Below, piece after piece: positions 1 to 64,000 of a stretch of 64,000 nucleotides of DNA (position 1 is its first letter; every line of letters starts with the position of its first letter). A program made the translations under genes and the position numbers. The DNA comes from Geobacter sp. AOG1 (GTDB taxonomy: Bacteria; Desulfobacterota; Desulfuromonadia; Geobacterales; Geobacteraceae): the NCBI RefSeq assembly GCF_019972315.1, contig NZ_BLIZ01000001.1, positions 248,001 through 312,000 on the forward strand, in the 5' to 3' direction. The notes under the pieces were generated by a model. The model searched no databases. It was not told the origin of the DNA and was given only the letters and a program-made list of their open reading frames with translations.

Positions 1-66
1 GCTCAACCACTCGGCGGCACACGGGCTTTGCTAACGCTACGCTGGTGCGCCTCGCCACCGTTGGGC
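1..66 (+). other. attC-like recombination site (integron cassette), first copy
   Basis: The outer boxes fit the attC consensus: GCTCAAC at 1-7 (RYYYAAC) and GTTGGGC at 60-66 (GTTRRRY). They are imperfect inverted complements, with partly pairing inner arms (CGGCGGCAC near 12-20 and the region near 46-56). The small A+T-rich ORF that follows begins 24 bases after the right box, as in integron cassettes. The window edge cuts off anything upstream, so no integrase can be seen. The match is by eye only. Confidence 0.45.
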
Positions 67-89
67 TGGCACAAAGGAAGGAAAATATT

Positions 90-446
90 ATGAGCATAAA
101 CATTGAGGAAAATCACACGCTTCATAGCATTATTGGAGGAATGACTAACGATTATTTTGATTTTTTCTGTAAAGAGTGTGGTTCCCATATCAATAATACG
201 GACTTTTACAGTTTGGATACGGTTGGCGTTAAGTTGGTGACAAAGTGTGATGGTTGCGGAAATGTATCGATCTTTAAACTAAAATGCTCAATTCCTCTAG
301 GTCCCATTGAATTTACAGTAAACTATAGCCTTACAAAGAAACTAGAAAAAAAGGTAAATTATGGCTTTAAAGCTTACGATCAACGACAGCTCAAAACTTA
401 TCAAAAGGAAATAAAAGAAAAGATTCTGAAGGAAAAGAGAAAATGA
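90..446 (+). CDS. Hypothetical small protein with CxxC pairs (likely integron cassette gene)
   Basis: Encodes about 118 residues. I chose the ATG at 90 because a strong ribosome site (AAAGGAAGG, 73-81) lies just upstream; a longer reading from 45 would run through the attC-like site. Two CxxC pairs near the middle (CKECG and CDGCG) suggest a zinc ribbon or rubredoxin-like knuckle. The C-terminus is very rich in Lys and Glu. I do not recognise the family. Base composition is clearly more A+T-rich than the rest of the window, which fits recent acquisition. It lies between two attC-like sites and so is probably a cassette ORF. Confidence 0.6.
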   Translation: MSINIEENHTLHSIIGGMTNDYFDFFCKECGSHINNTDFYSLDTVGVKLVTKCDGCGNVSIFKLKCSIPLGPIEFTVNYSLTKKLEKKVNYGFKAYDQRQLKTYQKEIKEKILKEKRK

Positions 447-491
447 GGTGTCAGCCACTGACACGAAACAAAGCTTAAACTGAAGGAGGAT

Positions 492-544
492 GCCCCAACC
501 AAGTGTAACAGCGGCCTTGGCCGCTGTACTCTCCCACGTTATGC
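492..544 (+). other. attC-like recombination site, second copy
   Basis: GCCCCAAC at 492-499 and GTTATGC at 538-544 resemble the left and right core boxes of an attC site. Between them is a perfect 9-bp stem (ACAGCGGCC at 508-516, GGCCGCTGT at 519-527) with a two-base loop. With the site at 1-66 it frames the A+T-rich ORF, giving a cassette of about 480 bp. The left core departs from consensus at one position, and the central stem alone could be an ordinary hairpin. Confidence 0.4.
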
Positions 545-591
545 GAATTAAGATGAAGCAGTAAAACCGTCCATAGTCCAGGAGGGGTGAC

Positions 592-1077
592 ATGAATAAG
601 CACGCAAAGAATACGATTTGCCTTTGGTACGATGGCGATGCCGAGGACGCGGCACGATTTTACGCCAGGACCTTTCCCGATTCATCCGTTGGCGCGGTGC
701 ACCTCGCACCGGGAGACTTTCCGTCCGGGAAAAAAGGAGATGTGTTGACGGTCGAGTTTACCGTGATGGGAATCCCCTGCCTCGGGCTCAATGGTGGACC
801 CGAGGTCAAGCACAACTGGGCATTCTCGTTTCAGGTCGCAACCGTTGACCAGGCAGAAACCGATCGTTACTGGAACGCCATTGTCGGCAACGGCGGCGAA
901 GAAAATGTCTGCGGCTGGTGCCAGGACAAATGGGGCTTGTCCTGGCAGATTACGCCGATCGCTCTGACCGAAGCGATAACCGATCCCGATCCCGCCGCCG
1001 CCAAGCGTGCTTTCGATGCAATGATGGAGATGAAAAAGATCGACATCGCTGCAATCGAGGCGGCGCGCCGCGGTTGA
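592..1077 (+). CDS. VOC-superfamily (PhnB/3-demethylubiquinone methyltransferase-like) protein
   Basis: 161 residues, preceded by a good ribosome site (AGGAGGGG, then ATG at 592). The sequence matches the PhnB-like branch of the vicinal oxygen chelate (glyoxalase/bleomycin-resistance) fold: an N-terminal beta-alpha start ([17 protein letters not shown]), the 'FSFQV' strand, and the C-terminal '[16 protein letters not shown]' segment typical of this group. Family members are often misnamed 3-demethylubiquinone methyltransferase; the substrate is unknown. The gene starts 48 bases after an attC-like site, and VOC genes are common cassette cargo, but no attC-like site follows it and its composition matches the chromosome. 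It may be the last cassette or simply the first chromosomal gene. Confidence 0.8.
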
Positions 1078-1217
1078 AGTTGTAATCTTCGAAGCGTGCA
1101 TCCCGGAAGCGCAGGGGAGGTATCCCCTGGGCATCAAAACAAGGGAAAGCGACAACTCGCACCTTCCGGGCTGCGCAACACAAACCCCTCCACGGGAATT
1201 TGCCGCCTATTCTCCTG

Positions 1218-1247
1218 TTGACACCCCGCCGGGGAGCGGTGTATTAC
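1218..1247 (+). promoter_or_regulatory. Sigma70-type promoter for hisI-hisG
   Basis: TTGACA (1218-1223), an 18-base spacer, then TATTAC (1242-1247), about 40 bases before the hisI start. This is the only convincing promoter in the gap between the VOC gene and hisI. Confidence 0.5.
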
Positions 1248-1285
1248 ATGAAGACTTTTATTCGGAAAATGGGGAGAACGAAGAG

Positions 1286-1663
1286 ATGATCAAGATCGAT
1301 TTCGACAAGATGGGGGGGCTGATCCCTGCCGTCATCCAGGATTACGAGAACGGCGAGGTGCTGATGGTCGCCTTCATGGACCAGAAGACCCTTGACCTGA
1401 CCCTGAAGGACGGCAAGACCTGGTTTTTCAGCCGGACCCGGAACAAGTACTGGATGAAGGGAGAGGAGTCGGGGAACACCCAGGAGGTGATGGAGGTCCT
1501 CACCGACTGCGACGCCGACACCGTGGTGATTAAGGTAAAGCAGAACGGCCCCGCCGCATGCCACACGGGGAACCGGAGCTGCTTCTACGTCCGCTGGGAG
1601 AATGGCCAGTGGGTGGAGCATTCCAAGCCTTTATTTAATCCTGACGACGTCTATAAGAAATAA
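1286..1663 (+). CDS. hisI: Phosphoribosyl-AMP cyclohydrolase
   Basis: 125 residues, the usual length for the monofunctional enzyme. It opens the adenine ring of phosphoribosyl-AMP in the third step of cytoplasmic histidine biosynthesis. Visible signatures are the metal-binding DCDAD motif (74-78) and the zinc ligands C92 and C99 in ACHTGNRSC. There is no HisE (PR-ATP pyrophosphatase) domain, so that step must be encoded elsewhere. hisG lies 60 bases downstream on the same strand, and a promoter and a terminator frame the pair. Confidence 0.95.
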
Positions 1664-1723
1664 TAGAAACCAACCGGGCGCTGATTTAGGCCAAAAGCTA
1701 CGTCCGTCAGAGGAGATGTTTCC

Positions 1724-2617
1724 ATGTCAAATGTACTGAAATTCGGCATCCCCAAGGGGAGCCTGGAAGAAGCCACCGTCGACCTGTTCAAGCAGGCGGG
1801 GTGGAAGGTGGGGATTTCGTCCCGCAGCTACTTCCCCACCATCGACGACGAGGAGATGAACTGCAAGCTGATCCGCCCCCAGGAAATGGGGAAGTACGTG
1901 GAACGGGGAACCATCGACGTGGGGATCGCCGGCCGCGACTGGGTCCGGGAGAACGACTCGGACGTGATCGAGGCCTGTGAGATGGTCTACTCCAAGGTCT
2001 CCCGCCGGCCGGTCCGCTGGGTGCTGGTGGTGGCCCAGGACTCGAAGGTGCAGAGACCGGAGGACCTCCACGGCGCCACCATCTCCACCGAGCTGGTCGG
2101 CTTCACCAAGCGCTACTTCGCCGAGCGGAACATCCCGGTTACGGTGGAGTTCTCCTGGGGGGCGACGGAGGCGAAGGTGGTGGACGGGCTCTGCGACGCC
2201 ATCGTGGAAGTGACGGAAACCGGCTCTACCATCCGGGCCAACAACCTGCGCATCGTCTGCGACCTTATGGAATCGGTGCCGGTGCTGATCGTCAACAAGG
2301 CGGCCTGGGCCGATCCCTGGAAACGGGCCAAGATCCAGCAGATCGCCACTCTCCTCAAGTCCGCCTTGGCAGCCGAGGGGATGGTGGGTATCAAGATGAA
2401 TGCCCCAAACGACCGGGTGGAGAAGATAACCAAAGTGCTCCCGAGCCTCAACAACCCGACCGTGGCTCATCTCTACAACTCCGACTGGGTCTCCATCGAG
2501 AGCGTCCTCCCCGAGAAGGAGGTGCGCCGCATCGTCCCGGAACTGATCAAGCTCGGCGCCGAGGGGATCGTGGAGTACCCCCTCTCCAAGATCATCCAGC
2601 CCGCAATCATGGACTGA
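1724..2617 (+). CDS. hisG: ATP phosphoribosyltransferase, long form
   Basis: 297 residues. It catalyses the first and feedback-controlled step of histidine synthesis, joining ATP and PRPP. The PRPP-binding signature [13 protein letters not shown] is at 158-170. The length and the extra C-terminal region from about 215 mark the long (HisG-L) form, which carries an ACT-like regulatory domain and needs no HisZ partner. The start is supported by AGAGGAGA upstream of the ATG. It follows hisI and ends just before a strong terminator. Confidence 0.95.
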
Positions 2618-2620
2618 TGC

Positions 2621-2651
2621 AAAAAGCCCCCGGTTTGCCGAGGGCTTTTTA
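2621..2651 (+). terminator. Rho-independent terminator of hisI-hisG
   Basis: AAAAAGCCC (2621-2629) pairs with GGGCTTTTT (2642-2650) and continues into a CGG/CCG inner stem. The T-rich 3' side forms the U tract. It starts three bases after the hisG stop. Confidence 0.85.
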
Positions 2652-2858
2652 TTACATCGAGAGAACATCCGTCGTGGTCTCGGGAGCGACGAGCGGACAC
2701 CCGCCGGAATTCTCCGTTATGAACCATGCGGGATGCCGGCGCTGCATGATCTTCCTGCCACCATCGGTCAGGGTCCGCAGCGAAGGGCCGACCAGAGCGG
2801 ACAAGATTACGGCGGATGGGCTATCATTGAAATCACAACCGAATATTACGGATACCTT

Positions 2859-3446
2859 ATGACAAGAATTCTGCTCACCATCATCGTCGCCCTGGTCCTC
2901 GTCCCCGCCACCGTTTCCGCCGCCGACAACGCCTTTGTTCGCGACGCGAGCCACGAGTATACCTGGCTCGCCGGCTACGGCGTCACCCACCGGGATTTCG
3001 GCGCCACCCGCACCGACGTGCAGACCTTCACCAACATCCTCCGCTACGGCTGGTTCCTCTCCGACGAAGTGGGAAAGGGGAACTGGTACCAGGGGCGCCA
3101 CGAGCTCCTGCTGGAGTTGCCGCTCCACGTGGCGGTCAACCACGACGGCCGGGTCATGACGGGGGGCTACGCCCTGGGAAGCTGGAAGTTCACCTCACTG
3201 GAACAGATGGTCCCCTACGTCTTCGCCGGCGGCGGCGTCCTGTTCGTCGACCTGGGGCTCCCGACCATGGGGACGCGGCTCGATTTCTCCTACCAGGGAG
3301 GAACGGGGCTCCAGTATTTCATCAGGAAGGACCTGGCCCTGACGGGGGAATACCGCTACCACCACGTCTCCAACGCCAACACCGCCACCCCCAACGAACC
3401 CCTTAATTCGAGCCTGTTTACGGTCGGCATCAGCCTCTTCCGCTAG
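2859..3446 (+). CDS. Outer-membrane acyloxyacyl hydrolase / lipid A deacylase (PagL-like)
   Basis: 195 residues from the ATG at 2859, chosen because it begins a clean signal peptide (about 1-20, cut after VSA); the longer frame from 2733 has no such start. The rest alternates polar and hydrophobic residues as expected for a small beta-barrel and ends in an aromatic residue-rich strand. The motif HHVSN (168-172), followed by E180, fits the His-x-Ser plus Glu catalytic set of the PagL family, which removes the 3-O-linked acyl chain from lipid A. The Ser-to-Glu spacing is a little shorter than in the Pseudomonas enzyme. No clear ribosome site is seen. It stands alone between hisG and the minus-strand cluster. 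Confidence 0.75.
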   Translation: MTRILLTIIVALVLVPATVSAADNAFVRDASHEYTWLAGYGVTHRDFGATRTDVQTFTNILRYGWFLSDEVGKGNWYQGRHELLLELPLHVAVNHDGRVMTGGYALGSWKFTSLEQMVPYVFAGGGVLFVDLGLPTMGTRLDFSYQGGTGLQYFIRKDLALTGEYRYHHVSNANTATPNEPLNSSLFTVGISLFR

Positions 3447-3506
3447 ACAGAAGCGGTTCCTTTTGGCTCGGACTCCGTCCTCGCCTTTCGGGCAGCCTTC
3501 GCTGTC

Positions 3507-3525
3507 CAATTCGCGTTGCGAATTG
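3507..3525. repeat. Perfect inverted repeat between convergent genes
   Basis: CAATTCGC (3507-3514), a GTT loop, then GCGAATTG (3518-3525). It lies between the convergent PagL-like gene and the minus-strand flavoprotein. It has no adjoining U tract, so it is at best a weak bidirectional terminator. Confidence 0.4.
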
Positions 3526-3547
3526 TCACCCTGGCGGCGGCAATCTG

Positions 3548-4156
3548 CTATGCGGTGGCCACTGCATCATGCGCAAGCTTTTCCACGATGCACCGGACTG
3601 TTTTTTTGTCCTTTTCAGTTACGGTCATATCAGTTGCTCGACCTTTAAAACCAAGATGATAATAGGTAATCCTCTTGACACGCAAAGGTTTGGCAAACAG
3701 TCTAAACGTTTTTCTTGCCTTGGTGACAAGGGGTACCATTACCCCTGGCATCGCACTGGTCGTTATCAATATCCCCTTAATATCATGTGGCATCAATCTG
3801 ACCTTTGGTGCGTACATATCATCAGACCAGTGACAGAAGATACTCATTCTTTCAAGAATTACCTGTAATTTCGAGGGTAAATCATAACAATTGATCGGAG
3901 ATGACATAATAATACATTTCGATTGCAGTATCGACTTGATGAATTGGCTCATATCATCCGTCAAATGACATGTACCTACGTCATCACCAGGCGATTTCAT
4001 ACATGATCGGCAATTGCTGCATTCATGGATAGTCAATTCTCTTAACTTAATACACTGATAGTTGACTTTTGTTTCAGTAAATCCATCGCACAACATATCG
4101 CATATTTTATCGTTAATGCCATTTGTTCTCGGAGAAAAATTCAGTATCGTTATCAT
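3548..4156 (-). CDS. Flavodoxin-fold NAD(P)H-dependent oxidoreductase, iron-sulfur flavoprotein-like
   Basis: 202 residues with the flavodoxin-like NADPH-dependent FMN reductase fold: the N-terminal ILNFSPRTNG phosphate loop and the later SSPINCYDLPSKLQVILERM segment. Residues around 46-63 carry a CX2CX2CX10C pattern (CSNCRSC...C), like the compact 4Fe-4S motif of iron-sulfur flavoproteins. It is the last gene of the long minus-strand cluster and starts only 6 bases after the preceding radical SAM gene, whose last codons supply its GGAG ribosome site. It could donate electrons to radical SAM enzymes, but that is inference. Its DNA is noticeably more A+T-rich than the rest of the cluster, suggesting a separate origin. 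Confidence 0.75.
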   Translation of the reverse strand: MITILNFSPRTNGINDKICDMLCDGFTETKVNYQCIKLRELTIHECSNCRSCMKSPGDDVGTCHLTDDMSQFIKSILQSKCIIMSSPINCYDLPSKLQVILERMSIFCHWSDDMYAPKVRLMPHDIKGILITTSAMPGVMVPLVTKARKTFRLFAKPLRVKRITYYHLGFKGRATDMTVTEKDKKTVRCIVEKLAHDAVATA

Positions 4157-4162
4157 AATTTC

Positions 4163-5473
4163 TTACTCCAGCGCACCGTTCATGCTCTCACCAACCGGAC
4201 GATCTACCCCCCCACGCCGCAGTAAATTGTACATGAGGTTCACCCCTTTTCCCTTCCCCTTCATCACCCGCTTGGCAATTGCCGGCAGCCGGTACGCCTC
4301 CCAGCGCGCCTCCTGCCACCCCCGGTAAAGCCGTTCCGGGGTCATCTGCTTCGGCCGGAAGACCACCGTCCCGTGGTCGTAGCGGTTCCACTCCTTGTGG
4401 AGCAGCCTTCCCTCTCTGTCGAACTGGTTGAACAGGGCGGTGCCGGGATAGGGGGTGAGAATGTGGAAGGTGGGGAGGCTCGGTGCGCACTCTTCCAGGA
4501 AGCGGACCGTCTGCTCGAAGACCCTCTCATCGTGGTCGTCGAAACCGAAGACCATGGATGCCTCCAGTACGATCCCGGCGTCCCGCACCCGCTTCACCAG
4601 TTCGACCGGTGTGTAACGGCTCCCGGTCTTGGGGTGGTTGGCGTGGGGGCCGGTCACCGACTCGATGCCGACGAAGATGCCGATGCACCCCGAGCGCGCC
4701 ACCAGCTTGACCATTTCCGGGTCTTCGGCAAAGCGGAGGTTCCCCTGCCCTCCCCAGCGGATGTTCATCCCCGCCATCCCCTCCAGGATCGGTCTTGCCC
4801 GAACCGGGTCCCCCAGGATGTTGTCATCAAGAAAGACCGTCAGTTTCCCCTCAAAAGAGCGGAGTTCGGCCAGCACGTCGTCCGGGTCCCGGTAGCGGAA
4901 GCTCTTGCCGAAGTAGTTGGTTGTAATGCAGAAGGGACAGTCGTAGGGACACCCCCGGCTCGCCTGGAGGGTCTGGGTGGTGAGGTACGTCTTCCCCTTC
5001 AGGATGTCCCGCCGTCCCCAGGGGATCGCGAGGCGGTCCCCCTCGGGGATCGGCGCCCGGTAGAGGGGGGCCAGCCGCCCCGCAAGGAGATCGTCCAGGA
5101 GCTTTCCCCAGACCGGCTCCGCCTCCCCCACCACCACCGCGTCCGCATGGAGAGCCGCCTCGTCGGGAAGGACCGTCGGGTGGATTCCGCCAAGAACCAC
5201 CGGCACGCCACGAGTCCGGAACCGGTCGGCAATCTCGTAGGCGCGGAGCGCCTGGTGGGTCATGGCCGTGATCCCCACCAGGTCGAATCGTCCGTCGAAG
5301 GGGATATCCTCGTGGACCTCGTCCACCAGGACCACTTCCCATGACGGCGGCGTTACGGCGGCCACTTGCTTCAGGGAAAGGGGGGGGAGCTGGAAGCGCC
5401 GCACCCACCCCAGCTTGTGGGTGGCCGGGTAGATCAAGAGGAGGCGGGGATTGGCATCGGGAGAAGTATTCAT
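4163..5473 (-). CDS. B12-binding-domain radical SAM protein (cluster copy 1)
   Basis: 436 residues. The N-terminal half (about 8-140) is a Rossmann-like cobalamin-binding type domain; the exact DxHxxG motif is not evident. The radical SAM core follows with C175, C179 and C182 (CPYDCPFC), which bind the 4Fe-4S cluster that cleaves S-adenosylmethionine. Family members methylate unactivated carbons or rearrange carbon skeletons. The substrate here is unknown. It overlaps the MMPL exporter gene by 4 bases, so the two are translationally coupled. It is clearly paralogous to the product at 19356-20660: both begin with an LSL...AAVTPP-WEV segment. Confidence 0.88.
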   Translation of the reverse strand: MNTSPDANPRLLLIYPATHKLGWVRRFQLPPLSLKQVAAVTPPSWEVVLVDEVHEDIPFDGRFDLVGITAMTHQALRAYEIADRFRTRGVPVVLGGIHPTVLPDEAALHADAVVVGEAEPVWGKLLDDLLAGRLAPLYRAPIPEGDRLAIPWGRRDILKGKTYLTTQTLQASRGCPYDCPFCITTNYFGKSFRYRDPDDVLAELRSFEGKLTVFLDDNILGDPVRARPILEGMAGMNIRWGGQGNLRFAEDPEMVKLVARSGCIGIFVGIESVTGPHANHPKTGSRYTPVELVKRVRDAGIVLEASMVFGFDDHDERVFEQTVRFLEECAPSLPTFHILTPYPGTALFNQFDREGRLLHKEWNRYDHGTVVFRPKQMTPERLYRGWQEARWEAYRLPAIAKRVMKGKGKGVNLMYNLLRRGGVDRPVGESMNGALE

Positions 5474-8031
5474 TGCGGCAACGCCCCGTTTTTCTGCGCC
5501 GTTTGCCGCCTTCCCGCTTCCATAAAGGCGGGGAGCGCAACGAGGGAAAAGAGCATGGTGGCACCGATGCCGAAGTTGGTGGCCCAGCCGATGGAGGAGA
5601 GGGCACCGTAATCGGTGAAGGCGAGGGAACCGAAGCCGGCGATGGTGGTAAGGGCGGAGAGGAAGACGGCCCGGCCCGACTGGACGAACTGCTCCCGCCG
5701 TTCCTCGGCCGCCACCCCCGTCACCCGGTGCACCACATGGAGGCCGTAGTCGCTCCCCATGCCGAGAATGGTCACGAGCACCATGGCGTTCATGAAGTTT
5801 ACCCCCATCCCGGTGAGGGCCATGAGGCCGAGCATGGCGATGACCCCGGCGAAGACCGGGAAGAGGGAGGTGAAGATGTCGGCAAGGGACTCGAAGTGGG
5901 AAAGGAGCAGGAACAGCACCATGGTCCCACCGAGGAGAAAGCCCCAGAGGAAGCTCTTCTTCACCGATCCGGCCAGCTGGCCGCTCACGAGGTCGGTGCT
6001 GGTGGCCCGCGCCGTCGGGTCTGCGGCGGCCAGTTCCTTGAGAAACAACCTCTGGTCGAGCTCGCTCCCCCGGTAGTTGAGATAGAAAAGGAGGTGATAG
6101 CTGCCATCCCCCCGCATCAGGTGTCGTGCAACTATGCCGCGCAGGGGTGAACGCTCGATCCGCTCGATGGCTTCCGCCGGCGGAACCGGCCGGGCCGTGG
6201 TCAGGGCAGCCAGGCCGGCAACGGTTCCCTCGAAAGGAGCGGGATCGAAACCGGCCTTGGAGAGGGCGGCGTTTGCCGATTCCGCAACTCTCAGTGACCC
6301 CAGCGGCCCCACCATAGCGGCCAGCACCTCTTGCTGGTTCTCCCGGTCGTTCACTACCTGACCGAGAGAGGAGAAGGAGACGAGCTGTCCCCCCCGGACG
6401 TAGCGTTCCGCTAGTTTCTCGACCCGTCCTCCCCGGGCCATGACGTCCTCAAGCTTGCTCCCCTCCACCGCGACGAGCAGCTGCTTCGGTGAGAGGCTCA
6501 GGTGCTGCTCGATCTTCTCCTGGGCCTGGAATGCCTCGGAATGGCGGGGCTGGAGGTTCTTCAGATCCCCTTCGAAACGGATGAAGAAGGTGGCCACCAG
6601 GAGCAGGGCAACGAGCGCCGCTGAAACAGGTATGACGGCACGATACCGACGGAGACACATCTCCCATAGCCAGCCAAGGCCAAAGCGGGGAAGTGGCCGG
6701 TAGACCGTAGCGGGGAAGCGGCGCTCGGAGAAGAGGAGGAGCGGCGGCAGGAAGAGGAAGGTGGCATAGAGGGAGAAGATCACCCCGAGCCCCACCAGGA
6801 GCCCCAGCTCGGAGAGGGCCCGGACGTCGGAGATGGTCAGGGCGAGGAAAGGAAAGGCGGTGGTGGCGGCTGCGGTGAAGACGCCATGGCCGGTATCCAT
6901 GACCGCCAACCGGAGCGCCCCGGTAGTATCCAGTCCGGCGCTCCGTTCTGAATGGAAGCGGTCGTAGATATGGATGGAGTAGTCGGTACCGAGCCCGATG
7001 ATGAGAGCGGTGAAGGCGAAAGAGATGAGGCTTATGGATGAGAGGAAGAGCCCCGCCGTCCCCAGGGCCAGCACCACACCGCAAAAGAGGATGAGCGGGA
7101 TGAGCAGGGTGGGAAGGAAGCGGCGGTAGGTGAGGTAAAAGAGGAGGAGCACCACCACGAGCGACGAGAGGACGCAGGAGATGACATTCCCCTTCACCGC
7201 CGCCTCGTCCAGCACTGCCGCCAGGTGCGCACCGGTACAGGTTATGGTGACGGTCGCCCCTTGCCGGGCTTCGTTGATCCCCGTCACGAGCTTGCGGGCA
7301 AAGGCCATGTCCTGCACCGGCCTGGCCGGCTCGGCGATGATGATGAGCACCCGGCCGTCACGGGAGAGGAAATAGGGGGAGGTCGTATCGAGATCGAGGG
7401 CCTGGCTTCCCTTTTTCAGTCGCGGCAGGATAAGCTCTCGCAGTGAAAATGGGTCGGCGGCGATGATCTCCCTGAGCCCCATTCCCGCCTGGCTCGTCAG
7501 CTCTGCACGCGCCTTGTCCAGGCTTCCGGCCATGGCGCCCGGCGTAAGGCTCTTGGCAAACCGGCCTGCGTCCCCGGGAGAAACAAAGAGCTGGGGATGG
7601 GCCACGGCATAGCCGACGAAATCGGCGAACGACTGGGCCTCCGCCGGATCGAAGGTCCGGTAGGTCACCTTGCGGAAGGCTGGCTGCCCGTCCACCTGCA
7701 GGGCCGTGAGCCGACCGGCGAACCGCTCCCCCTCGGCGATCAGCCGCTCTTTGCTACCTTCGAGGATGAAGTAGGCGTCCTGGGCGCCGCCGCTCCACTT
7801 CAGGGAGTCGAGAAACAGCTTGAGCGGTCCCTGGTGGGAGGGGAAGAGCTTGAAGATGTCCGATTCGAAGCGGGTGGTGGCGATGGAGATGCCGGAGAGG
7901 GCAAGAAGAACAATCGAGATACCAATGACGAGGAGCGGACGGCGGCTTGTTATCCGGAACAGCCACTCCAGGTGGGCCCGGATACCCCGGTTGGTGGCGT
8001 CGGTTATGGTGGTGAGGAACGATTTCAACAT
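5470..8031 (-). CDS. MMPL/RND-family lipid exporter
   Basis: 853 residues with two repeated halves, each with one N-terminal membrane helix, a large periplasmic loop and a bundle of helices (about 12 in all). This is the architecture of MMPL/HpnN 'hydrophobe exporters'. The second half carries the 'GMGSDYGLHVVHR' signature and the first its counterpart 'GLGTDYSIHIYDRF'. In aryl polyene and hopanoid pathways such pumps move the finished lipid from the inner membrane toward the outer membrane. Its neighbours are a LolA-like carrier and an outer-membrane lipoprotein, which fits an export module. It overlaps the downstream radical SAM gene by 4 bases. Confidence 0.88.
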   Translation of the reverse strand: MLKSFLTTITDATNRGIRAHLEWLFRITSRRPLLVIGISIVLLALSGISIATTRFESDIFKLFPSHQGPLKLFLDSLKWSGGAQDAYFILEGSKERLIAEGERFAGRLTALQVDGQPAFRKVTYRTFDPAEAQSFADFVGYAVAHPQLFVSPGDAGRFAKSLTPGAMAGSLDKARAELTSQAGMGLREIIAADPFSLRELILPRLKKGSQALDLDTTSPYFLSRDGRVLIIIAEPARPVQDMAFARKLVTGINEARQGATVTITCTGAHLAAVLDEAAVKGNVISCVLSSLVVVLLLFYLTYRRFLPTLLIPLILFCGVVLALGTAGLFLSSISLISFAFTALIIGLGTDYSIHIYDRFHSERSAGLDTTGALRLAVMDTGHGVFTAAATTAFPFLALTISDVRALSELGLLVGLGVIFSLYATFLFLPPLLLFSERRFPATVYRPLPRFGLGWLWEMCLRRYRAVIPVSAALVALLLVATFFIRFEGDLKNLQPRHSEAFQAQEKIEQHLSLSPKQLLVAVEGSKLEDVMARGGRVEKLAERYVRGGQLVSFSSLGQVVNDRENQQEVLAAMVGPLGSLRVAESANAALSKAGFDPAPFEGTVAGLAALTTARPVPPAEAIERIERSPLRGIVARHLMRGDGSYHLLFYLNYRGSELDQRLFLKELAAADPTARATSTDLVSGQLAGSVKKSFLWGFLLGGTMVLFLLLSHFESLADIFTSLFPVFAGVIAMLGLMALTGMGVNFMNAMVLVTILGMGSDYGLHVVHRVTGVAAEERREQFVQSGRAVFLSALTTIAGFGSLAFTDYGALSSIGWATNFGIGATMLFSLVALPAFMEAGRRQTAQKNGALPQ

Positions 8032-8039
8032 CTTGTACA

Positions 8040-8180
8040 GGTATCCTGAGAAATTTTCATCATTTCCGAAACGTGTATTTTTCGCAAGGTCAAGACGATC
8101 AAAGAACGACGCGGAGGCGTAGCAGCGCTACGCCGCACAAGGAATCCTGAAGATCAACGCAGAGATTGCGGAAAATTCGC
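8040..8180. repeat. Intergenic imperfect inverted repeat with a perfect central hairpin
   Basis: The centre is GGCGTAGC (8116-8123), AGC loop, GCTACGCC (8127-8134). The flanks are partly inverted copies: TTTTTCGCAA near 8089 mirrors TTGCGGAAAA near 8166, and each arm contains a GATC-centred block. It fills almost the whole gap between two genes of the cluster. It looks like a dispersed chromosomal repeat, but no second full copy occurs in this window. Confidence 0.5.
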
Positions 8181-8189
8181 GTTTCTCGT

Positions 8190-8876
8190 TTAGAATCCGT
8201 TGAAGGCGGAGAAGGGAAGTACCGTGATTCCGTCCAGGTTCGGGACGAGTGCCCCCTCCTCCACCGGCTTGTTCAGTTCCGGCTCGTCAAAGGTGATCCG
8301 GACCGATTCGCCGCTGACGGCGGAAATTTCCATGACCGACGGGAATGCCACGCCGTCATAGACCTGATAGTCGCTGAAGGAGACCCGGTCCCCCTCCTCC
8401 GTCTCCTTCCGGAGCACAACCCCCTGATTGTCATAGAAAACGGTCTCCCGCCGGCCATCGGCGGTGACATGGTCCCGTTTCAGGGCCGGGCCGGGCACCG
8501 GCGGCTTCTCTACCACCCAGCGCATGAGTCCCCAGGTGCGCAGCCCTTCTCGAGCCGGCAGGTCGGCGATCCTGCCGCTATAGGCGGTATTTTTCGAGGG
8601 GATGAGACAGGTCAGGCGGTCACCGTCACTGAACACCTCCATCAGGGTGAGCCCAAAGGGGGAGAGAATGGCAAGATGGAAGCGGTCGGGGCGCTTGAAG
8701 ATCAGGTAGCCCCGTCCTCCCCGGCCGCCGTCCGGGGTCCGGATGGCGATGGAGATGGGGGACTGAACCGTTTCCGCCTCCTTGCCCGGCACCAGGCCGA
8801 CCAGCGGCTTGGGTGCCACGGCACAGCCGGCCAGGGAGACGACCAGTATCACAAAAAGTATGAGGTTACGAAGCAA
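8190..8876 (-). CDS. Outer-membrane lipoprotein of LolB-like fold
   Basis: 228 residues from a TTG at 8876. I chose this start because AGGAG precedes it at good spacing and it yields a proper lipoprotein signal (hydrophobic LILFVILVV, lipobox LAGC with Cys about residue 18); the longer frame from 9026 has no signal peptide. The mature part resembles the open half-barrel of LolA/LolB-type proteins, with segments such as GYLIFKRPDRFHLAILSPFG. It probably receives or inserts the lipid product at the outer membrane. The start lies inside the last codons of the GH13 gene (11-base overlap). Confidence 0.7.
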   Translation of the reverse strand: MLRNLILFVILVVSLAGCAVAPKPLVGLVPGKEAETVQSPISIAIRTPDGGRGGRGYLIFKRPDRFHLAILSPFGLTLMEVFSDGDRLTCLIPSKNTAYSGRIADLPAREGLRTWGLMRWVVEKPPVPGPALKRDHVTADGRRETVFYDNQGVVLRKETEEGDRVSFSDYQVYDGVAFPSVMEISAVSGESVRITFDEPELNKPVEEGALVPNLDGITVLPFSAFNGF

Positions 8877-11800
8877 CGGGATCGACTCCTGTGGGTAGTT
8901 CTTCCCCCGCCAGCAGGGCGAGGAACCGGTCGGTCCGGTAACCGGCGCGGGCAGCGGTAAGGTAGTAGGATTGGCAGGCTGATGCCAGGGGAGGGACGAT
9001 TGTCGCCAGGGAATCGGGAGCGGCACCCCCTTCCGTCACGACGGATGCCAGCAGGAGCCAGCCGAGGAGGATCTCGAACCGCTCCTTCACGAACCACTCC
9101 GCATCGCCGCTCCAGTGGCAGTCAAGAAACTCTCGCGCAGTCGGGTCGGCAAAGAGCTGTCGGAACTGTTCCGGCGCAGTAGAGGTCTCGGCACCGGCAA
9201 AAAACGACGGCCGGCGAAGGAGGGCGAGGAGCAGGGAACCTGCCGCCGACTCGTCCATGGGGATCGGTGCTCCGGCGGCAGCCTGGGCGAACCGGAACAG
9301 GTCGGCGAATGGCCGCAACAGGCCGAGTTCGTCACACCAGCTGGCCGCCGTCGCGGCAACGTCGGCAGTCTCGGCCAGCCGACCCGCCCGGTGGAGTGCG
9401 AGCCACCCGGCCACCATCAGCCGGTCCGCCGGCAGATCGAGGACGACCATCGGGAGGGTGAGTTTCTCATCCTTCTGCAGCAGGATGAGTCGCTCCACGA
9501 CCTCGAGGGACGTGAGCGTTTCGGCAGCCACCGCTTCCCCGTCCCCCTGGCAGAGGGTGTGACGGTTGATCAGTTCGAAGAGCGATTCCAGCGCCGGTTC
9601 GAGTGCCGCCAGATTTTCCCTGAGCGCCGGCGGGTCTGCCAGATGCCGGTCCAGTTCCCCGCAAACTTCCCGGAATGCGACATTCACCTCGGCGTGCCGT
9701 ATCTGCTTCACCTCCTCATCAAGGCTCGCCACCGGCCGGCCGGCCAGTTCGAAGCAGAGGCGCCCCCAGGTCCCGTACTCGTCATCCCGGATTGCCGTGA
9801 AATCCAGGTAGGCTCGGCACTCGTAGGCCGAAAGCTCTACGAACAGCCCCTGCTCGCACAGCTCCCGTCCCGACCGGAGGTAGTGGAGGCCGCTGACGGA
9901 GTCCCGCCAGGTATAATAGGAACGGCCGTCCGGGTCGAACCCGAGTGCTTCCGCCAGGGTTGTCTGCACGAGCACCGTCTCGTCCTGGGCGTTTTTCACC
10001 CCCCGGGAAGTGGAGGTACGTAGCCAGCCGGCCGCATCCCCGTAACGGTTGTTGTAGATGACGAGCCCTCGCTCGTCCCCTGCCCGGTTGGAATAGGCGT
10101 AGACGTTTTCGTCCACCTGGCCGTCGGCGAAGAAATCGTAGAGGACGAAGTTCTCCGAGCCGGAGAAGAGCCAGCGCCGCCGCATGAGAGGGAATATCAT
10201 CCGTTCGTGCAGCTTCACCAGGTGCTCGTCCACCGGCTCGTCCCAGTAGGCGCGCCGGTACTCCATGCCGTACTTCTCGTGGAACCCTTCCACCTGGCCA
10301 TGACCGATCATGGGGAGACCCGGCATGGTGACGAGCAGGACGCAGGCGCCGAAGTACTTCCCCTCCTTGCCGAACTGCTCCACCGCCGTCTTCTCGTCCG
10401 GATTGTTCATGAAGTTGACGAAGCGCTGCAGGATGCGATGGTCGTACTCCAGGACGTTCTTGATGGTCTGGCGGTACTTGGCGTTCTCCTCCAGCTTGAG
10501 CATGTTCATGAAGGCGCTGTTGTAGACCCGGTGCATCCCCAGGGTCCGGACGAAATACCCCTCCATCAGCCAGAACGCCTCCGCCAGTAGGAGCGTGTCG
10601 GGGGCCTCGGCCGCCACCCGGTCCACCACCTGACGCCAGAACTCCTCGGGGAAGACGGCGTCGAACTCTTCGCGTCCCATACCGTGCTCGGCGCGGGAGG
10701 GGACCCCGCTGCTCCCCGGCTGGGGATACCAGAGGCGCTGGTAGTGCTTCTTGGCCAGGGTCATGGCAGCATCGAAACGAATGACCGGGAACTGCCGGGC
10801 GACGTGGATGATGGTCCGGATGACCGCCTCCCGCACCTCGGGAATGAGGTAGTTCAACTGGGCGGTGTCGTTCCAGGGGGTGGAGGTGCCGTCGTTGCCG
10901 TGGTAGATGTAGCGGGTACGGCCGTCGCGGTGGTCATGGTGCTTGAACACCACCGCCGCGTCGCGTCGCTCCCAGTAACCGTCTTCGATGTGGAGGCTGA
11001 TCTCGGGAGAGAAGGAGAGGTCCGGACCGTTGAAGGTGTAAGCGGGGTACGGCGGATAATCCAGCTGGACGAACCAGTCGGGATGTTCCACGGTCCAGCG
11101 GGAGTAGAGGCCGGTGTGGTTCGGGACCATGTCGCTCGCCAGACGGATCCCCCGCTGCCGACAGCGCTCCTTCAGGTTCCCGAGTGCCTCTTCCCCCCCC
11201 AGGTCGTGGGCGATGATGTAGTCGTAGAGGGAGTAGGCGGAGGAGATGGCATCCGGATTCCCGGCGATCTGCTTGATCTTCTGGGACGCGGGAGAGCGCT
11301 CCCAGAGCCCGATGAGCCAGAGGGAGGTGAATCCCCAGCGGGCAAGGAGGTCCAGTTCCTCGTCCGGCACCTGGTCGAGGCGGTGGATGGGGCGCTGATA
11401 CTTGCGGGAGAGCTGGTCGAGCCAGACGTAGGTCATCTTGGCGAGCATCACCACGTTGGCCATCCAGTCGGCATCGGGGGAGAACCGCTCGTACTCGGGA
11501 TAGTCGTATCCCTCTTTCCCGAGCCGCCCCCCCTTGAGGAATTCCAGCACGTTGGCACCACCCGGCTCTCCCCGGGGAGCGAACATCTGACCCTCCTCCG
11601 CCAGCACGGCGAAGGCAGTCGTCAGCTCCGCCACCAGCTCAGGCGGGAGGACATCGGCCCACCGGGAGCGGATATACTCCATCTGCCCCTCCAGGGAATG
11701 GGGGGACGCCTTGGCGGGGGCGCGCAGAAGTTCGGGGAGGGAGAGGGCAAAGGGAGCGACCGGCCCCCCCTTGGCAAGTTCCCGCTCCAGGGCGGCAACC

Positions 11801-12357
11801 GCCGTTCGGTATGCGCTCCGCGCCTCCAGCTCGCTGTCGTCCAGCATCACCCGGAACGTCGTCAGAGCGGGATTCTCGATGGCGGCACGGAGGAGGAGCA
11901 GTTCTTTGACACCGAGCTTCTTCCGGCCGTGGCCGGGAGTGTCACCCGCCAGCCAGGCGGCGGGGTCGGGAACGGTCCCGTTCAGGAGATCGCCGCAGGG
12001 AAAGCAGTCGCCAAACCCCTCCAGCAGCCGAGCCAGCTCCGGCGACCCGCAGGGGAAGCCGGCGGTCGCCAGCGCCTCTTCCAGCAGAGCAGGTTTCCGC
12101 TCCTCGGTGTGAACATCAGTCAGGTGGCGCAGGGCTTTCATGTAGAGGGCATAGAGATTGAGGAGTCCCGCCTGGACCGGTTGGCCGGAATAGTGACTCA
12201 GCCGCTCGGCCAGACGGCGGAAGAACATGATCCGGGGCATCCCCCGCTCCTCGACCTCCCGTGCCGCGTCATCAAGCTCCAGAAGCCCCCACAGGTCTCC
12301 CCTGATCTGGATGTCGTAGGGAAAATAGCATGGCCCTTTGCCGGTTCTGTTCATCAT
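8866..12357 (-). CDS. Large alpha-amylase-family (GH13) enzyme
   Basis: 1163 residues. A GH13 catalytic barrel occupies the middle: region I DMVPNH (about 407), region II IRFDAA with the nucleophile Asp (about 527), region III LLLAEAFW with the acid/base Glu (about 590), and region IV NNPDE (about 651). All catalytic acids appear present. Long N-terminal (about 1-330) and C-terminal (about 800-1163) parts, mostly helical by eye, match no domain I know. No signal peptide is seen, so it is probably cytoplasmic. Such an enzyme could act on a maltosyl or glucan-like sugar. Its place between genes for a LolA-like carrier and a lipoprotein is unusual, and its role in the pathway is unknown. Confidence 0.85.
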   Translation of the reverse strand: MMNRTGKGPCYFPYDIQIRGDLWGLLELDDAAREVEERGMPRIMFFRRLAERLSHYSGQPVQAGLLNLYALYMKALRHLTDVHTEERKPALLEEALATAGFPCGSPELARLLEGFGDCFPCGDLLNGTVPDPAAWLAGDTPGHGRKKLGVKELLLLRAAIENPALTTFRVMLDDSELEARSAYRTAVAALERELAKGGPVAPFALSLPELLRAPAKASPHSLEGQMEYIRSRWADVLPPELVAELTTAFAVLAEEGQMFAPRGEPGGANVLEFLKGGRLGKEGYDYPEYERFSPDADWMANVVMLAKMTYVWLDQLSRKYQRPIHRLDQVPDEELDLLARWGFTSLWLIGLWERSPASQKIKQIAGNPDAISSAYSLYDYIIAHDLGGEEALGNLKERCRQRGIRLASDMVPNHTGLYSRWTVEHPDWFVQLDYPPYPAYTFNGPDLSFSPEISLHIEDGYWERRDAAVVFKHHDHRDGRTRYIYHGNDGTSTPWNDTAQLNYLIPEVREAVIRTIIHVARQFPVIRFDAAMTLAKKHYQRLWYPQPGSSGVPSRAEHGMGREEFDAVFPEEFWRQVVDRVAAEAPDTLLLAEAFWLMEGYFVRTLGMHRVYNSAFMNMLKLEENAKYRQTIKNVLEYDHRILQRFVNFMNNPDEKTAVEQFGKEGKYFGACVLLVTMPGLPMIGHGQVEGFHEKYGMEYRRAYWDEPVDEHLVKLHERMIFPLMRRRWLFSGSENFVLYDFFADGQVDENVYAYSNRAGDERGLVIYNNRYGDAAGWLRTSTSRGVKNAQDETVLVQTTLAEALGFDPDGRSYYTWRDSVSGLHYLRSGRELCEQGLFVELSAYECRAYLDFTAIRDDEYGTWGRLCFELAGRPVASLDEEVKQIRHAEVNVAFREVCGELDRHLADPPALRENLAALEPALESLFELINRHTLCQGDGEAVAAETLTSLEVVERLILLQKDEKLTLPMVVLDLPADRLMVAGWLALHRAGRLAETADVAATAASWCDELGLLRPFADLFRFAQAAAGAPIPMDESAAGSLLLALLRRPSFFAGAETSTAPEQFRQLFADPTAREFLDCHWSGDAEWFVKERFEILLGWLLLASVVTEGGAAPDSLATIVPPLASACQSYYLTAARAGYRTDRFLALLAGEELPTGVDPVAS

Positions 12358-12403
12358 ACCCTCGAATGTTCCTGCTGCATGGAATGACGCATTTGCATGG
12401 TCC

Positions 12404-13015
12404 TCAGTTCAACCGGAAATCCTTCTCCTTCAACCCCACGTTCCGGCGCATCGAGGTAAACCTGATGACGGTCCGGTCCCGGTTCCGTTCCTCGATGGCC
12501 AGTCGCCTGATCCGCCCCTCGAGGTCGAAGGTGATCTGCAGCTCCTTCACCCCCCCTGTGCCGGAGGGAAGAATGTGCACGGTCCAGCTGTCCCCCTGGC
12601 GCACCCCCTTGACCTCCATCCCCTCGGGAAGGGTGGTTATGGGGCGGGAGAGGAATGCCATCCACTTCTCCAGGCTCTGCTCAGGCGGGAGTACCATCCG
12701 GTCGGTCATCCCCTGTTCCGGCAGCCGGATGGTCAGCACGTTGTCCTGCATGAGCAGCCGGCTCCCGTTGGGAGGGAAGAGCTCCATGAAGAAGGTGCCG
12801 GGTTTTCGGAAGCGAATCACCCCCCGGGAAACCATCTTCCGCTTCATGAGCGCCAGCTGCTTCTCCTGGGTGATGTCGGCAGTGAAGTCGGTGAGTTCCG
12901 CAAAACCCCGCCGCAACACCTCCAACCCCTCCAGGGCCTTCTTGTCCGGCACGGCCTGGGCGGGAGCCGCCGCAACATTGAACAGCATCAGAAAGAGAAT
13001 AATAACCTTTTTCAT
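12404..13015 (-). CDS. Periplasmic LolA-like lipoprotein/lipid carrier
   Basis: 203 residues from the ATG at 13015; a TTG two codons upstream is the alternative. A signal peptide (about 1-21, MKKVIILFLMLFNVAAAPAQA) is followed by a LolA-like sequence: 'LEVLRRGFAELTDFTADITQEKQ' opens the fold and 'GVIRFRKPGTFFMELFPP' gives the typical strand pair. LolA carries lipidated cargo across the periplasm. In aryl polyene clusters a dedicated LolA paralogue accompanies the MMPL pump, and the same trio (LolA-like, lipoprotein, MMPL) is present here. Confidence 0.8.
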   Translation of the reverse strand: MKKVIILFLMLFNVAAAPAQAVPDKKALEGLEVLRRGFAELTDFTADITQEKQLALMKRKMVSRGVIRFRKPGTFFMELFPPNGSRLLMQDNVLTIRLPEQGMTDRMVLPPEQSLEKWMAFLSRPITTLPEGMEVKGVRQGDSWTVHILPSGTGGVKELQITFDLEGRIRRLAIEERNRDRTVIRFTSMRRNVGLKEKDFRLN

Positions 13016-13067
13016 CGTCAACCCGTCACATGGAATATGGATTATTATGTAACAGCAACGTCAATCG

Positions 13068-13481
13068 TCACCCCTTGCTCACCGCCAGCGTCAACTCCGC
13101 CCGGGCGAGGAGTCGCTCCCCTTCCCGTGCCTCCCCCTCCACGAGGAAGAGAGTGCCGAAGGTCTTGACGATCCGGACCATCACCCGCACCCTCGTCCCT
13201 GGCGAAACAACAGTCGGTAGTTCCACCCGGTCAAGGGCAGCCAGTATCCCCATGCTCCCCTGCTCCTGGCCGGCGGTTATTCCTCCCAACTGGGCCATTG
13301 CTTCCACGAGGAGGAGCGGCGGAAAGTAGGGAATATCGGCGGTCACACCGATGGTGCCAGTGGCACTGACACCCGGTTCCAGGGCGACGACCCGGTCGAG
13401 GTGGAGAAAAGGATGGCGATGGGGGAGGTATGCGGCGGGGTCAGGGTTGAACAGGGTCGCCTCCCCGGAGCCGGAACGCAT
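13068..13481 (-). CDS. FabZ-like 3-hydroxyacyl-ACP dehydratase (hotdog fold)
   Basis: 137 residues, near the length of FabZ. The catalytic pair is visible: His in LPHRHPFLHLDRV (about 21-23) and Glu60 in LLLVEAMAQ. It should dehydrate 3-hydroxyacyl-ACP to the 2-enoyl form and so supply double bonds to the growing chain. It overlaps the end of the ketosynthase-like gene by 41 bases and has a GGAGGG ribosome site. With the ketoreductase and ketosynthases it completes a set able to build an unsaturated chain; no enoyl reductase is seen in the cluster, which favours a polyene product. Confidence 0.87.
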   Translation of the reverse strand: MRSGSGEATLFNPDPAAYLPHRHPFLHLDRVVALEPGVSATGTIGVTADIPYFPPLLLVEAMAQLGGITAGQEQGSMGILAALDRVELPTVVSPGTRVRVMVRIVKTFGTLFLVEGEAREGERLLARAELTLAVSKG

Positions 13482-14490
13482 AATAGGGTCCCTCCGGCGA
13501 TGCAGCCAGGTGGAGGCCGTTGGCGCCGGCAGGAAGGGTCAGGAGATGGGCCACCAGGGCCAGCCCCCCCATGGCCAGGGAACGGCCGGTAAGCGGCGCG
13601 ATTTCCAGGCGCGGCACATCGGAAAGACGCTCCGCCAGGAGGGTCACATCGGCGGCGGTGCCGGACAGAGAAACCAGTTCCGCCGCAGGTTGCCCATCGA
13701 GGAGCCGCGCCACCCCTTCCCTTTCGGACCCGGGGACAAGCTGACCGACGGTCCTCGCATGCCCCATGCCGGCAATGATACGGGCACCGCGACGCCTGGC
13801 GTGGTCGGCTTTTTCCAGAACCAGGAGACCGGCCCCCTCGCCGAAACCGCCGGCATAACGGAAGAGCTGCCCCATGGATCTGAAACCCCGCATCTGCATC
13901 GGGTTGAGTTCATCGACACCGCCGACCACCATGACGTCGGCCCGCCCTTCCTCCAGGATATGCCTGGCCATGAACAGAGCCGATTCGGCGGAGCAGAAGC
14001 GCTGCACGAAGGTGACGTTGGGCCCCTTGAGGCCGTGCTCGATAGAGGCATTGCTGGCCGGGGCATTGGGGACCGTGTTGGGAAAGAGCATGGGAACCAG
14101 CCCCTCGCTCCCGTTGGTGAAGTATCCCCGCAGGAACTCCTCCGAATTGGCGATGCCGCCGAAACCGCAGCCGAGCATGATTCCCGTGCGGACCGGGTCC
14201 AATCCCGCCCGGTCGAGGCCGGCGTCCGCCAGGGCCATACCGGTGGCGACGACGGCAAAGAGGCTTGCACGGTCGAACTTGCGCGCCTTGAGGGGAGGCA
14301 TGTGGTCAGCAGCCCGGAAGGCAGTGGCCTTCCCCCAGAAGTGGCCGGTTTCCCCCAGCACCTCTTCGGGAACTGGTGACAAGCGGCTCACTCCGTCGGC
14401 CAGCGCCTCCCGCAGCGGCTCCAATCCCACCCCCGCCGCCGAGATGGCGGCCAGACCGGTCACAACAATATTGTCGAATTCGCTAGCCAT
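13441..14490 (-). CDS. Ketosynthase-like protein lacking both catalytic histidines (chain-length-factor-like)
   Basis: 349 residues from the ATG at 14490, chosen because upstream sequence to 14541 is an intergenic repeat. The thiolase fold is clear and the active-site Cys position is kept (C166 in QRFCSAES). The two histidines of a working ketosynthase are missing: the NAHGTGT segment is replaced by SLSGTAAD (274-281) and the second His motif by TGRSLAMGG (301-309). This suggests a non-condensing partner of the full ketosynthase next to it, like the KS-beta/chain length factor of type II polyketide and aryl polyene systems. Unlike classical chain length factors, which have Gln, it retains Cys, so a decarboxylating or priming role is possible. 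Confidence 0.8.
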   Translation of the reverse strand: MASEFDNIVVTGLAAISAAGVGLEPLREALADGVSRLSPVPEEVLGETGHFWGKATAFRAADHMPPLKARKFDRASLFAVVATGMALADAGLDRAGLDPVRTGIMLGCGFGGIANSEEFLRGYFTNGSEGLVPMLFPNTVPNAPASNASIEHGLKGPNVTFVQRFCSAESALFMARHILEEGRADVMVVGGVDELNPMQMRGFRSMGQLFRYAGGFGEGAGLLVLEKADHARRRGARIIAGMGHARTVGQLVPGSEREGVARLLDGQPAAELVSLSGTAADVTLLAERLSDVPRLEIAPLTGRSLAMGGLALVAHLLTLPAGANGLHLAASPEGPYYAFRLRGGDPVQP

Positions 14491-14497
14491 TGTTAGC

Positions 14498-14560
14498 CTG
14501 TAGGGGCGATTCTTGTAATCGCCCGCCTTCAGGGCGGACACGAGGTTCGCCCCTGAACGT
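14498..14560. repeat. REP-like double hairpin between the two ketosynthase genes
   Basis: On the minus strand, GGGCGATT and AATCGCCC form a hairpin with a 5-base loop. Next to it, GGGGCGAACC...GTCCGCCC forms a second, imperfect hairpin of the same kind. The block is bounded by TGTAGGGGC on one side. A related TGTAGGGGC hairpin recurs at 48995-49022. It looks like a dispersed palindromic element inserted inside the operon. Confidence 0.55.
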
Positions 14561-15765
14561 CATTTCGCTATCACCAAGGAGGTTATGTTCCCCCCGAAGG
14601 CGAAGGAGTTGGAAAGGGCCACCGTGGCATCGCTCCGGCGCGGACCTTCGTGGCAGTACTCCAGGTCACACTCCGGGTCGACCCCCCGGAAATTGAGGGT
14701 CTGGGGGATAACCCCCTCGTTCAGGGCGATGATGGTGGCAAGCGCCTCCATGGACCCTGCCGCACCGAGACAATGCCCGGTGAGGGCCTTGGTGGAGACA
14801 AGGGGGACCTCCGCCACGCCGTTGCCGAAGACCTGCCGCATCGCCTTCGATTCCACCACGTCGTTTAAGGGAGTGCCCGTCCCGTGGGCGTTCACCCACC
14901 CCACATCGCCGGTTGTCACGCCGGCCGAGCGAAGTGCGCCGGTCATCGCCCGGGCCGCCTCGGTGCCGTTCGGTTCGGGGGCGGTCATGTGGTAGGCCTC
15001 GCCGACGATGGCATAGCCGAGGATATAGCCGTAAATCCTTGCCCCGCGACGCAGGGCATCCTCTTCACCTTCCAGTACCACGAAAGCCGACCCTTCGCCG
15101 AGGGATATCCCCTGGCGTCCGAGGCTGAACGGAGAGCACGGCTCCGGGTCCACCACCCGCAGGGAGTTGAATCCCGCATAGGTGAGGACGCAGAGGCTGT
15201 CCGACCCGCCGCAAAGGACCGCCTTCTGCCGCCCGGTGGCAATGAGATCGGCCCCCCAGCCAATGGCGGTGGCCGACGACGAACAGGCAGTGGTTATGCT
15301 CCCCTGGTAACCCGCCAGCTTGTAGATGGCAGCGATGGAGGTGGAGGTCCGGTCAGGCAGGAGCCCCCGCAGGGCGTTGGGATGCCCCTTGCGCCCCGCC
15401 AGGATATCCTGGAGCCAGAATTCCGCCTGGAACATCCCCCCCGCCCCTGCCCCCATGGAAACCCCCATGTCATAGGGGGAATAATGGCCGGCGATCCCAC
15501 TGTCGGCCAGGGCCTCGCCGGCGGCAATGACACCGAACTGGTCGGCACGGGAGAGCCTGTCGGCGGTCCGGCGGTCAAAATGGTCACGAGGATCGAAATC
15601 CCGCACCTGGGCACCGATCCGGGCCGAAAAGGGGGAAACATCGAACAGGTCCACCGGCCCGATGGCGCTGCGGCCATTAAGCAGGGCATCCCGGTAGGCG
15701 GGAACATTCTTGCCGGCGGCGCTGAAAACGCCGAGGCCGGTTATGGCGATCCGTTTACGTACCAT
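14560..15765 (-). CDS. Beta-ketoacyl-ACP synthase II-type (FabF-like)
   Basis: 401 residues with a complete Cys-His-His triad: C161 in TTACSSS, H294 in NAHGTGTPLND, H331 in TGHCLGAAG. It should condense acyl-ACP with malonyl-ACP and extend the chain. The ATG has an AGAAGG ribosome site. It lies directly upstream of the histidine-less ketosynthase-like gene, and the two probably form a heterodimer, as in type II polyketide and aryl polyene systems. This is inference from gene pairing. Confidence 0.9.
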   Translation of the reverse strand: MVRKRIAITGLGVFSAAGKNVPAYRDALLNGRSAIGPVDLFDVSPFSARIGAQVRDFDPRDHFDRRTADRLSRADQFGVIAAGEALADSGIAGHYSPYDMGVSMGAGAGGMFQAEFWLQDILAGRKGHPNALRGLLPDRTSTSIAAIYKLAGYQGSITTACSSSATAIGWGADLIATGRQKAVLCGGSDSLCVLTYAGFNSLRVVDPEPCSPFSLGRQGISLGEGSAFVVLEGEEDALRRGARIYGYILGYAIVGEAYHMTAPEPNGTEAARAMTGALRSAGVTTGDVGWVNAHGTGTPLNDVVESKAMRQVFGNGVAEVPLVSTKALTGHCLGAAGSMEALATIIALNEGVIPQTLNFRGVDPECDLEYCHEGPRRSDATVALSNSFAFGGNITSLVIAK

Positions 15766-15945
15766 TGAACCTTCTGGGTTTCATTCTCACAGGAAGACAA
15801 CCGGGCTATCCGGCCGATGCCGCACCGAATGTGGCCTTTATTTTAACCGCAAAAAGGGAAAGAACGCAAAGGAAACCTGCTCTCAGCGGTTCCCCGTGCG
15901 TTCTCTCTCCGTCCCCAGGGGATGTCCCGGAAGTTTCGTGGCGGC

Positions 15946-16686
15946 CTAAATGATCCCCCCATCCACCACCAGGCACTGGCCGGTGATATAGGCGGCCCGC
16001 TCCGACGCAAGGAAGGCCACCGCCTCGGCCACCTCTTCGGCCCGGCCGATCCGCCCGAGGGAAGCCCCCTTGATGATGGCATCGACAGTCTCCCGTTTCA
16101 TGACGGCAATCATCTCGGTCTCGATCAAGCCCGGCGCCACGGCGTTCACCCGTATTCCCATGGGGCCCGTTTCACGGGAAAGCGCCTTGGTGAAGCTGAT
16201 GACCGCCCCCTTGGTGGCGGCGTAGTTCGTCTGCCCGGCGGTGCCGGTCAGGGCGGAGATGGACGACAGGTTGACGATGCTCCCCTTTCTCTTCCCGAGC
16301 ATCTTTCGCACCCCCCACTTGCAACAGTGGAAGAGGGGATCGATGTTGGTCCTGAGCACGGCATCCCAGTCCTCGTCGGCCATCATGGGGAGGAAACCGT
16401 CGCGGATAATGCCGGCATTGTTGACGAGCACGTCCAGGTGCCCGCTCTCTTTCGCGGCCGCCTCGATGACAGAGATCGCCCCGGCGGAGGTGCTGACGTC
16501 GGCCCGCACGGCGGCGATGGTACCGGCCAGGCCGGCGGCTTCTGCCTCGATGCTCCGCGCCGCCTCCTCATCGGCAAGGTAGGCGGCGGTCACCCGCGCC
16601 CCTTCCCGGGCAAAGTGAAGGGAGATGGCCCGCCCGATCCCCCGGGTGCCACCGGTAACGACGACGATCTTGTCCCTGAATTCCAT
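15946..16686 (-). CDS. 3-oxoacyl-ACP reductase (FabG-like SDR)
   Basis: 246 residues, a classical short-chain dehydrogenase: cofactor loop GGTRGIG (12-18), NNAG (89-92), and catalytic Ser142, Tyr155 and Lys159 (YAATK). It should reduce the 3-keto group after each condensation, using NADPH. The length and C-terminal VDGG match FabG. About 180 bases separate it from the ketosynthase gene downstream; I see no terminator or clear promoter in that gap. Confidence 0.9.
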   Translation of the reverse strand: MEFRDKIVVVTGGTRGIGRAISLHFAREGARVTAAYLADEEAARSIEAEAAGLAGTIAAVRADVSTSAGAISVIEAAAKESGHLDVLVNNAGIIRDGFLPMMADEDWDAVLRTNIDPLFHCCKWGVRKMLGKRKGSIVNLSSISALTGTAGQTNYAATKGAVISFTKALSRETGPMGIRVNAVAPGLIETEMIAVMKRETVDAIIKGASLGRIGRAEEVAEAVAFLASERAAYITGQCLVVDGGII

Positions 16687-16716
16687 GACTATACCTCACA
16701 CGTCAACAGCTTGGTT

Positions 16717-18096
16717 TCACATCGGTTTTACCCGGCTTTTCCCCAGCCGCTTCATCAGTTTCCAGAGGGGACCCCGCACGGGAAAATGGCGCAGCGCGTC
16801 GAGCATGGCGTCGCTGATGTTGATCTCAAGACCGGCCGCCACCCAGTTTTTCCGTTTCATCGCCTCTTCGGTCACCAGGTCGCAGAGGGTATCGCGTATC
16901 GCGGCCGAGAGGTAGAAGACCGGTTCCAGGAGCGATGTTTCCGGGGTGATTACCCCCTCTTCCAGCGCCTGCCGGTGGAGCGGCGTGCCGGGGAAGATCC
17001 GGATACCGGTCATGGCGATGACCGCCGTCGGCCCGGCTTCGTCCATGAGGGCAAAGGTCTCCCGGACCGTGGCCTCGCATTCCCCCGGGCCGCCGAACAG
17101 GATGTAATGGGCGAAATCCACCCCCAGATCCCTGCAGAACCGGGATGCGTCCCGTACCTCCGCCACGCCGAAGGATTTCCCCAGGTTCCGCAGCATGACC
17201 GGTGACCCCGCCTCGGTACCGAACTCCACCGCATCGCACCCCGCAGCCACCATCGCCTCCAGGAGCGCCGGGGTCACGAACCCGGGATTGATGAAGGCGG
17301 ACCAGTTGACGTTCAACTCCGCGGCAACCATGGCCCGGCAGAGATCGGCGGCAAAATCCATGGGGTAATTGAAGATGTCGTCCACGAAATAGAGGTAACT
17401 GACACCGTACCCGTCCCGGAGCGCCCGAATCTCGGCGATGATGTCGGGGATGGGGCGAAGCCGCATCCGGCTCCCCTCCAGAAGCGGATAGGTGCAGTAG
17501 ATGCACGAAAAGGGACACCCTCGCTTGGTCTGCAGGTTCGCCATCCCCCCCTCGCGGCTGTAGCGCTCCACGGAGAAAAGCTGGCGGTCAGGCGTACCGA
17601 TCAGTTGGACCGGATGGGGAAGCACATGGCCATCCTTCCCCCTGACGAGGACCCCCGGCAGCAGCCCGACGTCTTCCCCTTGGGCAAGGGCTGCCAGGAG
17701 CCGGGGAAGGACTTCCTCCCCTTCTCCCACGACGCCGAAATCCCCTCCAACGGCGGCCAGAACCTCCCGTGGCATGATGGAAAAGCCGGAGCCACCGAGA
17801 ATGACCGGCGCATGGCCGCCGCAGGCCGTTACCACCTCCCGGACGCCGTCGAGGTAGGAGCGGGAGCCGGGATAGGTCACGTTGTCAATATTGCGGATGG
17901 AAAGGATAACGGCGGCGGGGGCGAACCGTTCGATGGCAGCGGCAACGGCAGCCACAGGGTCGGGTTCGAAACAGAGGTCGAGGAGTTCCAGGGAGTGCCC
18001 CGCCATGGCCAGGGGACCGGCCAGATAGGCGAGCCCCAGGGGGAATACCGGGTAGGGACTCCGTTCCCGGTTGACGGAGATGAGGAGAATCTTCAC
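16717..18096 (-). CDS. B12-binding-domain radical SAM protein (cluster copy 2)
   Basis: 459 residues. An N-terminal cobalamin-binding-type domain (about 1-160) precedes a radical SAM core with C194, C198 and C201 (CPFSCIYC). It differs more from the other two cluster copies than they do from each other, so it probably does a different reaction. It ends with a basic tail. It is adjacent to the thioesterase gene (no gap) and 30 bases before the ketoreductase gene. Likely reactions are C-methylation or a radical cyclisation of the acyl chain, but the substrate cannot be told from sequence. Confidence 0.87.
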   Translation of the reverse strand: MKILLISVNRERSPYPVFPLGLAYLAGPLAMAGHSLELLDLCFEPDPVAAVAAAIERFAPAAVILSIRNIDNVTYPGSRSYLDGVREVVTACGGHAPVILGGSGFSIMPREVLAAVGGDFGVVGEGEEVLPRLLAALAQGEDVGLLPGVLVRGKDGHVLPHPVQLIGTPDRQLFSVERYSREGGMANLQTKRGCPFSCIYCTYPLLEGSRMRLRPIPDIIAEIRALRDGYGVSYLYFVDDIFNYPMDFAADLCRAMVAAELNVNWSAFINPGFVTPALLEAMVAAGCDAVEFGTEAGSPVMLRNLGKSFGVAEVRDASRFCRDLGVDFAHYILFGGPGECEATVRETFALMDEAGPTAVIAMTGIRIFPGTPLHRQALEEGVITPETSLLEPVFYLSAAIRDTLCDLVTEEAMKRKNWVAAGLEINISDAMLDALRHFPVRGPLWKLMKRLGKSRVKPM

Positions 18097-18516
18097 TTAC
18101 ACCTCCAGGTAGGCCATGAGTCGCTCCAGCCGTTCGCCGATCACCGGAGGCAGGGTGTACTGGAGGACGCCGGCGGCATCGGTCAGGACATGTACCGTCC
18201 GGCCGGTGGCCGCGACCGTGCCGTCACTGCCGACGATGCGGCAGTGGAATTCCAGGGTGGCGGTCTCCGTCCGCCGGACCGTAGTCTGGATCCGTGCCTC
18301 ATCATTGAAACGGAGCGGCCTCTTGAACTTGAGCTCCAGTTCCACCACGGGCGCCTGATAACCGGCGGTCTCGATCTCGAATGCATTCAGTCCGAACTGC
18401 CCGGCCAGATCGCTACGCCCCACTTCCATCCACGTGACATAGTGGCCATGCCACGCCACCCGGTAGGCGTCCACCTCGTTGAAACGTACCGTTATGGCGG
18501 TTTCGTGATACTTCAT
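18097..18516 (-). CDS. YbgC/4-hydroxybenzoyl-CoA thioesterase-like hotdog protein
   Basis: 139 residues from the ATG at 18516, which overlaps the stop of the upstream gene as ATGA; the longer frame from 18690 runs through coding sequence and is not needed. The start of the fold carries the thioesterase signature NEVDAYRVAWHGHYVTWME, with D16 as the likely catalytic acid. Thioesterases of this type hydrolyse acyl-CoA or acyl-ACP, and one is a standard member of aryl polyene clusters. Here it could release or proofread chains on the cluster ACP. Confidence 0.83.
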   Translation of the reverse strand: MKYHETAITVRFNEVDAYRVAWHGHYVTWMEVGRSDLAGQFGLNAFEIETAGYQAPVVELELKFKRPLRFNDEARIQTTVRRTETATLEFHCRIVGSDGTVAATGRTVHVLTDAAGVLQYTLPPVIGERLERLMAYLEV

Positions 18517-19355
18517 GACCGCATCTCGCCGTCGATCCAGCGGTTGTATTTTTTCAGGGAATCTCCCTCGCCAACCTCCACAAAACCCGTGACACCGGCG
18601 GCGCGCAGGGCGCGGTAGGTTTTTTCCCAGTAGACCGGCCGTTGGAGCTCCTCGCGGAGGAAATCGCCCAGATCGGCCGCGCTTAGACAATCCTGGTTGA
18701 TGTGGTCCACCAGACGGGTCCGGGGTTCGGCATAGCGGTAGTCGGCAAATATCCCCCGCAGTTCATTATCGATCTCGCCGACGAGGGGGGTGTGGAGCGG
18801 CGTATCGCACGGGAAGGTCCGGGCGGAGAAGGCCCCTGTGGCCAGGGCCTCCGCCATCGCCTCTTCCATGTTGGGGCGCTCGCCGGAAAGGAGGAAATGG
18901 CGGGAAGTATTGTAATTGGCCATGAACACCCCGTGGTTCTCGGCAATGGCGAGAAGCGGCTCCCGGCAGAGGCCTACCACGCAGCCGAGGGCGTAGCTGC
19001 GGGTCTCACCCATCCGGGCAAGACAGACCCCGACCCGGAAGGTCATTTCGATCGCCTCCTCCTCAGTCAGGCTGCCACAGGCAGCCAGGGCAGGATAGAT
19101 CCCCATGCTGTGCTCGGCAATGAAATCGGGCAGGGTGTTTTCCCGGCGCAAGATCCAGAACCGGTAGAGGCTCATGGCGGTGCCGAACACCTGCAGTTTC
19201 ACATTATCGGTACTCCCGGTCCCGATCCAGGAAAACCCTTCCAGGTCGAAAAAGGCCCGGCGCCGGACAATGTCGGCGATGGCCCTGAAATCGGGATCGT
19301 CGGGCCATTCGGTTCCATGGGAGAGGGGCTGGCCGGGAAACATGAAGCAGTTCAT
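18513..19355 (-). CDS. Free-standing acyltransferase, FabD/malonyl transferase-like
   Basis: 280 residues. The pattern matches the FabD acyltransferase fold: MFPGQ at the start, nucleophile elbow EHSMG with S83 (family GHSxG; here the leading Gly is Glu), an Arg-containing helix near 107-115, and a C-terminal His in DTPLHTPL (H188) matching the catalytic His. It probably loads malonyl or another extender on the ACP. A dedicated free-standing AT is unusual in aryl polyene-type clusters, which normally borrow FabD, so it may select an unusual starter or extender. It abuts the radical SAM gene upstream and overlaps the thioesterase gene by 4 bases. Confidence 0.72.
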   Translation of the reverse strand: MNCFMFPGQPLSHGTEWPDDPDFRAIADIVRRRAFFDLEGFSWIGTGSTDNVKLQVFGTAMSLYRFWILRRENTLPDFIAEHSMGIYPALAACGSLTEEEAIEMTFRVGVCLARMGETRSYALGCVVGLCREPLLAIAENHGVFMANYNTSRHFLLSGERPNMEEAMAEALATGAFSARTFPCDTPLHTPLVGEIDNELRGIFADYRYAEPRTRLVDHINQDCLSAADLGDFLREELQRPVYWEKTYRALRAAGVTGFVEVGEGDSLKKYNRWIDGEMRS

Positions 19356-20660
19356 TTACGGGACATCTCCGATCGCGGTGCGTTTTTTGGTGCGCTTGAG
19401 CGCACTCCTGAAGCCGAAGTTCATGGGAGCGAATACCTGCACGGAGCGGTGCAGCTTGAATATCCGCCGGTACATGGAGGGGAGGGAGTAGAACGCCCGG
19501 TTGAGCCAGTCGTACCCCTGTTGCAGCTCGTCGGCGCTCATCCCCACCGGCCGGAAATTCACATGCTCCATGTCGTAGTCCTCCCAGGCATCGGAGGTAA
19601 TCCGCCCCTCCGCCTCCAGGCGGCGGCGGACGTCAGTGCCGGGATAGGGGGTGAGGATGGGGAAGATGGCCGCCTCGATCCGGGCTTCCTCGCAGAAGCG
19701 GAGGAGACGTTCGAAAACGTCCGGGGTATCGCCGTCGTAACCAAGGACGAAGGAACCGAGAATACCGATGCCGTTATCGCGGAAGACCTTGGCGTCATCC
19801 AGGTAGGAGCGGGCCGTGTTGGTCACCTTCCCCATGGCCGACAGGGCCTGCTGGTTGAGGGATTCGAACCCGACGAACATCCCCACGCATCCCGCCTCGC
19901 CAGCCGCCGCGATGAATTCGCCATCACGGGCAAAATCGATGGGGGCATGGGAGAGCCATTTGAAGTTCATCCCCTTCATTCCCGCAAAGAGCTCCATGGC
20001 GTACTTCCGGTCCGCCACCAGGTTGTCGTCGACGAAAAAGGCGAAGGAGTTCGCTTTGCGCAGGGTCTCCAGCTCAGCCAGCACGCTCCCCACGGGGCGC
20101 TTCCGGTACTTCCGGCCGTAGAAGGCGGTGACGGAACAGAATTCGCAATCGAAGGGACAGCCGCGGGTCGTTTGCAGGGTATTGGTGAGGAGGTACCGTT
20201 TGCCCGCGAATATCTCCCGTCGGGCAACGGGTATGGCGGTCATATCGATGAGGGAGGGGGAACGGTAGAGCCGTTGGAGACGACCGCAACAGTGATCATC
20301 CAGCATCTGGGGCCAGACCAGATCACCCTCGCCGACCACCACGGCATCCACGTGCCGGAGTGCTTCGTCGGGAAGGTTGCTGGCGTGGAACCCCCCCATG
20401 ACCACGGTCTTCCCCCGTGCCTTGAACTCGGCGGCAATCCGGTAGGCCCGGGGCGCCTGGGGGGTCATGGCGGTGAGCGCCACCACGTCGGCATCGGTAT
20501 CCAGGGGAAGGGGCTCGATGTTCTCGTCACAGAGCGCCACCTCCCATGCCGGGGGGGTTACCGCCGCCAGGGCGGCCAGTGACAGCGAGGGGAACTTGAA
20601 CCCCAGTTCACCCCACAGTCTCCCCCGTTCCCAGCCGGGAGAGACGAGCAGGAGCTTCAT
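19356..20660 (-). CDS. B12-binding-domain radical SAM protein (cluster copy 3)
   Basis: 434 residues. An N-terminal cobalamin-binding-type domain (about 1-135) is followed by C168, C172 and C175 (CPFDCEFC). It aligns along its length with the product of 4163-5473: shared segments include the LSL...LAAVTPP start, VVVGE, and the block before the first Cys. The two therefore arose by duplication. It overlaps the ACP gene by 4 bases and is adjacent to the acyltransferase gene. That position suggests action on ACP-bound intermediates, which is inference. Confidence 0.87.
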   Translation of the reverse strand: MKLLLVSPGWERGRLWGELGFKFPSLSLAALAAVTPPAWEVALCDENIEPLPLDTDADVVALTAMTPQAPRAYRIAAEFKARGKTVVMGGFHASNLPDEALRHVDAVVVGEGDLVWPQMLDDHCCGRLQRLYRSPSLIDMTAIPVARREIFAGKRYLLTNTLQTTRGCPFDCEFCSVTAFYGRKYRKRPVGSVLAELETLRKANSFAFFVDDNLVADRKYAMELFAGMKGMNFKWLSHAPIDFARDGEFIAAAGEAGCVGMFVGFESLNQQALSAMGKVTNTARSYLDDAKVFRDNGIGILGSFVLGYDGDTPDVFERLLRFCEEARIEAAIFPILTPYPGTDVRRRLEAEGRITSDAWEDYDMEHVNFRPVGMSADELQQGYDWLNRAFYSLPSMYRRIFKLHRSVQVFAPMNFGFRSALKRTKKRTAIGDVP

Positions 20661-20914
20661 TTGCGATGTTCCGCGATATGGTCGGCCATGCTGCGAACCG
20701 ACCTGAAGACCTTGGTCCCGGTTGCCGCGTCGGGGACCACCACGCCGTATTCCTTCTCCATGGCAACCACCAGCTGCAGCGCGTCGATGGAGTCGAGACC
20801 CAGTCCTTCACCGAAAAGCGGCGCATCGGTTTCGATATCCGCCGGCGTCATCCCCTCGATCCGGAGGGCGTCGATAATCAGTTGTTTAACCTTCTCAATC
20901 AGTTCTTCGGCCAT
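20657..20914 (-). CDS. Acyl carrier protein
   Basis: 85 residues, acidic, with the phosphopantetheine attachment Ser42 in GLDSIDALQL. It should carry the chain built by the cluster's ketosynthase, reductase and dehydratase. It is the only ACP in the cluster, whereas aryl polyene loci usually have two. No phosphopantetheinyl transferase is visible nearby, so activation must come from elsewhere. The start overlaps the LpxL-like acyltransferase gene by 20 bases. Confidence 0.92.
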   Translation of the reverse strand: MAEELIEKVKQLIIDALRIEGMTPADIETDAPLFGEGLGLDSIDALQLVVAMEKEYGVVVPDAATGTKVFRSVRSMADHIAEHRK

Positions 20915-21854
20915 TCATTAATTCCTTTGTGTCACTGGTAGTGATCTGCCAGTAGTCGAACAGGTTGTACCACTGGTCAGGGTAGTTCCGTATGTAGGTC
21001 TCGAATACCCGGAGCACTTTGCCGACGCCGGTCCGGATGAGGTCATCGCGGTCACCGTGGCCCCCCGAAAGATAAATAGCCTCTTCCATGTAGGTCGCGT
21101 AACGATCCCCTTCAAGGGGGATAAAGACCGGCAGGATCGGAGCTCCGCTTGCAAGCGCCAGGTAGGCGGCACCCACCGGAATGCCGGTAGGCCGCCCGAA
21201 GAACTCCATCTGCCGGGTGTGGGAGGAGCCGTCACGGTCACCCAGCAGGGCAACCACCTCGTTTCGGCGCAGGGCGTTGACTGCCTCGATGATGGCCAGC
21301 GGCGAGGTGGCGTCCCGATCAACGTAGATGAAACCGATGCCCCGCTCCTGCCGCACCCGTTCCCGCATGGCGTTGATCTTTTCGTCCGGCTCCCGGAAGG
21401 TCAGGACATTGATCCGATACCCCCGCTCCGCCAGTCCGAGTCCACCCAGTTCCCAGTTCCCCAGGTGGGGGGTGATGAGAATTGCCCCGTTCCCTTTTTC
21501 CAGTGCCTCGTCCAGGGGGCGTCCCGACCCCTTCGACGCGATGAGCCGCTCCAGCCGTTCTCCCCGTAGCCGCATCATCAACATGATGTCGCACCAGTTG
21601 CGGGCAAACTTATAATACGTGGAGAGGACAAGACGCTCCACATCCCCCCGACCGGTTATGATCCGCAGGTTTGCCCGGATGCCTCGCCGTCGCTCGACCG
21701 TAAAGAGATAGAACAGCCCCCCCGTGACGAAGGCGAAGGGGGGGAAGAGCCAGCGCGGGACCAGGATGGTAAAGAGCTTGATGAGAAAGAGGCTGAGACT
21801 ACTGTATACCCCTTCCACATACCCTGTGGGTGCTGCACCGGGACTCGCGCTCAT
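20895..21854 (-). CDS. LpxL/HtrB-like lysophospholipid/lipid A acyltransferase
   Basis: 319 residues with an N-terminal membrane helix (about 20-50) and the acyltransferase motif HLGNWE (H130, E135). This family moves acyl chains from ACP to lipid A or glycolipid acceptors at the inner membrane. In a cluster with its own ACP it probably transfers the finished chain to a lipid or sugar acceptor. Aryl polyene loci have a similar acyltransferase. It overlaps the upstream SPASM radical SAM gene by 4 bases. Confidence 0.88.
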   Translation of the reverse strand: MSASPGAAPTGYVEGVYSSLSLFLIKLFTILVPRWLFPPFAFVTGGLFYLFTVERRRGIRANLRIITGRGDVERLVLSTYYKFARNWCDIMLMMRLRGERLERLIASKGSGRPLDEALEKGNGAILITPHLGNWELGGLGLAERGYRINVLTFREPDEKINAMRERVRQERGIGFIYVDRDATSPLAIIEAVNALRRNEVVALLGDRDGSSHTRQMEFFGRPTGIPVGAAYLALASGAPILPVFIPLEGDRYATYMEEAIYLSGGHGDRDDLIRTGVGKVLRVFETYIRNYPDQWYNLFDYWQITTSDTKELMNGRRTD

Positions 21855-23233
21855 CGTTTCAGGCAGCAGCCCCGCGCCCCGTCCCGGCCGGTCTCGGCGT
21901 ACTCTTTTTCCCAGGCGGGGTCGGCAATGGTCGCATAGGCTTCGGCGTACCCGTCCATCTGCCCGGCCAGGTCGGTAAATATCTCGTCGGCCCCCTCGTG
22001 GGTAGCATAGGCGCCAGAGGAGTTGTACAGCTCGCGCCCCACGTCGGGATGGTCGATCAGCATGCAGGGACGGAGCAGGTTATCATGCTCTCCCTGTTTC
22101 TCCCGGATCTTCCGGAACAGTGGGGAATTAAGGGCATCCCTGATGGTTGTCCGGCGGATGTTGTCCACCGCGAAATGGCAGAAAACGCACGGCTCGATAT
22201 CACCGTTGGCATTGATGTGGAAATACTTGCGGCCGCCAGCAATGCAGCCGCTGATGATCGGCCCGTCGTTCCAGAAGTCGACGAAGAGCATCGGCTTTGT
22301 GGCGCGGAACTCGGCAACTCTGGTCCTGAGCAGGTCACGCTGTTCCGGGGTGGCCATGAGTTCCAGACTCGGCTCCCGGCCGACCGGCACGTAGGTGAAG
22401 AGCCAGAGAGCGAACACCCCCTTATCCAGCAGCATGTCGATATAGCCGCCGTCGGTAATGACGTGTGTGTTGCGGCTGGTCTGGGTGAAGGAACCGCAGA
22501 AGGAGAGCCCTGCCTCCCGCAGGAGGTCCATGGCCCGCATCACCTTCTTGAAGTGTCCCGCACCGCGCCGGGCATCGGTATCCGCCTCGTACCCCTCCAG
22601 GGAGAAGGCGGGCATCACGTTCCCCACCTCGATGAGCTTTTCAACGACCTGCTCGTCGATCAACCCCCCGTGGGTGAAGACCAGGAAGGCCATGTCCGAA
22701 TGCTTTTTGAAAATCTCGAAGATGTCCTTCTTGAAGAACGGCTCTCCGCCGGAAATGACCGCGAAATAGACCCCCATCTCCTTCATCTGCATGAGGACCG
22801 AATCGACCTCATCCAGGCTCAACTCCAGGTTCTTGCCGTAGTCGCCGGCATAGCAGCCGTAGCAGGAGAGGTTGCACTTCATGGTCGGGCTGATGACCAC
22901 CGTTGACGGGGGATAAAACCCTTCCCGGTCGGCCCAGGCCTTCCGTTTGTTGGTACCGGCCAGGAGATGGTTCACCGCCAGATTGGTGATCCACTTCTGC
23001 CGCTGGTTGGGATGCACGTCGCGGAGGATGCGACGGGGAAACTCGATGCTCGGATGATTCTCCCGGATGAGCTGCCGAATCCAGCGAATCCGCTCTTTGT
23101 AGTAATCCTTCCGGGGAATCAGCTCCATGAGGTAGGTCATCCGGGCCAAGGTCTCGTTGGACGAGGTGGTGGCAAGGGAAAGGAGGAGCGAGACGATTTT
23201 TTCCGTCGAATAGTTCTTAATGCTCTGCAGCAT
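21851..23233 (-). CDS. Radical SAM protein with SPASM-like C-terminal cysteines
   Basis: 460 residues. It has no B12 domain. A helical N-terminal region (1-105) is followed by the radical SAM motif CNLSCYGCYA (C120, C124, C127). The C-terminal half carries more cysteines (CIAGG, EPCVFCHF, PCML), like the auxiliary-cluster SPASM/twitch region. Such enzymes act on peptides, sugars or other small molecules; no precursor peptide is visible nearby. It is third in the operon, after two carbohydrate-related genes, and overlaps the acyltransferase gene by 4 bases. Confidence 0.82.
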   Translation of the reverse strand: MLQSIKNYSTEKIVSLLLSLATTSSNETLARMTYLMELIPRKDYYKERIRWIRQLIRENHPSIEFPRRILRDVHPNQRQKWITNLAVNHLLAGTNKRKAWADREGFYPPSTVVISPTMKCNLSCYGCYAGDYGKNLELSLDEVDSVLMQMKEMGVYFAVISGGEPFFKKDIFEIFKKHSDMAFLVFTHGGLIDEQVVEKLIEVGNVMPAFSLEGYEADTDARRGAGHFKKVMRAMDLLREAGLSFCGSFTQTSRNTHVITDGGYIDMLLDKGVFALWLFTYVPVGREPSLELMATPEQRDLLRTRVAEFRATKPMLFVDFWNDGPIISGCIAGGRKYFHINANGDIEPCVFCHFAVDNIRRTTIRDALNSPLFRKIREKQGEHDNLLRPCMLIDHPDVGRELYNSSGAYATHEGADEIFTDLAGQMDGYAEAYATIADPAWEKEYAETGRDGARGCCLKR

Positions 23234-23260
23234 TGGGTTCTCTCTTTGTGGCGGTCAAAA

Positions 23261-23923
23261 CTACATGTACCGCAGGAAAGTCATGCAGATGTTCCAGGTA
23301 TCCCGCACCGGCCGGAAGTGGCTGGTCGCCCGGCCGTCGGCGACCCGGGCAGGCACGGGGATCGAGCCGATGGTCATGCCGGCCTTCCATGCCTTTATCA
23401 GAATTTCCATCTCCAGGTTGTATCCGTCGTTCACCAGCGTGACCGTTCGCAGCAACCGGGCCGAGTAATAACGGAAGCCCGACTGGCTGTCGTCGATGTC
23501 GAAACCGGTCCGCTTTTTCATGCACCAGGCGCCGAAATGGTTCCAGTGGCGCCTGAGTCCCGCCATTTGCTGAAACTGGATGAACCGGGACGCCAGCAGG
23601 ATATCCCAACCATCACGTAGGGCCGTCTCGGCCAGGAGGGGAATAGCCGTCGGTTCGTGCTGGCCGTCCGCATCAAGTGTGATCGTTCCGACAAATCCGT
23701 GCTGCAACGCCCAGCCAAAGCCGGTCCGGAGGGCAGCGCCCTTCCCGCGGTTTTCTCGATGCCGGAGCAGGTTGACCGGCAGACCGGCTACGCTGGCGGC
23801 TGTTCCATCACTGGAACCGTCATCCACCACGAGAACGGGCATACCCGCCTGGATAACTTCCCGAACCACGGATGGCAAGGTGTTGACGGCGTTGTACGCC
23901 GGTATGATTATGCAGATTGCCAC
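23261..23923 (-). CDS. Family 2 glycosyltransferase (dolichyl-phosphate mannose synthase-like)
   Basis: 220 residues. The GT-A fold is shown by IIPAYNA at the start, DDGSSDGT (34-41) and the metal-binding DADGQ (D84, D86). It has the short form without C-terminal membrane helices, like polyprenyl-phosphate sugar transferases. It should transfer one sugar from a nucleotide donor, perhaps to a lipid carrier. It overlaps the upstream deacetylase gene by 16 bases and is part of the same operon. Confidence 0.87.
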   Translation of the reverse strand: MAICIIIPAYNAVNTLPSVVREVIQAGMPVLVVDDGSSDGTAASVAGLPVNLLRHRENRGKGAALRTGFGWALQHGFVGTITLDADGQHEPTAIPLLAETALRDGWDILLASRFIQFQQMAGLRRHWNHFGAWCMKKRTGFDIDDSQSGFRYYSARLLRTVTLVNDGYNLEMEILIKAWKAGMTIGSIPVPARVADGRATSHFRPVRDTWNICMTFLRYM

Positions 23924-24756
23924 TGTTCAACCAACTGGCACATGGATCCGAAGCGAAATCGCTGCAATAGATGCCGCAGGCGCTGCCGGACGTCCGTTCG
24001 CGGGCCGTAGACCACGAAGGATTTAAGCGGAGCCAATTCCAGCCGCGGCCCGAAGGGGTCAAGCTCGCGGGGGTGCAGATAGAGCACTGCCGGCGCCCCC
24101 TGCCTGTTCAGCTTTTCAATGGTGGAGCATATCAGGGGAAGCGGAAAAAACCTGAGCCCCCATCCTCCACCCGTCGGGAGATTGAAGCCGGAAAATGGCG
24201 TCACCAGTGGCGGCAATTCCAGTAAATCCCCACCGGACGCCCCACGACGAAACGGCAGCCGTGCACCAAGGCGATCCCCTACAAAGGGGAGAGGGTTGAG
24301 GCTTGAATCATAACGGTATCCCTCTTCCGCGAGGATTTCGAACGCCCACGGGGTCTCGCGGGAGAGCGACCAGCGGGGCGCCCGGAACCCTGCAGGTACA
24401 ACCTGAGTCTGGCTCCCGATGATGGCGGATGTCCGCCGCAGTTCCTCCCGGAAAGCCGTTGCACCGAGTTCGGGGATCAGGCGATGGGAGTAACCGTGGG
24501 ACGCAATCTCATGCCCTCCCCCGGCAATCAGGGGGAGAAGTTCCGGTTCCTGTTCCGCCACGGAACCGAGCATGAAGAACGTGGCCGTACACCCCTCTTC
24601 CGCCAGCAGGTCCAGGATCAGTTCAACGTTACGGCGGACCCGTCGTTCCGGAGACAGCAACGATACCCGTTCTTCTTCTCCACAGACATGGTACCAGTCT
24701 TCCACATCTATGGTCAACGCGTTTAGTACGGCTCCGTGTGGCGAAATATCCGGCAA
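23908..24756 (-). CDS. Polysaccharide deacetylase-family protein (first gene of cluster)
   Basis: 282 residues of the NodB-homology type: TIDVEDW near 15-21 supplies the catalytic and metal-binding Asp, HGYSH (H87, H91) the metal-binding His, and GFRAPRWS the next motif. The C-terminal half matches the DUF3473-type extension found with exopolysaccharide and lipid-linked sugar loci. There is no signal peptide, so the substrate is probably a cytoplasmic lipid-linked sugar. It is the first gene of the operon; the divergent kinase gene starts 248 bases away, so the shared gap should hold both promoters. Confidence 0.85.
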   Translation of the reverse strand: MPDISPHGAVLNALTIDVEDWYHVCGEEERVSLLSPERRVRRNVELILDLLAEEGCTATFFMLGSVAEQEPELLPLIAGGGHEIASHGYSHRLIPELGATAFREELRRTSAIIGSQTQVVPAGFRAPRWSLSRETPWAFEILAEEGYRYDSSLNPLPFVGDRLGARLPFRRGASGGDLLELPPLVTPFSGFNLPTGGGWGLRFFPLPLICSTIEKLNRQGAPAVLYLHPRELDPFGPRLELAPLKSFVVYGPRTDVRQRLRHLLQRFRFGSMCQLVEQWQSA

Positions 24757-24924
24757 TCCCCTTGATTTTGCATGAAGTTTAGCAGACTGAAATTACACTA
24801 TTTATACCGACAAGTCAATATATGCGGCGGTGGGGGGACATTTCACAAAAGTCGGAGATAAAGAAGGAGAGAGGAAGAGGCCTTCCGACAGGCGTGGTAA
24901 ATTCACCCTGTTCGCGATAAGCTC

Positions 24925-24952
24925 TTGACGAATAGCCATTTTATACTTTAAT
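24925..24952 (+). promoter_or_regulatory. Candidate sigma70 promoter for the heme-sensor histidine kinase
   Basis: TTGACG (24925-24930), a 16-base spacer, then TTTAAT (24947-24952), about 50 bases before the kinase start. The surrounding 248-base divergent gap is A+T-rich. I could not identify an equally good promoter for the minus-strand cluster there. Confidence 0.35.
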
Positions 24953-25004
24953 GTAATTTAATATACAGTTTTACCACCTTGTCTGAAATGACAGGATCTC
25001 CACC

Positions 25005-26636
25005 TTGCCGACTCTTCGCCTCAGCCTCATAGCAAAGCTCGCCATTTCGACCAGTCTTGTGCTGTTGGTATTCATGGCCCTGTTCGCCTATATCAACATC
25101 GAGACCCTCCAGAAGATTTTTCTCGACGAAGCCGTCTCCGACGCGGAAAACCTGAGCGAGTCCATCATCAAGACCACCCACCACCAGATGCTGGATGACG
25201 ACCGACTGCGGGCGTATCAGATGATCCAGGAGGTGGGGACCCAGAGCGGTATTGAGAGTATCCGGCTCATCAACAAAGACGGCCGCATCATCTTTTCCAC
25301 CAGAGACGAGGAGATCGGCACCTTTGTCGACAAGAAGGCGGCCGCCTGCAACATGTGTCATGCGGGAGCGACCCCCCTGACTCACGCATCCACCATGAAC
25401 CGGAGCCGTTTTTTCACGAATGCCAAAGGGAAACAGGTTCTGGGACTGGCCAAGGCGATCTACAACGAAGAGAGCTGCTACACGGCCAAATGTCACTTCC
25501 ACCCGGAAAATTTCCGGGTCCTGGGGGTACTTGATGTCGTGGTGTCCCTCGATAAAGTCATGGCCATCACCAGTTCCTACCGGTATAAATTCACTTCACT
25601 GACGTTCTTTCTATTGCTGCTTATCTGGCTCAGCATCACCCTCTGCACCCAGGCACTGGTAAGCCGCCCGGTCAAACAACTTCTCAAGCACACCAACCTG
25701 CTCGCCCGCGGCGAACTGAATTCCAAAGTCCTGACCTCCTCAAGCGACGAACTTGGGGAACTGGCAACCGCATTCAACACCATGACCGTCAGTCTCAAAA
25801 AGGCCCGCGACGAACTGGAGGACTGGGGAAGAAATCTCGAAGTCAAGGTGGAGGAGCGCACCCATCAGTTGAAACAGATCCAGGACCAGCTGATCCGGTC
25901 GGAGAAACTCGCCTCTCTGGGGGAACTGGTGGCAGGCATCGCCCATGAGATCAATAACCCCCTGACCGGCATTCTGGTATTTTCTTCCCTCGTCGGAGAC
26001 GACCCCCGCCTCAACCCGGAACTCAAGGACGATCTGGAAAAGATCAGGAGGGAAACCCAGCGCTGTGCGAAGATCGTCCGGGGGCTCCTCGACTTCGCCC
26101 GGGAATCTGTACCCCACAAGATTCCAACGCAGATCAACGGCCTCATCGACGCCAGCCTTGACCTGGTGACACACCAGTCGAGCTTTCACGACATAACGGT
26201 TATAAGGGAATACCAGCAGACACTGCCGCCGGTTCTCGTCGACCCGAACCAGATTGAGCAGGTGCTCGTGAATATGCTGCTCAATGCCAGCCATGCCATG
26301 GCAGCCGGCGGAAAACTGACCGTCGTCACCGGCCTGACAAGCGTCGACAACAGACTATTCATCAGCATCCGCGACACGGGTTGCGGCATACCGGATGAGA
26401 ACCTCGGAAAGATCTTCGATCCGTTCTTTACCACCAAGGAAAATTTGGGGACCGGCCTTGGGCTTGCGGTGTCCTACGGAATTGTCGAGAGCCACGGAGG
26501 GAACATCGAGGTGCAGAGCACCGTGGGGGTGGGTACTGTCTTTACCATCCGGTTACCGCTTCCATCAGATGGGGAGACCGTTGAGAACGCATCGGACGGC
26601 AACGATGCGGGCATGTCCGGATCGGTTATGTTGTAG
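25005..26636 (+). CDS. Membrane histidine kinase with periplasmic c-type heme sensor
   Basis: 543 residues from a TTG start preceded by AGGA. One membrane helix (about 10-30) leads to a periplasmic domain (31-190) with a heme motif CNMCH (C115-H119) and a second CX4CH (C158-H164). A second helix (about 197-217), HAMP (about 218-270), HisKA with H314 in GIAHEINNP, and a complete ATPase domain (GCGIP, GTGLGL) follow. A heme in the sensor suits detection of redox potential. It is convergent with, and 16 bases from, the sigma54 response regulator gene, its likely partner. A closely similar sensor is at 32892-33698. Confidence 0.9.
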
Positions 26637-26652
26637 GACTACGACCCGGCGG

Positions 26653-28068
26653 TCAGCTGTTAGCTTCGTTCCGGACCGAAATCTTGAGTTTCTTCAGGAG
26701 TGCCTGGAAATTGGGGCGAAGCATCCCGGTTTCCTCGGCCGCCCGGGTAATGTTCCAGTTATTGCGTTTGAGGGCATGGAGCACAAAGGCCTTCTCTATC
26801 GGCTCGACTGCCCGTTCCCGTATCTGACGTTTGGTTTCTTTCAGTTCATCAGCATTCAACGGCACATAATCACCGGCCTGCTCCGACTGCTCTTCCCCCG
26901 ACACCTGCATTTCCAGGTCTTCCCGCTGGATCACATCCCCTTCCGTCAGCACTACGGCCCGTTCAACGACATTCTCCAGTTCCCGCACATTGCCCGGATA
27001 GGGGTATTCTTCCAGGACTGACCGCGCGTCGGGAGCAATCCCTTTGAGATCTTTTCCCATCTCTTCGGAAAACTGCCGGAGGAAGTGGCCAATGAGAAGG
27101 GGGATGTCTCCGGTTCGCTCCCGCAGCGGGGGAAGGTCGATCGGGATGATGTTGAGCCGGAAGAAGAGGTCCTCCCGAAAGGTGCCGTTCGCCACCATTT
27201 CACGCAGCCCCTTGTTACTCGCCGCCACCAGCCGGATGTCTATGGGAACCGGCTGGGTACCACCTATGGGGGTTATCTCCCGTTCCTGAAGAACCCGCAG
27301 CAGCTTAGCCTGGGTGGTGAGGCTTATATTGGCCACCTCGTCGAGGAAAAGCGTGCCGCCGTCGGCAACCTTGAAAAGGCCGGTTTTTGTCTGTATGGCA
27401 CCGGTGAACGACCCCTTGATGTGGCCAAACAGTTCACTCTCCAGAAGATTCTCCGACAGGGAAGTACAGTCCACCGCAACAAAAGGCTGGTCCCTGCGCT
27501 TGCTGTGCCGATGGATCGCCTGCGCCACGAGCTCTTTTCCCGTTCCGGATTCTCCGGTAACCAGAACGGTGCTGTCGGTGGGGGCTACCTGCATGATCCG
27601 TCGGTAGACCTTTTGCATCTCGCGGCTTTCGCCGATGAACATGTCGAAGCCGTTGTGTTCTCCAAGCTCTTTTTTCAGGCAGAAATTTTCCTGCATCATC
27701 GCTTTTTGCTCGAGAGCCTTGCACACCTTTTCAAGAATCTGGTCGGGAGTGAACGGCTTTGCGATATAGTCGAACGCACCGTTCTTCATCGCCTCCACCG
27801 CCGTATCCACCGTGGAATAGCCGGTAATGATGATGACGGGCACTTCGGGCTGCAGGACTTTGATCGCCTTGAGCACTTCCATGCCACTCATCCCCGGCAT
27901 TTTAAGATCGGTGATTACGAGCCCGAAATTCTCCTCCTGCATGCATTCCAGTGCATGCTGGCCGCTTGCCGAACTCGCGACATTATACCCCGCATGCTCC
28001 AGAATCCGTTTGAGCCCTTCACGGATAATCGCTTCGTCATCCACCACGAGGACATCGATTACTTCCAT
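26653..28068 (-). CDS. bccR: Sigma54-dependent NtrC-family response regulator (BccR-like)
   Basis: 471 residues: receiver domain with phosphoacceptor D54 and K104; AAA+ domain with Walker A GESGTGKE (172-179) and the sigma54-contact loop GSFTGA (219-224, a Ser variant of GAFTGA); C-terminal Fis-type helix-turn-helix (about 440-465). In Geobacter sulfurreducens a regulator of this kind, BccR, sits in the cbcBA locus and is needed for its expression at low redox potential. The neighbouring CbcA/CbcB-like genes and the candidate sigma54 promoter at 28614 support the same role here. The symbol rests on context. Confidence 0.85.
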   Translation of the reverse strand: MEVIDVLVVDDEAIIREGLKRILEHAGYNVASSASGQHALECMQEENFGLVITDLKMPGMSGMEVLKAIKVLQPEVPVIIITGYSTVDTAVEAMKNGAFDYIAKPFTPDQILEKVCKALEQKAMMQENFCLKKELGEHNGFDMFIGESREMQKVYRRIMQVAPTDSTVLVTGESGTGKELVAQAIHRHSKRRDQPFVAVDCTSLSENLLESELFGHIKGSFTGAIQTKTGLFKVADGGTLFLDEVANISLTTQAKLLRVLQEREITPIGGTQPVPIDIRLVAASNKGLREMVANGTFREDLFFRLNIIPIDLPPLRERTGDIPLLIGHFLRQFSEEMGKDLKGIAPDARSVLEEYPYPGNVRELENVVERAVVLTEGDVIQREDLEMQVSGEEQSEQAGDYVPLNADELKETKRQIRERAVEPIEKAFVLHALKRNNWNITRAAEETGMLRPNFQALLKKLKISVRNEANS

Positions 28069-28613
28069 TACTATAGCTCCCTTCTCGATTGCAGTGCGTC
28101 CCGACGGGTATGGCTGATTACCAGAAATGCTGCATACAGGGAGTAACCAGGAGAATGTTTCTTGCCGGCCTATCTAACGTTACTTCGGAGGCGTTCACGA
28201 TCCTGAACGCTGAACAGCTGGCAGTTTGCGAACTATAATGAACTTTTTCAAAAAATACCGTATTTGGCCACACAAGTCAAACCTTATAAATAACCGGAAA
28301 CATGCGCCGGCAAAGCCATGTGCAACCCATAAATCAGCTACAGACAAGGTATTACGGCAATTTTGGCAGCATATTCATCGCCCCCAAGTACGTATATTTT
28401 TTTTATGCATCCCACCTTTATCGCTATAACACGCTGATATCACTGCATTACTCCCCCACACCCTGCGAGAAGTTGCGGGGTGCTTTCCCCCCTTCGCTGC
28501 ATAAGTAAATTATACATTTTAGTGGGTTAGCCCCGTTCCAATCCGCTGCCTTTGCACCGTTATCGTCAAGGAAAACAACAAGTTAGTAATATTTAATAAA
28601 ATATGGTTCACCA
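28069..28613. other. Long A+T-rich intergenic region upstream of the small-protein/CbcBA genes
   Basis: About 545 bases without a convincing gene, between the divergent regulator gene and the sigma54-type promoter. It is much more A+T-rich than its surroundings, as expected for an upstream enhancer region. I could not single out a paired regulator-binding palindrome by eye. Confidence 0.5.
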
Positions 28614-28629
28614 TGGCACGACCAGTGCA
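28614..28629 (+). promoter_or_regulatory. Candidate sigma54 (-24/-12) promoter
   Basis: TGGCAC (28614-28619), five bases, then GTGCA (28625-28629), against the consensus TGGCAC-N5-TTGCW. The -24 half is exact and the -12 half has one mismatch. It lies 47 bases before the first small membrane-protein gene and next to the gene of a sigma54 activator. Confidence 0.55.
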
Positions 28630-28676
28630 CATACAAAGACAGAAACGTTACAGATGGATTTAACAAGGAGGACGTC

Positions 28677-28925
28677 ATGAAAACATTAACTAACATCATT
28701 GCCATGCTGCTGATAGCCTGCTCGTCAGCCATCGCCGCTTCCGGTGCCGAATCTGAAGGGAACGGCCTGCTGGTCACATTGTTCCTTGGCTTTGGCGCTC
28801 TCATCATCGCCTTCCAGCTGGTGCCGGGACTGATCCTGTTCGGGTCCATGCTCAAAGGAATTTTCTCGAAATCCGTCGGCGAAACGTCTCTGGCAAAGGG
28901 AAGCAAAGGCGGGGAATCTGCCTGA
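28677..28925 (+). CDS. Small secreted/membrane protein, copy 1 of 3
   Basis: 82 residues: signal-like N-terminus (1-20, ending SSAIAAS), a short linker, one membrane helix with the pattern LGFGALIIAFQLVPG, and a charged tail. I do not recognise the family. Two related genes follow at 29420 and 29701 with the same layout and the same helix pattern (GF-ALII-QL-P). A strong AAGGAGG ribosome site precedes the ATG. All three lie between the sigma54-type promoter and cbcA, so they may be subunits or assembly factors of the cytochrome complex. Confidence 0.75.
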   Translation: MKTLTNIIAMLLIACSSAIAASGAESEGNGLLVTLFLGFGALIIAFQLVPGLILFGSMLKGIFSKSVGETSLAKGSKGGESA

Positions 28926-28980
28926 GGGTTGCACCATGCACACCCTTGGACAGATACTCTGGAAAGAGAGGGACACAGCA

Positions 28981-29367
28981 ATGTTAGGACTTCTCATTGC
29001 AGACAAAGACGTGGATGCCCGTAAACAGATGGCCGATATCTTCATCGAGGCCGGCTACAATGTTACGGTGACAAATTCGGCGGTCACTGCCCTGTACGGA
29101 ATCCTGAAAAAATCCGCGCAGGTGGTTATTCTCGGGAGCGAGTTCGACGAGCTTACGGCCGTCGACCTTATTCCGCTCCTTAAAAAATGCAACCGCAACC
29201 TGACCATCATCCTGGTTTCCGACGAAGTCTCTCTCCCCCTGATTCGCAAGGTACGGCGGGAGGGAATTTTCTTCCATGCGCTGAAACAGGACAAAGACGA
29301 AATTCGCGAGGCAGTGCAGTGCGCCTTCGAGAACATCAACCAGCTGCAGGCCAATCACAAGTGGTAA
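28981..29367 (+). CDS. Stand-alone receiver-like domain lacking the phosphoacceptor Asp
   Basis: 128 residues from the ATG at 28981 (GAGAGGG upstream). The CheY-like fold is recognisable: LLIADKDVDARKQM, then strand VVIL, and ILVSD later. The residue where the phosphorylated Asp should be, right after VVIL, is Gly52. The conserved Lys region reads HALKQ (K102). It therefore probably cannot be phosphorylated in the usual way. There is no output domain. It lies inside the small-membrane-protein group, apparently co-transcribed with the cytochrome genes. Confidence 0.72.
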   Translation: MLGLLIADKDVDARKQMADIFIEAGYNVTVTNSAVTALYGILKKSAQVVILGSEFDELTAVDLIPLLKKCNRNLTIILVSDEVSLPLIRKVRREGIFFHALKQDKDEIREAVQCAFENINQLQANHKW

Positions 29368-29419
29368 ACAGCTGCCTTCGGCAGCAGGAGATAAAAAACG
29401 GCATCTCAAGGAGGAAGTC

Positions 29420-29656
29420 ATGAAAACGAGAACATCTTTGAAAAGCGCACTGGCAATGGTCATCGGTTCCACATCCTCAGCATTCGCTGCCTCGGGTGCA
29501 CGGGAAGACAACAGCGGTCTGTTCGTCTGGATATTCCTCGGCTTCTGCGCACTCATCATAGCCGCTCAGCTAATTCCGGCCATCCTGGTGACTCTGGGGT
29601 TCGCAAAGGCACTCGGCAAAGAAAAGGACGTGGCACACCAGACCGCAACGAAATGA
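29420..29656 (+). CDS. Small secreted/membrane protein, copy 2 of 3
   Basis: 78 residues: signal-like N-terminus ending SSAFAAS, one membrane helix (IFLGFCALIIAAQLIPAI), then a charged tail. It is clearly related to the product of 28677-28925: the ...SGA-x-E start of the mature part and the helix pattern agree. An AAGGAGG ribosome site precedes the ATG. Unknown family; context is the CbcBA-type cytochrome locus. Confidence 0.75.
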   Translation: MKTRTSLKSALAMVIGSTSSAFAASGAREDNSGLFVWIFLGFCALIIAAQLIPAILVTLGFAKALGKEKDVAHQTATK

Positions 29657-29700
29657 TGCATCGGAAGACCGTCCGGCAATTGGCACGGGAGGAGGTTGAC

Positions 29701-29937
29701 ATGAACAGAATCAAGCAGATAGCGACACTGGTCACACTGGCATTGGCATCCGCCCTACCGTCCCATGCCGCCGACGGCCCCCCCGATGATCTGATCGGGA
29801 TCGTGTTCTGGATTTTCGTGGCATACTGCGCCCTGATCATCGTACCTCACGGAATCAGGGCACTCATCGCCACCTTCCGCTCCCCCCGAAAGGGAGAAGA
29901 AACGTCGGCAGAGGTTGCCGAAAACCTGCCAGAGTGA
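29701..29937 (+). CDS. Small secreted/membrane protein, copy 3 of 3
   Basis: 78 residues from the ATG at 29701, chosen because GGGAGGAGG precedes it; a frame from 29653 would lack the signal sequence at its N-terminus. Signal-like segment ending PSHAAD, then a helix IVFWIFVAYCALIIVPHGI with the same ALII-x2-x-P pattern as copies 1 and 2, and an acidic tail. It is more diverged than the other two. It directly precedes the seven-heme cytochrome gene. Confidence 0.7.
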   Translation: MNRIKQIATLVTLALASALPSHAADGPPDDLIGIVFWIFVAYCALIIVPHGIRALIATFRSPRKGEETSAEVAENLPE

Positions 29938-30012
29938 GTCTCAAATTTAACGCCGTGAAACCGCCTCGTCATCTGCACGACGCTGATATCGGTACGGAGA
30001 AGGAGGAAACAC

Positions 30013-31071
30013 GTGAATATGCAATCAAGCAGGCTCATGTCGTATCTAATCATGGTGGTGCTGTCGGTTGCCGGCGTCGCAAGCGCAATGGGAGCGGAGA
30101 ACGGAAAATGTCTCAACTGCCACGGCAGTAAAGAGATCATCGGCAAAGGAGGAGAACGCCTTTACGTCGATGAAGCCAAGTTTGCCGCAACCACCCATGC
30201 CATGATCGGCTGCACGTCTTGCCACGAAGGGGTCACTCCCGGCCATCCTCAGGATGGTTTCAGACCACCCAAGGCCAGATGCAAGGAGTGCCATGGCAAT
30301 ATCCAGACAGAATATGCCCAAAGTCTTCATGGCAGCAAGGCTGCCTGTTCAGACTGTCACAACCCCCACACGGTCAAAAAGCCCTTAAGCGTGTCGGGGG
30401 ATGACATCAATGCCCAGTGCGCCAAGTGCCACGATACAAAAAAAATCATTACGAGCCACACCAAATGGCTGCCCCAGGCCGACCTCCACATCGATGCGAT
30501 CCCCTGCATCACCTGCCACACCGGCTCCACGAATTATGTGATCACCCTCTACATCCAGGATCGCCCGGCAAAGCAAAACCACGCAGACTTCAAAGTCGCA
30601 TCATATAACGAACTCACCAGCCTTGTGCCGGAAGGAAAGGATGTCCGAAGCTTGGTTGACAAGAACGGAGATGGCTTGATTTCCATGCAGGAACTCCGGA
30701 CTTTCAACCATGAAGCCCGCAAGAAAAACATGCGCCTCTGGGGAATGATGACTCCGGAAGTTGTCACCCATAGTTACCAGATTCTCGATAATCGGTGGGA
30801 CTGCTCATTCTGCCACGCCTCCGGCCCCAAAGCCATGCAGACCAGTTACGTGGCATTCCCGGATAAGAACGGCACCTACAATCGCGTTGCCGTGGAAAAA
30901 GGTGCGGTGCTCGACCTCCTCTACGGCACCCCCGACTTCTACATGATGGGCTCGACCCGGAGCACGCCACTCAATATCATCGGCGCCCTCATTCTCGTCG
31001 GAGGACTCATGATGCCGATCGGCCACGGCACCTTCCGGTTCCTGACCCGGAAAAACAGAAAGGAGCACTGA
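30013..31071 (+). CDS. cbcA: Seven-heme c-type cytochrome, CbcA-like, with an EF-hand loop
   Basis: 352 residues from a GTG with a GGAGGA site. An N-terminal signal/anchor (about 8-28) is followed by seven CXXCH motifs (CLNCH, CTSCH, CKECH, CSDCH, CAKCH, CITCH, CSFCH) and a C-terminal membrane helix (about 316-340). Between hemes six and seven, [12 protein letters not shown] (216-227) is a textbook EF-hand calcium loop. CbcA/CbcB of Geobacter sulfurreducens form an inner-membrane bc-type quinol oxidase used for metal reduction near the thermodynamic limit. Heme count, anchor and the b-type partner 2 bases downstream match. The name is from family and context. Confidence 0.85.
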
Positions 31072-31073
31072 TC

Positions 31074-31712
31074 ATGAACCACAAGGAATACATCTACCTC
31101 ACACCCATGCCTGTCAGGATCTGGCACTGGCTGAATGCCCTCGGGATCGTCACCCTCTGCATTACCGGACTGCAGATAAGGTTTCCCGAATACGTGAACA
31201 TCTTCGGCACCTACAAGTCGGCGATAACACTCCATAACACCGCCGGTATTGTGGTCTCAATATCGTACGGCCTTTGGCTCTTCTACTACATGTTTGTGGC
31301 AGGAACCCTGGCCAAGCTCTACGTCCCCAATCTGGAGGACCTGAAGAGCGGCATCTTCCGCCAGGCATTCTTCTACTTCTTCAACTACTTTCTGGGGCGC
31401 CCCAATCCCCACCACAGCACGCCGGATAACAAGTTCAACCCGATGCAGAAGGCCGCCTACCTCATGATCATGCTGGTGCTCCTCCCCCTCGTGATTCTGT
31501 CCGGGATCGTGCTCATGAATGTTTCACCGCTACGGGAATTGATACTCATCGTCGGTGGCATCAAGATCCTCGTGAGCGCCCACTTTCTCATCGCCTGCTG
31601 CTTCTTCGCCTTCCTCTTCGTTCACATCTACCTGGCAACTCTGGGACATTCCCCGTTTGCCCATTTCAAGCCAATGTGGGACGGATGGGAAGAGGTGGAA
31701 GATCATCACTGA
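31074..31712 (+). CDS. cbcB: b-type cytochrome membrane subunit, CbcB-like
   Basis: 212 residues with four membrane helices and heme-ligand histidines placed as in the thiosulfate reductase/Ni-Fe hydrogenase b-type cytochrome family: RIWHWLNALG in helix 1, LHNTAG in helix 2, and His residues in the last two helices (AHFLIACC, VHIYLATLGH). It would pass electrons from menaquinol to the seven-heme CbcA-like subunit. It starts two bases after that gene and ends before a strong terminator, so the two form a unit. Confidence 0.85.
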   Translation: MNHKEYIYLTPMPVRIWHWLNALGIVTLCITGLQIRFPEYVNIFGTYKSAITLHNTAGIVVSISYGLWLFYYMFVAGTLAKLYVPNLEDLKSGIFRQAFFYFFNYFLGRPNPHHSTPDNKFNPMQKAAYLMIMLVLLPLVILSGIVLMNVSPLRELILIVGGIKILVSAHFLIACCFFAFLFVHIYLATLGHSPFAHFKPMWDGWEEVEDHH

Positions 31713-31734
31713 CCCCACCCCTGCTGCGATGTCG

Positions 31735-31766
31735 CGGCGCTCCGGTTTCGCCGGAGCGCCGTTTTT
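31735..31766 (+). terminator. Rho-independent terminator after cbcB-like gene
   Basis: An 11-bp perfect stem (CGGCGCTCCGG, 31735-31745; CCGGAGCGCCG, 31751-31761) is followed by TTTTT. Confidence 0.9.
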
Positions 31767-31803
31767 GTGTCATCGCCCGACAATTAGGTATACATATTTA
31801 AAT

Positions 31804-31832
31804 TTGACTAATTGACGCCGGTTCCTTATAAT
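31804..31832 (+). promoter_or_regulatory. Sigma70 promoter for the dodecaheme cytochrome gene
   Basis: TTGACT (31804-31809), 17-base spacer, TATAAT (31827-31832). It lies about 50 bases before the cytochrome start and after the upstream terminator, so this gene has its own vegetative promoter, unlike the sigma54-type one upstream. Confidence 0.7.
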
Positions 31833-31883
31833 CCTGACCTACTCCCCTCCGGGAACCAGCTATCATTCACACAGGAGGCAATC

Positions 31884-32873
31884 ATGAAATTCCGCTTCAT
31901 CCTTCTCCCTGCTGTTGTCGTTTTATTGTCAGCCATTGTGGCCGTTGCGCTGGATCTCCGGGATGTCACCTACAGCACTAAAGGTGGGGGCAAGGTGGTC
32001 TTCAGTCACAAACAGCACATTCGTCAGAAAGGGATAAACAACAACTGCAAAGCCTGCCACGACGCCCTCTTCAATATGAAAAAAAAGGCGACCTACACCA
32101 TGGCCGATATGGACAAGGGGAAATCCTGCGGCGCCTGTCACAACGGCAAGGAAGCCTTCCCCCTCAAGGATTGCGCCAGATGCCACATGGTAAAGGACGT
32201 CATCATGCCGGTCAAGGCAACCGGACCGGTCCGTTTCAGTCATAAAGCCCACCTCCCTGCCACCCCTGCATGCGGCACCTGCCATCCGGCCCTTTTTGCC
32301 ACCGGCCTCAACAAACCGGTGACCATGGCGGAGATGGGGAAGGGTAAATCCTGTGGCGCCTGTCACAACGGCAAGAAGGCGTTCGGCCTCGACACGTGCA
32401 CCACTTGCCACCCGGTAAAAGAGATCACGTTCAAGGTCAAAGAAACCGGTCCCACTCCCTTCAGCCACAAGAAACACCTGGAGATGCACCAGTGCGGCGA
32501 TTGCCATACCAGGCTGTTTGCCGCCGGCCCCAATAAACGGATAACCATGGCCGAAATGGAAAAAGGGAAATCGTGCGGTGGCTGCCACAACGGCAAGGAC
32601 GCATTCAGTGTGGCCGATTGTGGCAAATGCCACGCGGTAAAGGATGTGGACTTCAAGGTCACCGGAGCCGGCAACGCAAAGTTCAGCCATAAGGTGCACA
32701 TGGGGCTCTACAAATGCAGCGATTGCCACTCCCGCATCTATCCCCAAGGGAAGAAAAGCAAACCGGTCTCCATGTTGGCCATGGGAGAAGGAAAATCGTG
32801 CGGCGCATGTCATGACGGCAAAACCGCTTTCACCGTACGTGAAGCCTGCATCAAATGCCATCCGAACATGTAG
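31884..32873 (+). CDS. Dodecaheme c-type cytochrome of four c7-like triheme repeats
   Basis: 329 residues from the ATG at 31884 (AGGAGG upstream), with a signal peptide (about 1-22). Twelve CXXCH motifs fall in four repeats of roughly 75-80 residues, each with FSHKxH, a heme, an M-x-x-M-x-x-GKSCGACHNGK-type heme, and a third heme. This is the triheme cytochrome c7 domain repeated four times, a nanowire-like arrangement known from Geobacter dodecaheme periplasmic cytochromes. In G. sulfurreducens a 12-heme cytochrome (OmcQ) lies next to cbcBA; orthology is plausible but not proven. It could accept electrons from CbcA. Confidence 0.88.
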   Translation: MKFRFILLPAVVVLLSAIVAVALDLRDVTYSTKGGGKVVFSHKQHIRQKGINNNCKACHDALFNMKKKATYTMADMDKGKSCGACHNGKEAFPLKDCARCHMVKDVIMPVKATGPVRFSHKAHLPATPACGTCHPALFATGLNKPVTMAEMGKGKSCGACHNGKKAFGLDTCTTCHPVKEITFKVKETGPTPFSHKKHLEMHQCGDCHTRLFAAGPNKRITMAEMEKGKSCGGCHNGKDAFSVADCGKCHAVKDVDFKVTGAGNAKFSHKVHMGLYKCSDCHSRIYPQGKKSKPVSMLAMGEGKSCGACHDGKTAFTVREACIKCHPNM

Positions 32874-32891
32874 TGTAAGCGAGGAGATGTC

Positions 32892-33698
32892 ATGCCGAAG
32901 AGCTTTTCCGCCCGGGCAATTGTCCCGGTCGCGCTTGCCATAACAGGCTTTGTCGTGGTCTGCTGCCTGCTTCTCTATTCCGTCATGAAACGGGATATGA
33001 CGAGGGATGCAGTGCAGCATGCCACGAATCTTGCCGACACCATCGTCAAGTCGACCCGCTACGCGATGCTCAAGTCGGACCGGGAAACGGTGGGGAACAT
33101 CATCCGCAACATCGGCGACCAGCAGGGGGTGGAACATGTCCGCATCTTCAACAAGAAGGGGCTCGTCATGTTCTCCGCCGCAAGCGACGAACTGAACCAC
33201 TTTGTCGACAAGAAAGCAGAGGGGTGCATCGGCTGCCACAGCGGACCGGAACCGATCACCACGCTCGGGAAGATGGACCAGGCCCGGCAGTTCAAGAATG
33301 AAAAGGGGCGGAAGGTTCTGGCCATAACCGCCCCGGTCTATAATGAGCCGGCCTGCTACACCGCCCCCTGCCACATCCATAATGCGAGCCAGAAGGTGCT
33401 GGGAACTCTCGACATCGGCCTTTCCCAGGAACCGCTGCAAAAGACCCTCATAACCATGGGGGAAAGAATGACCGTCTTCACCCTCATGATCCTTGCCCTC
33501 ACGATCGGAGGGGTGGCGGCACTCCTGCGTCGGAGCGTCTTTGTCCCGCTAGCGCTGTTGAAAAGCTACGCCGCCGAGCTGCGCCATGGCAATCTTGAAA
33601 CCCCGCCCCCCCCCTGCGAAGGGGAGTTGAAAGAAGTGGCAGGCACGCTCCAGCATATGTCCAAGGAATTACGGGAATCCCGGTCACGGCGTGAATAA
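32892..33698 (+). CDS. Membrane heme-sensor protein with HAMP but no output domain
   Basis: 268 residues. Membrane helix (about 10-32), periplasmic domain with CIGCH (C112-H116) and a CX4CH motif (C155-H161), second helix (about 192-212), and a HAMP-like segment (about 213-265), after which it stops. The sensor resembles that of the kinase at 25005-26636 in length, in both heme motifs and in shared segments such as FVDKKA and the CYTA-x-CH block. With no kinase, methyl-accepting or GGDEF part, it may modulate the kinase by heterodimerising, or be an electron-carrying protein. It starts 18 bases after the 12-heme cytochrome gene. Confidence 0.8.
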   Translation: MPKSFSARAIVPVALAITGFVVVCCLLLYSVMKRDMTRDAVQHATNLADTIVKSTRYAMLKSDRETVGNIIRNIGDQQGVEHVRIFNKKGLVMFSAASDELNHFVDKKAEGCIGCHSGPEPITTLGKMDQARQFKNEKGRKVLAITAPVYNEPACYTAPCHIHNASQKVLGTLDIGLSQEPLQKTLITMGERMTVFTLMILALTIGGVAALLRRSVFVPLALLKSYAAELRHGNLETPPPPCEGELKEVAGTLQHMSKELRESRSRRE

Positions 33699-33782
33699 GG
33701 GGGCAGGCGCCAGAGCCGAACCGTACTGCCGGTCAATCATGACACAGCGGTCATCAGACCGCCAGAAAGTTGCTCCCTAGGC

Positions 33783-34331
33783 ATGACGCACAACCTTGAA
33801 AACCATGTTGAAGGAATTGCCAGCAAGCCCCGGAACCCGGACCAACTCCGCCAGGAGATCAAGTCCAGGATCGGCAAACTGCAGGCCGCAGCAAATCATG
33901 GACTCTGGGCCCTGGCGCTTTTCATTGCGATCAGCACCTGCGCGCTGGGAGATTTCAGCTTTTTCCCGTCCCTCCCCGACGAATTCCAGGCAATGCTTGG
34001 CAAACCGCCGTCCTTCAACATGATCAGTGGCGCCCTCGTCCTCTACAGCTTCTCTGCCATTATCCTGATCCTCTCCCGGATGATGGGGGGCTCGGGGGAA
34101 GGAAGCCCCTTCCCCCACGTTCTCTATCTAGCGGCCTTCTACGGTTTCTACCATTTTGCCAAAGGGCTCGACGAGAATTTCTGGGCGGTCTTCGCGGCGG
34201 GAATAACTGTCCTTGGTCTGGAAAGTTACCGAATCTGGACCTACTGCAATGACGAGATTCGCAAGGAACAGGAACGGCTGGTCGAACTGGAGCGTAAACG
34301 TGCCTTCTGGTCCGACGACGAATCCCGTTGA
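33783..34331 (+). CDS. Hypothetical integral membrane protein
   Basis: 182 residues with about three to four membrane helices (ALALFIAISTCAL, ISGALVLYSFSAIILIL, VLYLAAFYGFYHFA, FWAVFAAGITVLGL) and charged ends; the C-terminal 30 residues look like a coiled coil. I do not recognise the family. No strong ribosome site is visible. It follows the cytochrome/sensor genes but may be an independent unit. Confidence 0.6.
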   Translation: MTHNLENHVEGIASKPRNPDQLRQEIKSRIGKLQAAANHGLWALALFIAISTCALGDFSFFPSLPDEFQAMLGKPPSFNMISGALVLYSFSAIILILSRMMGGSGEGSPFPHVLYLAAFYGFYHFAKGLDENFWAVFAAGITVLGLESYRIWTYCNDEIRKEQERLVELERKRAFWSDDESR

Positions 34332-34389
34332 GTGCGTTTTCCCACAGCCTAGAGCCGCTTAGAGAGTGCACGTTCAACTAAGAAAAGAG

Positions 34390-34418
34390 TTGACAGAATC
34401 ACGCCATATTGCTAGGTT
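34390..34418 (+). promoter_or_regulatory. Sigma70 promoter of the thiamine operon
   Basis: TTGACA (34390-34395), 17-base spacer, TAGGTT (34413-34418), located about 65 bases before the TPP riboswitch. Confidence 0.55.
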
Positions 34419-34486
34419 ACCTATCGTACGGACGTCTTGAGCGTCCGCTCTGCAGCACGTTCGACAATTACATATCGGCGCTATCT

Positions 34487-34575
34487 CGCTGGGGGTGTTT
34501 CGGCTGAGAGTCCCATCCGAACAGGAGCGGACAACCCTTTGAACCTGATCCGGTTAATTCCGGCGTAGGGAAGCG
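34487..34575 (+). ncRNA. TPP (THI-box) riboswitch
   Basis: The conserved THI elements are plain: GGGGGTG then GGCTGAGAG (34502-34510), ACCCTTTGAACCTGAT (34534-34549), and CGGCGTAGGGAA (34561-34572). The P1 helix pairs CGCT (34487-34490) with AGCG (34572-34575). It senses thiamine pyrophosphate and controls the thi genes that follow. Confidence 0.95.
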
Positions 34576-34600
34576 GACCACAAGACCTGTTAAACTCTTT

Positions 34601-34622
34601 GGCCGCTTCCGCGGCCTTTTTA
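34601..34622 (+). terminator. Attenuator terminator of the TPP riboswitch
   Basis: GGCCGC (34601-34606), TTCC loop, GCGGCC (34611-34616), then TTTTTA. CCGCTTCC (34603-34610) is a perfect complement of GGAAGCGG (34569-34576), which includes the 3' strand of riboswitch P1. The two structures exclude each other, so ligand binding should favour termination. Confidence 0.85.
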
Positions 34623-34666
34623 TTTCGTACCGGTCGGCCTTTCCCTCCAGGTAAGGATCACACACC

Positions 34667-34870
34667 ATGTCACTGGAAATCATCGTCAACGGCGAAAGCC
34701 GCACGACCCCTCCCCTTTCCGTCCTCGACTACCTCCGTTCGCTGGAGATCGACCCATCGCGGGTGGCAGTGGAACTCAACCTTGATATCCTTCCCAAGGG
34801 GGAATACGCCTCGACCCTGCTGAACCAGGGAGACCGGCTGGAGATCGTCCATTTCGTTGGGGGCGGGTAA
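34667..34870 (+). CDS. thiS: Sulfur carrier protein ThiS
   Basis: 67 residues of the ubiquitin-like fold, ending in the diagnostic Gly-Gly-Gly (VGGG). The C-terminal glycine is adenylated and thiocarboxylated, and then donates sulfur to ThiG in thiazole synthesis. The N-terminus (EIIVNGES) fits the family. It is the first gene after the TPP riboswitch. Confidence 0.93.
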   Translation: MSLEIIVNGESRTTPPLSVLDYLRSLEIDPSRVAVELNLDILPKGEYASTLLNQGDRLEIVHFVGGG

Positions 34871-34954
34871 CTCGTCAGGGACACGGGGATTGGAACCCCC
34901 TGCGTCACGAACTCCCCGCGCCTCTCACGCGCCTATATAAAGGAGACCATTCCA

Positions 34955-35746
34955 ATGTCACAGCAGCAGACCCCTGACAAACTCGTCATCGGCGGAAGGG
35001 AGTTCACCTCCCGGCTCATGGTCGGAACCGGCAAGTATGCCAGCATGGAGCAGATGGTCCGGGCGATCGAGGTCTCCGGCGCCGAAGTCATCACCGTAGC
35101 GGTGCGGCGCGTGAACATCAGTGACCGGAGCAAGGAGTCGCTCCTTGACCACATCGATCTGAAGAAATACACTCTCCTCCCCAACACCGCCGGTTGCTAT
35201 ACGGCAGATGATGCAATCCGCACCTGCCGTCTTGCCCGTGAGGCTGGCCTTTCCGACTTCGTCAAGCTAGAGGTGCTCGGTGACGAGAAAACCCTGTTTC
35301 CGGACAACGAAGAACTGCTAAAGGCCGCGACGGTGCTGGTCAAGGAAGGGTTCACCGTCCTTCCCTACACGAGCGACGACCCCATTGTCTGCAAGAAACT
35401 GGAGGATGTCGGCTGCGCCGCCGTCATGCCCCTCGGCGCCCCCATCGGCAGCGGCCTCGGCATCAGGAACCCTTACAACATCCGGATCATCATGGACACA
35501 GTCAAGGTGCCGGTCATTGTAGATGCAGGGGTTGGCACCGCATCTGATGCCGCCATCGCCATGGAGCTCGGCTGCGATGGCGTTCTGATGAACACCGGCA
35601 TTGCCGGCGCCCGGGATCCCATTGCCATGGCAGAGGCCATGAACCTGGCCGTAAGGGCAGGGCGCCTGGCCTACCTGGCCGGACGGATTCCGAAGAAACT
35701 CTACGCCACCGCCTCCAGCCCCATTGAAGGGATAATCCATGAATAA
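34955..35746 (+). CDS. thiG: Thiazole synthase
   Basis: 263 residues, full length. It forms the thiazole phosphate ring from deoxyxylulose phosphate, dehydroglycine and ThiS thiocarboxylate. Family segments seen: [45 protein letters not shown] and [11 protein letters not shown]. It lies 84 bases after thiS, starts with AAGGAGA upstream, and overlaps thiE by 8 bases. Confidence 0.96.
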
Positions 35747-36392
35747 CGGGGAAAACCCCTGGATAGATTTCAACTTCTACCTCATCACCGACCGCCGCAA
35801 CACGGGGGGGAGGGAGTTGTGTGCAGTCGTGGAAGAAGCCTTGCGGGGAGGTGTGCGCGCCGTTCAGCTGCGGGAAAAGGACCTCTCCAGCCGGGAACTG
35901 TACGAACTCGCCTATGAAATGCGCAAGCTGACCAGCCGGTATGGCTCCCGACTTTTCATCAATGACCGCGTCGACATCGCCCTGGCGGTGGATGCGGACG
36001 GAGTCCATCTGGGGGGCGAAAGCATACCCATCTACCGGGCACGGATGGTGATGGGGGAGAAAAAGCTCATCGGTGTATCCTGCCACAACCAGGTCAATGC
36101 CATCACCGCCCAGGAAAAAGGGGCAGACTTCATTACCTTTGGCCCGGTGTTCCCCACACCGTCCAAGGCGGTTTATGGTGAACCGCTTGGCACAGCCAAA
36201 CTGGAAGAAATCGCCAGCCTCCTTCAGATCCCGGTTTTTGCCCTGGGGGGTATCAAACGGGACAAGGTACCGGAGGTCGTCGCGTGCGGCGTACACGGCA
36301 TCGCCCTGGTTTCGGCGGTGCTCACCGCCGACAATCCCCGCGACGAAGCCAAGGCACTCCTGACGCTCCTTCCTGAAGAGCACGAAGACTGA
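35739..36392 (+). CDS. thiE: Thiamine-phosphate synthase
   Basis: 217 residues of the TIM-barrel family that joins HMP pyrophosphate and thiazole phosphate. Signatures: FYLITDRR near the start, [40 protein letters not shown]. It overlaps the end of thiG, so the two are translationally coupled. No thiH or thiF is present in this window. Confidence 0.95.
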
Positions 36393-36395
36393 TTC

Positions 36396-37355
36396 ATGCC
36401 GTCCACCCTCATTCATCCCGAACTCCGGATCAACTCCTACGGCGCCTGGCTGCGCCGCCGGTTCGGCTGCCGTGTCAGCAAGGTCAATGTGGACGGGGAC
36501 TTCACCTGCCCTAACCGTGACGGCAGCAGGGGAAGCGGCGGCTGCATCTACTGCAACAACAGCTCCTTCTCACCCGGCGGCACCCAGCCGGTCATTCCCC
36601 TGGAAACCCAGATGACCGAGGGAATGGCATACCACCGCTGTCGTCTCGGAAGCGAAAAATTCATCATCTACTTCCAGAAACACACCAACACCTACGGCCC
36701 GTCGGCAAAACTCCGCGACCTGTTCGGTCGCGCCCTTGCCCATCCCGACGTACTCGGTATTTCCATCGGCACACGACCCGACGCTCTGAGCGACGAGGCA
36801 ATCAGCCTCCTGGAAGAACTGGCCAGGGATCACTACGTCTGCCTGGAACTGGGTCTCCAGTCCATGGACGATGCCATCCTTGCCCGCATCAACCGCGGCC
36901 ACACCCTGGCGGAATATCTCCAGACGGTGGGCCGGGTGGCCGGGCGCGGCATCGAACTCTGTACCCATCTCATCTACGGCTTTCCCGGCGAGACGCGGGA
37001 AGGGTTCCTCCGGACCGCGGAACTGATTGCATCCCTTCCGGTCACCTCGCTCAAACTCCACCAACTCCATGCCGTTGCCGGAACCCGCCTGGCCGACCTC
37101 TACTACCGGGGTGAATTCGTCCCTCTCGCCCTCGACGAGTATGTGGCAACGGTCTGCGATTTCCTCGAACGGCTCCCCGCGGAGATTGCCATCCAGCGGC
37201 TCTACGGCTCGGCTCCCCTGGCGATCCGCGTCGCCCCCACCTGGGACCTTAAGAACAACCAGATGTGGTACGCCATCGTAAATGAATTGCGCCGGCGCGG
37301 CACCTGGCAGGGATGCCGTCTGACGGGAGAATGTTGCAAAGTGGGGAATCTATGA
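36396..37355 (+). CDS. TIGR01212-family radical SAM protein (YhcC-like)
   Basis: 319 residues starting 3 bases after thiE. Near the N-terminus the cysteines read CPNRDG...GGCIYCNN, the pattern of the YhcC/TIGR01212 family. GTRPDAL, LELGLQS and HLIYGFPGET follow as in that family. Its biochemical role is not settled in any organism. Its place in the thiamine operon may just be co-transcription. Confidence 0.88.
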   Translation: MPSTLIHPELRINSYGAWLRRRFGCRVSKVNVDGDFTCPNRDGSRGSGGCIYCNNSSFSPGGTQPVIPLETQMTEGMAYHRCRLGSEKFIIYFQKHTNTYGPSAKLRDLFGRALAHPDVLGISIGTRPDALSDEAISLLEELARDHYVCLELGLQSMDDAILARINRGHTLAEYLQTVGRVAGRGIELCTHLIYGFPGETREGFLRTAELIASLPVTSLKLHQLHAVAGTRLADLYYRGEFVPLALDEYVATVCDFLERLPAEIAIQRLYGSAPLAIRVAPTWDLKNNQMWYAIVNELRRRGTWQGCRLTGECCKVGNL

Positions 37356-37406
37356 TTCAGTCAAACGTGCAAAACCATACTTCCCCAGCATGAAGGAGAA
37401 CTATCC

Positions 37407-38063
37407 ATGAAAACCGCCCGTATACCCATCGCCGGCAAGGAATTCCCCATCGGCAAGATCCTCTGCATCGGCCGCAACTACGTTGACCACATAAAAGAAC
37501 TGGGAAACGAGACGCCTGCCGCCCCCGTCATTTTCATGAAGCCTGCCACCTCCATCATCGGGGATGGCGATGAAATCGTCATACCCCCCTATTCGAAGAA
37601 CTGCCACCACGAGGCGGAACTGGCGCTCCTCATCGGCACCGGCGGCAAGAACATCCCCGTCGACGAGACCCTCTCTCATCTGGCCGGCTACGGTGTGGCC
37701 ATCGACCTGACCCTTCGGGACGTACAGGACGACCTCAAGAAAAGGAGCCTCCCCTGGGAGATCGCCAAGGGGTTCGACACCGCCTGCCCCCTGTCGGACT
37801 TCGTCCCCGCCGGCACCATCAGTGACCCCCAGCAGCTCCAGATCCGTCTCTCGGTCAACGGCACGCTGCGCCAGGACGGCAGCACCGCCCTGATGATCCA
37901 CACCGTTACGCAGATCATCAGCCACATCTCCTCCATCTTCACCCTGGAGCCGGGGGACATCATCCTTACCGGCACACCTGCGGGGGTCGGCCCACTTGTC
38001 CCGGGAGACAGGGTCTGCGCCGAAATCAGCGGGGTCGGCTCACTCACGGTAACGGTTAGGTAA
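37407..38063 (+). CDS. Fumarylacetoacetate hydrolase-family protein (acylpyruvase/isomerase type)
   Basis: 218 residues, the short FAH form. The typical metal-binding set is visible: the N-terminal IGRNYVDH, HHEAELALLIG (Glu ligands), then GYGVAIDLTLRDVQ, KGFDTACPL and LTGTPAGVGPL. Members hydrolyse acylpyruvates or decarboxylate oxaloacetate; which of these applies cannot be told from sequence. It has an AAGGAGAA site and lies 51 bases after the radical SAM gene. Confidence 0.9.
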   Translation: MKTARIPIAGKEFPIGKILCIGRNYVDHIKELGNETPAAPVIFMKPATSIIGDGDEIVIPPYSKNCHHEAELALLIGTGGKNIPVDETLSHLAGYGVAIDLTLRDVQDDLKKRSLPWEIAKGFDTACPLSDFVPAGTISDPQQLQIRLSVNGTLRQDGSTALMIHTVTQIISHISSIFTLEPGDIILTGTPAGVGPLVPGDRVCAEISGVGSLTVTVR

Positions 38064-38114
38064 CCCGGAATCGCTGCAGTTACCGACTTTTAAATAATTT
38101 CAATATTTAAATTA

Positions 38115-38144
38115 TTGACATCCCACATCGAGCCGGATTACAGT
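38115..38144 (+). promoter_or_regulatory. Sigma70 promoter of the candidate selenoprotein gene
   Basis: TTGACA (38115-38120), 18-base spacer, TACAGT (38139-38144), in an A+T-rich gap 29 bases before the start codon. It gives the small gene its own transcription unit. Confidence 0.55.
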
Positions 38145-38172
38145 TTTACTACACATCTTTAGGGGGTAAGCC

Positions 38173-38319
38173 ATGGAAACGGAAAAAATCTGCCCCGAAT
38201 GCAAGGGGGCCATGTTCCTGCTCCCCGGCTGAGGGGGCCTCTTCTGGCGGTGCCAGAAGTGCGGCAAAAAGATACCTTTTGCCAGCGGAGACATGCAGGA
38301 GTGCGATTGCAGCAAATGA
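38173..38319 (+). CDS. Candidate small zinc-ribbon selenoprotein (in-frame UGA at codon 20)
   Basis: 48 residues if the TGA at 38230-38232 is read as selenocysteine. The ATG follows AGGGGGT (38161-38167) at normal spacing. Two CxxC pairs, C7/C10 before and C27/C30 after the UGA, make one zinc-ribbon site (CX2CX16CX2C) that needs both halves. The segment around the UGA reads PG-U-GGLFWRC. A SECIS-like hairpin starts 9 bases after the UGA. The final TGA at 38317 is followed at once by a perfect terminator, so the gene ends where the read-through frame ends. Alternatives are a nonsense-mutated pseudogene or a base error. I know of no described selenoprotein of this type. Confidence 0.6.
38241..38259 (+). 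promoter_or_regulatory. Putative bacterial SECIS element
   Basis: CTTCTGGC (38241-38248), GGT loop, GCCAGAAG (38252-38259): a perfect 8-bp stem. The GGT begins 17 bases after the TGA; in E. coli fdhF the SelB-binding loop also carries GGU at nearly the same distance. Confidence 0.55.
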
Positions 38320-38346
38320 AAAAGGGGGCGGAAACGCCCCCTTTTT
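38319..38346. terminator. Bidirectional rho-independent terminator
   Basis: AAAAAGGGGGCG, GAAA tetraloop, CGCCCCCTTTTT form a perfect 12-bp stem (38319-38330, 38335-38346). It closes the small gene on the plus strand and can also serve the convergent lipoprotein gene. Confidence 0.9.
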
Positions 38347-38375
38347 CTGATCAGTGCGGAATATACGAGCCTGCC

Positions 38376-38606
38376 CTACGGTTTCCCCTTGTTCAGTTCC
38401 GCCATCCGTTTTTCCGTCGCGGCGGCGGCCGGGGTTCCTGGATATTTCGTGATAATCTCTTCGTAGAGCTTCACCGCATGTTCCAGGTTGTGCTGCTTTT
38501 CCTCGAACCGGGCGGTTTCCAATTGCTCTTTACCCTTCTCACCGGAACAGCCTGTCACGGCCAACAGACCTGCGACAAGCAGCATCCGCACGACAAATCT
38601 CACCAT
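38376..38606 (-). CDS. Small lipoprotein with a TPR-like repeat
   Basis: 76 residues from the ATG at 38606, chosen for the GAGGAGGG site just before it; the frame from 38642 would run through a terminator hairpin. Lipobox LAVTGC places the lipid-modified Cys near residue 20. The mature part has one helix pair of tetratricopeptide type (HAVKLYEEIITKYPGTPAA), as in small Bam/YbgF-like lipoproteins. Role unknown. It lies downstream of ppdK on the same strand but beyond a terminator. Confidence 0.72.
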   Translation of the reverse strand: MVRFVVRMLLVAGLLAVTGCSGEKGKEQLETARFEEKQHNLEHAVKLYEEIITKYPGTPAAAATEKRMAELNKGKP

Positions 38607-38624
38607 AGGACCCTCCTCGTTCAC

Positions 38625-38657
38625 TAAAAAAGGGGGAACCATTCACCGGTTCCCCCT
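38625..38657 (-). terminator. Rho-independent terminator of ppdK
   Basis: On the minus strand AGGGGGAACC and GGTTCCCCCT pair around a 7-base loop (38631-38657), followed by a T tract at 38630-38626. It lies 15 bases after the ppdK stop. Confidence 0.85.
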
Positions 38658-38671
38658 GCTCTTCACCTTCT

Positions 38672-41335
38672 TTACTGCTCCGTCAGCACCGCGTGGGCAG
38701 CGGCAAGCCGGGCAATGGGGACCCGGAACGGCGAACAGGAAACGTAGTCGAGCCCAACCTTGTGACAGAAGATGACCGATGCTGGATCACCCCCATGCTC
38801 ACCGCAGATGCCGAGCTTGATCTCCGGCCGTGTTGAACGTCCCTTTTCACACCCCATCTTGACCAGCTGGCCGACACCGTTCTGGTCCAGGGAGACGAAC
38901 GGGTCCTCCTCCAGGAGTCCGGTCTCCACGTAGAAGGGGAGAAACTTGCCGGCATCGTCCCGGGAAAGGCCGAAGGTGGTCTGGGTGAGGTCGTTGGTGC
39001 CGAAGGAGAAGAACTCCGCCTCGGTGGCAATCTCGTCGGCGGTGAGTGCAGCCCGGGGGAGTTCGATCATGGTGCCGATCAAATAATCAATCTTCACCCC
39101 GTACCGGGCGATGACATCTTCACAGACCCGGATGGCGTTCTCCCGCAGACGTTTCAGTTCATCTACCACCGCAACCAGCGGGATCATGATCTCGGGGACG
39201 ATAGTGAATCCCTCATCTTTCACAAGTTCGCAGGCGGCCTCCATGATGGCCTGTACCTGCATGTCGTAGATCTCCGGAAAGGTGAGGCCGAGACGGCAGC
39301 CACGATGGCCAAGCATCGGGTTGAACTCGTGAAGGAACTCCACCTTGGACTTGAGGGCCTGGACGCTGACCCCCATGGTCTTGGCGAGGGACTCGATGTC
39401 CCTCTCCTCTTGGGGGAGGAACTCGTGGAGCGGCGGGTCGAGGAGGCGGATGGTGACGGGGAGCCCCTTCATCTCGCGGAAAATGCCGATAAAATCCCCC
39501 TTCTGCATGGGGAGGATCTTGGCCAGCGCCCGTTGTCGCCCTTCCAGGTCCTCGGAGAGGATCATCTCCCGCACTGCTGCAATCCGGTCAGCTTCAAAGA
39601 ACATATGCTCCGTCCGGCAGAGGCCGATCCCCTCGGCGCCGAACGAGCGGGCCACTTTGGAGTCGTGGGGGTTGTCGGCATTGGCCCGCACCTTGAGGCG
39701 ACGGAACCGGTCGACCCACGCCATGAGGGTGCCGAAATCCCCCGTCAGCTCGGGTGAAACGGTCGGCACCATGCCAAGGATAACCTCGCCGGTGGAACCA
39801 TCCAGGGTGATGATGTCACCCTTCTTGACGATATTGCCATTCCGGTCCGTGAACTGGCTGGCAGCATAGTTGACCTTGATGTCGCCACACCCCGCCACGC
39901 AGCATTTTCCCATGCCGCGAGCAACCACCGCCGCATGGGAGGTCATGCCACCCCGGGCGGTGAGTATCCCCTGGGCCGCATGCATGCCGTGGATATCCTC
40001 CGGGCTCGTCTCCACCCGGACCAGGATCACCTTGAGGCCGAGCTTGGCGGCAGCTTCCGCCTCGTCGGCATTAAAGATTACCTCGCCGCTGGCCGCGCCG
40101 GGGGATGCGGGAAGCCCTTTGGCGATCACCTTCTTCTCGGCCTTCGGGTCGAGGGAGGGGTGAAGCAGCTGGTCCAGTTGGGACGGAGCCACGCGAAGCA
40201 CGGCAGTCCGCTCGTCGACGAGCCCCTCACCGACCATATCCACGGCAATCTTGATGGCCGCCCTTGCGGTCCTCTTGCCGTTCCGCGTCTGGAGCATGTA
40301 GAGCTTCCCTTTTTCGATGGTGAACTCGATATCCTGCATATCCGTGTAGTGCTTTTCCAGGATGCTCCGGATAGTTACCAGCTGCTGGTAGCAGTCGGGC
40401 AGGACGTCTTCCATGGCCGGCAGGTCGCCGTCCTTCTTCTTTGCCTTGTTGATCGGCTGGGGGGTGCGGATGCCGGCTACCACGTCCTCACCCTGGGCGT
40501 TGACCAGGTATTCGCCGTAGAAATAGTTCTCGCCGGTGGAAGGGTCGCGGGTGAAGGCGACGCCGGTGGCGCAGTCGTTCCCCATGTTGCCGAAGACCAT
40601 GGACTGGACGTTGACCGCGGTCCCCCAATCGGCCGGGATGTTGTTGAGCCGGCGGTAGGTGATGGCACGCGCGTTCATCCAGGAACCGAACACCGCCCCG
40701 ATGGCTCCCCAGAGCTGCTCCTGGGGATCTTCAGGGAACTCCTGTCCCAGGGTCTCCCTGATCTTCGCCTTGAACTTCACCACCAACTCCTTCCAGTCCT
40801 CCGCAGTCAGGTCGGTGTCGAGCCGGACCCGCCGGTCCTCCTTCTTGTGCTCCAGGATGTGTTCAAGGGCCTCCTTGTCCATTCCCATCACCACGTCGGA
40901 GTACATCTGAACAAACCGCCGGTAGGCATCATAGGCAAAGCGCTCGTCGCCGCTCTGGGCGATGATCCCCTGGACCGTCGTATCGTTGAGGCCGAGGTTG
41001 AGGATGGTGTCCATCATGCCGGGCATGGAAGCCCGGGCACCGGAGCGAACCGAAACCAGCAGGGGGTTGGCGGGATCACCGAACTTCTTCCCCATGAGCT
41101 CCTCGACCCGCTTCAGGTTCGACGCCACTTCTTCCGTGAGACCTGCCGGATATTGACGGCTGTTCTTATAGAATTCGGTGCAGACCTCGGTTGAAATGGT
41201 GAATCCGGCCGGAACCGGCAGACCGATCGCCGTCATCTCCGCCAGATTGGCCCCCTTACCCCCCAGGAGATTTTTCATCTCCGCGCTCCCCTCGGCCTTC
41301 CCGTCACCGAAGAAATAAACGTACTTTGCAGCCAT
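38672..41335 (-). CDS. ppdK: Pyruvate, phosphate dikinase
   Basis: 887 residues from the ATG at 41335 (AGGAGGAG upstream), the usual length. It interconverts pyruvate, ATP and phosphate with PEP, AMP and pyrophosphate, feeding gluconeogenesis from acetate. The N-terminal ATP-grasp domain starts [10 protein letters not shown]; the swivelling His is in [16 protein letters not shown]; the C-terminal PEP/pyruvate barrel has GLCRTEHMF and [10 protein letters not shown]. Single gene with its own terminator. Confidence 0.97.
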
Positions 41336-41388
41336 GGCACTCCTCCTCATTTTATTAATAATTAAGCGGGTTTAGGCAAATTAAAACG

Positions 41389-41422
41389 TAAAAAAAGCCG
41401 CTTGCCTTTCGGCTAAGCGGCT
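41389..41422 (-). terminator. Rho-independent terminator of glyQ-glyS
   Basis: On the minus strand AGCCGCTT and AAGCGGCT pair with an inner GCC/GGC stem, then seven T. The glyS stop codon TAG lies inside the 5' arm. Confidence 0.8.
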
Positions 41423-43476
41423 ATCTTTGCAAAGTCTGCAATGTCTCTGAAAAGCCCTTTTATCTCTTGCAAAAGGGCCAGTCGATTGGTTCGGACCCGT
41501 TCGTCCTCGGCCATGACCATGACCCGTTCGAAGAAGGTATCCACCGGCCCGCGCAGGGTGGCGATCTCGGCCAGGGCATCCAGGTAGGCGCCACCGGCAA
41601 CGGCGGCAACGACCTTGGCTTGCACCGCCTGGAACGCGGCGTGCAACTCCCCTTCCGCAGCGTCCTGGAAGCAATCTGCGGTAACCGACGCGGCCACCTC
41701 TTCCTTGACGATGTTGCAGACCCGCTTGAAGGCGATGGCGAGCGGTTCGAAGTCGGGACGGGTCTTGAACTCGGCGAGGGCCGCAACCCGCGCCGCAACG
41801 TCCACCAGATCGTCGAAGGAGGCGGAGACGGCAGCATCCACGGCATCGGTCGGATAACGGTCGGCGAGGAGGTTCACCAGGCGGCCACGGAAGAACTCCA
41901 GCACGTCCCCCGCCACCTCGTCCCGGGGACGGGTCAGCTTGGGAGCGAGAAGTCCGAGGGCGCTGTCGATGAGGGTCCGCAGCGACAGCCCGTATCCCCG
42001 GTCGATGATGATATTGATAATCCCCAGCGCCGAGCGGCGCAGAGCATAAGGGTCGGCCGAACCGGTCGGGATGAGCCCCACCCCGAAGCAACCGCAGATG
42101 GTGTCGAGCTTGTCGGCGATGGAGAGGATGGCGCCACTATCCGAGACCGGCAGGTCGCCGCCGGCCTGGGTGGGGAGGTAGTGTTCGGCGATGGCGGTCG
42201 CCACCTCGGCGTCCTCACCCTGGAGCAGAGCGTACTCGCGCCCCATGATCCCCTGCACCTCGGGGAATTCACCCACCATGCCGGAGACGAGGTCGGCCTT
42301 GCAGAGGAAGGCGGCACGACTCACCTTGGCCTTGACGGCCGGATTCAGACAGTCTGCGAGTCCTTCGGCGATATTACGGAACCGTTCCATCTTCTCAAAG
42401 GAGGTGCCGAGCTTCTGCTGGTACACGACCCCCTTCAGTGACTCTACGCGGGTCTCCAGCCTCACCTTCTGGTCTTCCTCGAAGAAGAAGCGGGCATCGG
42501 AGAGACGGGCCCGGAGCACCCGCTCGTTCCCCTTCACCACCACCGACGGGTCTTCCGTCAGGGTGTTGTTGATGGTGATGAAGTTGGGAAGGAGCTTTCC
42601 CTCTCCGTCCACAAGGGTGAAGTAGCGCTGATGCTCGCGCATGGAGGTGATGAGCACCTCCTTGGGAACATCGAGAAAGACGGTGGAGAAACCGCCACGC
42701 ACGGCGGAGGGGTACTCCACCAGGTAGGTCACTTGCTCCAGCAGCGCCTCATCCGGCAGGACGGTCCCTCCTGCCCCGACGGCGACCCGTTCGATCTCGC
42801 GGCGGATGATTTCCTTCCGCTTTGCCGGATCGGGAATCACAAAGTGGCGTTCGCACTCTTCCAGGTAGTGGGCGAAATCGCGCACCGGGAACGTGCTGTT
42901 CGCCATGAACCGGTGACCGCGGGAGGCGGTGCCGCTCTCGATGGCGCCAAAGGAAAAGGGGACCACGATGCCGTCGAACAGGGCGACGATCCAGTGGATC
43001 GGCCGGGCGAAGCGAATATCCTGGCTTCCCCAGCGCATGGATTTCTTGAAGGGGATGTTGGCAATGAGCCGCGGCAGGATCTCGGTGAGAAGGTCCGCCA
43101 CCGGACGGCCCGTCTCCTTCTTGACGGCCGCGACATACTCTCCCTTGTCGGTGCTGACGACGGTCAGGGCGCTCACGTCCACACCTTGCCCCCGGGCAAA
43201 ACCTTCACCTGCCCTGGTCGGCTTGCCGTCCGGTCCGAAGGCGATGCTCTTTGCCGGCCCGAGGGCCGTTGTCTCGGCATCGGACTGTACCGCAGGCAAC
43301 CCTTCTACACAGAGAGCAATGCGGCGTGGCGTCGCCATGGTCTTGATGGAGGCACAGGAAAGGCGAGCGTTCTCTAGTTCCCGTCCGATCAACGCCTCGA
43401 TATCGGCCATCGCCTTGGGGAGAAATCCTGCGGGGATCTCTTCAGTCCCAATTTCGAGAAATAGTTCCTTACCCAT
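41413..43476 (-). CDS. glyS: Glycine-tRNA ligase beta subunit
   Basis: 687 residues, full length for the bacterial heterotetrameric enzyme. The start MGKELFLEIGTEEIPAGFLPKAM and the RFARPIHWIVAL and LPNFITINNT segments are characteristic. The beta subunit binds tRNA-Gly and carries the C-terminal anticodon-binding domain. It begins 3 bases after glyQ. Confidence 0.97.
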   Translation of the reverse strand: MGKELFLEIGTEEIPAGFLPKAMADIEALIGRELENARLSCASIKTMATPRRIALCVEGLPAVQSDAETTALGPAKSIAFGPDGKPTRAGEGFARGQGVDVSALTVVSTDKGEYVAAVKKETGRPVADLLTEILPRLIANIPFKKSMRWGSQDIRFARPIHWIVALFDGIVVPFSFGAIESGTASRGHRFMANSTFPVRDFAHYLEECERHFVIPDPAKRKEIIRREIERVAVGAGGTVLPDEALLEQVTYLVEYPSAVRGGFSTVFLDVPKEVLITSMREHQRYFTLVDGEGKLLPNFITINNTLTEDPSVVVKGNERVLRARLSDARFFFEEDQKVRLETRVESLKGVVYQQKLGTSFEKMERFRNIAEGLADCLNPAVKAKVSRAAFLCKADLVSGMVGEFPEVQGIMGREYALLQGEDAEVATAIAEHYLPTQAGGDLPVSDSGAILSIADKLDTICGCFGVGLIPTGSADPYALRRSALGIINIIIDRGYGLSLRTLIDSALGLLAPKLTRPRDEVAGDVLEFFRGRLVNLLADRYPTDAVDAAVSASFDDLVDVAARVAALAEFKTRPDFEPLAIAFKRVCNIVKEEVAASVTADCFQDAAEGELHAAFQAVQAKVVAAVAGGAYLDALAEIATLRGPVDTFFERVMVMAEDERVRTNRLALLQEIKGLFRDIADFAKIAA

Positions 43477-43479
43477 GGC

Positions 43480-44355
43480 TCAGCACCCCCCTTTCAACAT
43501 CGGATAACCGAGCCGTTCACGCTGGCGGACGTAGGCCTCGGCGCAGAGACGGGCCACGTTACGCACCCTGCCTATGTAGGAGGCCCGCTCGGTGACCGAG
43601 ATGGCGCCCCGGGCATCCAGCAGGTTGAAGGTGTGGGAGCACTTCATGACAAAGTCGTAGGCGGGAAAGACCAGATCCTTCTCCACCAGGCGGATGCACT
43701 CCTTTTCGAAGTTTGTGAAGGATTCCAGAAGGAGCGGCACATTGGCCTCCTCGAAGTTGTAGGTCGAGAACTCCACCTCGGTGATGTGGTGGATGTCGCC
43801 GTACGTGACCCCCTTGGTCCACTCCAGGTCATAGACGTTGTCCACCCCTTGCAGGTACATGGCGATCCGCTCGCACCCGTAGGTAATCTCGCCGGCCACC
43901 GGCTTCAGGTCGATCCCCCCCGCCTGCTGGAAGTAGGTAAACTGGGTGATCTCCATCCCGTCGAGCCAGACCTCCCAGCCGAGCCCCCAGGCGCCGAGGG
44001 TCGGTGATTCCCAGTCGTCTTCCACAAAGCGGATGTCGTGCTGGTTGGGGTTGATGCCGAAAGCCCGCAGGGAATCCAGATAGAGGTCGAGGATGTTCAG
44101 GGGGGAGGGCTTCATGATCACCTGAAACTGGTAGTAGTGCTGGAGTCGGTTGGGGTTTTCGCCGTAGCGGCCGTCGGTGGGGCGGCGGGACGGCTCCACG
44201 TAGGCAACGTTCCAGGGCTCTGGGCCGAGAACGCGCAGGAACGTGGCCGGGTTGAAGGTCCCCGCCCCCTTCTCCGTATCATAGGGCTGCTGGATGACGC
44301 ATCCCTGCCTGGCCCAGTACCCCTGAAGCGAAAGGATCATATCCTGAAAAGTCAA
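43480..44355 (-). CDS. glyQ: Glycine-tRNA ligase alpha subunit
   Basis: 291 residues. The start is a TTG with AGGTG upstream, and [19 protein letters not shown] aligns with the family N-terminus. The alpha subunit is the class II catalytic part; [38 protein letters not shown] and GEITYG are diagnostic. Operon with glyS. No T-box is seen upstream. Confidence 0.97.
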
Positions 44356-44452
44356 ACGCGCACCTCCCTAATCAGCCGGCAATTTTACCCCCTGTAAAAG
44401 CGGTTTCGTCCGGCTGAAAAAAGCATATAGTATCCAATAGGTTAGACGCGTA

Positions 44453-44481
44453 AGATTACAGTCTCTCCCTCTCTCTGTCAA
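44453..44481 (-). promoter_or_regulatory. Sigma70 promoter of glyQ-glyS
   Basis: On the minus strand TTGACA (44481-44476), 17-base spacer, TAATCT (44458-44453), about 100 bases before glyQ. Confidence 0.6.
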
Positions 44482-44575
44482 GGATTATTGACTTGCCGAA
44501 GCTGCCGCGCTACCATGCGCACCACCCGCCTGTAGAGCTATCTACCGAAGATTCAAGACGAAAAGGATATCAATC

Positions 44576-45391
44576 GTGCCCGAATTGCCGGAAGTGGAAA
44601 CGACCCGGCGCGTAATCGCGCCGTATCTCGAAGGAAAAACCATCACGAACGTAGTGGTGCGAAACGCCGGCCTTCGCTGGCCGATTCCGGCAGAACTGAC
44701 AGCCATTCTCCCCAGCCAGGAGATAATCCGTGTCGATCGACGGGGGAAGTATCTCCTCGTCCGTTGTGACAGAGGCACGCTGATCCTCCATCTCGGGATG
44801 TCGGGACGCCTCGGTATCGTCCCGGCCGCGACCCCGGCCGGTAAACACGACCATCTGGATATCGTCCTTGAAGACGGCATCGCCCTCCGGTTCAACGACC
44901 CGCGGCGGTTCGGCACGGCGCTCTGGACCGGAGACGATCCCCATCAGCACCGGCTTCTCGCAGAACTCGGTCCCGAACCGCTGGAAGAGGGGTTCGACGC
45001 CGGGTACCTGTTCGGGAAGAGCCGCACGCGAAAAGTGGCGATCAAGCCGTTCATCATGGACAGCCATGTCGTTGTCGGCGTGGGGAATATCTACGCCAAC
45101 GAAGCGCTGTTCCGCGCCGGCATCCGTCCGGAACGGCCAGCAGGAGAGCTCTCCGCAACGGACTGCCTGCGGCTCATCACCGCCATCAGGGAGGTACTGC
45201 GGGCTGCAATCGCAGAGGGAGGGACCACCATCCGCGATTTCAGGGTCGGGGAAGAACAGACGGGATACTTTGCGGTGCAACTCAAGGTCTACGACCGAGG
45301 CGGTGAGCCCTGCCCGGTATGCGGGACACCCATTATCATGCAACGCCAAGGAGGCCGCTCCACCTATTTCTGCCCTCGCTGCCAGCACTGA
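44576..45391 (+). CDS. mutM: Formamidopyrimidine-DNA glycosylase
   Basis: 271 residues from a GTG start. The mature enzyme begins PELPEVETTRR, where Pro2 is the catalytic nucleophile and Glu3 the acid. It removes 8-oxoguanine and ring-opened purines. The helix-two-turn-helix (VVGVGNIYANEALF) and the C-terminal zinc finger (CPVCG...FCPRC) are complete. Single gene on the plus strand among minus-strand operons. Confidence 0.96.
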   Translation: MPELPEVETTRRVIAPYLEGKTITNVVVRNAGLRWPIPAELTAILPSQEIIRVDRRGKYLLVRCDRGTLILHLGMSGRLGIVPAATPAGKHDHLDIVLEDGIALRFNDPRRFGTALWTGDDPHQHRLLAELGPEPLEEGFDAGYLFGKSRTRKVAIKPFIMDSHVVVGVGNIYANEALFRAGIRPERPAGELSATDCLRLITAIREVLRAAIAEGGTTIRDFRVGEEQTGYFAVQLKVYDRGGEPCPVCGTPIIMQRQGGRSTYFCPRCQH

Positions 45392-45460
45392 CTTTCATAT
45401 AGGGGGGGATAAGCCAAGGGGAAGCCGAGCACAACGGGAGCTTGCCCCTCACGGATTCAA

Positions 45461-45499
45461 GACAAAAAAACGGCGGTCGGGAACTCCCGGCCGCCGTTT
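45461..45499 (-). terminator. Terminator of the rpsF-rpsR-rplI operon
   Basis: The stem AAACGGCGG(T)CGGG / CCCG(G)CCGCCGTTT spans 45468-45499 with an AACT-type loop. On the minus strand it is followed by a run of seven T, just after the rplI stop. It may also stop mutM transcripts. Confidence 0.8.
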
Positions 45500-45532
45500 C
45501 TACTCCATACACCACCATGGGGCAAACGCCGT

Positions 45533-45979
45533 CTACTCCGCTTTGGTGACGGTTACCTTCAGACTGGCATTCACTTCCGGGTGAAGCTTGACGCTGGCAG
45601 AGAACTCGCCGGTGTGCTTGATCGGTTCGGCAAGAACGATTTTTTTCCGGTCAATCTCGATTCCTTGGGCTTTGAGCAGCTCGGCCAGTTCCATGTTGGT
45701 GACGGCACCAAACAGCTTCCCTTCCTCGCCGGCCTGGTGGGCAATGCTCAGAACCAGCCCCTCGATCTTGGCAGCAAGCAGCTTGGCCGCTTCCAGCACC
45801 TTGTTCTTCTTGTACTCCAACTGGCGTTTCGCATGATCGAGCGCCTTGGTGTTCTTGAGAGTCGCTTCGAGGGCAAACCCCTTCGGGATCAGAAAGTTGC
45901 GGGCATAGCCGGGTGCAACCTTTACCACGTCGCCGATATGACCAAGATTCTCAACATTTTCCTTCAGAATTACCTTCAT
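45533..45979 (-). CDS. rplI: 50S ribosomal protein L9
   Basis: 148 residues, full length. MKVILKENVENLGHIGDVV and the GYARNFLIPKGFA motif are the L9 signature; a long central helix connects to the C-terminal rRNA-binding domain. Last gene of the operon rpsF-rpsR-(YybS-like)-rplI. Confidence 0.97.
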   Translation of the reverse strand: MKVILKENVENLGHIGDVVKVAPGYARNFLIPKGFALEATLKNTKALDHAKRQLEYKKNKVLEAAKLLAAKIEGLVLSIAHQAGEEGKLFGAVTNMELAELLKAQGIEIDRKKIVLAEPIKHTGEFSASVKLHPEVNASLKVTVTKAE

Positions 45980-46001
45980 GTCCTTTTCCTCCTAGCCTGA
46001 G

Positions 46002-46946
46002 TTACAGGTTTTCTGGTTGCCTGGGGGTGCGAAAGTCGCCCCACAGATCGAATATGCCGAGTGCCGCGACCGCTACCGCAAGGTAGGGCTGCAGCGTCAG
46101 CAGGATATAAAAAATGGCGCGCACCAGACCCGGTACGGTGAATCGATTGAAGAACCAGCCGATGATAGCCAACCCTTGCACGAAGTAGAGCAAAAGGGTG
46201 ACGATCAGTACGTTCAGAGCCATCCCAGCGACATCCGTCTGGGGGATGAGCATGGAGAAGCCGGCGGCAATGACCACCCAGATCAGTTGATCCGGGTTCT
46301 TGAAGCGACTGAATTCCCCGAGAGTGTGAAAGCCCGGCAAACGTATCGCCAGCCGTGTCATGATCCAGAGGTTCAGCCCCGCGATAGTCGCGAGTGTGAT
46401 GATGACCAGCGCCGGGTAGATCCGGCCGATGAGGGCACCGGCCTGCTCCATTGCCGTTTTGAAGGTCTGCAGCTCTTCACCTGTCAGACCGCTTTTCTCA
46501 TAGAGCGCCGCGGTCTGGGTAATGCTTGCATTGATCCCCTTAAGCACCTGCCCATGGAGGTCAATCCCCTGGCTGAGGGCAAAGACAACGGCAAACAACG
46601 CCACAACCGCGACATTGAGCGCCACCGCCGACGCGATGCTCCGCGCCCCGCCCCATCCCCGGGAGAGGAAGACGGGCAATGCAAGGGTCATGATGCCACA
46701 CTGAAGAAGGTAGAGGATGGCGGAGGAGACGCCGGCGATCGGCATCAGCACAGCCACGCTGATCGCCACAATCGCCATCCCCACCTTTATCCCGTGCTTC
46801 TGGGCATAGTATATTCCCGGCAATGGCACGAAGAGACCGGGAAACATCCCCAGGAGGGGAAAACTGACATACGCCAGAAACAGTACCAGGGTTATGACGC
46901 TACCCTTGACCATCTCCAGCCAGGGGCCGGGTGTCAGGGATTTCAT
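46002..46946 (-). CDS. DUF2232 (YybS-like) membrane protein
   Basis: 314 residues with about eight membrane helices. YybS-like proteins of unknown function are regularly found between rpsR and rplI in Gram-positive and deltaproteobacterial genomes, and this gene is exactly there. The C-terminal helices include the family-type segment IVTLLLYFVQGLAIIGWFF. Confidence 0.82.
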   Translation of the reverse strand: MKSLTPGPWLEMVKGSVITLVLFLAYVSFPLLGMFPGLFVPLPGIYYAQKHGIKVGMAIVAISVAVLMPIAGVSSAILYLLQCGIMTLALPVFLSRGWGGARSIASAVALNVAVVALFAVVFALSQGIDLHGQVLKGINASITQTAALYEKSGLTGEELQTFKTAMEQAGALIGRIYPALVIITLATIAGLNLWIMTRLAIRLPGFHTLGEFSRFKNPDQLIWVVIAAGFSMLIPQTDVAGMALNVLIVTLLLYFVQGLAIIGWFFNRFTVPGLVRAIFYILLTLQPYLAVAVAALGIFDLWGDFRTPRQPENL

Positions 46947-46961
46947 CCGGTCAGCACCCCG

Positions 46962-47237
46962 TTACGGCAATACGTGTGTACCGGCAACCGGCAGCAGGGC
47001 AATGTTACGTGCCCGCTTGATGGCCTCGGTGATCTCCCGCTGGTGCTTGGAGCAGTTGCCGGAGATGCGGCGCGGAATGATCTTCCCCCGCTCGGTGATG
47101 AAGTAGCGAAGGGTACGGGGGTCTTTGTAATCGATGGTAACCTGTTTATCGGCGCAGAAACGGCAGACTTTTCTACGCTGGAACGGCCGCTTCTTGCGGG
47201 GGCCAGAGCTTCTCTGGGGAGTTCTTTCGTCGCTCAT
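46962..47237 (-). CDS. rpsR: 30S ribosomal protein S18
   Basis: 91 residues. The core [36 protein letters not shown] and [13 protein letters not shown] are diagnostic. It keeps the Cys residues of zinc-binding S18 forms (CRFC). It lies between rpsF and the YybS-like gene. Confidence 0.97.
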
Positions 47238-47262
47238 CTATGATAATCCTCCGAATTGATTA

Positions 47263-47631
47263 TTATTCGCTTTCAGGGGCGGCAGCCTCGGGAGCCACTT
47301 CTTCTACGGCAGCCTTCGGCGCGGCCGCGGCAGGGGCCTCGACCTCTTTTTCGAGCTTGACGCTCTGGTACCGGAGCACCTTGTCGTCAAGGCGGAGACG
47401 ACGCTCCAACTCGGCGATAAGGGTCTCATCCCCGTCACAGCGGAGGTAGAAATAGCGCCCCCGGCTAAACTTCTCGATGGGATAGGCCAGTTTCCGGCTA
47501 CCCCAGTCTTCCAGCCGCTTCATCTCGCCGTTCTTCTTGGCGATGACGTCCTGCACCTTGGCAGACAACGCCTTGATGTCGTCTTCGCCGAGGTCGGGCT
47601 GGACGATGTAAATCGTCTCGTACATCCTCAT
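47263..47631 (-). CDS. rpsF: 30S ribosomal protein S6
   Basis: 122 residues from the ATG at 47631, which follows GAGGAGGAAG; the frame from 47679 adds an unlikely leader. MYETIYIVQPDLGE and GSRKLAYPIEKFSRGRYFYLRC match S6, which binds S18 in the 30S platform. The C-terminus is an Ala/Glu/Pro-rich tail of about 30 residues. First gene of its operon. Confidence 0.96.
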   Translation of the reverse strand: MRMYETIYIVQPDLGEDDIKALSAKVQDVIAKKNGEMKRLEDWGSRKLAYPIEKFSRGRYFYLRCDGDETLIAELERRLRLDDKVLRYQSVKLEKEVEAPAAAAPKAAVEEVAPEAAAPESE

Positions 47632-47718
47632 GGTTACTTCCTCCTCACGGTTTTGTAGCCCCGGTCCGACCCGGAGCAAGGAGATACAGCCACTATGGCT
47701 GCTCTTTGGAAACTATGA

Positions 47719-47747
47719 TTTTTACTACACTTACCTTAACTTGACAA
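47719..47747 (-). promoter_or_regulatory. Candidate promoter of the rpsF operon
   Basis: On the minus strand TTGTCA (47747-47742), 17-base spacer, TAAAAA (47724-47719), about 90 bases before rpsF in an A+T-rich gap of about 250 bases behind ychF. Confidence 0.4.
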
Positions 47748-47879
47748 GCTTTTTATTGCAGATCGCGCTGAAGGCCGAGCATAAGCTTACTCAATCCACA
47801 TTTACAACCAATCGGTTGTGATACTGGAAACGCGGATTTTACCCCAACGCCCGGGATTGAAAAAAAGCCGCATTTTCGC

Positions 47880-48974
47880 TTATACGTTGAACCGGAAGTG
47901 CATGACGTCTCCGTCCTGCACCACATACTCTTTCCCTTCCAGCCGCATCAGCCCCTTTTCCTTGGCCCCCGTCTCGCCTCCTGAAGCGATGTAATCGGTA
48001 AAGGCAATGACTTCAGCGCGAATGAACCCTTTCTCGAAGTCGGTATGGATCACGCCTGCCGCCTGAGGGGCTTTGGTCCCCTTAGTAATGGTCCAGGCCC
48101 GCACTTCCTTTACCCCCGCGGTGAAGTAGGTGATGAGGCCGAGCAGTTCGTAGCCGGAGCGGATGAGCTGGTCGAGCCCCGATTCTGCGAGACCCATCTC
48201 GTTGAGAAATACCTGCTTCTCCTCCCCTTCAAGCTCGGATATCTCCGCCTCGATCCTGCCGCAGATGGTGACCACCTTCGCCCCCTCACGGGACGCCAGT
48301 TCCCGCACCAGTGCCACAAAGGGGTGGTTCCCCGCCAGGTCGTCCTCGGCCACGTTAGCAACGTAAAGAACCGGCTTGTCGGTAAGGAGGTGCATATCCC
48401 GCATCCAGAGCCGCTCGTCCACATTTTCCGCAAGGCCGGTAACGGCGGCACCCTTTTCCAGAGCGCTTTTCACGCGGGAGTAGAAATCCGCCTCGTCCTT
48501 GATCTTCCGGTCGCCGCTTTTTGACTGCTTTTCAACCCGCTGAAATTTCTTCTCCACCGTGTCCAGGTCAGCAAGAGCCAGTTCTGTCTTGATAATCTCG
48601 ATATCCCTTATGGGATCGACGCTGCCGGTGACATGCACCACGTTTTCGTCGTCGAAGCAGCGGACCACGTGTACGATGGCATCCACCGAGCGGATATGAC
48701 CAAGAAACTGGTTCCCCAGCCCTTCCCCCTGGCTCGCTCCCTTCACAAGGCCGGCAATGTCGAGAAATTCTATGGTGGTGGGAAGAATCCGCTCCGGTTT
48801 GACGATCTCGGCCAGCTGCTGGAGACGAGGGTCCGGCACCTGGACGATGCCCACGTTGGGGTCGATTGTGCAGAAGGGATAGTTGGCGGACTCGGCACCG
48901 GCCGAGGTGAGCGCATTGAAAATGGTGGATTTCCCCACGTTGGGGAGTCCGACGATGCCACAGTTGAAACCCAT
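47880..48974 (-). CDS. ychF: Redox-regulated ATPase YchF (Obg-like)
   Basis: 364 residues. P-loop GLPNVGKST near the start, the [12 protein letters not shown] switch region, and the C-terminal TGS domain ([23 protein letters not shown]). YchF hydrolyses ATP rather than GTP and associates with ribosomes. It follows pth, as in many bacteria. Confidence 0.97.
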
Positions 48975-48994
48975 AGAGATGCTTCCTTAAAAAA

Positions 48995-49022
48995 TGTAGG
49001 GGCACCCTGTTGCGGGTGCCCT
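48995..49022. repeat. TGTAGGGGC-type palindromic element
   Basis: TGTAGGGGCACCC followed 6 bases later by GGGTGCCCT forms a hairpin between ychF and pth. It shares the TGTAGGGGC edge with the double hairpin at 14498-14560. Confidence 0.4.
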
Positions 49023-49067
49023 CGATCACGACGACTTCGTCACGTGGACTGCCACCAGGAGGCGGTC

Positions 49068-49649
49068 CTATGGCCCTTCCCGAAAATCCCTGTTGTTGCA
49101 CAGGCTCATGGTCTTGGGGAGGCCTTCCCGCATGAGCATGGCCAGCAGACTGACAACGCCGTCAAGCAGCCTGTCGAGACCGTTCTGCTCCTCATGGGAA
49201 AAATTGGTCAGGACGTAATCGGCTGCATCGCCATGCACCGGTCGGCCGACCCCGATGCGGACCCGCACGAACTGGCCTCCCCCAAGCTCCTGCATGAGAG
49301 AGCGGAGACCGTTGTGGCCACCATGCCCACCGCCATCCTTAAGCTTCACCCGGCCGAAAGGGATGTCCAGATCGTCATGGATAACCACCAGGTCAGACGG
49401 AGCAAGCTTGTGAAAACGGAGTGCCGCGGAGACGGAACGGCCGGACAGGTTCATGAAGGTCTGGGGCTTGAGGAGCAGAAGCCGCTCTCCTTGAAAACTC
49501 CCCTCTCCGTAAAACCCGCCGAACGCCTTGCGGGTAATCTGGATCCCCGCCTCGCGCGCTAAACAGTCCAAAACCATGAAACCCGCGTTGTGGCGGGTTC
49601 CCTGGTACTTGGGGCCGGGATTTCCCAGCCCGACGATAAGTTTTGCCAT
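49068..49649 (-). CDS. pth: Peptidyl-tRNA hydrolase
   Basis: 193 residues from the ATG at 49649; the frame from 49868 runs antiparallel through unrelated sequence and overlaps rplY. MAKLIVGLGNPGPKYQGTRHNAGF is the family start, with the catalytic His in TRHNAG. LVVIHDDLDIPFG and GHNGLRS follow. It recycles peptidyl-tRNA released from stalled ribosomes. It lies 32 bases after rplY. Confidence 0.97.
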   Translation of the reverse strand: MAKLIVGLGNPGPKYQGTRHNAGFMVLDCLAREAGIQITRKAFGGFYGEGSFQGERLLLLKPQTFMNLSGRSVSAALRFHKLAPSDLVVIHDDLDIPFGRVKLKDGGGHGGHNGLRSLMQELGGGQFVRVRIGVGRPVHGDAADYVLTNFSHEEQNGLDRLLDGVVSLLAMLMREGLPKTMSLCNNRDFREGP

Positions 49650-49681
49650 GACGCAACCGGCCCGATGCCGCAGCGCGCCGA

Positions 49682-50272
49682 TTATACGGCGGCGGGAGCG
49701 GCTTCCTCTTCGCGGGCCTTGCCGAGCACGCTGACGATGGACGCCCTGGAATCGGCGAGCACCTTCACACCGGCGGGGAGTTGCAGATCGGATACGTGGA
49801 TTGAGTGGCCAATGGTGAGTTCGGCAATATCCACGTCGATATGCTCCGGAATCTGGGTCGGCAGGCACTCGATTTCAACGGCATGCATGGCAAAATCGAG
49901 CAGGCCGCCATCCTTCACACCTTTGGCAGTGCCAACCAGATTGAGGACGACTTCTACCCGAACCTTCTCCGTCAGATTGACCTTGTGCAGGTCAACGTGC
50001 TGAACGTCACGCCGGAGCGCATCCCGCAGCAGATCAGCAACAATAACCATGCTGCCGTTGAGGCTTCCGCCACCTTTCAAGGAGATAAGGTGATTGCGGC
50101 CACCTTCGCCGGCAATGGCAGCGTCCAGTTCCTTCGGTTTCACCGTGATGGCAACGGCCTCCATCCCCTTTCCGTACACCACGCCGGGGATAAGGTCCTT
50201 GCTCCGCAGTTGCCGGCAGGCATTCTTCCCGGTCTCTGTCCGCAGTTCAATAGTAAGCTCTCTCTGTTCCAT
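49682..50272 (-). CDS. rplY: 50S ribosomal protein L25/Ctc
   Basis: 196 residues: the N-terminal L25 domain that binds 5S rRNA (LRTETGKNACRQLRSKDLIPGVVYGKG) and the C-terminal beta domain of the longer Ctc type. It lies between prs and pth, the common order. Confidence 0.95.
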   Translation of the reverse strand: MEQRELTIELRTETGKNACRQLRSKDLIPGVVYGKGMEAVAITVKPKELDAAIAGEGGRNHLISLKGGGSLNGSMVIVADLLRDALRRDVQHVDLHKVNLTEKVRVEVVLNLVGTAKGVKDGGLLDFAMHAVEIECLPTQIPEHIDVDIAELTIGHSIHVSDLQLPAGVKVLADSRASIVSVLGKAREEEAAPAAV

Positions 50273-50344
50273 ACATCCTCCGATGTTTTATTTAGTTGTA
50301 AGGGCGTTTCGCCGATAACATCCCCGGGGATAGCCCGGATTATA

Positions 50345-51289
50345 TTACACGAACAACGAGCTGACCGATTCGTCTTCGTGTATCCGCCGAATTGCCTCGG
50401 CCAGAAGCTCCGCAACCCCCAGCACCGCGATTTTAGCAGTCCTTTGTTCTTTCTCCCCAAGGGGAACGGTATCGGTTATTAAGACCGTCTCTATTTCCGA
50501 ATCGTTGATCCGGTCGATGGCCGGGCCCGACAGCACGCCGTGGGTAGCGCAAGCGTAAATGGTCTTGGCGCCATGCGCCTTCAAAGCCTTTGCAGCCTGA
50601 GTGAGAGTGCCGGCCGTGTCGATCATGTCGTCAAGAATGATGGCCGTCTTATCCTTCACATCGCCGATGAGATGCATAACCTCGGCAACATTGGGGCCTG
50701 TCCGCCGCTTGTCAATGACCGCCAGGGTGCATCCGAGCCGCTTGGCAAATGCCCGGGCCCGTTCGGTGCCACCGGCATCCGGCGAAACCATGACAATATT
50801 GTTATGGGGAAAGCGCTCCCGCAGCTTCTCCAGAATGACCGGGGCAGCATAGAGGTTATCCACCGGAATATTGAAGAACCCCTGTATCTGGCCGGCATGA
50901 AGATCAACAGTCACCACCCGGTCAGCACCCGCAGTGGTTATCAGGTCAGCCACCAGTTTGGAGGTGATGGGAGTGCGGGGGGCTACCTTGCGATCCTGCC
51001 GCGCATAGCCGTAATAGGGGATGACCGCCGTGATAGTGGCTGCGGATGCGCGCTTCAGGGCGTCAATCATGATCAGCAGTTCCATCAGGTTGTTATTGCT
51101 GGGCGCACAGGTTGACTGCACCACGTAAATATCACGACCGCGAACGTTCTCGCCGATCTCCACCATGATCTCGCCGTCGGAGAAGGTCTTGACCTTGGCC
51201 TGCCCGAGTGGAACGCCCAGGTGGGTACAGATATTTTCCGCCAGCCCCGGATTGGAATTGCCACTGAACACCCTGATCTTGTTTTCCAT
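50345..51289 (-). CDS. prs: Ribose-phosphate pyrophosphokinase
   Basis: 314 residues from the ATG at 51289 (a GTG two codons earlier is the alternative). It makes PRPP for nucleotide, histidine and tryptophan synthesis. [55 protein letters not shown] and [16 protein letters not shown] (PRPP-binding) are all present. Confidence 0.97.
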
Positions 51290-51379
51290 GCGCACCGCTG
51301 CTTTCTCGATGATTTATGTAGTTATTCCATCCGAGGTTTTCGGCGAGATACACTGCTTACCGGATGGAGCTTTGTAATA

Positions 51380-51454
51380 TGGCTGGGGTGCCAGGGATCG
51401 AACCTGGGAATGCCGGAATCAAAATCCGGTGCCTTACCGCTTGGCGACACCCCA
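51380..51454 (-). tRNA. tRNA-Gln (anticodon TTG)
   Basis: The minus strand reads TGGGGTGTCGCCAAGCGGTA at the 5' end. The anticodon loop TTTTGAT gives anticodon TTG, the T-arm is GGTTCGATCC, and the acceptor CACCCCA is followed by G and an encoded CCA. It closely matches bacterial tRNA-Gln. It sits between ispE and prs, 7 bases after ispE. Confidence 0.95.
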
Positions 51455-51461
51455 TCAAACC

Positions 51462-52304
51462 TTACAACGTTTGGGCAGCAGCGGTAAACCAGCCGGTAGT
51501 GCGGGCCAGTTCCTCCGCAGCCCTGCGCGCCCCGTCTTCCTGTTCGAAAATTCCGAACACCGTCGGGCCGCTGCCGGACATCAGTACCCCTGTCGCACCC
51601 AGAGACTGCAAACGCCCCTTGATCTCGCTAATGACCGGGTAACGCTTTACGGTAACCGCCTCCAGGTCATTGCCGAGAATGGCGCAGATGTCCGCGATAC
51701 TGCTATAGAAACGGGGTATTTTAAAGTCATCGGAACGGTTTGTCAATTGTAAATTTTGATAAACCCAGGCGGTGGAGACGGGGACATTGGGGTTAACGAT
51801 CGCCAGCCAGACACGGGGGATCTGCTCGATTGCGGTCAGTTGCTCACCGATACCCTCGGCCAGGGCAGTCTTCCCGAAAATGAAGAACGGGACGTCGGCC
51901 CCCAGCTTCACCCCTATCTCCATGAGCCGGGCATCGGACATACCTAGTCCAAGCAACTGGTTCAGCCCCATGAGGACAGATGCGCAGTCGCTACTGCCGC
52001 CGCCAAGACCGGCCGCCACGGGAATCCTCTTCGTGATCCTTATATCGATCCCCACCTCCCGGCCGGCAAGGTCGAGGAGCGCATCGGCCGCCCGCCAGGC
52101 AATGTTTTCCGGCCCATCCGGCACCCCTTCACGACCGCAGGTGACACGAATGCCGGGAGTATCGCTCAGGGCAAGCTGGATTTCGTCGCACAGGTCGAAC
52201 TGCTGCATGATCATGCGCAGATCGTGGTAGCCGTCCGGCCGGCGTCGCAGCACGTCGAGCCGGTAGTTGACCTTGGCGGGGGCTTGCAGGGTGAGAGTTC
52301 GCAT
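51462..52304 (-). CDS. ispE: 4-diphosphocytidyl-2-C-methyl-D-erythritol kinase
   Basis: 280 residues of the GHMP kinase family, catalysing the fourth step of the MEP isoprenoid pathway. [22 protein letters not shown] at the start and the ATP-binding [14 protein letters not shown] are diagnostic; [11 protein letters not shown] near the end is motif 3. It leads into tRNA-Gln and prs. Confidence 0.96.
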
Positions 52305-52490
52305 TAACCGTTCCCTATGAAATATTCACGTTCGAAAGAGATTTTTTCTAAATCAAAACGCCTCATAAATCAAGGGTAAAATCGGCAAGCCGGCAAATGC
52401 AACGACCCGCCAGGAGAACGGGCTGTTGGCACATAAAGCATGGGATTGGCACTAACAGAGAACTCGTGATAGCGGGTTCAACTTCCCCAT

Positions 52491-55085
52491 CTATTTTTTG
52501 CGGATGACCAGATCCTCTCCTGTCACGGACAGTTCCACGAGCACCGTGTCCCCTTCCGTAAACTTTCCGTCCAGGAGCATGAGGGCCAGCGGATCCTGTA
52601 TCTTGCGCTGCAGGGTCCGCTTCAAGGGGCGGGCGCCATAGGCCGGGTCAAACCCTTCCCGGGCCAGGAATTCTCGAGCATTGTCGCTGATGACAAGGGA
52701 GATGCGCCGTTCAGTCAGCCGCTTTTCCAGTTCCCCCACCTGGATATCGACGATCTTCTTGATCTGCTCGAGGGGTAGGGCATGGTAGATGGCGATCTCG
52801 TCGACCCGGTTGAGGAATTCAGGCTTGAAGCTTTCCCGAAGGGTCTCCATGACCATGCTGCGCATCTTTGCATAGTCGCTCGCCCCGTACTGCTGGATCC
52901 ACTGGGATCCCAGGTTGCTCGTCATGATGATGACCGTATTCCGGAAATCGACGGTCCGCCCCTGCCCATCGGTGAGCCGGCCGTCGTCCAGCACCTGGAG
53001 CAGCACGTTGAACACCTCCGGATGGGCCTTCTCGATCTCGTCGAACAGGATGATGCTGTAGGGGCGGCGCCGGACCGCCTCGGTCAGCTGTCCTCCCTCC
53101 TCGTACCCCACATACCCGGGAGGCGCACCGATAAGGCGGGCAACCGTATGCTTCTCCTGGTACTCGCTCATATCGATCCGGACCACCGCCTGGTCATCGT
53201 CGAACAGGAAGGAGGCGAGCGCCTTGGCGGTTTCGGTCTTGCCGACGCCGGTCGGTCCGAGAAACATGAAGGAGCCGATGGGGCGATGGGGATCGGAAAG
53301 ACCGGAACGGGCTCGGCGGATGGCGTTGGCCACCAGTAAGAGGGCATCATCCTGCCCAACCACCCGGCTCCGGAGCCGCTCTTCCATGTGGATCAGCTTC
53401 TCCGCCTCGGTTTCCAGCATCCGGCTGACCGGGATGCCGGTCCACTTGGCCACGATCTCCGCCACCTGGTCGGCATCCACCTCCTCCGCGAGCATCTTCC
53501 CTTCCTGCTGGAGTTCCGCGAGCTCTCGCTCCTTCTCCGCCATCTCCTTTTCCAGGGCGGGGATCTCACCATAGCGGATTTCGGCGGTACGTGCCAGATT
53601 CCCTTCCCGCTCGGTCTTTTTCGCCTCCTCCTTCTTCTCCTCCAGCCGTTGCTTCAGCTCCCGCTGGGTATGGATGATTCCCTTCTCCTTCCGCCAGTGG
53701 TCCTTCAGCAGAGCCGACTCTCCCTGCAGGGCTGCCAGCTCGTCCGTCACCTTTTTCAGACGTTCCAGCGCATGGGTGTCCTGCTCCCGGAGAAGGGCCT
53801 GCTTCTCGATCTCCAACTGGATGATCTTCCGTTCGATCTCGTCGATCTCGGTCGGCAAGGAATCGATCTCGATCCGGAGCCGGGAAGCAGCCTCGTCAAT
53901 CAGGTCGATGGCCTTGTCGGGAAGAAACCGGTCGGTGATGTAGCGGTCCGACAGGGTCGCCGCGGCAATGATGGCGCTGTCCTTGATTCGGATGCCATGA
54001 TAGGCCTCGTACTTTTCCTTGAGGCCGCGCAGGATGGAAATGGTCTCCTCCACGCTGGGCTCGCCGGCGTAGACCTGCTGAAAGCGGCGTTCCAGGGCGG
54101 CATCCTTCTCGATGTACTTGCGGTATTCGTTGAGTGTCGTTGCGCCGATGCAGTGGAGTTCCCCCCGGGCCAGTGCCGGCTTGAGCATGTTGGAGGCATC
54201 GAGGGCCCCCTCGGCGGCACCGGCCCCCACCAGAGTATGGAGTTCGTCAATGAAGAGAATGACACGCCCCTCGGACTTGGCCACCTCCTTGATCACCGCC
54301 TTGAGCCGGTCTTCGAATTCGCCCCGGTACTTTGCCCCGGCGATGAGCGCCCCCATATCGAGGGCCACCACCCGTTTTTCCTTGAGGGTTTCGGGCACGT
54401 CACCCGCCACGATCCGCTGGGCCAGCCCCTCCACGATGGCGGTCTTCCCTACGCCCGGCTCGCCGATCAGCACCGGGTTGTTCTTGGTGCGCCGCGAAAG
54501 GACCTGGAGCACCCGCCGGATCTCGTCATCCCGACCGATTACCGGGTCGAGCTTCCCCTGGCGGGCCAGATCGGTCAGGTCGCGGGCGTACTTGGCAAGG
54601 GCCTGGTATTTCTCCTCCGGATTCTGGTCCGTTATCCGCTCCTCCCCCCGCATCTCCTTGAGGGCCGTAAGAAGCGCCTGCCGGGTGACACCGGCTTCGG
54701 CCAGGATGCGGGCAGCTTCACACCCCTTTTCCGCCACGATGCCGAGCAGCAGATGCTCGGTGGAGACGAACTCGTCCTTCATGGCATCGGCTTCCTTCTG
54801 GGCTGCATCGAGCAGGTGCTGGAGGGAAGAGGAAAGATGCAGCTGCATGGTCGCACCACTCGCCTGGGGAAGTTTCTTCAGGGCAGCATCTACTTGAGCC
54901 TGGATGGCGGCGGGAGTCGCGCCGACCTTCTGGAGAAGCGGCATGACCACTCCCCCCTCTTGATCCAGCAGTGCTGCCAGGAGATGCTCGGGCTCAATGG
55001 CGGCGTTCCCCTGCCGGGACGCCAGATCCTGGGCGCTTGCCAGTGCTTCCTGGGTCTTTATGGTCATTTTTTCGGGTCTGATCAT
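52491..55085 (-). CDS. clpB: ATP-dependent chaperone ClpB
   Basis: 864 residues from the ATG at 55085 (AAAGGAGA upstream). N-domain with two Clp-N repeats (about 1-145), AAA1 with GEPGVGKT, a long coiled-coil middle domain (about 400-520), and AAA2 with GPTGVGKT. It dissolves protein aggregates with DnaK. The middle domain distinguishes it from ClpA/ClpC. Its promoter looks vegetative; no CIRCE is seen here. Confidence 0.97.
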
Positions 55086-55150
55086 GGATATCTCCTTTCG
55101 CGCCGGCGCGGGTCGATACATCGCCCGTCAGCGGCACGTCTCGTACAAGA

Positions 55151-55179
55151 ATAATAGGTACGGCAGGAGAGCCTGTCAA
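55151..55179 (-). promoter_or_regulatory. Sigma70 promoter of clpB
   Basis: On the minus strand TTGACA (55179-55174), 17-base spacer, TATTAT (55156-55151), about 65 bases before clpB. Confidence 0.65.
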
Positions 55180-55272
55180 GGCAGGGAAAATCCGGAAAAG
55201 GACCGTAACATGGTGACGGAGCAGAGGGGGATGGTGCAGCAGAGGACTTGCTGGAGAGTATCGGCAGTGAGA

Positions 55273-55509
55273 CTAGCGGTCTTTGTCGGGGTCCTCCCCC
55301 GAATTGATCGCCCGAACGGGACAACCACGGCTGCAGGCAAAGCAACGCCGGCAGTCGATTGAAACCTGCCGGCGCGCGGTTTTTCGGAATCCGTCAACAT
55401 CGAGGGTAAAGAGCTTTACAGGGCAGGCCGCGACGCAGCGGCCGCAAGCACTGCAACGCTGGCGATCAACCTGGATTACAGTAGCAGACAACCCTTTGGA
55501 ATCGGTCAC
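55273..55509 (-). CDS. Small 2[4Fe-4S] ferredoxin-like protein
   Basis: 78 residues from a GTG. Two cluster motifs: CSACGRCVAACPV and CRRCFACSRGCPV. This is the bacterial two-cluster ferredoxin layout, an electron carrier in the cytoplasm. The GTG overlaps the stop of the upstream Cys-rich ORF, so the pair is translationally coupled. It lies in an ilvE operon; its partner is unknown. Confidence 0.85.
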   Translation of the reverse strand: MTDSKGLSATVIQVDRQRCSACGRCVAACPVKLFTLDVDGFRKTARRQVSIDCRRCFACSRGCPVRAINSGEDPDKDR

Positions 55510-55661
55510 AGACCGAGTTCCAACTGTTTCCAGGTGCAGCGTTTCACCTTCGGCCCCGCGTAGTACCGGGGACAGGAGGCGATCACCACCGCAACGGGCT
55601 GCTTGCAGGAACGACGGCAGGAAAGACAGAGTTTGTTTGCCTCTAGGTGCCGCTCTTTCAT
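55506..55661 (-). CDS. Tiny Cys-rich protein between ilvE and ferredoxin
   Basis: 51 residues, six Cys: CLSCRRSC near the start, then ASCPRYY and a final RCTW. It starts 3 bases after the ilvE stop, with GGGTAGAG as a possible ribosome site, and its TGA overlaps the GTG of the ferredoxin gene. Tight packing and Cys spacing support a real gene. It could bind zinc or an iron-sulfur cluster. Unknown family. Confidence 0.65.
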   Translation of the reverse strand: MKERHLEANKLCLSCRRSCKQPVAVVIASCPRYYAGPKVKRCTWKQLELGL

Positions 55662-55664
55662 TCT

Positions 55665-56738
55665 CTACCCGATTTTTCTCACCCAGCCGAACTGGTCTTC
55701 AAGCCTGCCGGTCTGGATGCCGGTAAGGGTGTCGTAGAGCTGGCGGGTAATTGCGCCCACGCCGCCGTCGCCCACCGTGTAATTCTCTCCCTGGTAGGCG
55801 AGGACGCCGACCGGGCTGATGACTGCAGCGGTGCCACTGCCGAAGGCCTCGGTTACTTTGCCTGCCCGGATGTCGGCCATCAGCTCATTCACGTCGATGA
55901 GCCGCTCCTCGATTGTGTAGCCAAGGCTCGCGGCCAGCTTGAGCGTGGAGTCGCGGGTGACGCCGTTCAGAATGGTGCCGGTAAGGGGTGAGGTGACAAT
56001 GGTCTTCCCATAGGCAAAGAGCATGTTCATGGCCCCCACCTCTTCCACGTAGCGCTTGTGGACACCGTCAAGCCAGAGGACCTGGTCGTACCCCTTCTTT
56101 TTCGCCTCAAGGCCGGCCTTGAGGGAACAGGCGTAGTTGCCGCCGGTTTTGGCCTCCCCGGTGCCGCCGGGGACGGAGCGAACATAGCGGTCTTCCACCA
56201 TGATCTTGATGGGGTTGAACCCCGCGGAGTAGTATGCGCCGACCGGCGAGAGAATCACATAGAAGTAGTAATGATCCGCGGGCTTCACCCCCAAGGCAGG
56301 TTCCACGCCGATCATGGTGGGACGGATGTAGAGGGAGGTCCCTTCCGAGGAGGGGATCCAGTCGCGTTCCAGCGCAACGAGCTTCTCGATGCCGCCGATG
56401 AAGAGATCCTCCGGCACCTCGGGCATGCAGAGCCGGTCGGCGGATTGGTTGAAACGCCGGGCGTTCATCTCAGGGCGAAAGAGGGTTATTGTGCCGTCTG
56501 CCCACTTGTAGGCCTTGAGTCCCTCAAAAATCTCCTGGGAGTAATGAAAAACAGAACATGCCGGATCAAGGGAAAAGGGGCCATAGGGCTCGATACGGCC
56601 GTTGACCCACCCCTCACCCGCTTTCCATTCAACCAGCAGCATCCGGTCGGTAAAAAGTCGACCGAATCCGAGCTTGGACTCATCGGCACATTTGGGCTTT
56701 TTCTTGTCATCGGGAAGGGGTAAAATCGTGATGTCCAT
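55665..56738 (-). CDS. ilvE: Branched-chain amino acid aminotransferase
   Basis: 357 residues from the ATG at 56738, which is 9 bases after GGAGG; TTG at 56744 is the alternative. A fold-type IV PLP enzyme of the longer (BCAT, eukaryote-like) class: EIFEGLKAYKW, RPTMIGVEPALGVKPA, and the PLP-lysine region EAKTGGNYACSL. It makes Leu, Ile and Val from keto acids. It leads a short operon with the Cys-rich protein and ferredoxin. Confidence 0.95.
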   Translation of the reverse strand: MDITILPLPDDKKKPKCADESKLGFGRLFTDRMLLVEWKAGEGWVNGRIEPYGPFSLDPACSVFHYSQEIFEGLKAYKWADGTITLFRPEMNARRFNQSADRLCMPEVPEDLFIGGIEKLVALERDWIPSSEGTSLYIRPTMIGVEPALGVKPADHYYFYVILSPVGAYYSAGFNPIKIMVEDRYVRSVPGGTGEAKTGGNYACSLKAGLEAKKKGYDQVLWLDGVHKRYVEEVGAMNMLFAYGKTIVTSPLTGTILNGVTRDSTLKLAASLGYTIEERLIDVNELMADIRAGKVTEAFGSGTAAVISPVGVLAYQGENYTVGDGGVGAITRQLYDTLTGIQTGRLEDQFGWVRKIG

Positions 56739-56904
56739 CTGCAAAAACCTCCGGTTGCGGCGCTCTGCGTCGGAATTATCTACCTAGAATCGTTTACCAT
56801 ACAAAGCCCTTAGCGGGCAAGGGTTTTCCTCCGTCACCATTGACATCTGATGAAATTCTCCTGTATTGTAGCATCAGCATCACTACTCATTAAATGGAGC
56901 CCGG

Positions 56905-57360
56905 ATGAAGAGGCTGACCCCCCTGATCATCGCCTTCCTCTGCCTGACAGCCATGGCCGCCTCCGCGGGCAGACTGCCCGACGGTTACATGGAAACCCCT
57001 TGGGGGACGGACCTGCGCCAGGTCATGAAAACCTATCCCCGGGGAAACCTTGAAAGACTTCACAACGACTACGTTTATCGCCAATTCAGCCCCAACCGTG
57101 AAATTTTCGTCCGGACCTTCATTTTCAAGGATGACAACCTCGTCGCGGTTTCCATCAAGTTTAATCCCGACTACGTCAAGAAAAGCGGCACCGACAGGCT
57201 CCTTGCCAGATTCCGGAAGAGTTTCGGCGAAGGGGACTATGAACAATCCCCCTCACCCCATGTGATCACCTACATCTGGGAAGGGCCAAAATCCCGCATC
57301 TCCTTCGGGTATATGCCGAAACGTCCCGACATGACTATCATGGTCTTCCAGCAGAAGTAA
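56905..57360 (+). CDS. Hypothetical secreted protein
   Basis: 151 residues with a signal peptide (about 1-21, AMAASAG). The mature part starts LPDGYMETPWGTDLRQVMKTYP, a pattern seen in small periplasmic proteins of Geobacter-type genomes. I cannot assign a function. It precedes the rpoH promoter, with no terminator in between. Confidence 0.7.
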   Translation: MKRLTPLIIAFLCLTAMAASAGRLPDGYMETPWGTDLRQVMKTYPRGNLERLHNDYVYRQFSPNREIFVRTFIFKDDNLVAVSIKFNPDYVKKSGTDRLLARFRKSFGEGDYEQSPSPHVITYIWEGPKSRISFGYMPKRPDMTIMVFQQK

Positions 57361-57366
57361 CCCCCC

Positions 57367-57395
57367 TTGATTTTTTCTCCAACGGTTGCTATATA
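57367..57395 (+). promoter_or_regulatory. Sigma70 promoter of rpoH
   Basis: TTGATT (57367-57372), 17-base spacer, TATATA (57390-57395). The start point should fall in or just before the CIRCE element. Confidence 0.65.
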
Positions 57396-57401
57396 TATAG
57401 C

Positions 57402-57427
57402 TAGCACTCTCCACCCGAGAGTGCCAA
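57402..57427 (+). promoter_or_regulatory. CIRCE operator (HrcA-binding)
   Basis: TAGCACTC (57402-57409), nine bases, GAGTGCCAA (57419-57427), one base from the consensus TTAGCACTC-N9-GAGTGCTAA. It overlaps the predicted transcription start of rpoH, so HrcA should repress the heat-shock sigma factor. Confidence 0.9.
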
Positions 57428-57473
57428 CAAACCGTACCGTGGACTAATGGCACGGACGAAGGAGACACCCCCC

Positions 57474-58328
57474 ATGACAAGGACCATGCCTGTCGTTGCC
57501 GACAGCCTTAATCTCTATCTGGCCGAAATAAAGAAATTTCCCCTCCTCTCGCCCGAGGAAGAGCAGCTGCTTGCCGTGAAATTTTACGAAGAGAAGGACC
57601 TGGAAGCGGCCCATCGCCTGATTACCGCCAACCTCCGCTTCGTGGTAAAGATCGCCGCCGAATACCGGGACTACGGCATGAAGATGCTCGATCTGATCCA
57701 GGAAGGGAATGTCGGGCTCATGATGGCGGTACGCAAGTTCAACCCGTACAAGGGGTTCCGCCTCATATCCTATGCCGTCTGGTGGATCCGTGCCTATATC
57801 CAGAACCATATCATCTCTGGCTGGAGCCTTTTGAAAATCGGTACCACTCAGGCGCAGAAGAAGCTATTTTTCAAGCTGAACCAGGCCAAGAACGCCATCA
57901 GGCAGATGACCGGCCTCGACGACAACGAAGCGACCGCGATCTCCCTCGATGTACGGGAGTCGGACGTCGTGGAAATGGAACAGCGCATGCGTGGCGAGCA
58001 CTCCCTCGATGCGGAGATCGGCGACGGCGAGGGGCTTACCCTTCTGGACAGCCTGGCCGACGAACGCCAGAACCAGGAAGAACAACTGGCGGAACTCCAG
58101 GAAGGCAGACTGCTGCAGACGGAAATCGCTTCCGCCCTTACCTTTCTCAACGAAAAGGAGCGCTACATCATAGAGCACCGCATCACTGCCGACGAACCCC
58201 TTACCCTCCAGGAGATCGCCGACCACTTTACCATCTCCCGCGAGAGGGTGCGCCAGATCGAAGAAGGTGCCCTCAGGAAGATGAAAGTCGCCCTCACCCC
58301 ACTCCTCGTCCAGGCCCGTGCCGCCTGA
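57474..58328 (+). CDS. rpoH: Heat-shock sigma factor sigma32
   Basis: 284 residues from the ATG at 57474 (GAAGGAG at good spacing; an ATG at 57447 is the alternative). Region 2 (LRFVVKIAAEYRDYGMKMLDLIQEGNVGLM, cut at either end for family) and region 4.2 (LTLQEIADHFTISRERVRQIEEGALRKMK) are complete, and sequence and length fit RpoH. CIRCE control upstream means HrcA regulates it, as reported for Geobacter. It ends before a strong terminator. Confidence 0.93.
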   Translation: MTRTMPVVADSLNLYLAEIKKFPLLSPEEEQLLAVKFYEEKDLEAAHRLITANLRFVVKIAAEYRDYGMKMLDLIQEGNVGLMMAVRKFNPYKGFRLISYAVWWIRAYIQNHIISGWSLLKIGTTQAQKKLFFKLNQAKNAIRQMTGLDDNEATAISLDVRESDVVEMEQRMRGEHSLDAEIGDGEGLTLLDSLADERQNQEEQLAELQEGRLLQTEIASALTFLNEKERYIIEHRITADEPLTLQEIADHFTISRERVRQIEEGALRKMKVALTPLLVQARAA

Positions 58329-58348
58329 CACATACGCTTTCGTAACCC

Positions 58349-58382
58349 AAAGGGAGGCCTGCAACAGGCCTCCCTTTTTTTT
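58349..58382 (+). terminator. Rho-independent terminator of rpoH
   Basis: AGGGAGGCCTG (58351-58361), CAA loop, CAGGCCTCCCT (58365-58375), then a run of T to 58382. Confidence 0.92.
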
Positions 58383-58527
58383 GCACATACGCACCCGATA
58401 TATTTCAATCGTTGACCCCCTCACTCCACCTCCACCACACCACAAATAGTATTGATTAATGGGCCTTTATCTGGAATAATCACCCCCATTGTCCGATTGA
58501 CATTCATTGCCGAGGAGAATGCACTGC

Positions 58528-60453
58528 ATGCCTGAAAACAACATCAAAGACATATCCAACCGTTTCATAAATTTCATCACCTTTGTCGATCTCCCCATCA
58601 AGAAAAAGTTCCGCCTCTTTTCCGTCGGTGTTCTTTTCTGGTTCGTCATGCTCTTCGCTGTCACCATGGCCGCGCTCATCACCGTTGATCAGAAAACCGA
58701 CAACATCGTCAGGAACCTTATTCCCCAAGACAGACTTGCCCAGAAAATTGCCCGGAACATCCAGAGTCTGAATCTGGATGCCCTGGAACTTTCCCGGACC
58801 TCCGACTTGAGGAGCGCCCTGCGAAGAGTCGAGACATCCAAGGCCCGCATCGAGGACATCAATGTCTTTCTCTCCGCATTGGAGGCGGGCGGGAAGGTGA
58901 ATGACTACTCCCGGGAAACCGGCAAGCTGCTCGAAACGTTCTCCACCTCCTCCGTAAAGGGAGACTTGGCCGGAGAGAAGTACATCCGGGAAATGACAGC
59001 CCTCCAGGGGACTCTCGTCAGAAAATTACAGGCATTCGTGGACCTGAAGATGGGGAACCTCCATGACAATCTTCGGGACAACGGCCGTCTCGACGCAAAA
59101 CTGAAGGAGTACCAGCAGACCCTCACCGAGGCCCTGACCCTGTCCAACGACTATTCCACCAGCACCTCCCTTCTCTATGCAAAGAACGCCGAAACAATCA
59201 ACTCCACCGTCAACTATACCTCAAGCACCGTTGCCGTGGTCCTGGTCATCGCCCTGCTTCTCCTCGGCATCTTCACCATCTGGATATCCAGATCCATCGC
59301 CAACCCGGTAAATTCCATCATAGAACAGATTCATTCCCTGGGAACGGGAGACGTTGACCTGTCCAAGAAGATCGCCATCCACTCCAAGGACGAAATAGGT
59401 ATCCTGTCGGCGGAGTTCAACGGCCTGATGGAATCGATACATGGCATGACGACCTTCAAAAAGGTCATCGAGGAAGACGATACCCTGGAGGATGTCTACT
59501 CCCGCCTGGGGAACGTCCTGCGGGAGCAGATCGGCATCGATGAATTCCTTATCTACGAGATTTCAACCAACCAGAACAAGATGAATCCCGTCTACCCCCT
59601 GGTCCTCTCCGACAGCGAGTCGTTCTGCAGTCCCGACATCCTGGACAGCAGCGAACTGTGCAAGGCGAAGAAGACCGGCCACGCCATCTCGTCCATGGTC
59701 TACCCCCACATCTGCAAGCAGTTCCAGATCGAGCAGGGGAAGGAGCATTTCTGTATCCCGATGATCATCGGCGGGGGAACCGGCGGGGTGGTGCAGCTCG
59801 TGTTCGACAAGGCCGACCCCCGGTACCGGGACCAGCACGCCATAGACCGGAAAGTGTTCAAGGCGAGACAGTATGTCAAGGAGTCGCTCTCCGTGATCGA
59901 GGCCAAGCGGCTCATGAACACGCTGCGGGATTCCGCGCTCAAGGACTCCCTGACCGGCCTGTACAACAGGAGATTCCTGCAGGAGTGCACCGAGAACATG
60001 GTCGCCGGGGTCATGCGGCGCGGCAAGAATATCGGCCTCATCATGTGCGACCTGGATTATTTCAAGCAGGTCAACGACGTGTACGGCCACAACGCCGGCG
60101 ACGCGGTGCTAAAGGAGACATCCGCCCTCATCAAGAGCAGCGTCAGGAGTTCCGATCTCGTCATCAGGTTCGGCGGCGAGGAATTCCTCGTGGTCCTTCT
60201 GGACACCAACAAGGATGAGACCATGAAAGTGGCCGAAAAGATCAGGGAAAGCATCCAGAATGCCAAGTTCAAGGTCCAGGACGGGGTACTCAAAAAGACC
60301 ATAAGCCTCGGCGTCAGCGAGTTCCCCATCGATACCCAGCTCTTCTGGCAGTCCATCAAATACGCCGACGTCGCGCTTTACAAGGCCAAAGAGACGGGAA
60401 GGAACAAGGCCATCCGGTTCAGCGAGGAGATGTGGACCGGCGAGCAGTTCTAG
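58528..60453 (+). CDS. Membrane diguanylate cyclase with HAMP, Cys-containing GAF-like and GGDEF domains
   Basis: 641 residues from the ATG at 58528 (GAGGAG site). Membrane helix (about 30-52), periplasmic helical sensor (about 53-235), second helix (about 237-260), HAMP (about 260-315), a GAF-like domain (about 330-460), then GGDEF with the intact active motif RFGGEEF and DLDYFKQVND. It should make cyclic di-GMP. The GAF-like part contains four cysteines (FCSPD, ELCKAKK, HICKQ, HFCIP) that could bind a metal or cluster. No EAL domain. Confidence 0.92.
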   Translation: MPENNIKDISNRFINFITFVDLPIKKKFRLFSVGVLFWFVMLFAVTMAALITVDQKTDNIVRNLIPQDRLAQKIARNIQSLNLDALELSRTSDLRSALRRVETSKARIEDINVFLSALEAGGKVNDYSRETGKLLETFSTSSVKGDLAGEKYIREMTALQGTLVRKLQAFVDLKMGNLHDNLRDNGRLDAKLKEYQQTLTEALTLSNDYSTSTSLLYAKNAETINSTVNYTSSTVAVVLVIALLLLGIFTIWISRSIANPVNSIIEQIHSLGTGDVDLSKKIAIHSKDEIGILSAEFNGLMESIHGMTTFKKVIEEDDTLEDVYSRLGNVLREQIGIDEFLIYEISTNQNKMNPVYPLVLSDSESFCSPDILDSSELCKAKKTGHAISSMVYPHICKQFQIEQGKEHFCIPMIIGGGTGGVVQLVFDKADPRYRDQHAIDRKVFKARQYVKESLSVIEAKRLMNTLRDSALKDSLTGLYNRRFLQECTENMVAGVMRRGKNIGLIMCDLDYFKQVNDVYGHNAGDAVLKETSALIKSSVRSSDLVIRFGGEEFLVVLLDTNKDETMKVAEKIRESIQNAKFKVQDGVLKKTISLGVSEFPIDTQLFWQSIKYADVALYKAKETGRNKAIRFSEEMWTGEQF

Positions 60454-60474
60454 CAGAGAGAGGGAGGCATGTGG

Positions 60475-60516
60475 GTCAACAATTACGTTGACAAAACCCC
60501 ACCCCTTTCGTATCCT
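60475..60516 (+). promoter_or_regulatory. Sigma70 promoter of metX with an overlapping palindrome
   Basis: TTGACA (60488-60493), 17-base spacer, TATCCT (60511-60516), about 25 bases before the SAM riboswitch. A perfect palindrome GTCAAC-N6-GTTGAC (60475-60492) overlaps the -35 box and could be an operator. Confidence 0.55.
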
Positions 60517-60544
60517 TTTTCATGAAAATTGAATAGCTAGCTTT

Positions 60545-60757
60545 CTTATCGAGAGTGGTGGAGGGACAGGCCCTGCGAAGCCACAGCAACCGGTTGCTCC
60601 GGTTCGCATTCGGTCCGAGGTCAAGGCGGCAAGAAGGAAACGGTGGCGGCGTACAGAGTACGGTGACGCGTTTTCGACGAAGCCGGAACAGACATCGGTC
60701 CAAAGGCGAACCGGAGAGCGTCAGGTGCTAAATCCTGCCGTAAGGCAAAGATGAGAG
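60545..60757 (+). ncRNA. SAM-I (S-box) riboswitch with an enlarged P3 arm
   Basis: Conserved elements: CTTATCGAGAG (60545-60555), GGTGGAGGGACAGGCCCTGCGAAGCC (spans 60557-60582), CAGCAAC (60584-60590), then GGTGCTAAATCC (60724-60735) and GATGAGAG (60750-60757). CTTATC and GATGAG form P1. The core is normal, but P3 (GCTCCGGTTCGC, 60596-60607, with GCGAACCGGA, 60706-60715) encloses about 98 extra bases. It should switch off metX when S-adenosylmethionine is abundant. Confidence 0.92.
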
Positions 60758-60785
60758 AGGCGCTTAGACGATAGCTGCACATCTG

Positions 60786-60824
60786 AAGCCCCTTCTCATC
60801 ATCACTCGCGAGAAGGGGCTTTCT
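60786..60824 (+). terminator. Attenuator terminator of the SAM riboswitch
   Basis: AAGCCCCTTCTC and GAGAAGGGGCTT pair, followed by TCTT. CTCATC (60795-60800) can instead pair with GATGAG of riboswitch P1 (60750-60755) as an antiterminator, the usual S-box arrangement. Confidence 0.85.
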
Positions 60825-60904
60825 TGTGTGGAAGAGCGGAAGCTCGGAAGGCTGGAAGTAAAAACTTTCCCTTCCGCGCTTCCGTGCTACAGACTTCCGC
60901 ACGT

Positions 60905-62023
60905 ATGAGTGAGAATCCAATGTCCGTCGGCATCGTACAAGAACAATCCCTGACCATCGAGACGGGGCTCCGCCTGGAGAGCGGCCGTATCCTGGCGCCC
61001 ATCACCCTCGTCTATGAGACCTACGGAACCCTCAATGCGGCGCGTTCCAACGCCATCCTGGTGACCCATGCCTGGACCGGCAACGCCCACCTGGCGGGAA
61101 AGCTCGCCGAAGACGACCCGAAACCGGGGTGGTGGGACGCCATCGTCGGTCCCGGCCGACTCCTGGATACGGAGAGGTATTTCGTTATCTGCTCCAATGT
61201 CATCGGCTCCTGCTACGGCTCCACCGGCCCCGCCTCTCTCAGCCCGCGCACAGGAAAGCGCTACAATCTTTCTTTCCCCGTCATTACCGTTCGTGACATG
61301 GTGCGGGCTCAGGAGTTCCTCATCGACCACCTGGGGATCGACCGGCTCCTGACCGTCCTCGGCGGCAGCATGGGGGGGATGCAGGCGCTCGAATGGGCAA
61401 CCCAGTTGCCGGAGCGCATCGCCTCCGCCGTCGTCCTTGCCGCGACACCCCGCCCGTCGGCCCAGGCCATCGCCATGAATGCCGTGGCCCGCTGGGCCAT
61501 CTTCAACGACCCGACCTGGAAGAAGGGGGAATACCGTAAGAATCCCAAGGACGGCCTGGCCCTGGCCCGGGGGATCGGCCACATCACCTTTCTCTCCGAC
61601 GAATCCATGACCGCCAAGTTCGATCGCCGCTTCTCCGCCAAAGACGGCCAGTTCGATTTCTTTGGCCAGTTCGAGGTGGAGCGCTATCTTTCCTATAACG
61701 GCTACAACTTCGTCGACCGTTTCGACGCCAACTCCTTTCTCTACCTCGCCAAGGCCCTCGACCTCTATGATGTGGCCTGGGGATACGAATCCATGGAGGA
61801 AGCATTCTCACAAATTCAGGCGCCGCTCCAGTTCTTCGCCTTCACCTCCGACTGGCTCTACCCCCCCTACCAGACCGAGGAGATGGTGAACGTCCTGCAA
61901 AAGATCGGCAATCCGGTGGAATACCACCTCATCACATCCGCCTATGGCCACGACGCTTTCCTCCTCGAACACGAAACGTTCACCCCCATGGTCAAGGCAT
62001 TGCTGGAGCGGGTGGGGGGATAA
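60905..62023 (+). CDS. metX: Homoserine O-acetyltransferase
   Basis: 372 residues from the ATG at 60905 (ATG at 60920 is possible; neither has a strong ribosome site). An alpha/beta hydrolase: nucleophile S155 in [13 protein letters not shown], Asp in [11 protein letters not shown], His in YGHDAFLLE. It makes O-acetylhomoserine for methionine synthesis. A SAM-I riboswitch precedes it. The gap holds an imperfect inverted repeat of GCGGAAG/CTTCCG type (about 60834-60898). Confidence 0.95.
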
Positions 62024-62038
62024 AAGGAGCATGCTGCC

Positions 62039-64000
62039 ATGAGCGAACCGACAATAGACGGCAAGGCGGGGGTCGGCGGGAAACATGAGAACCGCCGCTG
62101 GCTCCGGGAGCAGATGAATCCCTACTTCTTCATCACCATGAAAGACGAACCGGAAGCGCTCGGCATCCTGGAACGGGAACTGGGGAGCCTAAAGGGGAAC
62201 CGGCGGCTGATCCTGGCCGACCGGGACAAGGCCCAAATACTCGCCGTTCGTAACTATGCGGGATCGCTCTACGAGACCCTCACCCTGCGCGAGGTCCAGG
62301 AGCGGGAGATTTCCTTCGCCATGTTCGTCCACTCGGAGGGACCGCTGCCGGGGCTTCCCGAGTCCCTGGAGATACAGCGGTTCGAATTCGACCGGAAGAG
62401 CAACGAAGAGATCAACGCCGGCAGAGAGATCACCGTCCCTGCAGCTGTCCGGAGAAAGGTGCGGAAGGAACTACGCCGGAACTATCCCGGTTTCGACATG
62501 GGGGATTTCGACCGGCTTCTCAGGCTCATCTGGCTGAACCACGAGCGGTATGTCCGGGTGGCACCGCCGGTCCGCATCGCCCAGGTTCTGAACCTTTTCC
62601 AGAAAGGGAATCAGGGAGGTGGTCTCTATCTGGATGTGGAACCGATCGCCGCGGGCAACGAATCCCGGGTCCACTTCGCCGTGGGAAACCCTCCTCAGAA
62701 GGATTTTCTCATTCAGGTAATGGAGGTGTTCAAACGTCTGGAACTGGGGGTAAACCGCGCCTACTGCCTCACCATCTCCAACGGCGTCCACCCCTATTTC
62801 CTCGGGACCTTTTACGTGCGAAGTCAGGATGGCGCGCCTCTCGACAGCGGGGCCAGGCCCTATGTCAGACTTCGGCAGGAACTCGCCACCACCCAGATGC
62901 TTTCGACCCGCTCGTACACCTATCGGGAACTCGTGATCAACGATCTCATGTCCGGAGAGGATGCCTCCCTTGTCAACGCCTTTATCGCCTTCTGCCATTC
63001 CAACCTGGCCCATAACCAGCCGGACCGCTTCGGCCTCGACGACGTACAGGGGGCATTCCACAGCCATCCGGAAATGGGGCTCCAGCTCATCAAACTCTTC
63101 CGGGTCCGGTTCGACCCCAGCATAACCGACCGTGACCACCTCTATCCCAAGGTTTTTTCCGAAACGGCACAGGAAGTGGAAGGATACAACACCGGCCACC
63201 GCCACCTGGATGAAGTGCGGCGCACCATTTTCCGCTGCTGCCTCACCTTCATCACCCATATCCTGAAGACCAACTTCTTCGTCCCGGAAAAACAGGCGCT
63301 CGCCTTCCGCCTCAACCCTGCCTACCTGGCCGACCTGGGCACAGAATTCACCGCCGACCTCCCCCCGGCAACACCGTTCAGAGTCACTTTTTTCTTCAGC
63401 CGGTACGGCTTCGGCTACCACATCGGCTTTTCGGACATCGCCCGGGGGGGATGGCGCACCGTCATAGCCCGTTCGCCGGACGACTTCACCACCAACGCCG
63501 CCACCCTTTTCCGGGAAAACTTCGTCCTAGCCCATACCCAGCACTTCAAGAACAAGGACATCTACGAAGGTGGCTCCAAACTGGTGATGCTCCTGGACGC
63601 CTCCGACCTGATGCGGGCAAAGGAGCGGGAACTGGAAATCTGGCGCCTCTACAAGCTCCAGTATGGGATAACCAACGCGTTCCTCGACATTTTCGTCACC
63701 GAGAACGGCGTGGCACGGAACCCTGCCGTAGTCGACTACTACCGGGAAGACGAACCGCTCGAACTTGGCCCCGACGAGAACATGCATGACGGCATGATCG
63801 AAGCGATAGCCCGTCTTTCCCAGCGCCGCGGCTATATGCTCGGAATCGGCATCATGTCGAGCAAGCGGGTGGGAATCAACCACAAGGAGTACGGCGTCAC
63901 CTCCACCGGCGTGGTGACGTTCGCCGAAATAACCATGGAAGAGCTGGGAGTCGACATCCGCCGGGACCCTTTCGCCGTCAAGTTCACCGGTGGTACCAAC
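62039..64000 (+). CDS. NAD-glutamate dehydrogenase, large type (partial at the window end)
   Basis: The open frame starts at an ATG with AAAGGAG upstream, 15 bases after metX, and has no stop by the window end, so at least 654 residues are seen. The N-terminal half matches the long regulatory region of the very large (L-type) NAD-dependent glutamate dehydrogenases. The later part carries the start of the catalytic domain: IARGGWRT, HFKNKDIYEGGSK and VGINHKEYGVTSTGVV, with KFTGGTN at the edge. It converts glutamate to 2-oxoglutarate and ammonia. It may share the metX transcript. Confidence 0.85.
   Translation, partial: MSEPTIDGKAGVGGKHENRRWLREQMNPYFFITMKDEPEALGILERELGSLKGNRRLILADRDKAQILAVRNYAGSLYETLTLREVQEREISFAMFVHSEGPLPGLPESLEIQRFEFDRKSNEEINAGREITVPAAVRRKVRKELRRNYPGFDMGDFDRLLRLIWLNHERYVRVAPPVRIAQVLNLFQKGNQGGGLYLDVEPIAAGNESRVHFAVGNPPQKDFLIQVMEVFKRLELGVNRAYCLTISNGVHPYFLGTFYVRSQDGAPLDSGARPYVRLRQELATTQMLSTRSYTYRELVINDLMSGEDASLVNAFIAFCHSNLAHNQPDRFGLDDVQGAFHSHPEMGLQLIKLFRVRFDPSITDRDHLYPKVFSETAQEVEGYNTGHRHLDEVRRTIFRCCLTFITHILKTNFFVPEKQALAFRLNPAYLADLGTEFTADLPPATPFRVTFFFSRYGFGYHIGFSDIARGGWRTVIARSPDDFTTNAATLFRENFVLAHTQHFKNKDIYEGGSKLVMLLDASDLMRAKERELEIWRLYKLQYGITNAFLDIFVTENGVARNPAVVDYYREDEPLELGPDENMHDGMIEAIARLSQRRGYMLGIGIMSSKRVGINHKEYGVTSTGVVTFAEITMEELGVDIRRDPFAVKFTGGTN

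Follow-up and report, generated by a model that had tools for sequence, protein, structure and literature searches.

The window, by which we mean the whole 64,000-nucleotide stretch of Geobacter sp. AOG1 DNA that was analysed, carries at 38173-38319 of the plus strand the frame METEKICPECKGAMFLLPGUGGLFWRCQKCGKKIPFASGDMQECDCSK, followed by TGA, when an in-frame UGA is read through. Its sequence and its homologues indicate a selenoprotein gene of 48 residues in which the UGA of codon 20 (38230-38232, plus strand) would stand for selenocysteine (U20), a reading that draws on the TGA present in the ORFs of relatives. The cysteines are spaced CX2C-X16-CX2C (C7, C10, C27 and C30), with C44 and C46 as extra cysteines in the tail. 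The first CXXC (C7, C10; 38191-38202, plus strand) and the second (C27, C30; 38251-38262, plus strand) are probable metal knuckles, both being cysteine in 50 of 50 distinct rows compared, with both cysteine codons used at the first. The CxC of the tail (C44, C46; 38302-38310, plus strand), where relatives also have cysteines, is proposed to resolve the selenocysteine.

Further features lie on the same strand. A Shine-Dalgarno-like AGGGGG (38161-38166) lies 5' of the ATG, and the starts of relatives, among the start regions of the loci compared, mostly show a GGAGG-like Shine-Dalgarno. Farther upstream, TTGACA-18-TACAGT (38115-38144) resembles a promoter by consensus match only, the scan having returned 1 match against a mean of 0.4 in shuffled sequence. 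Downstream, a GGGGGCG/CGCCCCC stem with a GAAA loop and a T-run (38324-38346) has the appearance of an intrinsic terminator; it was read from the sequence, where it is plain, and was absent from the output of the motif scan. An earlier note on this DNA had described a unit framed by promoter and terminator, and its promoter is thus matched by the scan, its terminator by the sequence and not by the scan. The frame of that note, its TGA at 38230, its cysteine spacing, hairpin and ribosome site all agree base for base with the sequence. At 109 nt upstream of the selenoprotein gene and on the same strand lies a gene for a FAH-domain enzyme (37407-38063; PF01557, Pfam 217.1 bits). An antisense ORF (38112-38315) would place the gene on the minus strand; it is disfavoured because the variation among relatives sits at the third positions of the plus strand codons.

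Behind the UGA, at 38241-38259 of the plus strand, the sequence can form a SECIS-like hairpin with a perfect 8-bp stem, CTTCTGGC/GCCAGAAG, and a GGU loop. The stem begins at the 9th base after the TGA, leaving a spacer of 8 nt, and 16 nt separate the TGA from the loop. The bSECIS model for bacteria gives an apical loop of 3-9 nt and an upper stem of 4-16 bp (PMC13188914, Fig. 2 legend), together with a G among the first two loop positions and a UGA-to-loop distance of 16-37 nt (PMC13188914). The loop of 3 nt and the stem of 8 bp fall within these ranges, GGU supplies the G, and the distance of 16 nt is the lower limit of the model. As a single sequence the hairpin folds with unremarkable stability (z of -1.13, 24 of 200 shuffles folding at least as well), so that the case rests on comparison, namely on the retention of both TGA and hairpin in 49 of 49 ORFs. 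One exact copy of the hairpin occurs in its own genome; with two mismatches there are three copies, compared with two in the control, and there is no sign of the hairpin as a shared element elsewhere in the genome.

The comparison was made on 49 distinct ORFs, a count that leaves out a relative from Methylomirabilota (L090) and two frameshifted entries (L030 and L091). The 19-base hairpin, CTTCTGGCGGTGCCAGAAG, was unchanged in all of them, without a single synonymous change. Mean pairwise synonymous differences were 0.61 over codons 5-19 and 0.55 over the two Gly codons that follow the TGA, then 0.0 over the seven hairpin codons and 0.73 over the nine codons after these. With 0.0 inside and 0.55-0.73 around, synonymous freedom therefore ends at the edges of the hairpin. 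The stem being invariant, the 49 ORFs have no covariation to show: the hairpin is indeed kept in relatives, as the earlier note had proposed to check, though by identity and not by the compensating changes it had asked about. L090 has an identical stem with a GUU loop.

The internal codon 20 was TGA in each of the 49 ORFs, and the terminal stops of the same ORFs were TAA in 22, TGA in 15 and TAG in 12. A profile search of the order (141 genomes) gave 57 matches, each with one TGA (57/57), and in a collection of 84,980 genomes the Sec site was TGA at 44 of 44 loci, the frameshifted L091 included. These sequences are related and the homologue sets overlap in species, so the counts do not amount to independent events. 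The fate of codon 20 in homologues, which the earlier note had singled out as a check, is thus retention of UGA. UGA and stem also stay where the flanking residues change, to GGH in L070, PAUGTLFW in L087 and AAAUGKFFW in L200. The last of these loci (G508:C1:1117400-1117900) is divergent, reading AAAUGKFFWRCQKCG, and has lost its tail cysteines while keeping UGA and hairpin; to judge from this one sequence, the RNA signal appears to outlive the residues around it. Geotalea toluenoxydans (and G028) carries a one-base deletion just past the UGA with the hairpin intact (L030, 1540-1600; L091, 6040-6100); either the gene was lost recently or the assembly is in error.

The genome contains what selenocysteine insertion requires of it. 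Scores of 613.8 bits for selA (cut-off 267.9), 341.2 for selB (cut-off 242.25), 369.8 for selD (cut-off 125), which itself carries an in-frame TGA, and 74.7 for tRNA-Sec (cut-off 47) were obtained, answering the call of the earlier note for selA, selB and selC. Of 58 related genomes, 54 have a selB match above the cut-off and 53 a tRNA-Sec match above its own. The selenoprotein gene is missing from 28 of the 58, absences that do not come from loss of the machinery since selB and tRNA-Sec are so widely retained.

Since UGA and hairpin are invariant, the machinery is present and three of the bSECIS rules agree with the hairpin, we consider it very probable (about 0.93-0.95) that 38173-38319 is a working selenoprotein gene with selenocysteine at the UGA of codon 20. 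SelB with Sec-tRNA would read this codon under the guidance of the hairpin.

A pseudogene or a sequencing error, in which a point mutation made TGA out of a sense codon, would look alike if one genome had a lone in-frame TGA, and Geotalea toluenoxydans does have a damaged copy, yet we reject this possibility, which the earlier note had kept, as negligible, given a TGA in all 49 ORFs and all 57 matches of the order across independent assemblies. That the UGA is a true stop is very unlikely. The product would be a peptide of 19 residues and the hairpin would serve the regulation or the stability of the mRNA, and codons 23-29 do coincide with the hairpin, where RNA selection alone could fix them. 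Beyond the hairpin, however, all 50 distinct rows have Cys at position 30 (TGC in 40, TGT in 10) and Gly at position 31, the latter through four codons; their retention through synonymous codons favours translation past the UGA. The K/R13 positions further on are kept in 49 of 50 rows, and at least two cysteines follow C30 in 47 of the 49 distinct ORFs. Moreover, the second CXXC, taken with the first, gives the full layout of a superfamily described below, and a true stop could equally well be TAA or TAG, which are both found among the terminal stops.

Equally slight is the chance that the UGA is read as Trp or another of the standard amino acids. A conserved UGA in a conserved frame does not alone tell which residue is inserted, but the genome has SelB and tRNA-Sec, the UGA is followed by a suitably spaced SECIS-like hairpin, relatives show Cys and not Trp at the Sec site, and UGA serves as the normal terminal stop in 15 of the 49 ORFs of the family. 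Genome-wide recoding of UGA is disfavoured because UGA is also the terminal stop of this gene as well as of those 15 ORFs.

We next consider how far the gene extends beyond this genome. The 48-residue query matched 32 of the 58 related genomes, and the match was the true gene in 30, of which 29 have an intact locus and one is L030 with its one-base deletion behind the TGA. All four compared genomes of the genus of the window have the selenoprotein gene. The 44 loci of the 84,980-genome collection belong, by title, nearly all to Geobacter, Geomonas, Geotalea, Trichlorobacter, Oryzomonas, Citrifermentans, Pelobacter or relatives. A related UGA frame, FGDUGGSFWRCQKCG, was found at 4342-4434 of L090, in a Methylomirabilota assembly; this copy could reflect transfer or contamination. 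Weak matches L195-L199 lack the core and are not family members, L198 resembling an ordinary small zinc ribbon. Another scan matched 13 genomes, with six family members among the matches; L041 and L043 are RxU forms, whereas L042 (TAA), L044-L045 and L047 (no stop) and L046 (TGA) lack the layout CX2C-X9-U/C-X6-CX2C. A phage origin was also considered: in the viral contig collection 60 stretches matched a pattern and none was confirmed as a relative. Within the subtype, searches limited to core-like sequences found no Cys form at codon 20.

The window gene has the layout of NCBIfam NF041197, the dual CXXC motif small (seleno)protein, CX2C-X9-U/C-X6-CX2C, and this model is the only sizeable NCBIfam match of the window protein. 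Two predicted selenoprotein forms stand under it, OS_HP3 with the motif RxU and DW with the motif GxU (PMC13188914, Table 1); the correspondence that we use, RxU with OS_HP3 and GxU with DW, is one of motif and not of alignment with the deposited sequences. Accession SMF39960.1 appears as OS_HP3 in a 2022 review (PMC9312934) and as DW in a 2026 review (PMC13188914), and the naming of the two forms is therefore unsettled. NF041197 exceeded its cut-off in 63 of 297 genomes of the phylum. Wherever such members were free of stops, the Sec site was Cys (17/17, all those fetched: L092-L105 and L109-L111).

The gene might thus simply be a member of NF041197 and hence already known. All 26 scanned members of the subtype match the model, weakly (E at most 0.01, best 5.3e-6), and spacing and Sec position are the same. 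Against this, the window protein scores 24.2 bits where the cut-off is 40, none of the 58 relatives has a match over the cut-off, the model is of the equivalog type and so claims one function, and the subtype forms a supported group of its own in a tree, apart from the distant L090. We regard simple membership as rather unlikely.

Three alignments of the forms were made. The first took in 26 loci of the subtype out of 29 intact ones (L013, L015 and L029 were dropped as near-copies or for an odd tail, and L004 was trimmed to the METEK start), the second 11 rows, and the third 11 of the 20 GxU-type loci fetched, some of them without their first residues. Profile-profile comparison with hhalign gave probabilities of 96.7 for the subtype against RxU/RxC, 9.5 for the subtype against GxU and 97.5 for RxU/RxC against GxU. 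In a tree of 76 rows and 39 columns, the subtype and L090 share a branch (99/96) that adjoins the RxU sequences L041 and L043 (99/92), with the caveat that the columns are few, long branches meet and the placement of L090 is unsure.

The RxU/RxC form (OS_HP3) resembles the subtype in its CX2C-X9-U(or C)-X6-CX2C layout, its selenocysteine with Cys counterparts, its occurrence in the same phylum and its size of about 55-65 residues. It differs in its core, R[TS]U R instead of the PGUGG of the Geobacterales subtype, and in a helical, acidic tail ending in DR[LIF] or IIYD, whereas the tail of the subtype is a short CxC. The GxU form (DW of deep-Sep) shares the spacing and the Sec site, differs by its core CGGxAxIxGxU and scores under the NF041197 cut-off. 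Tail cysteines occur in 9 of 13 RxU rows, 11 of 15 RxC rows and 16 of 17 GxU rows, L090 included in the last. Behind the UGA of the RxU and GxU forms, SECIS-like folds are irregular, with z from -4.3 to +1.6. Among the other families of the phylum the GxU form (L126-L145) nearly always has UGA, with one Cys copy, L134. The frame that precedes it at L126, L127 and L130 has what we take to be topoisomerase-like zinc fingers.

Two further comparisons were made. NF049953 (ribbon_DG_selen, hypothetical protein DG) is likewise a predicted selenoprotein named after a zinc ribbon, and its motif GUxG is also contained in PGUGG, but its model has 172 positions, and its three matches in this genome are below cut-off and lie elsewhere than the window gene, which is not among them. 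Ordinary zinc ribbons (RPC10/RPB9, TopA, ZifS, LysW) have the two CXXC knuckles and give weak fold matches; they differ in having no selenocysteine, and none matches at E of 0.001 or less.

The earlier note knew of no described selenoprotein of this type. That does not hold for the layout, as NF041197 with OS_HP3 and DW is an already predicted family; it does hold for the branch, which is distinct and uncatalogued. The open-licence papers searched yielded no description of a PGUGG subtype. The deep-Sep paper counts 13 known selenoprotein genes in G. sulfurreducens PL and no new one (PMC12013277), and an older table covering three Geobacter species has no such protein among its entries (PMC1794560). 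We thus read the gene as an uncatalogued Geobacterales subtype within a superfamily of dual-CXXC small selenoproteins, marked by the core PGUGGLFWRCQKCG and a tail rich in cysteine. The classical pairing of Sec and Cys homologues would then rest on the wider superfamily and not on the Geobacterales subtype.

Two AlphaFold2 models, whose confidence is modest (mean pLDDT 72.9 and 74.9, pTM 0.47 and 0.50, tail under 50), both place strands at 13-19 and 22-27 with U20 at the turn. The best Foldseek matches were zinc ribbons, at E of 0.38 at best and none reaching 0.001; a sequence search of solved structures returned weak matches of zinc-ribbon type (best E 0.0091), and the Pfam zinc-ribbon matches of the window protein were below cut-offs. 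On these models C7, C10, C27 and C30 would form the two metal knuckles of a small zinc-ribbon-like protein, in which a structural metal is likely, and Sec20 would sit at the turn of a beta-hairpin between them.

In the neighbourhood of the gene, a FAH gene stands upstream on the same strand at 38 of 42 Geobacterales-type loci (L048-L089), within 113 nt in 37 and at 992 nt in L054; among the four loci without it, L052 offers just 83 nt of upstream sequence. When ORFs from 43 loci were clustered, the next neighbours, named by Pfam or provisionally, were a pyruvate phosphate dikinase, at 11 loci, and a ThiG-like gene, at 10. The FAH gene was found in 44 of the 58 relatives, 28 of which have the selenoprotein gene; 2 of the 14 FAH-less relatives have it as well, both of them incomplete genomes. 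The co-occurrence has a Fisher p of 0.0018, kinship uncorrected. Both genes are present and apart in G043, G050 and G052. In 12 of the 16 genomes with a FAH gene and no selenoprotein gene, the sequence behind the FAH gene was searched for remnants, with no hairpin core and three chance-like matches as a result. FAH-domain proteins include the oxaloacetate tautomerase/decarboxylase FAHD1 (PMC12176266). A functional tie between the selenoprotein and the FAH-domain enzyme is a serious possibility, somewhat short of probable.

As to function, the proposal we prefer is that the product is a thiol/selenol redox protein. Reactive and exposed at the turn, Sec20 would attack a substrate or partner, the tail cysteines C44 and C46 would resolve it as a selenenylsulfide, and the protein would serve the metabolism around the upstream FAH-domain enzyme. 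We hold a redox role with tail resolution only tentatively, and the part of the tail is uncertain because its cysteines are absent from 1 of the 49 ORFs, from L200 and from several RxU/RxC members.

A soft-metal role is nearly as likely, though unlikely when taken on its own: the protein would still be a selenoprotein, with Sec20 as a ligand of a soft metal or metalloid in a chaperone or sensor instead of a redox group. The zinc-ribbon-like scaffold and the Cys-rich tail would suit it, and certain small selenoproteins may use selenocysteine to bind a metal, SaoB, SaoC and UXX-star being the examples given in PMC13188914. On the other hand, no metal-transport or resistance gene is among the common neighbours, and the modelled selenocysteine would be at the turn, the end away from the expected knuckle metal, a position deduced from the models and not from measured coordinates. 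Returning to the redox proposal, its most specific form, in which selenocysteine is obligatory in the subtype and the hairpin-tip Sec and tail CxC make a minimal selenenylsulfide switch partnering or regulating the FAH enzyme, is speculative and improbable.

The gene adds a selenoprotein without a model of its own to metal-reducing bacteria that are well studied, in 57 of the 141 genomes of the order. The deep-Sep procedure, as described in PMC12013277, discards a candidate unless its top hits include a known Sec homologue or two or more Cys homologues; the subtype having no detected Cys form, such a protein would escape homology methods that depend on Cys relatives. The invariant 19-base hairpin offers a clean natural SECIS for study. 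The recurrent FAH-domain neighbour is a first testable genetic context for an uncharacterised dual-CXXC family, and the pairing suggests interest in the substrate and redox sensitivity of the FAH enzyme. If true, a minimal selenenylsulfide switch acting with a FAH enzyme of the oxaloacetate tautomerase/decarboxylase-like kind would tie selenium to the central metabolism of Geobacter.
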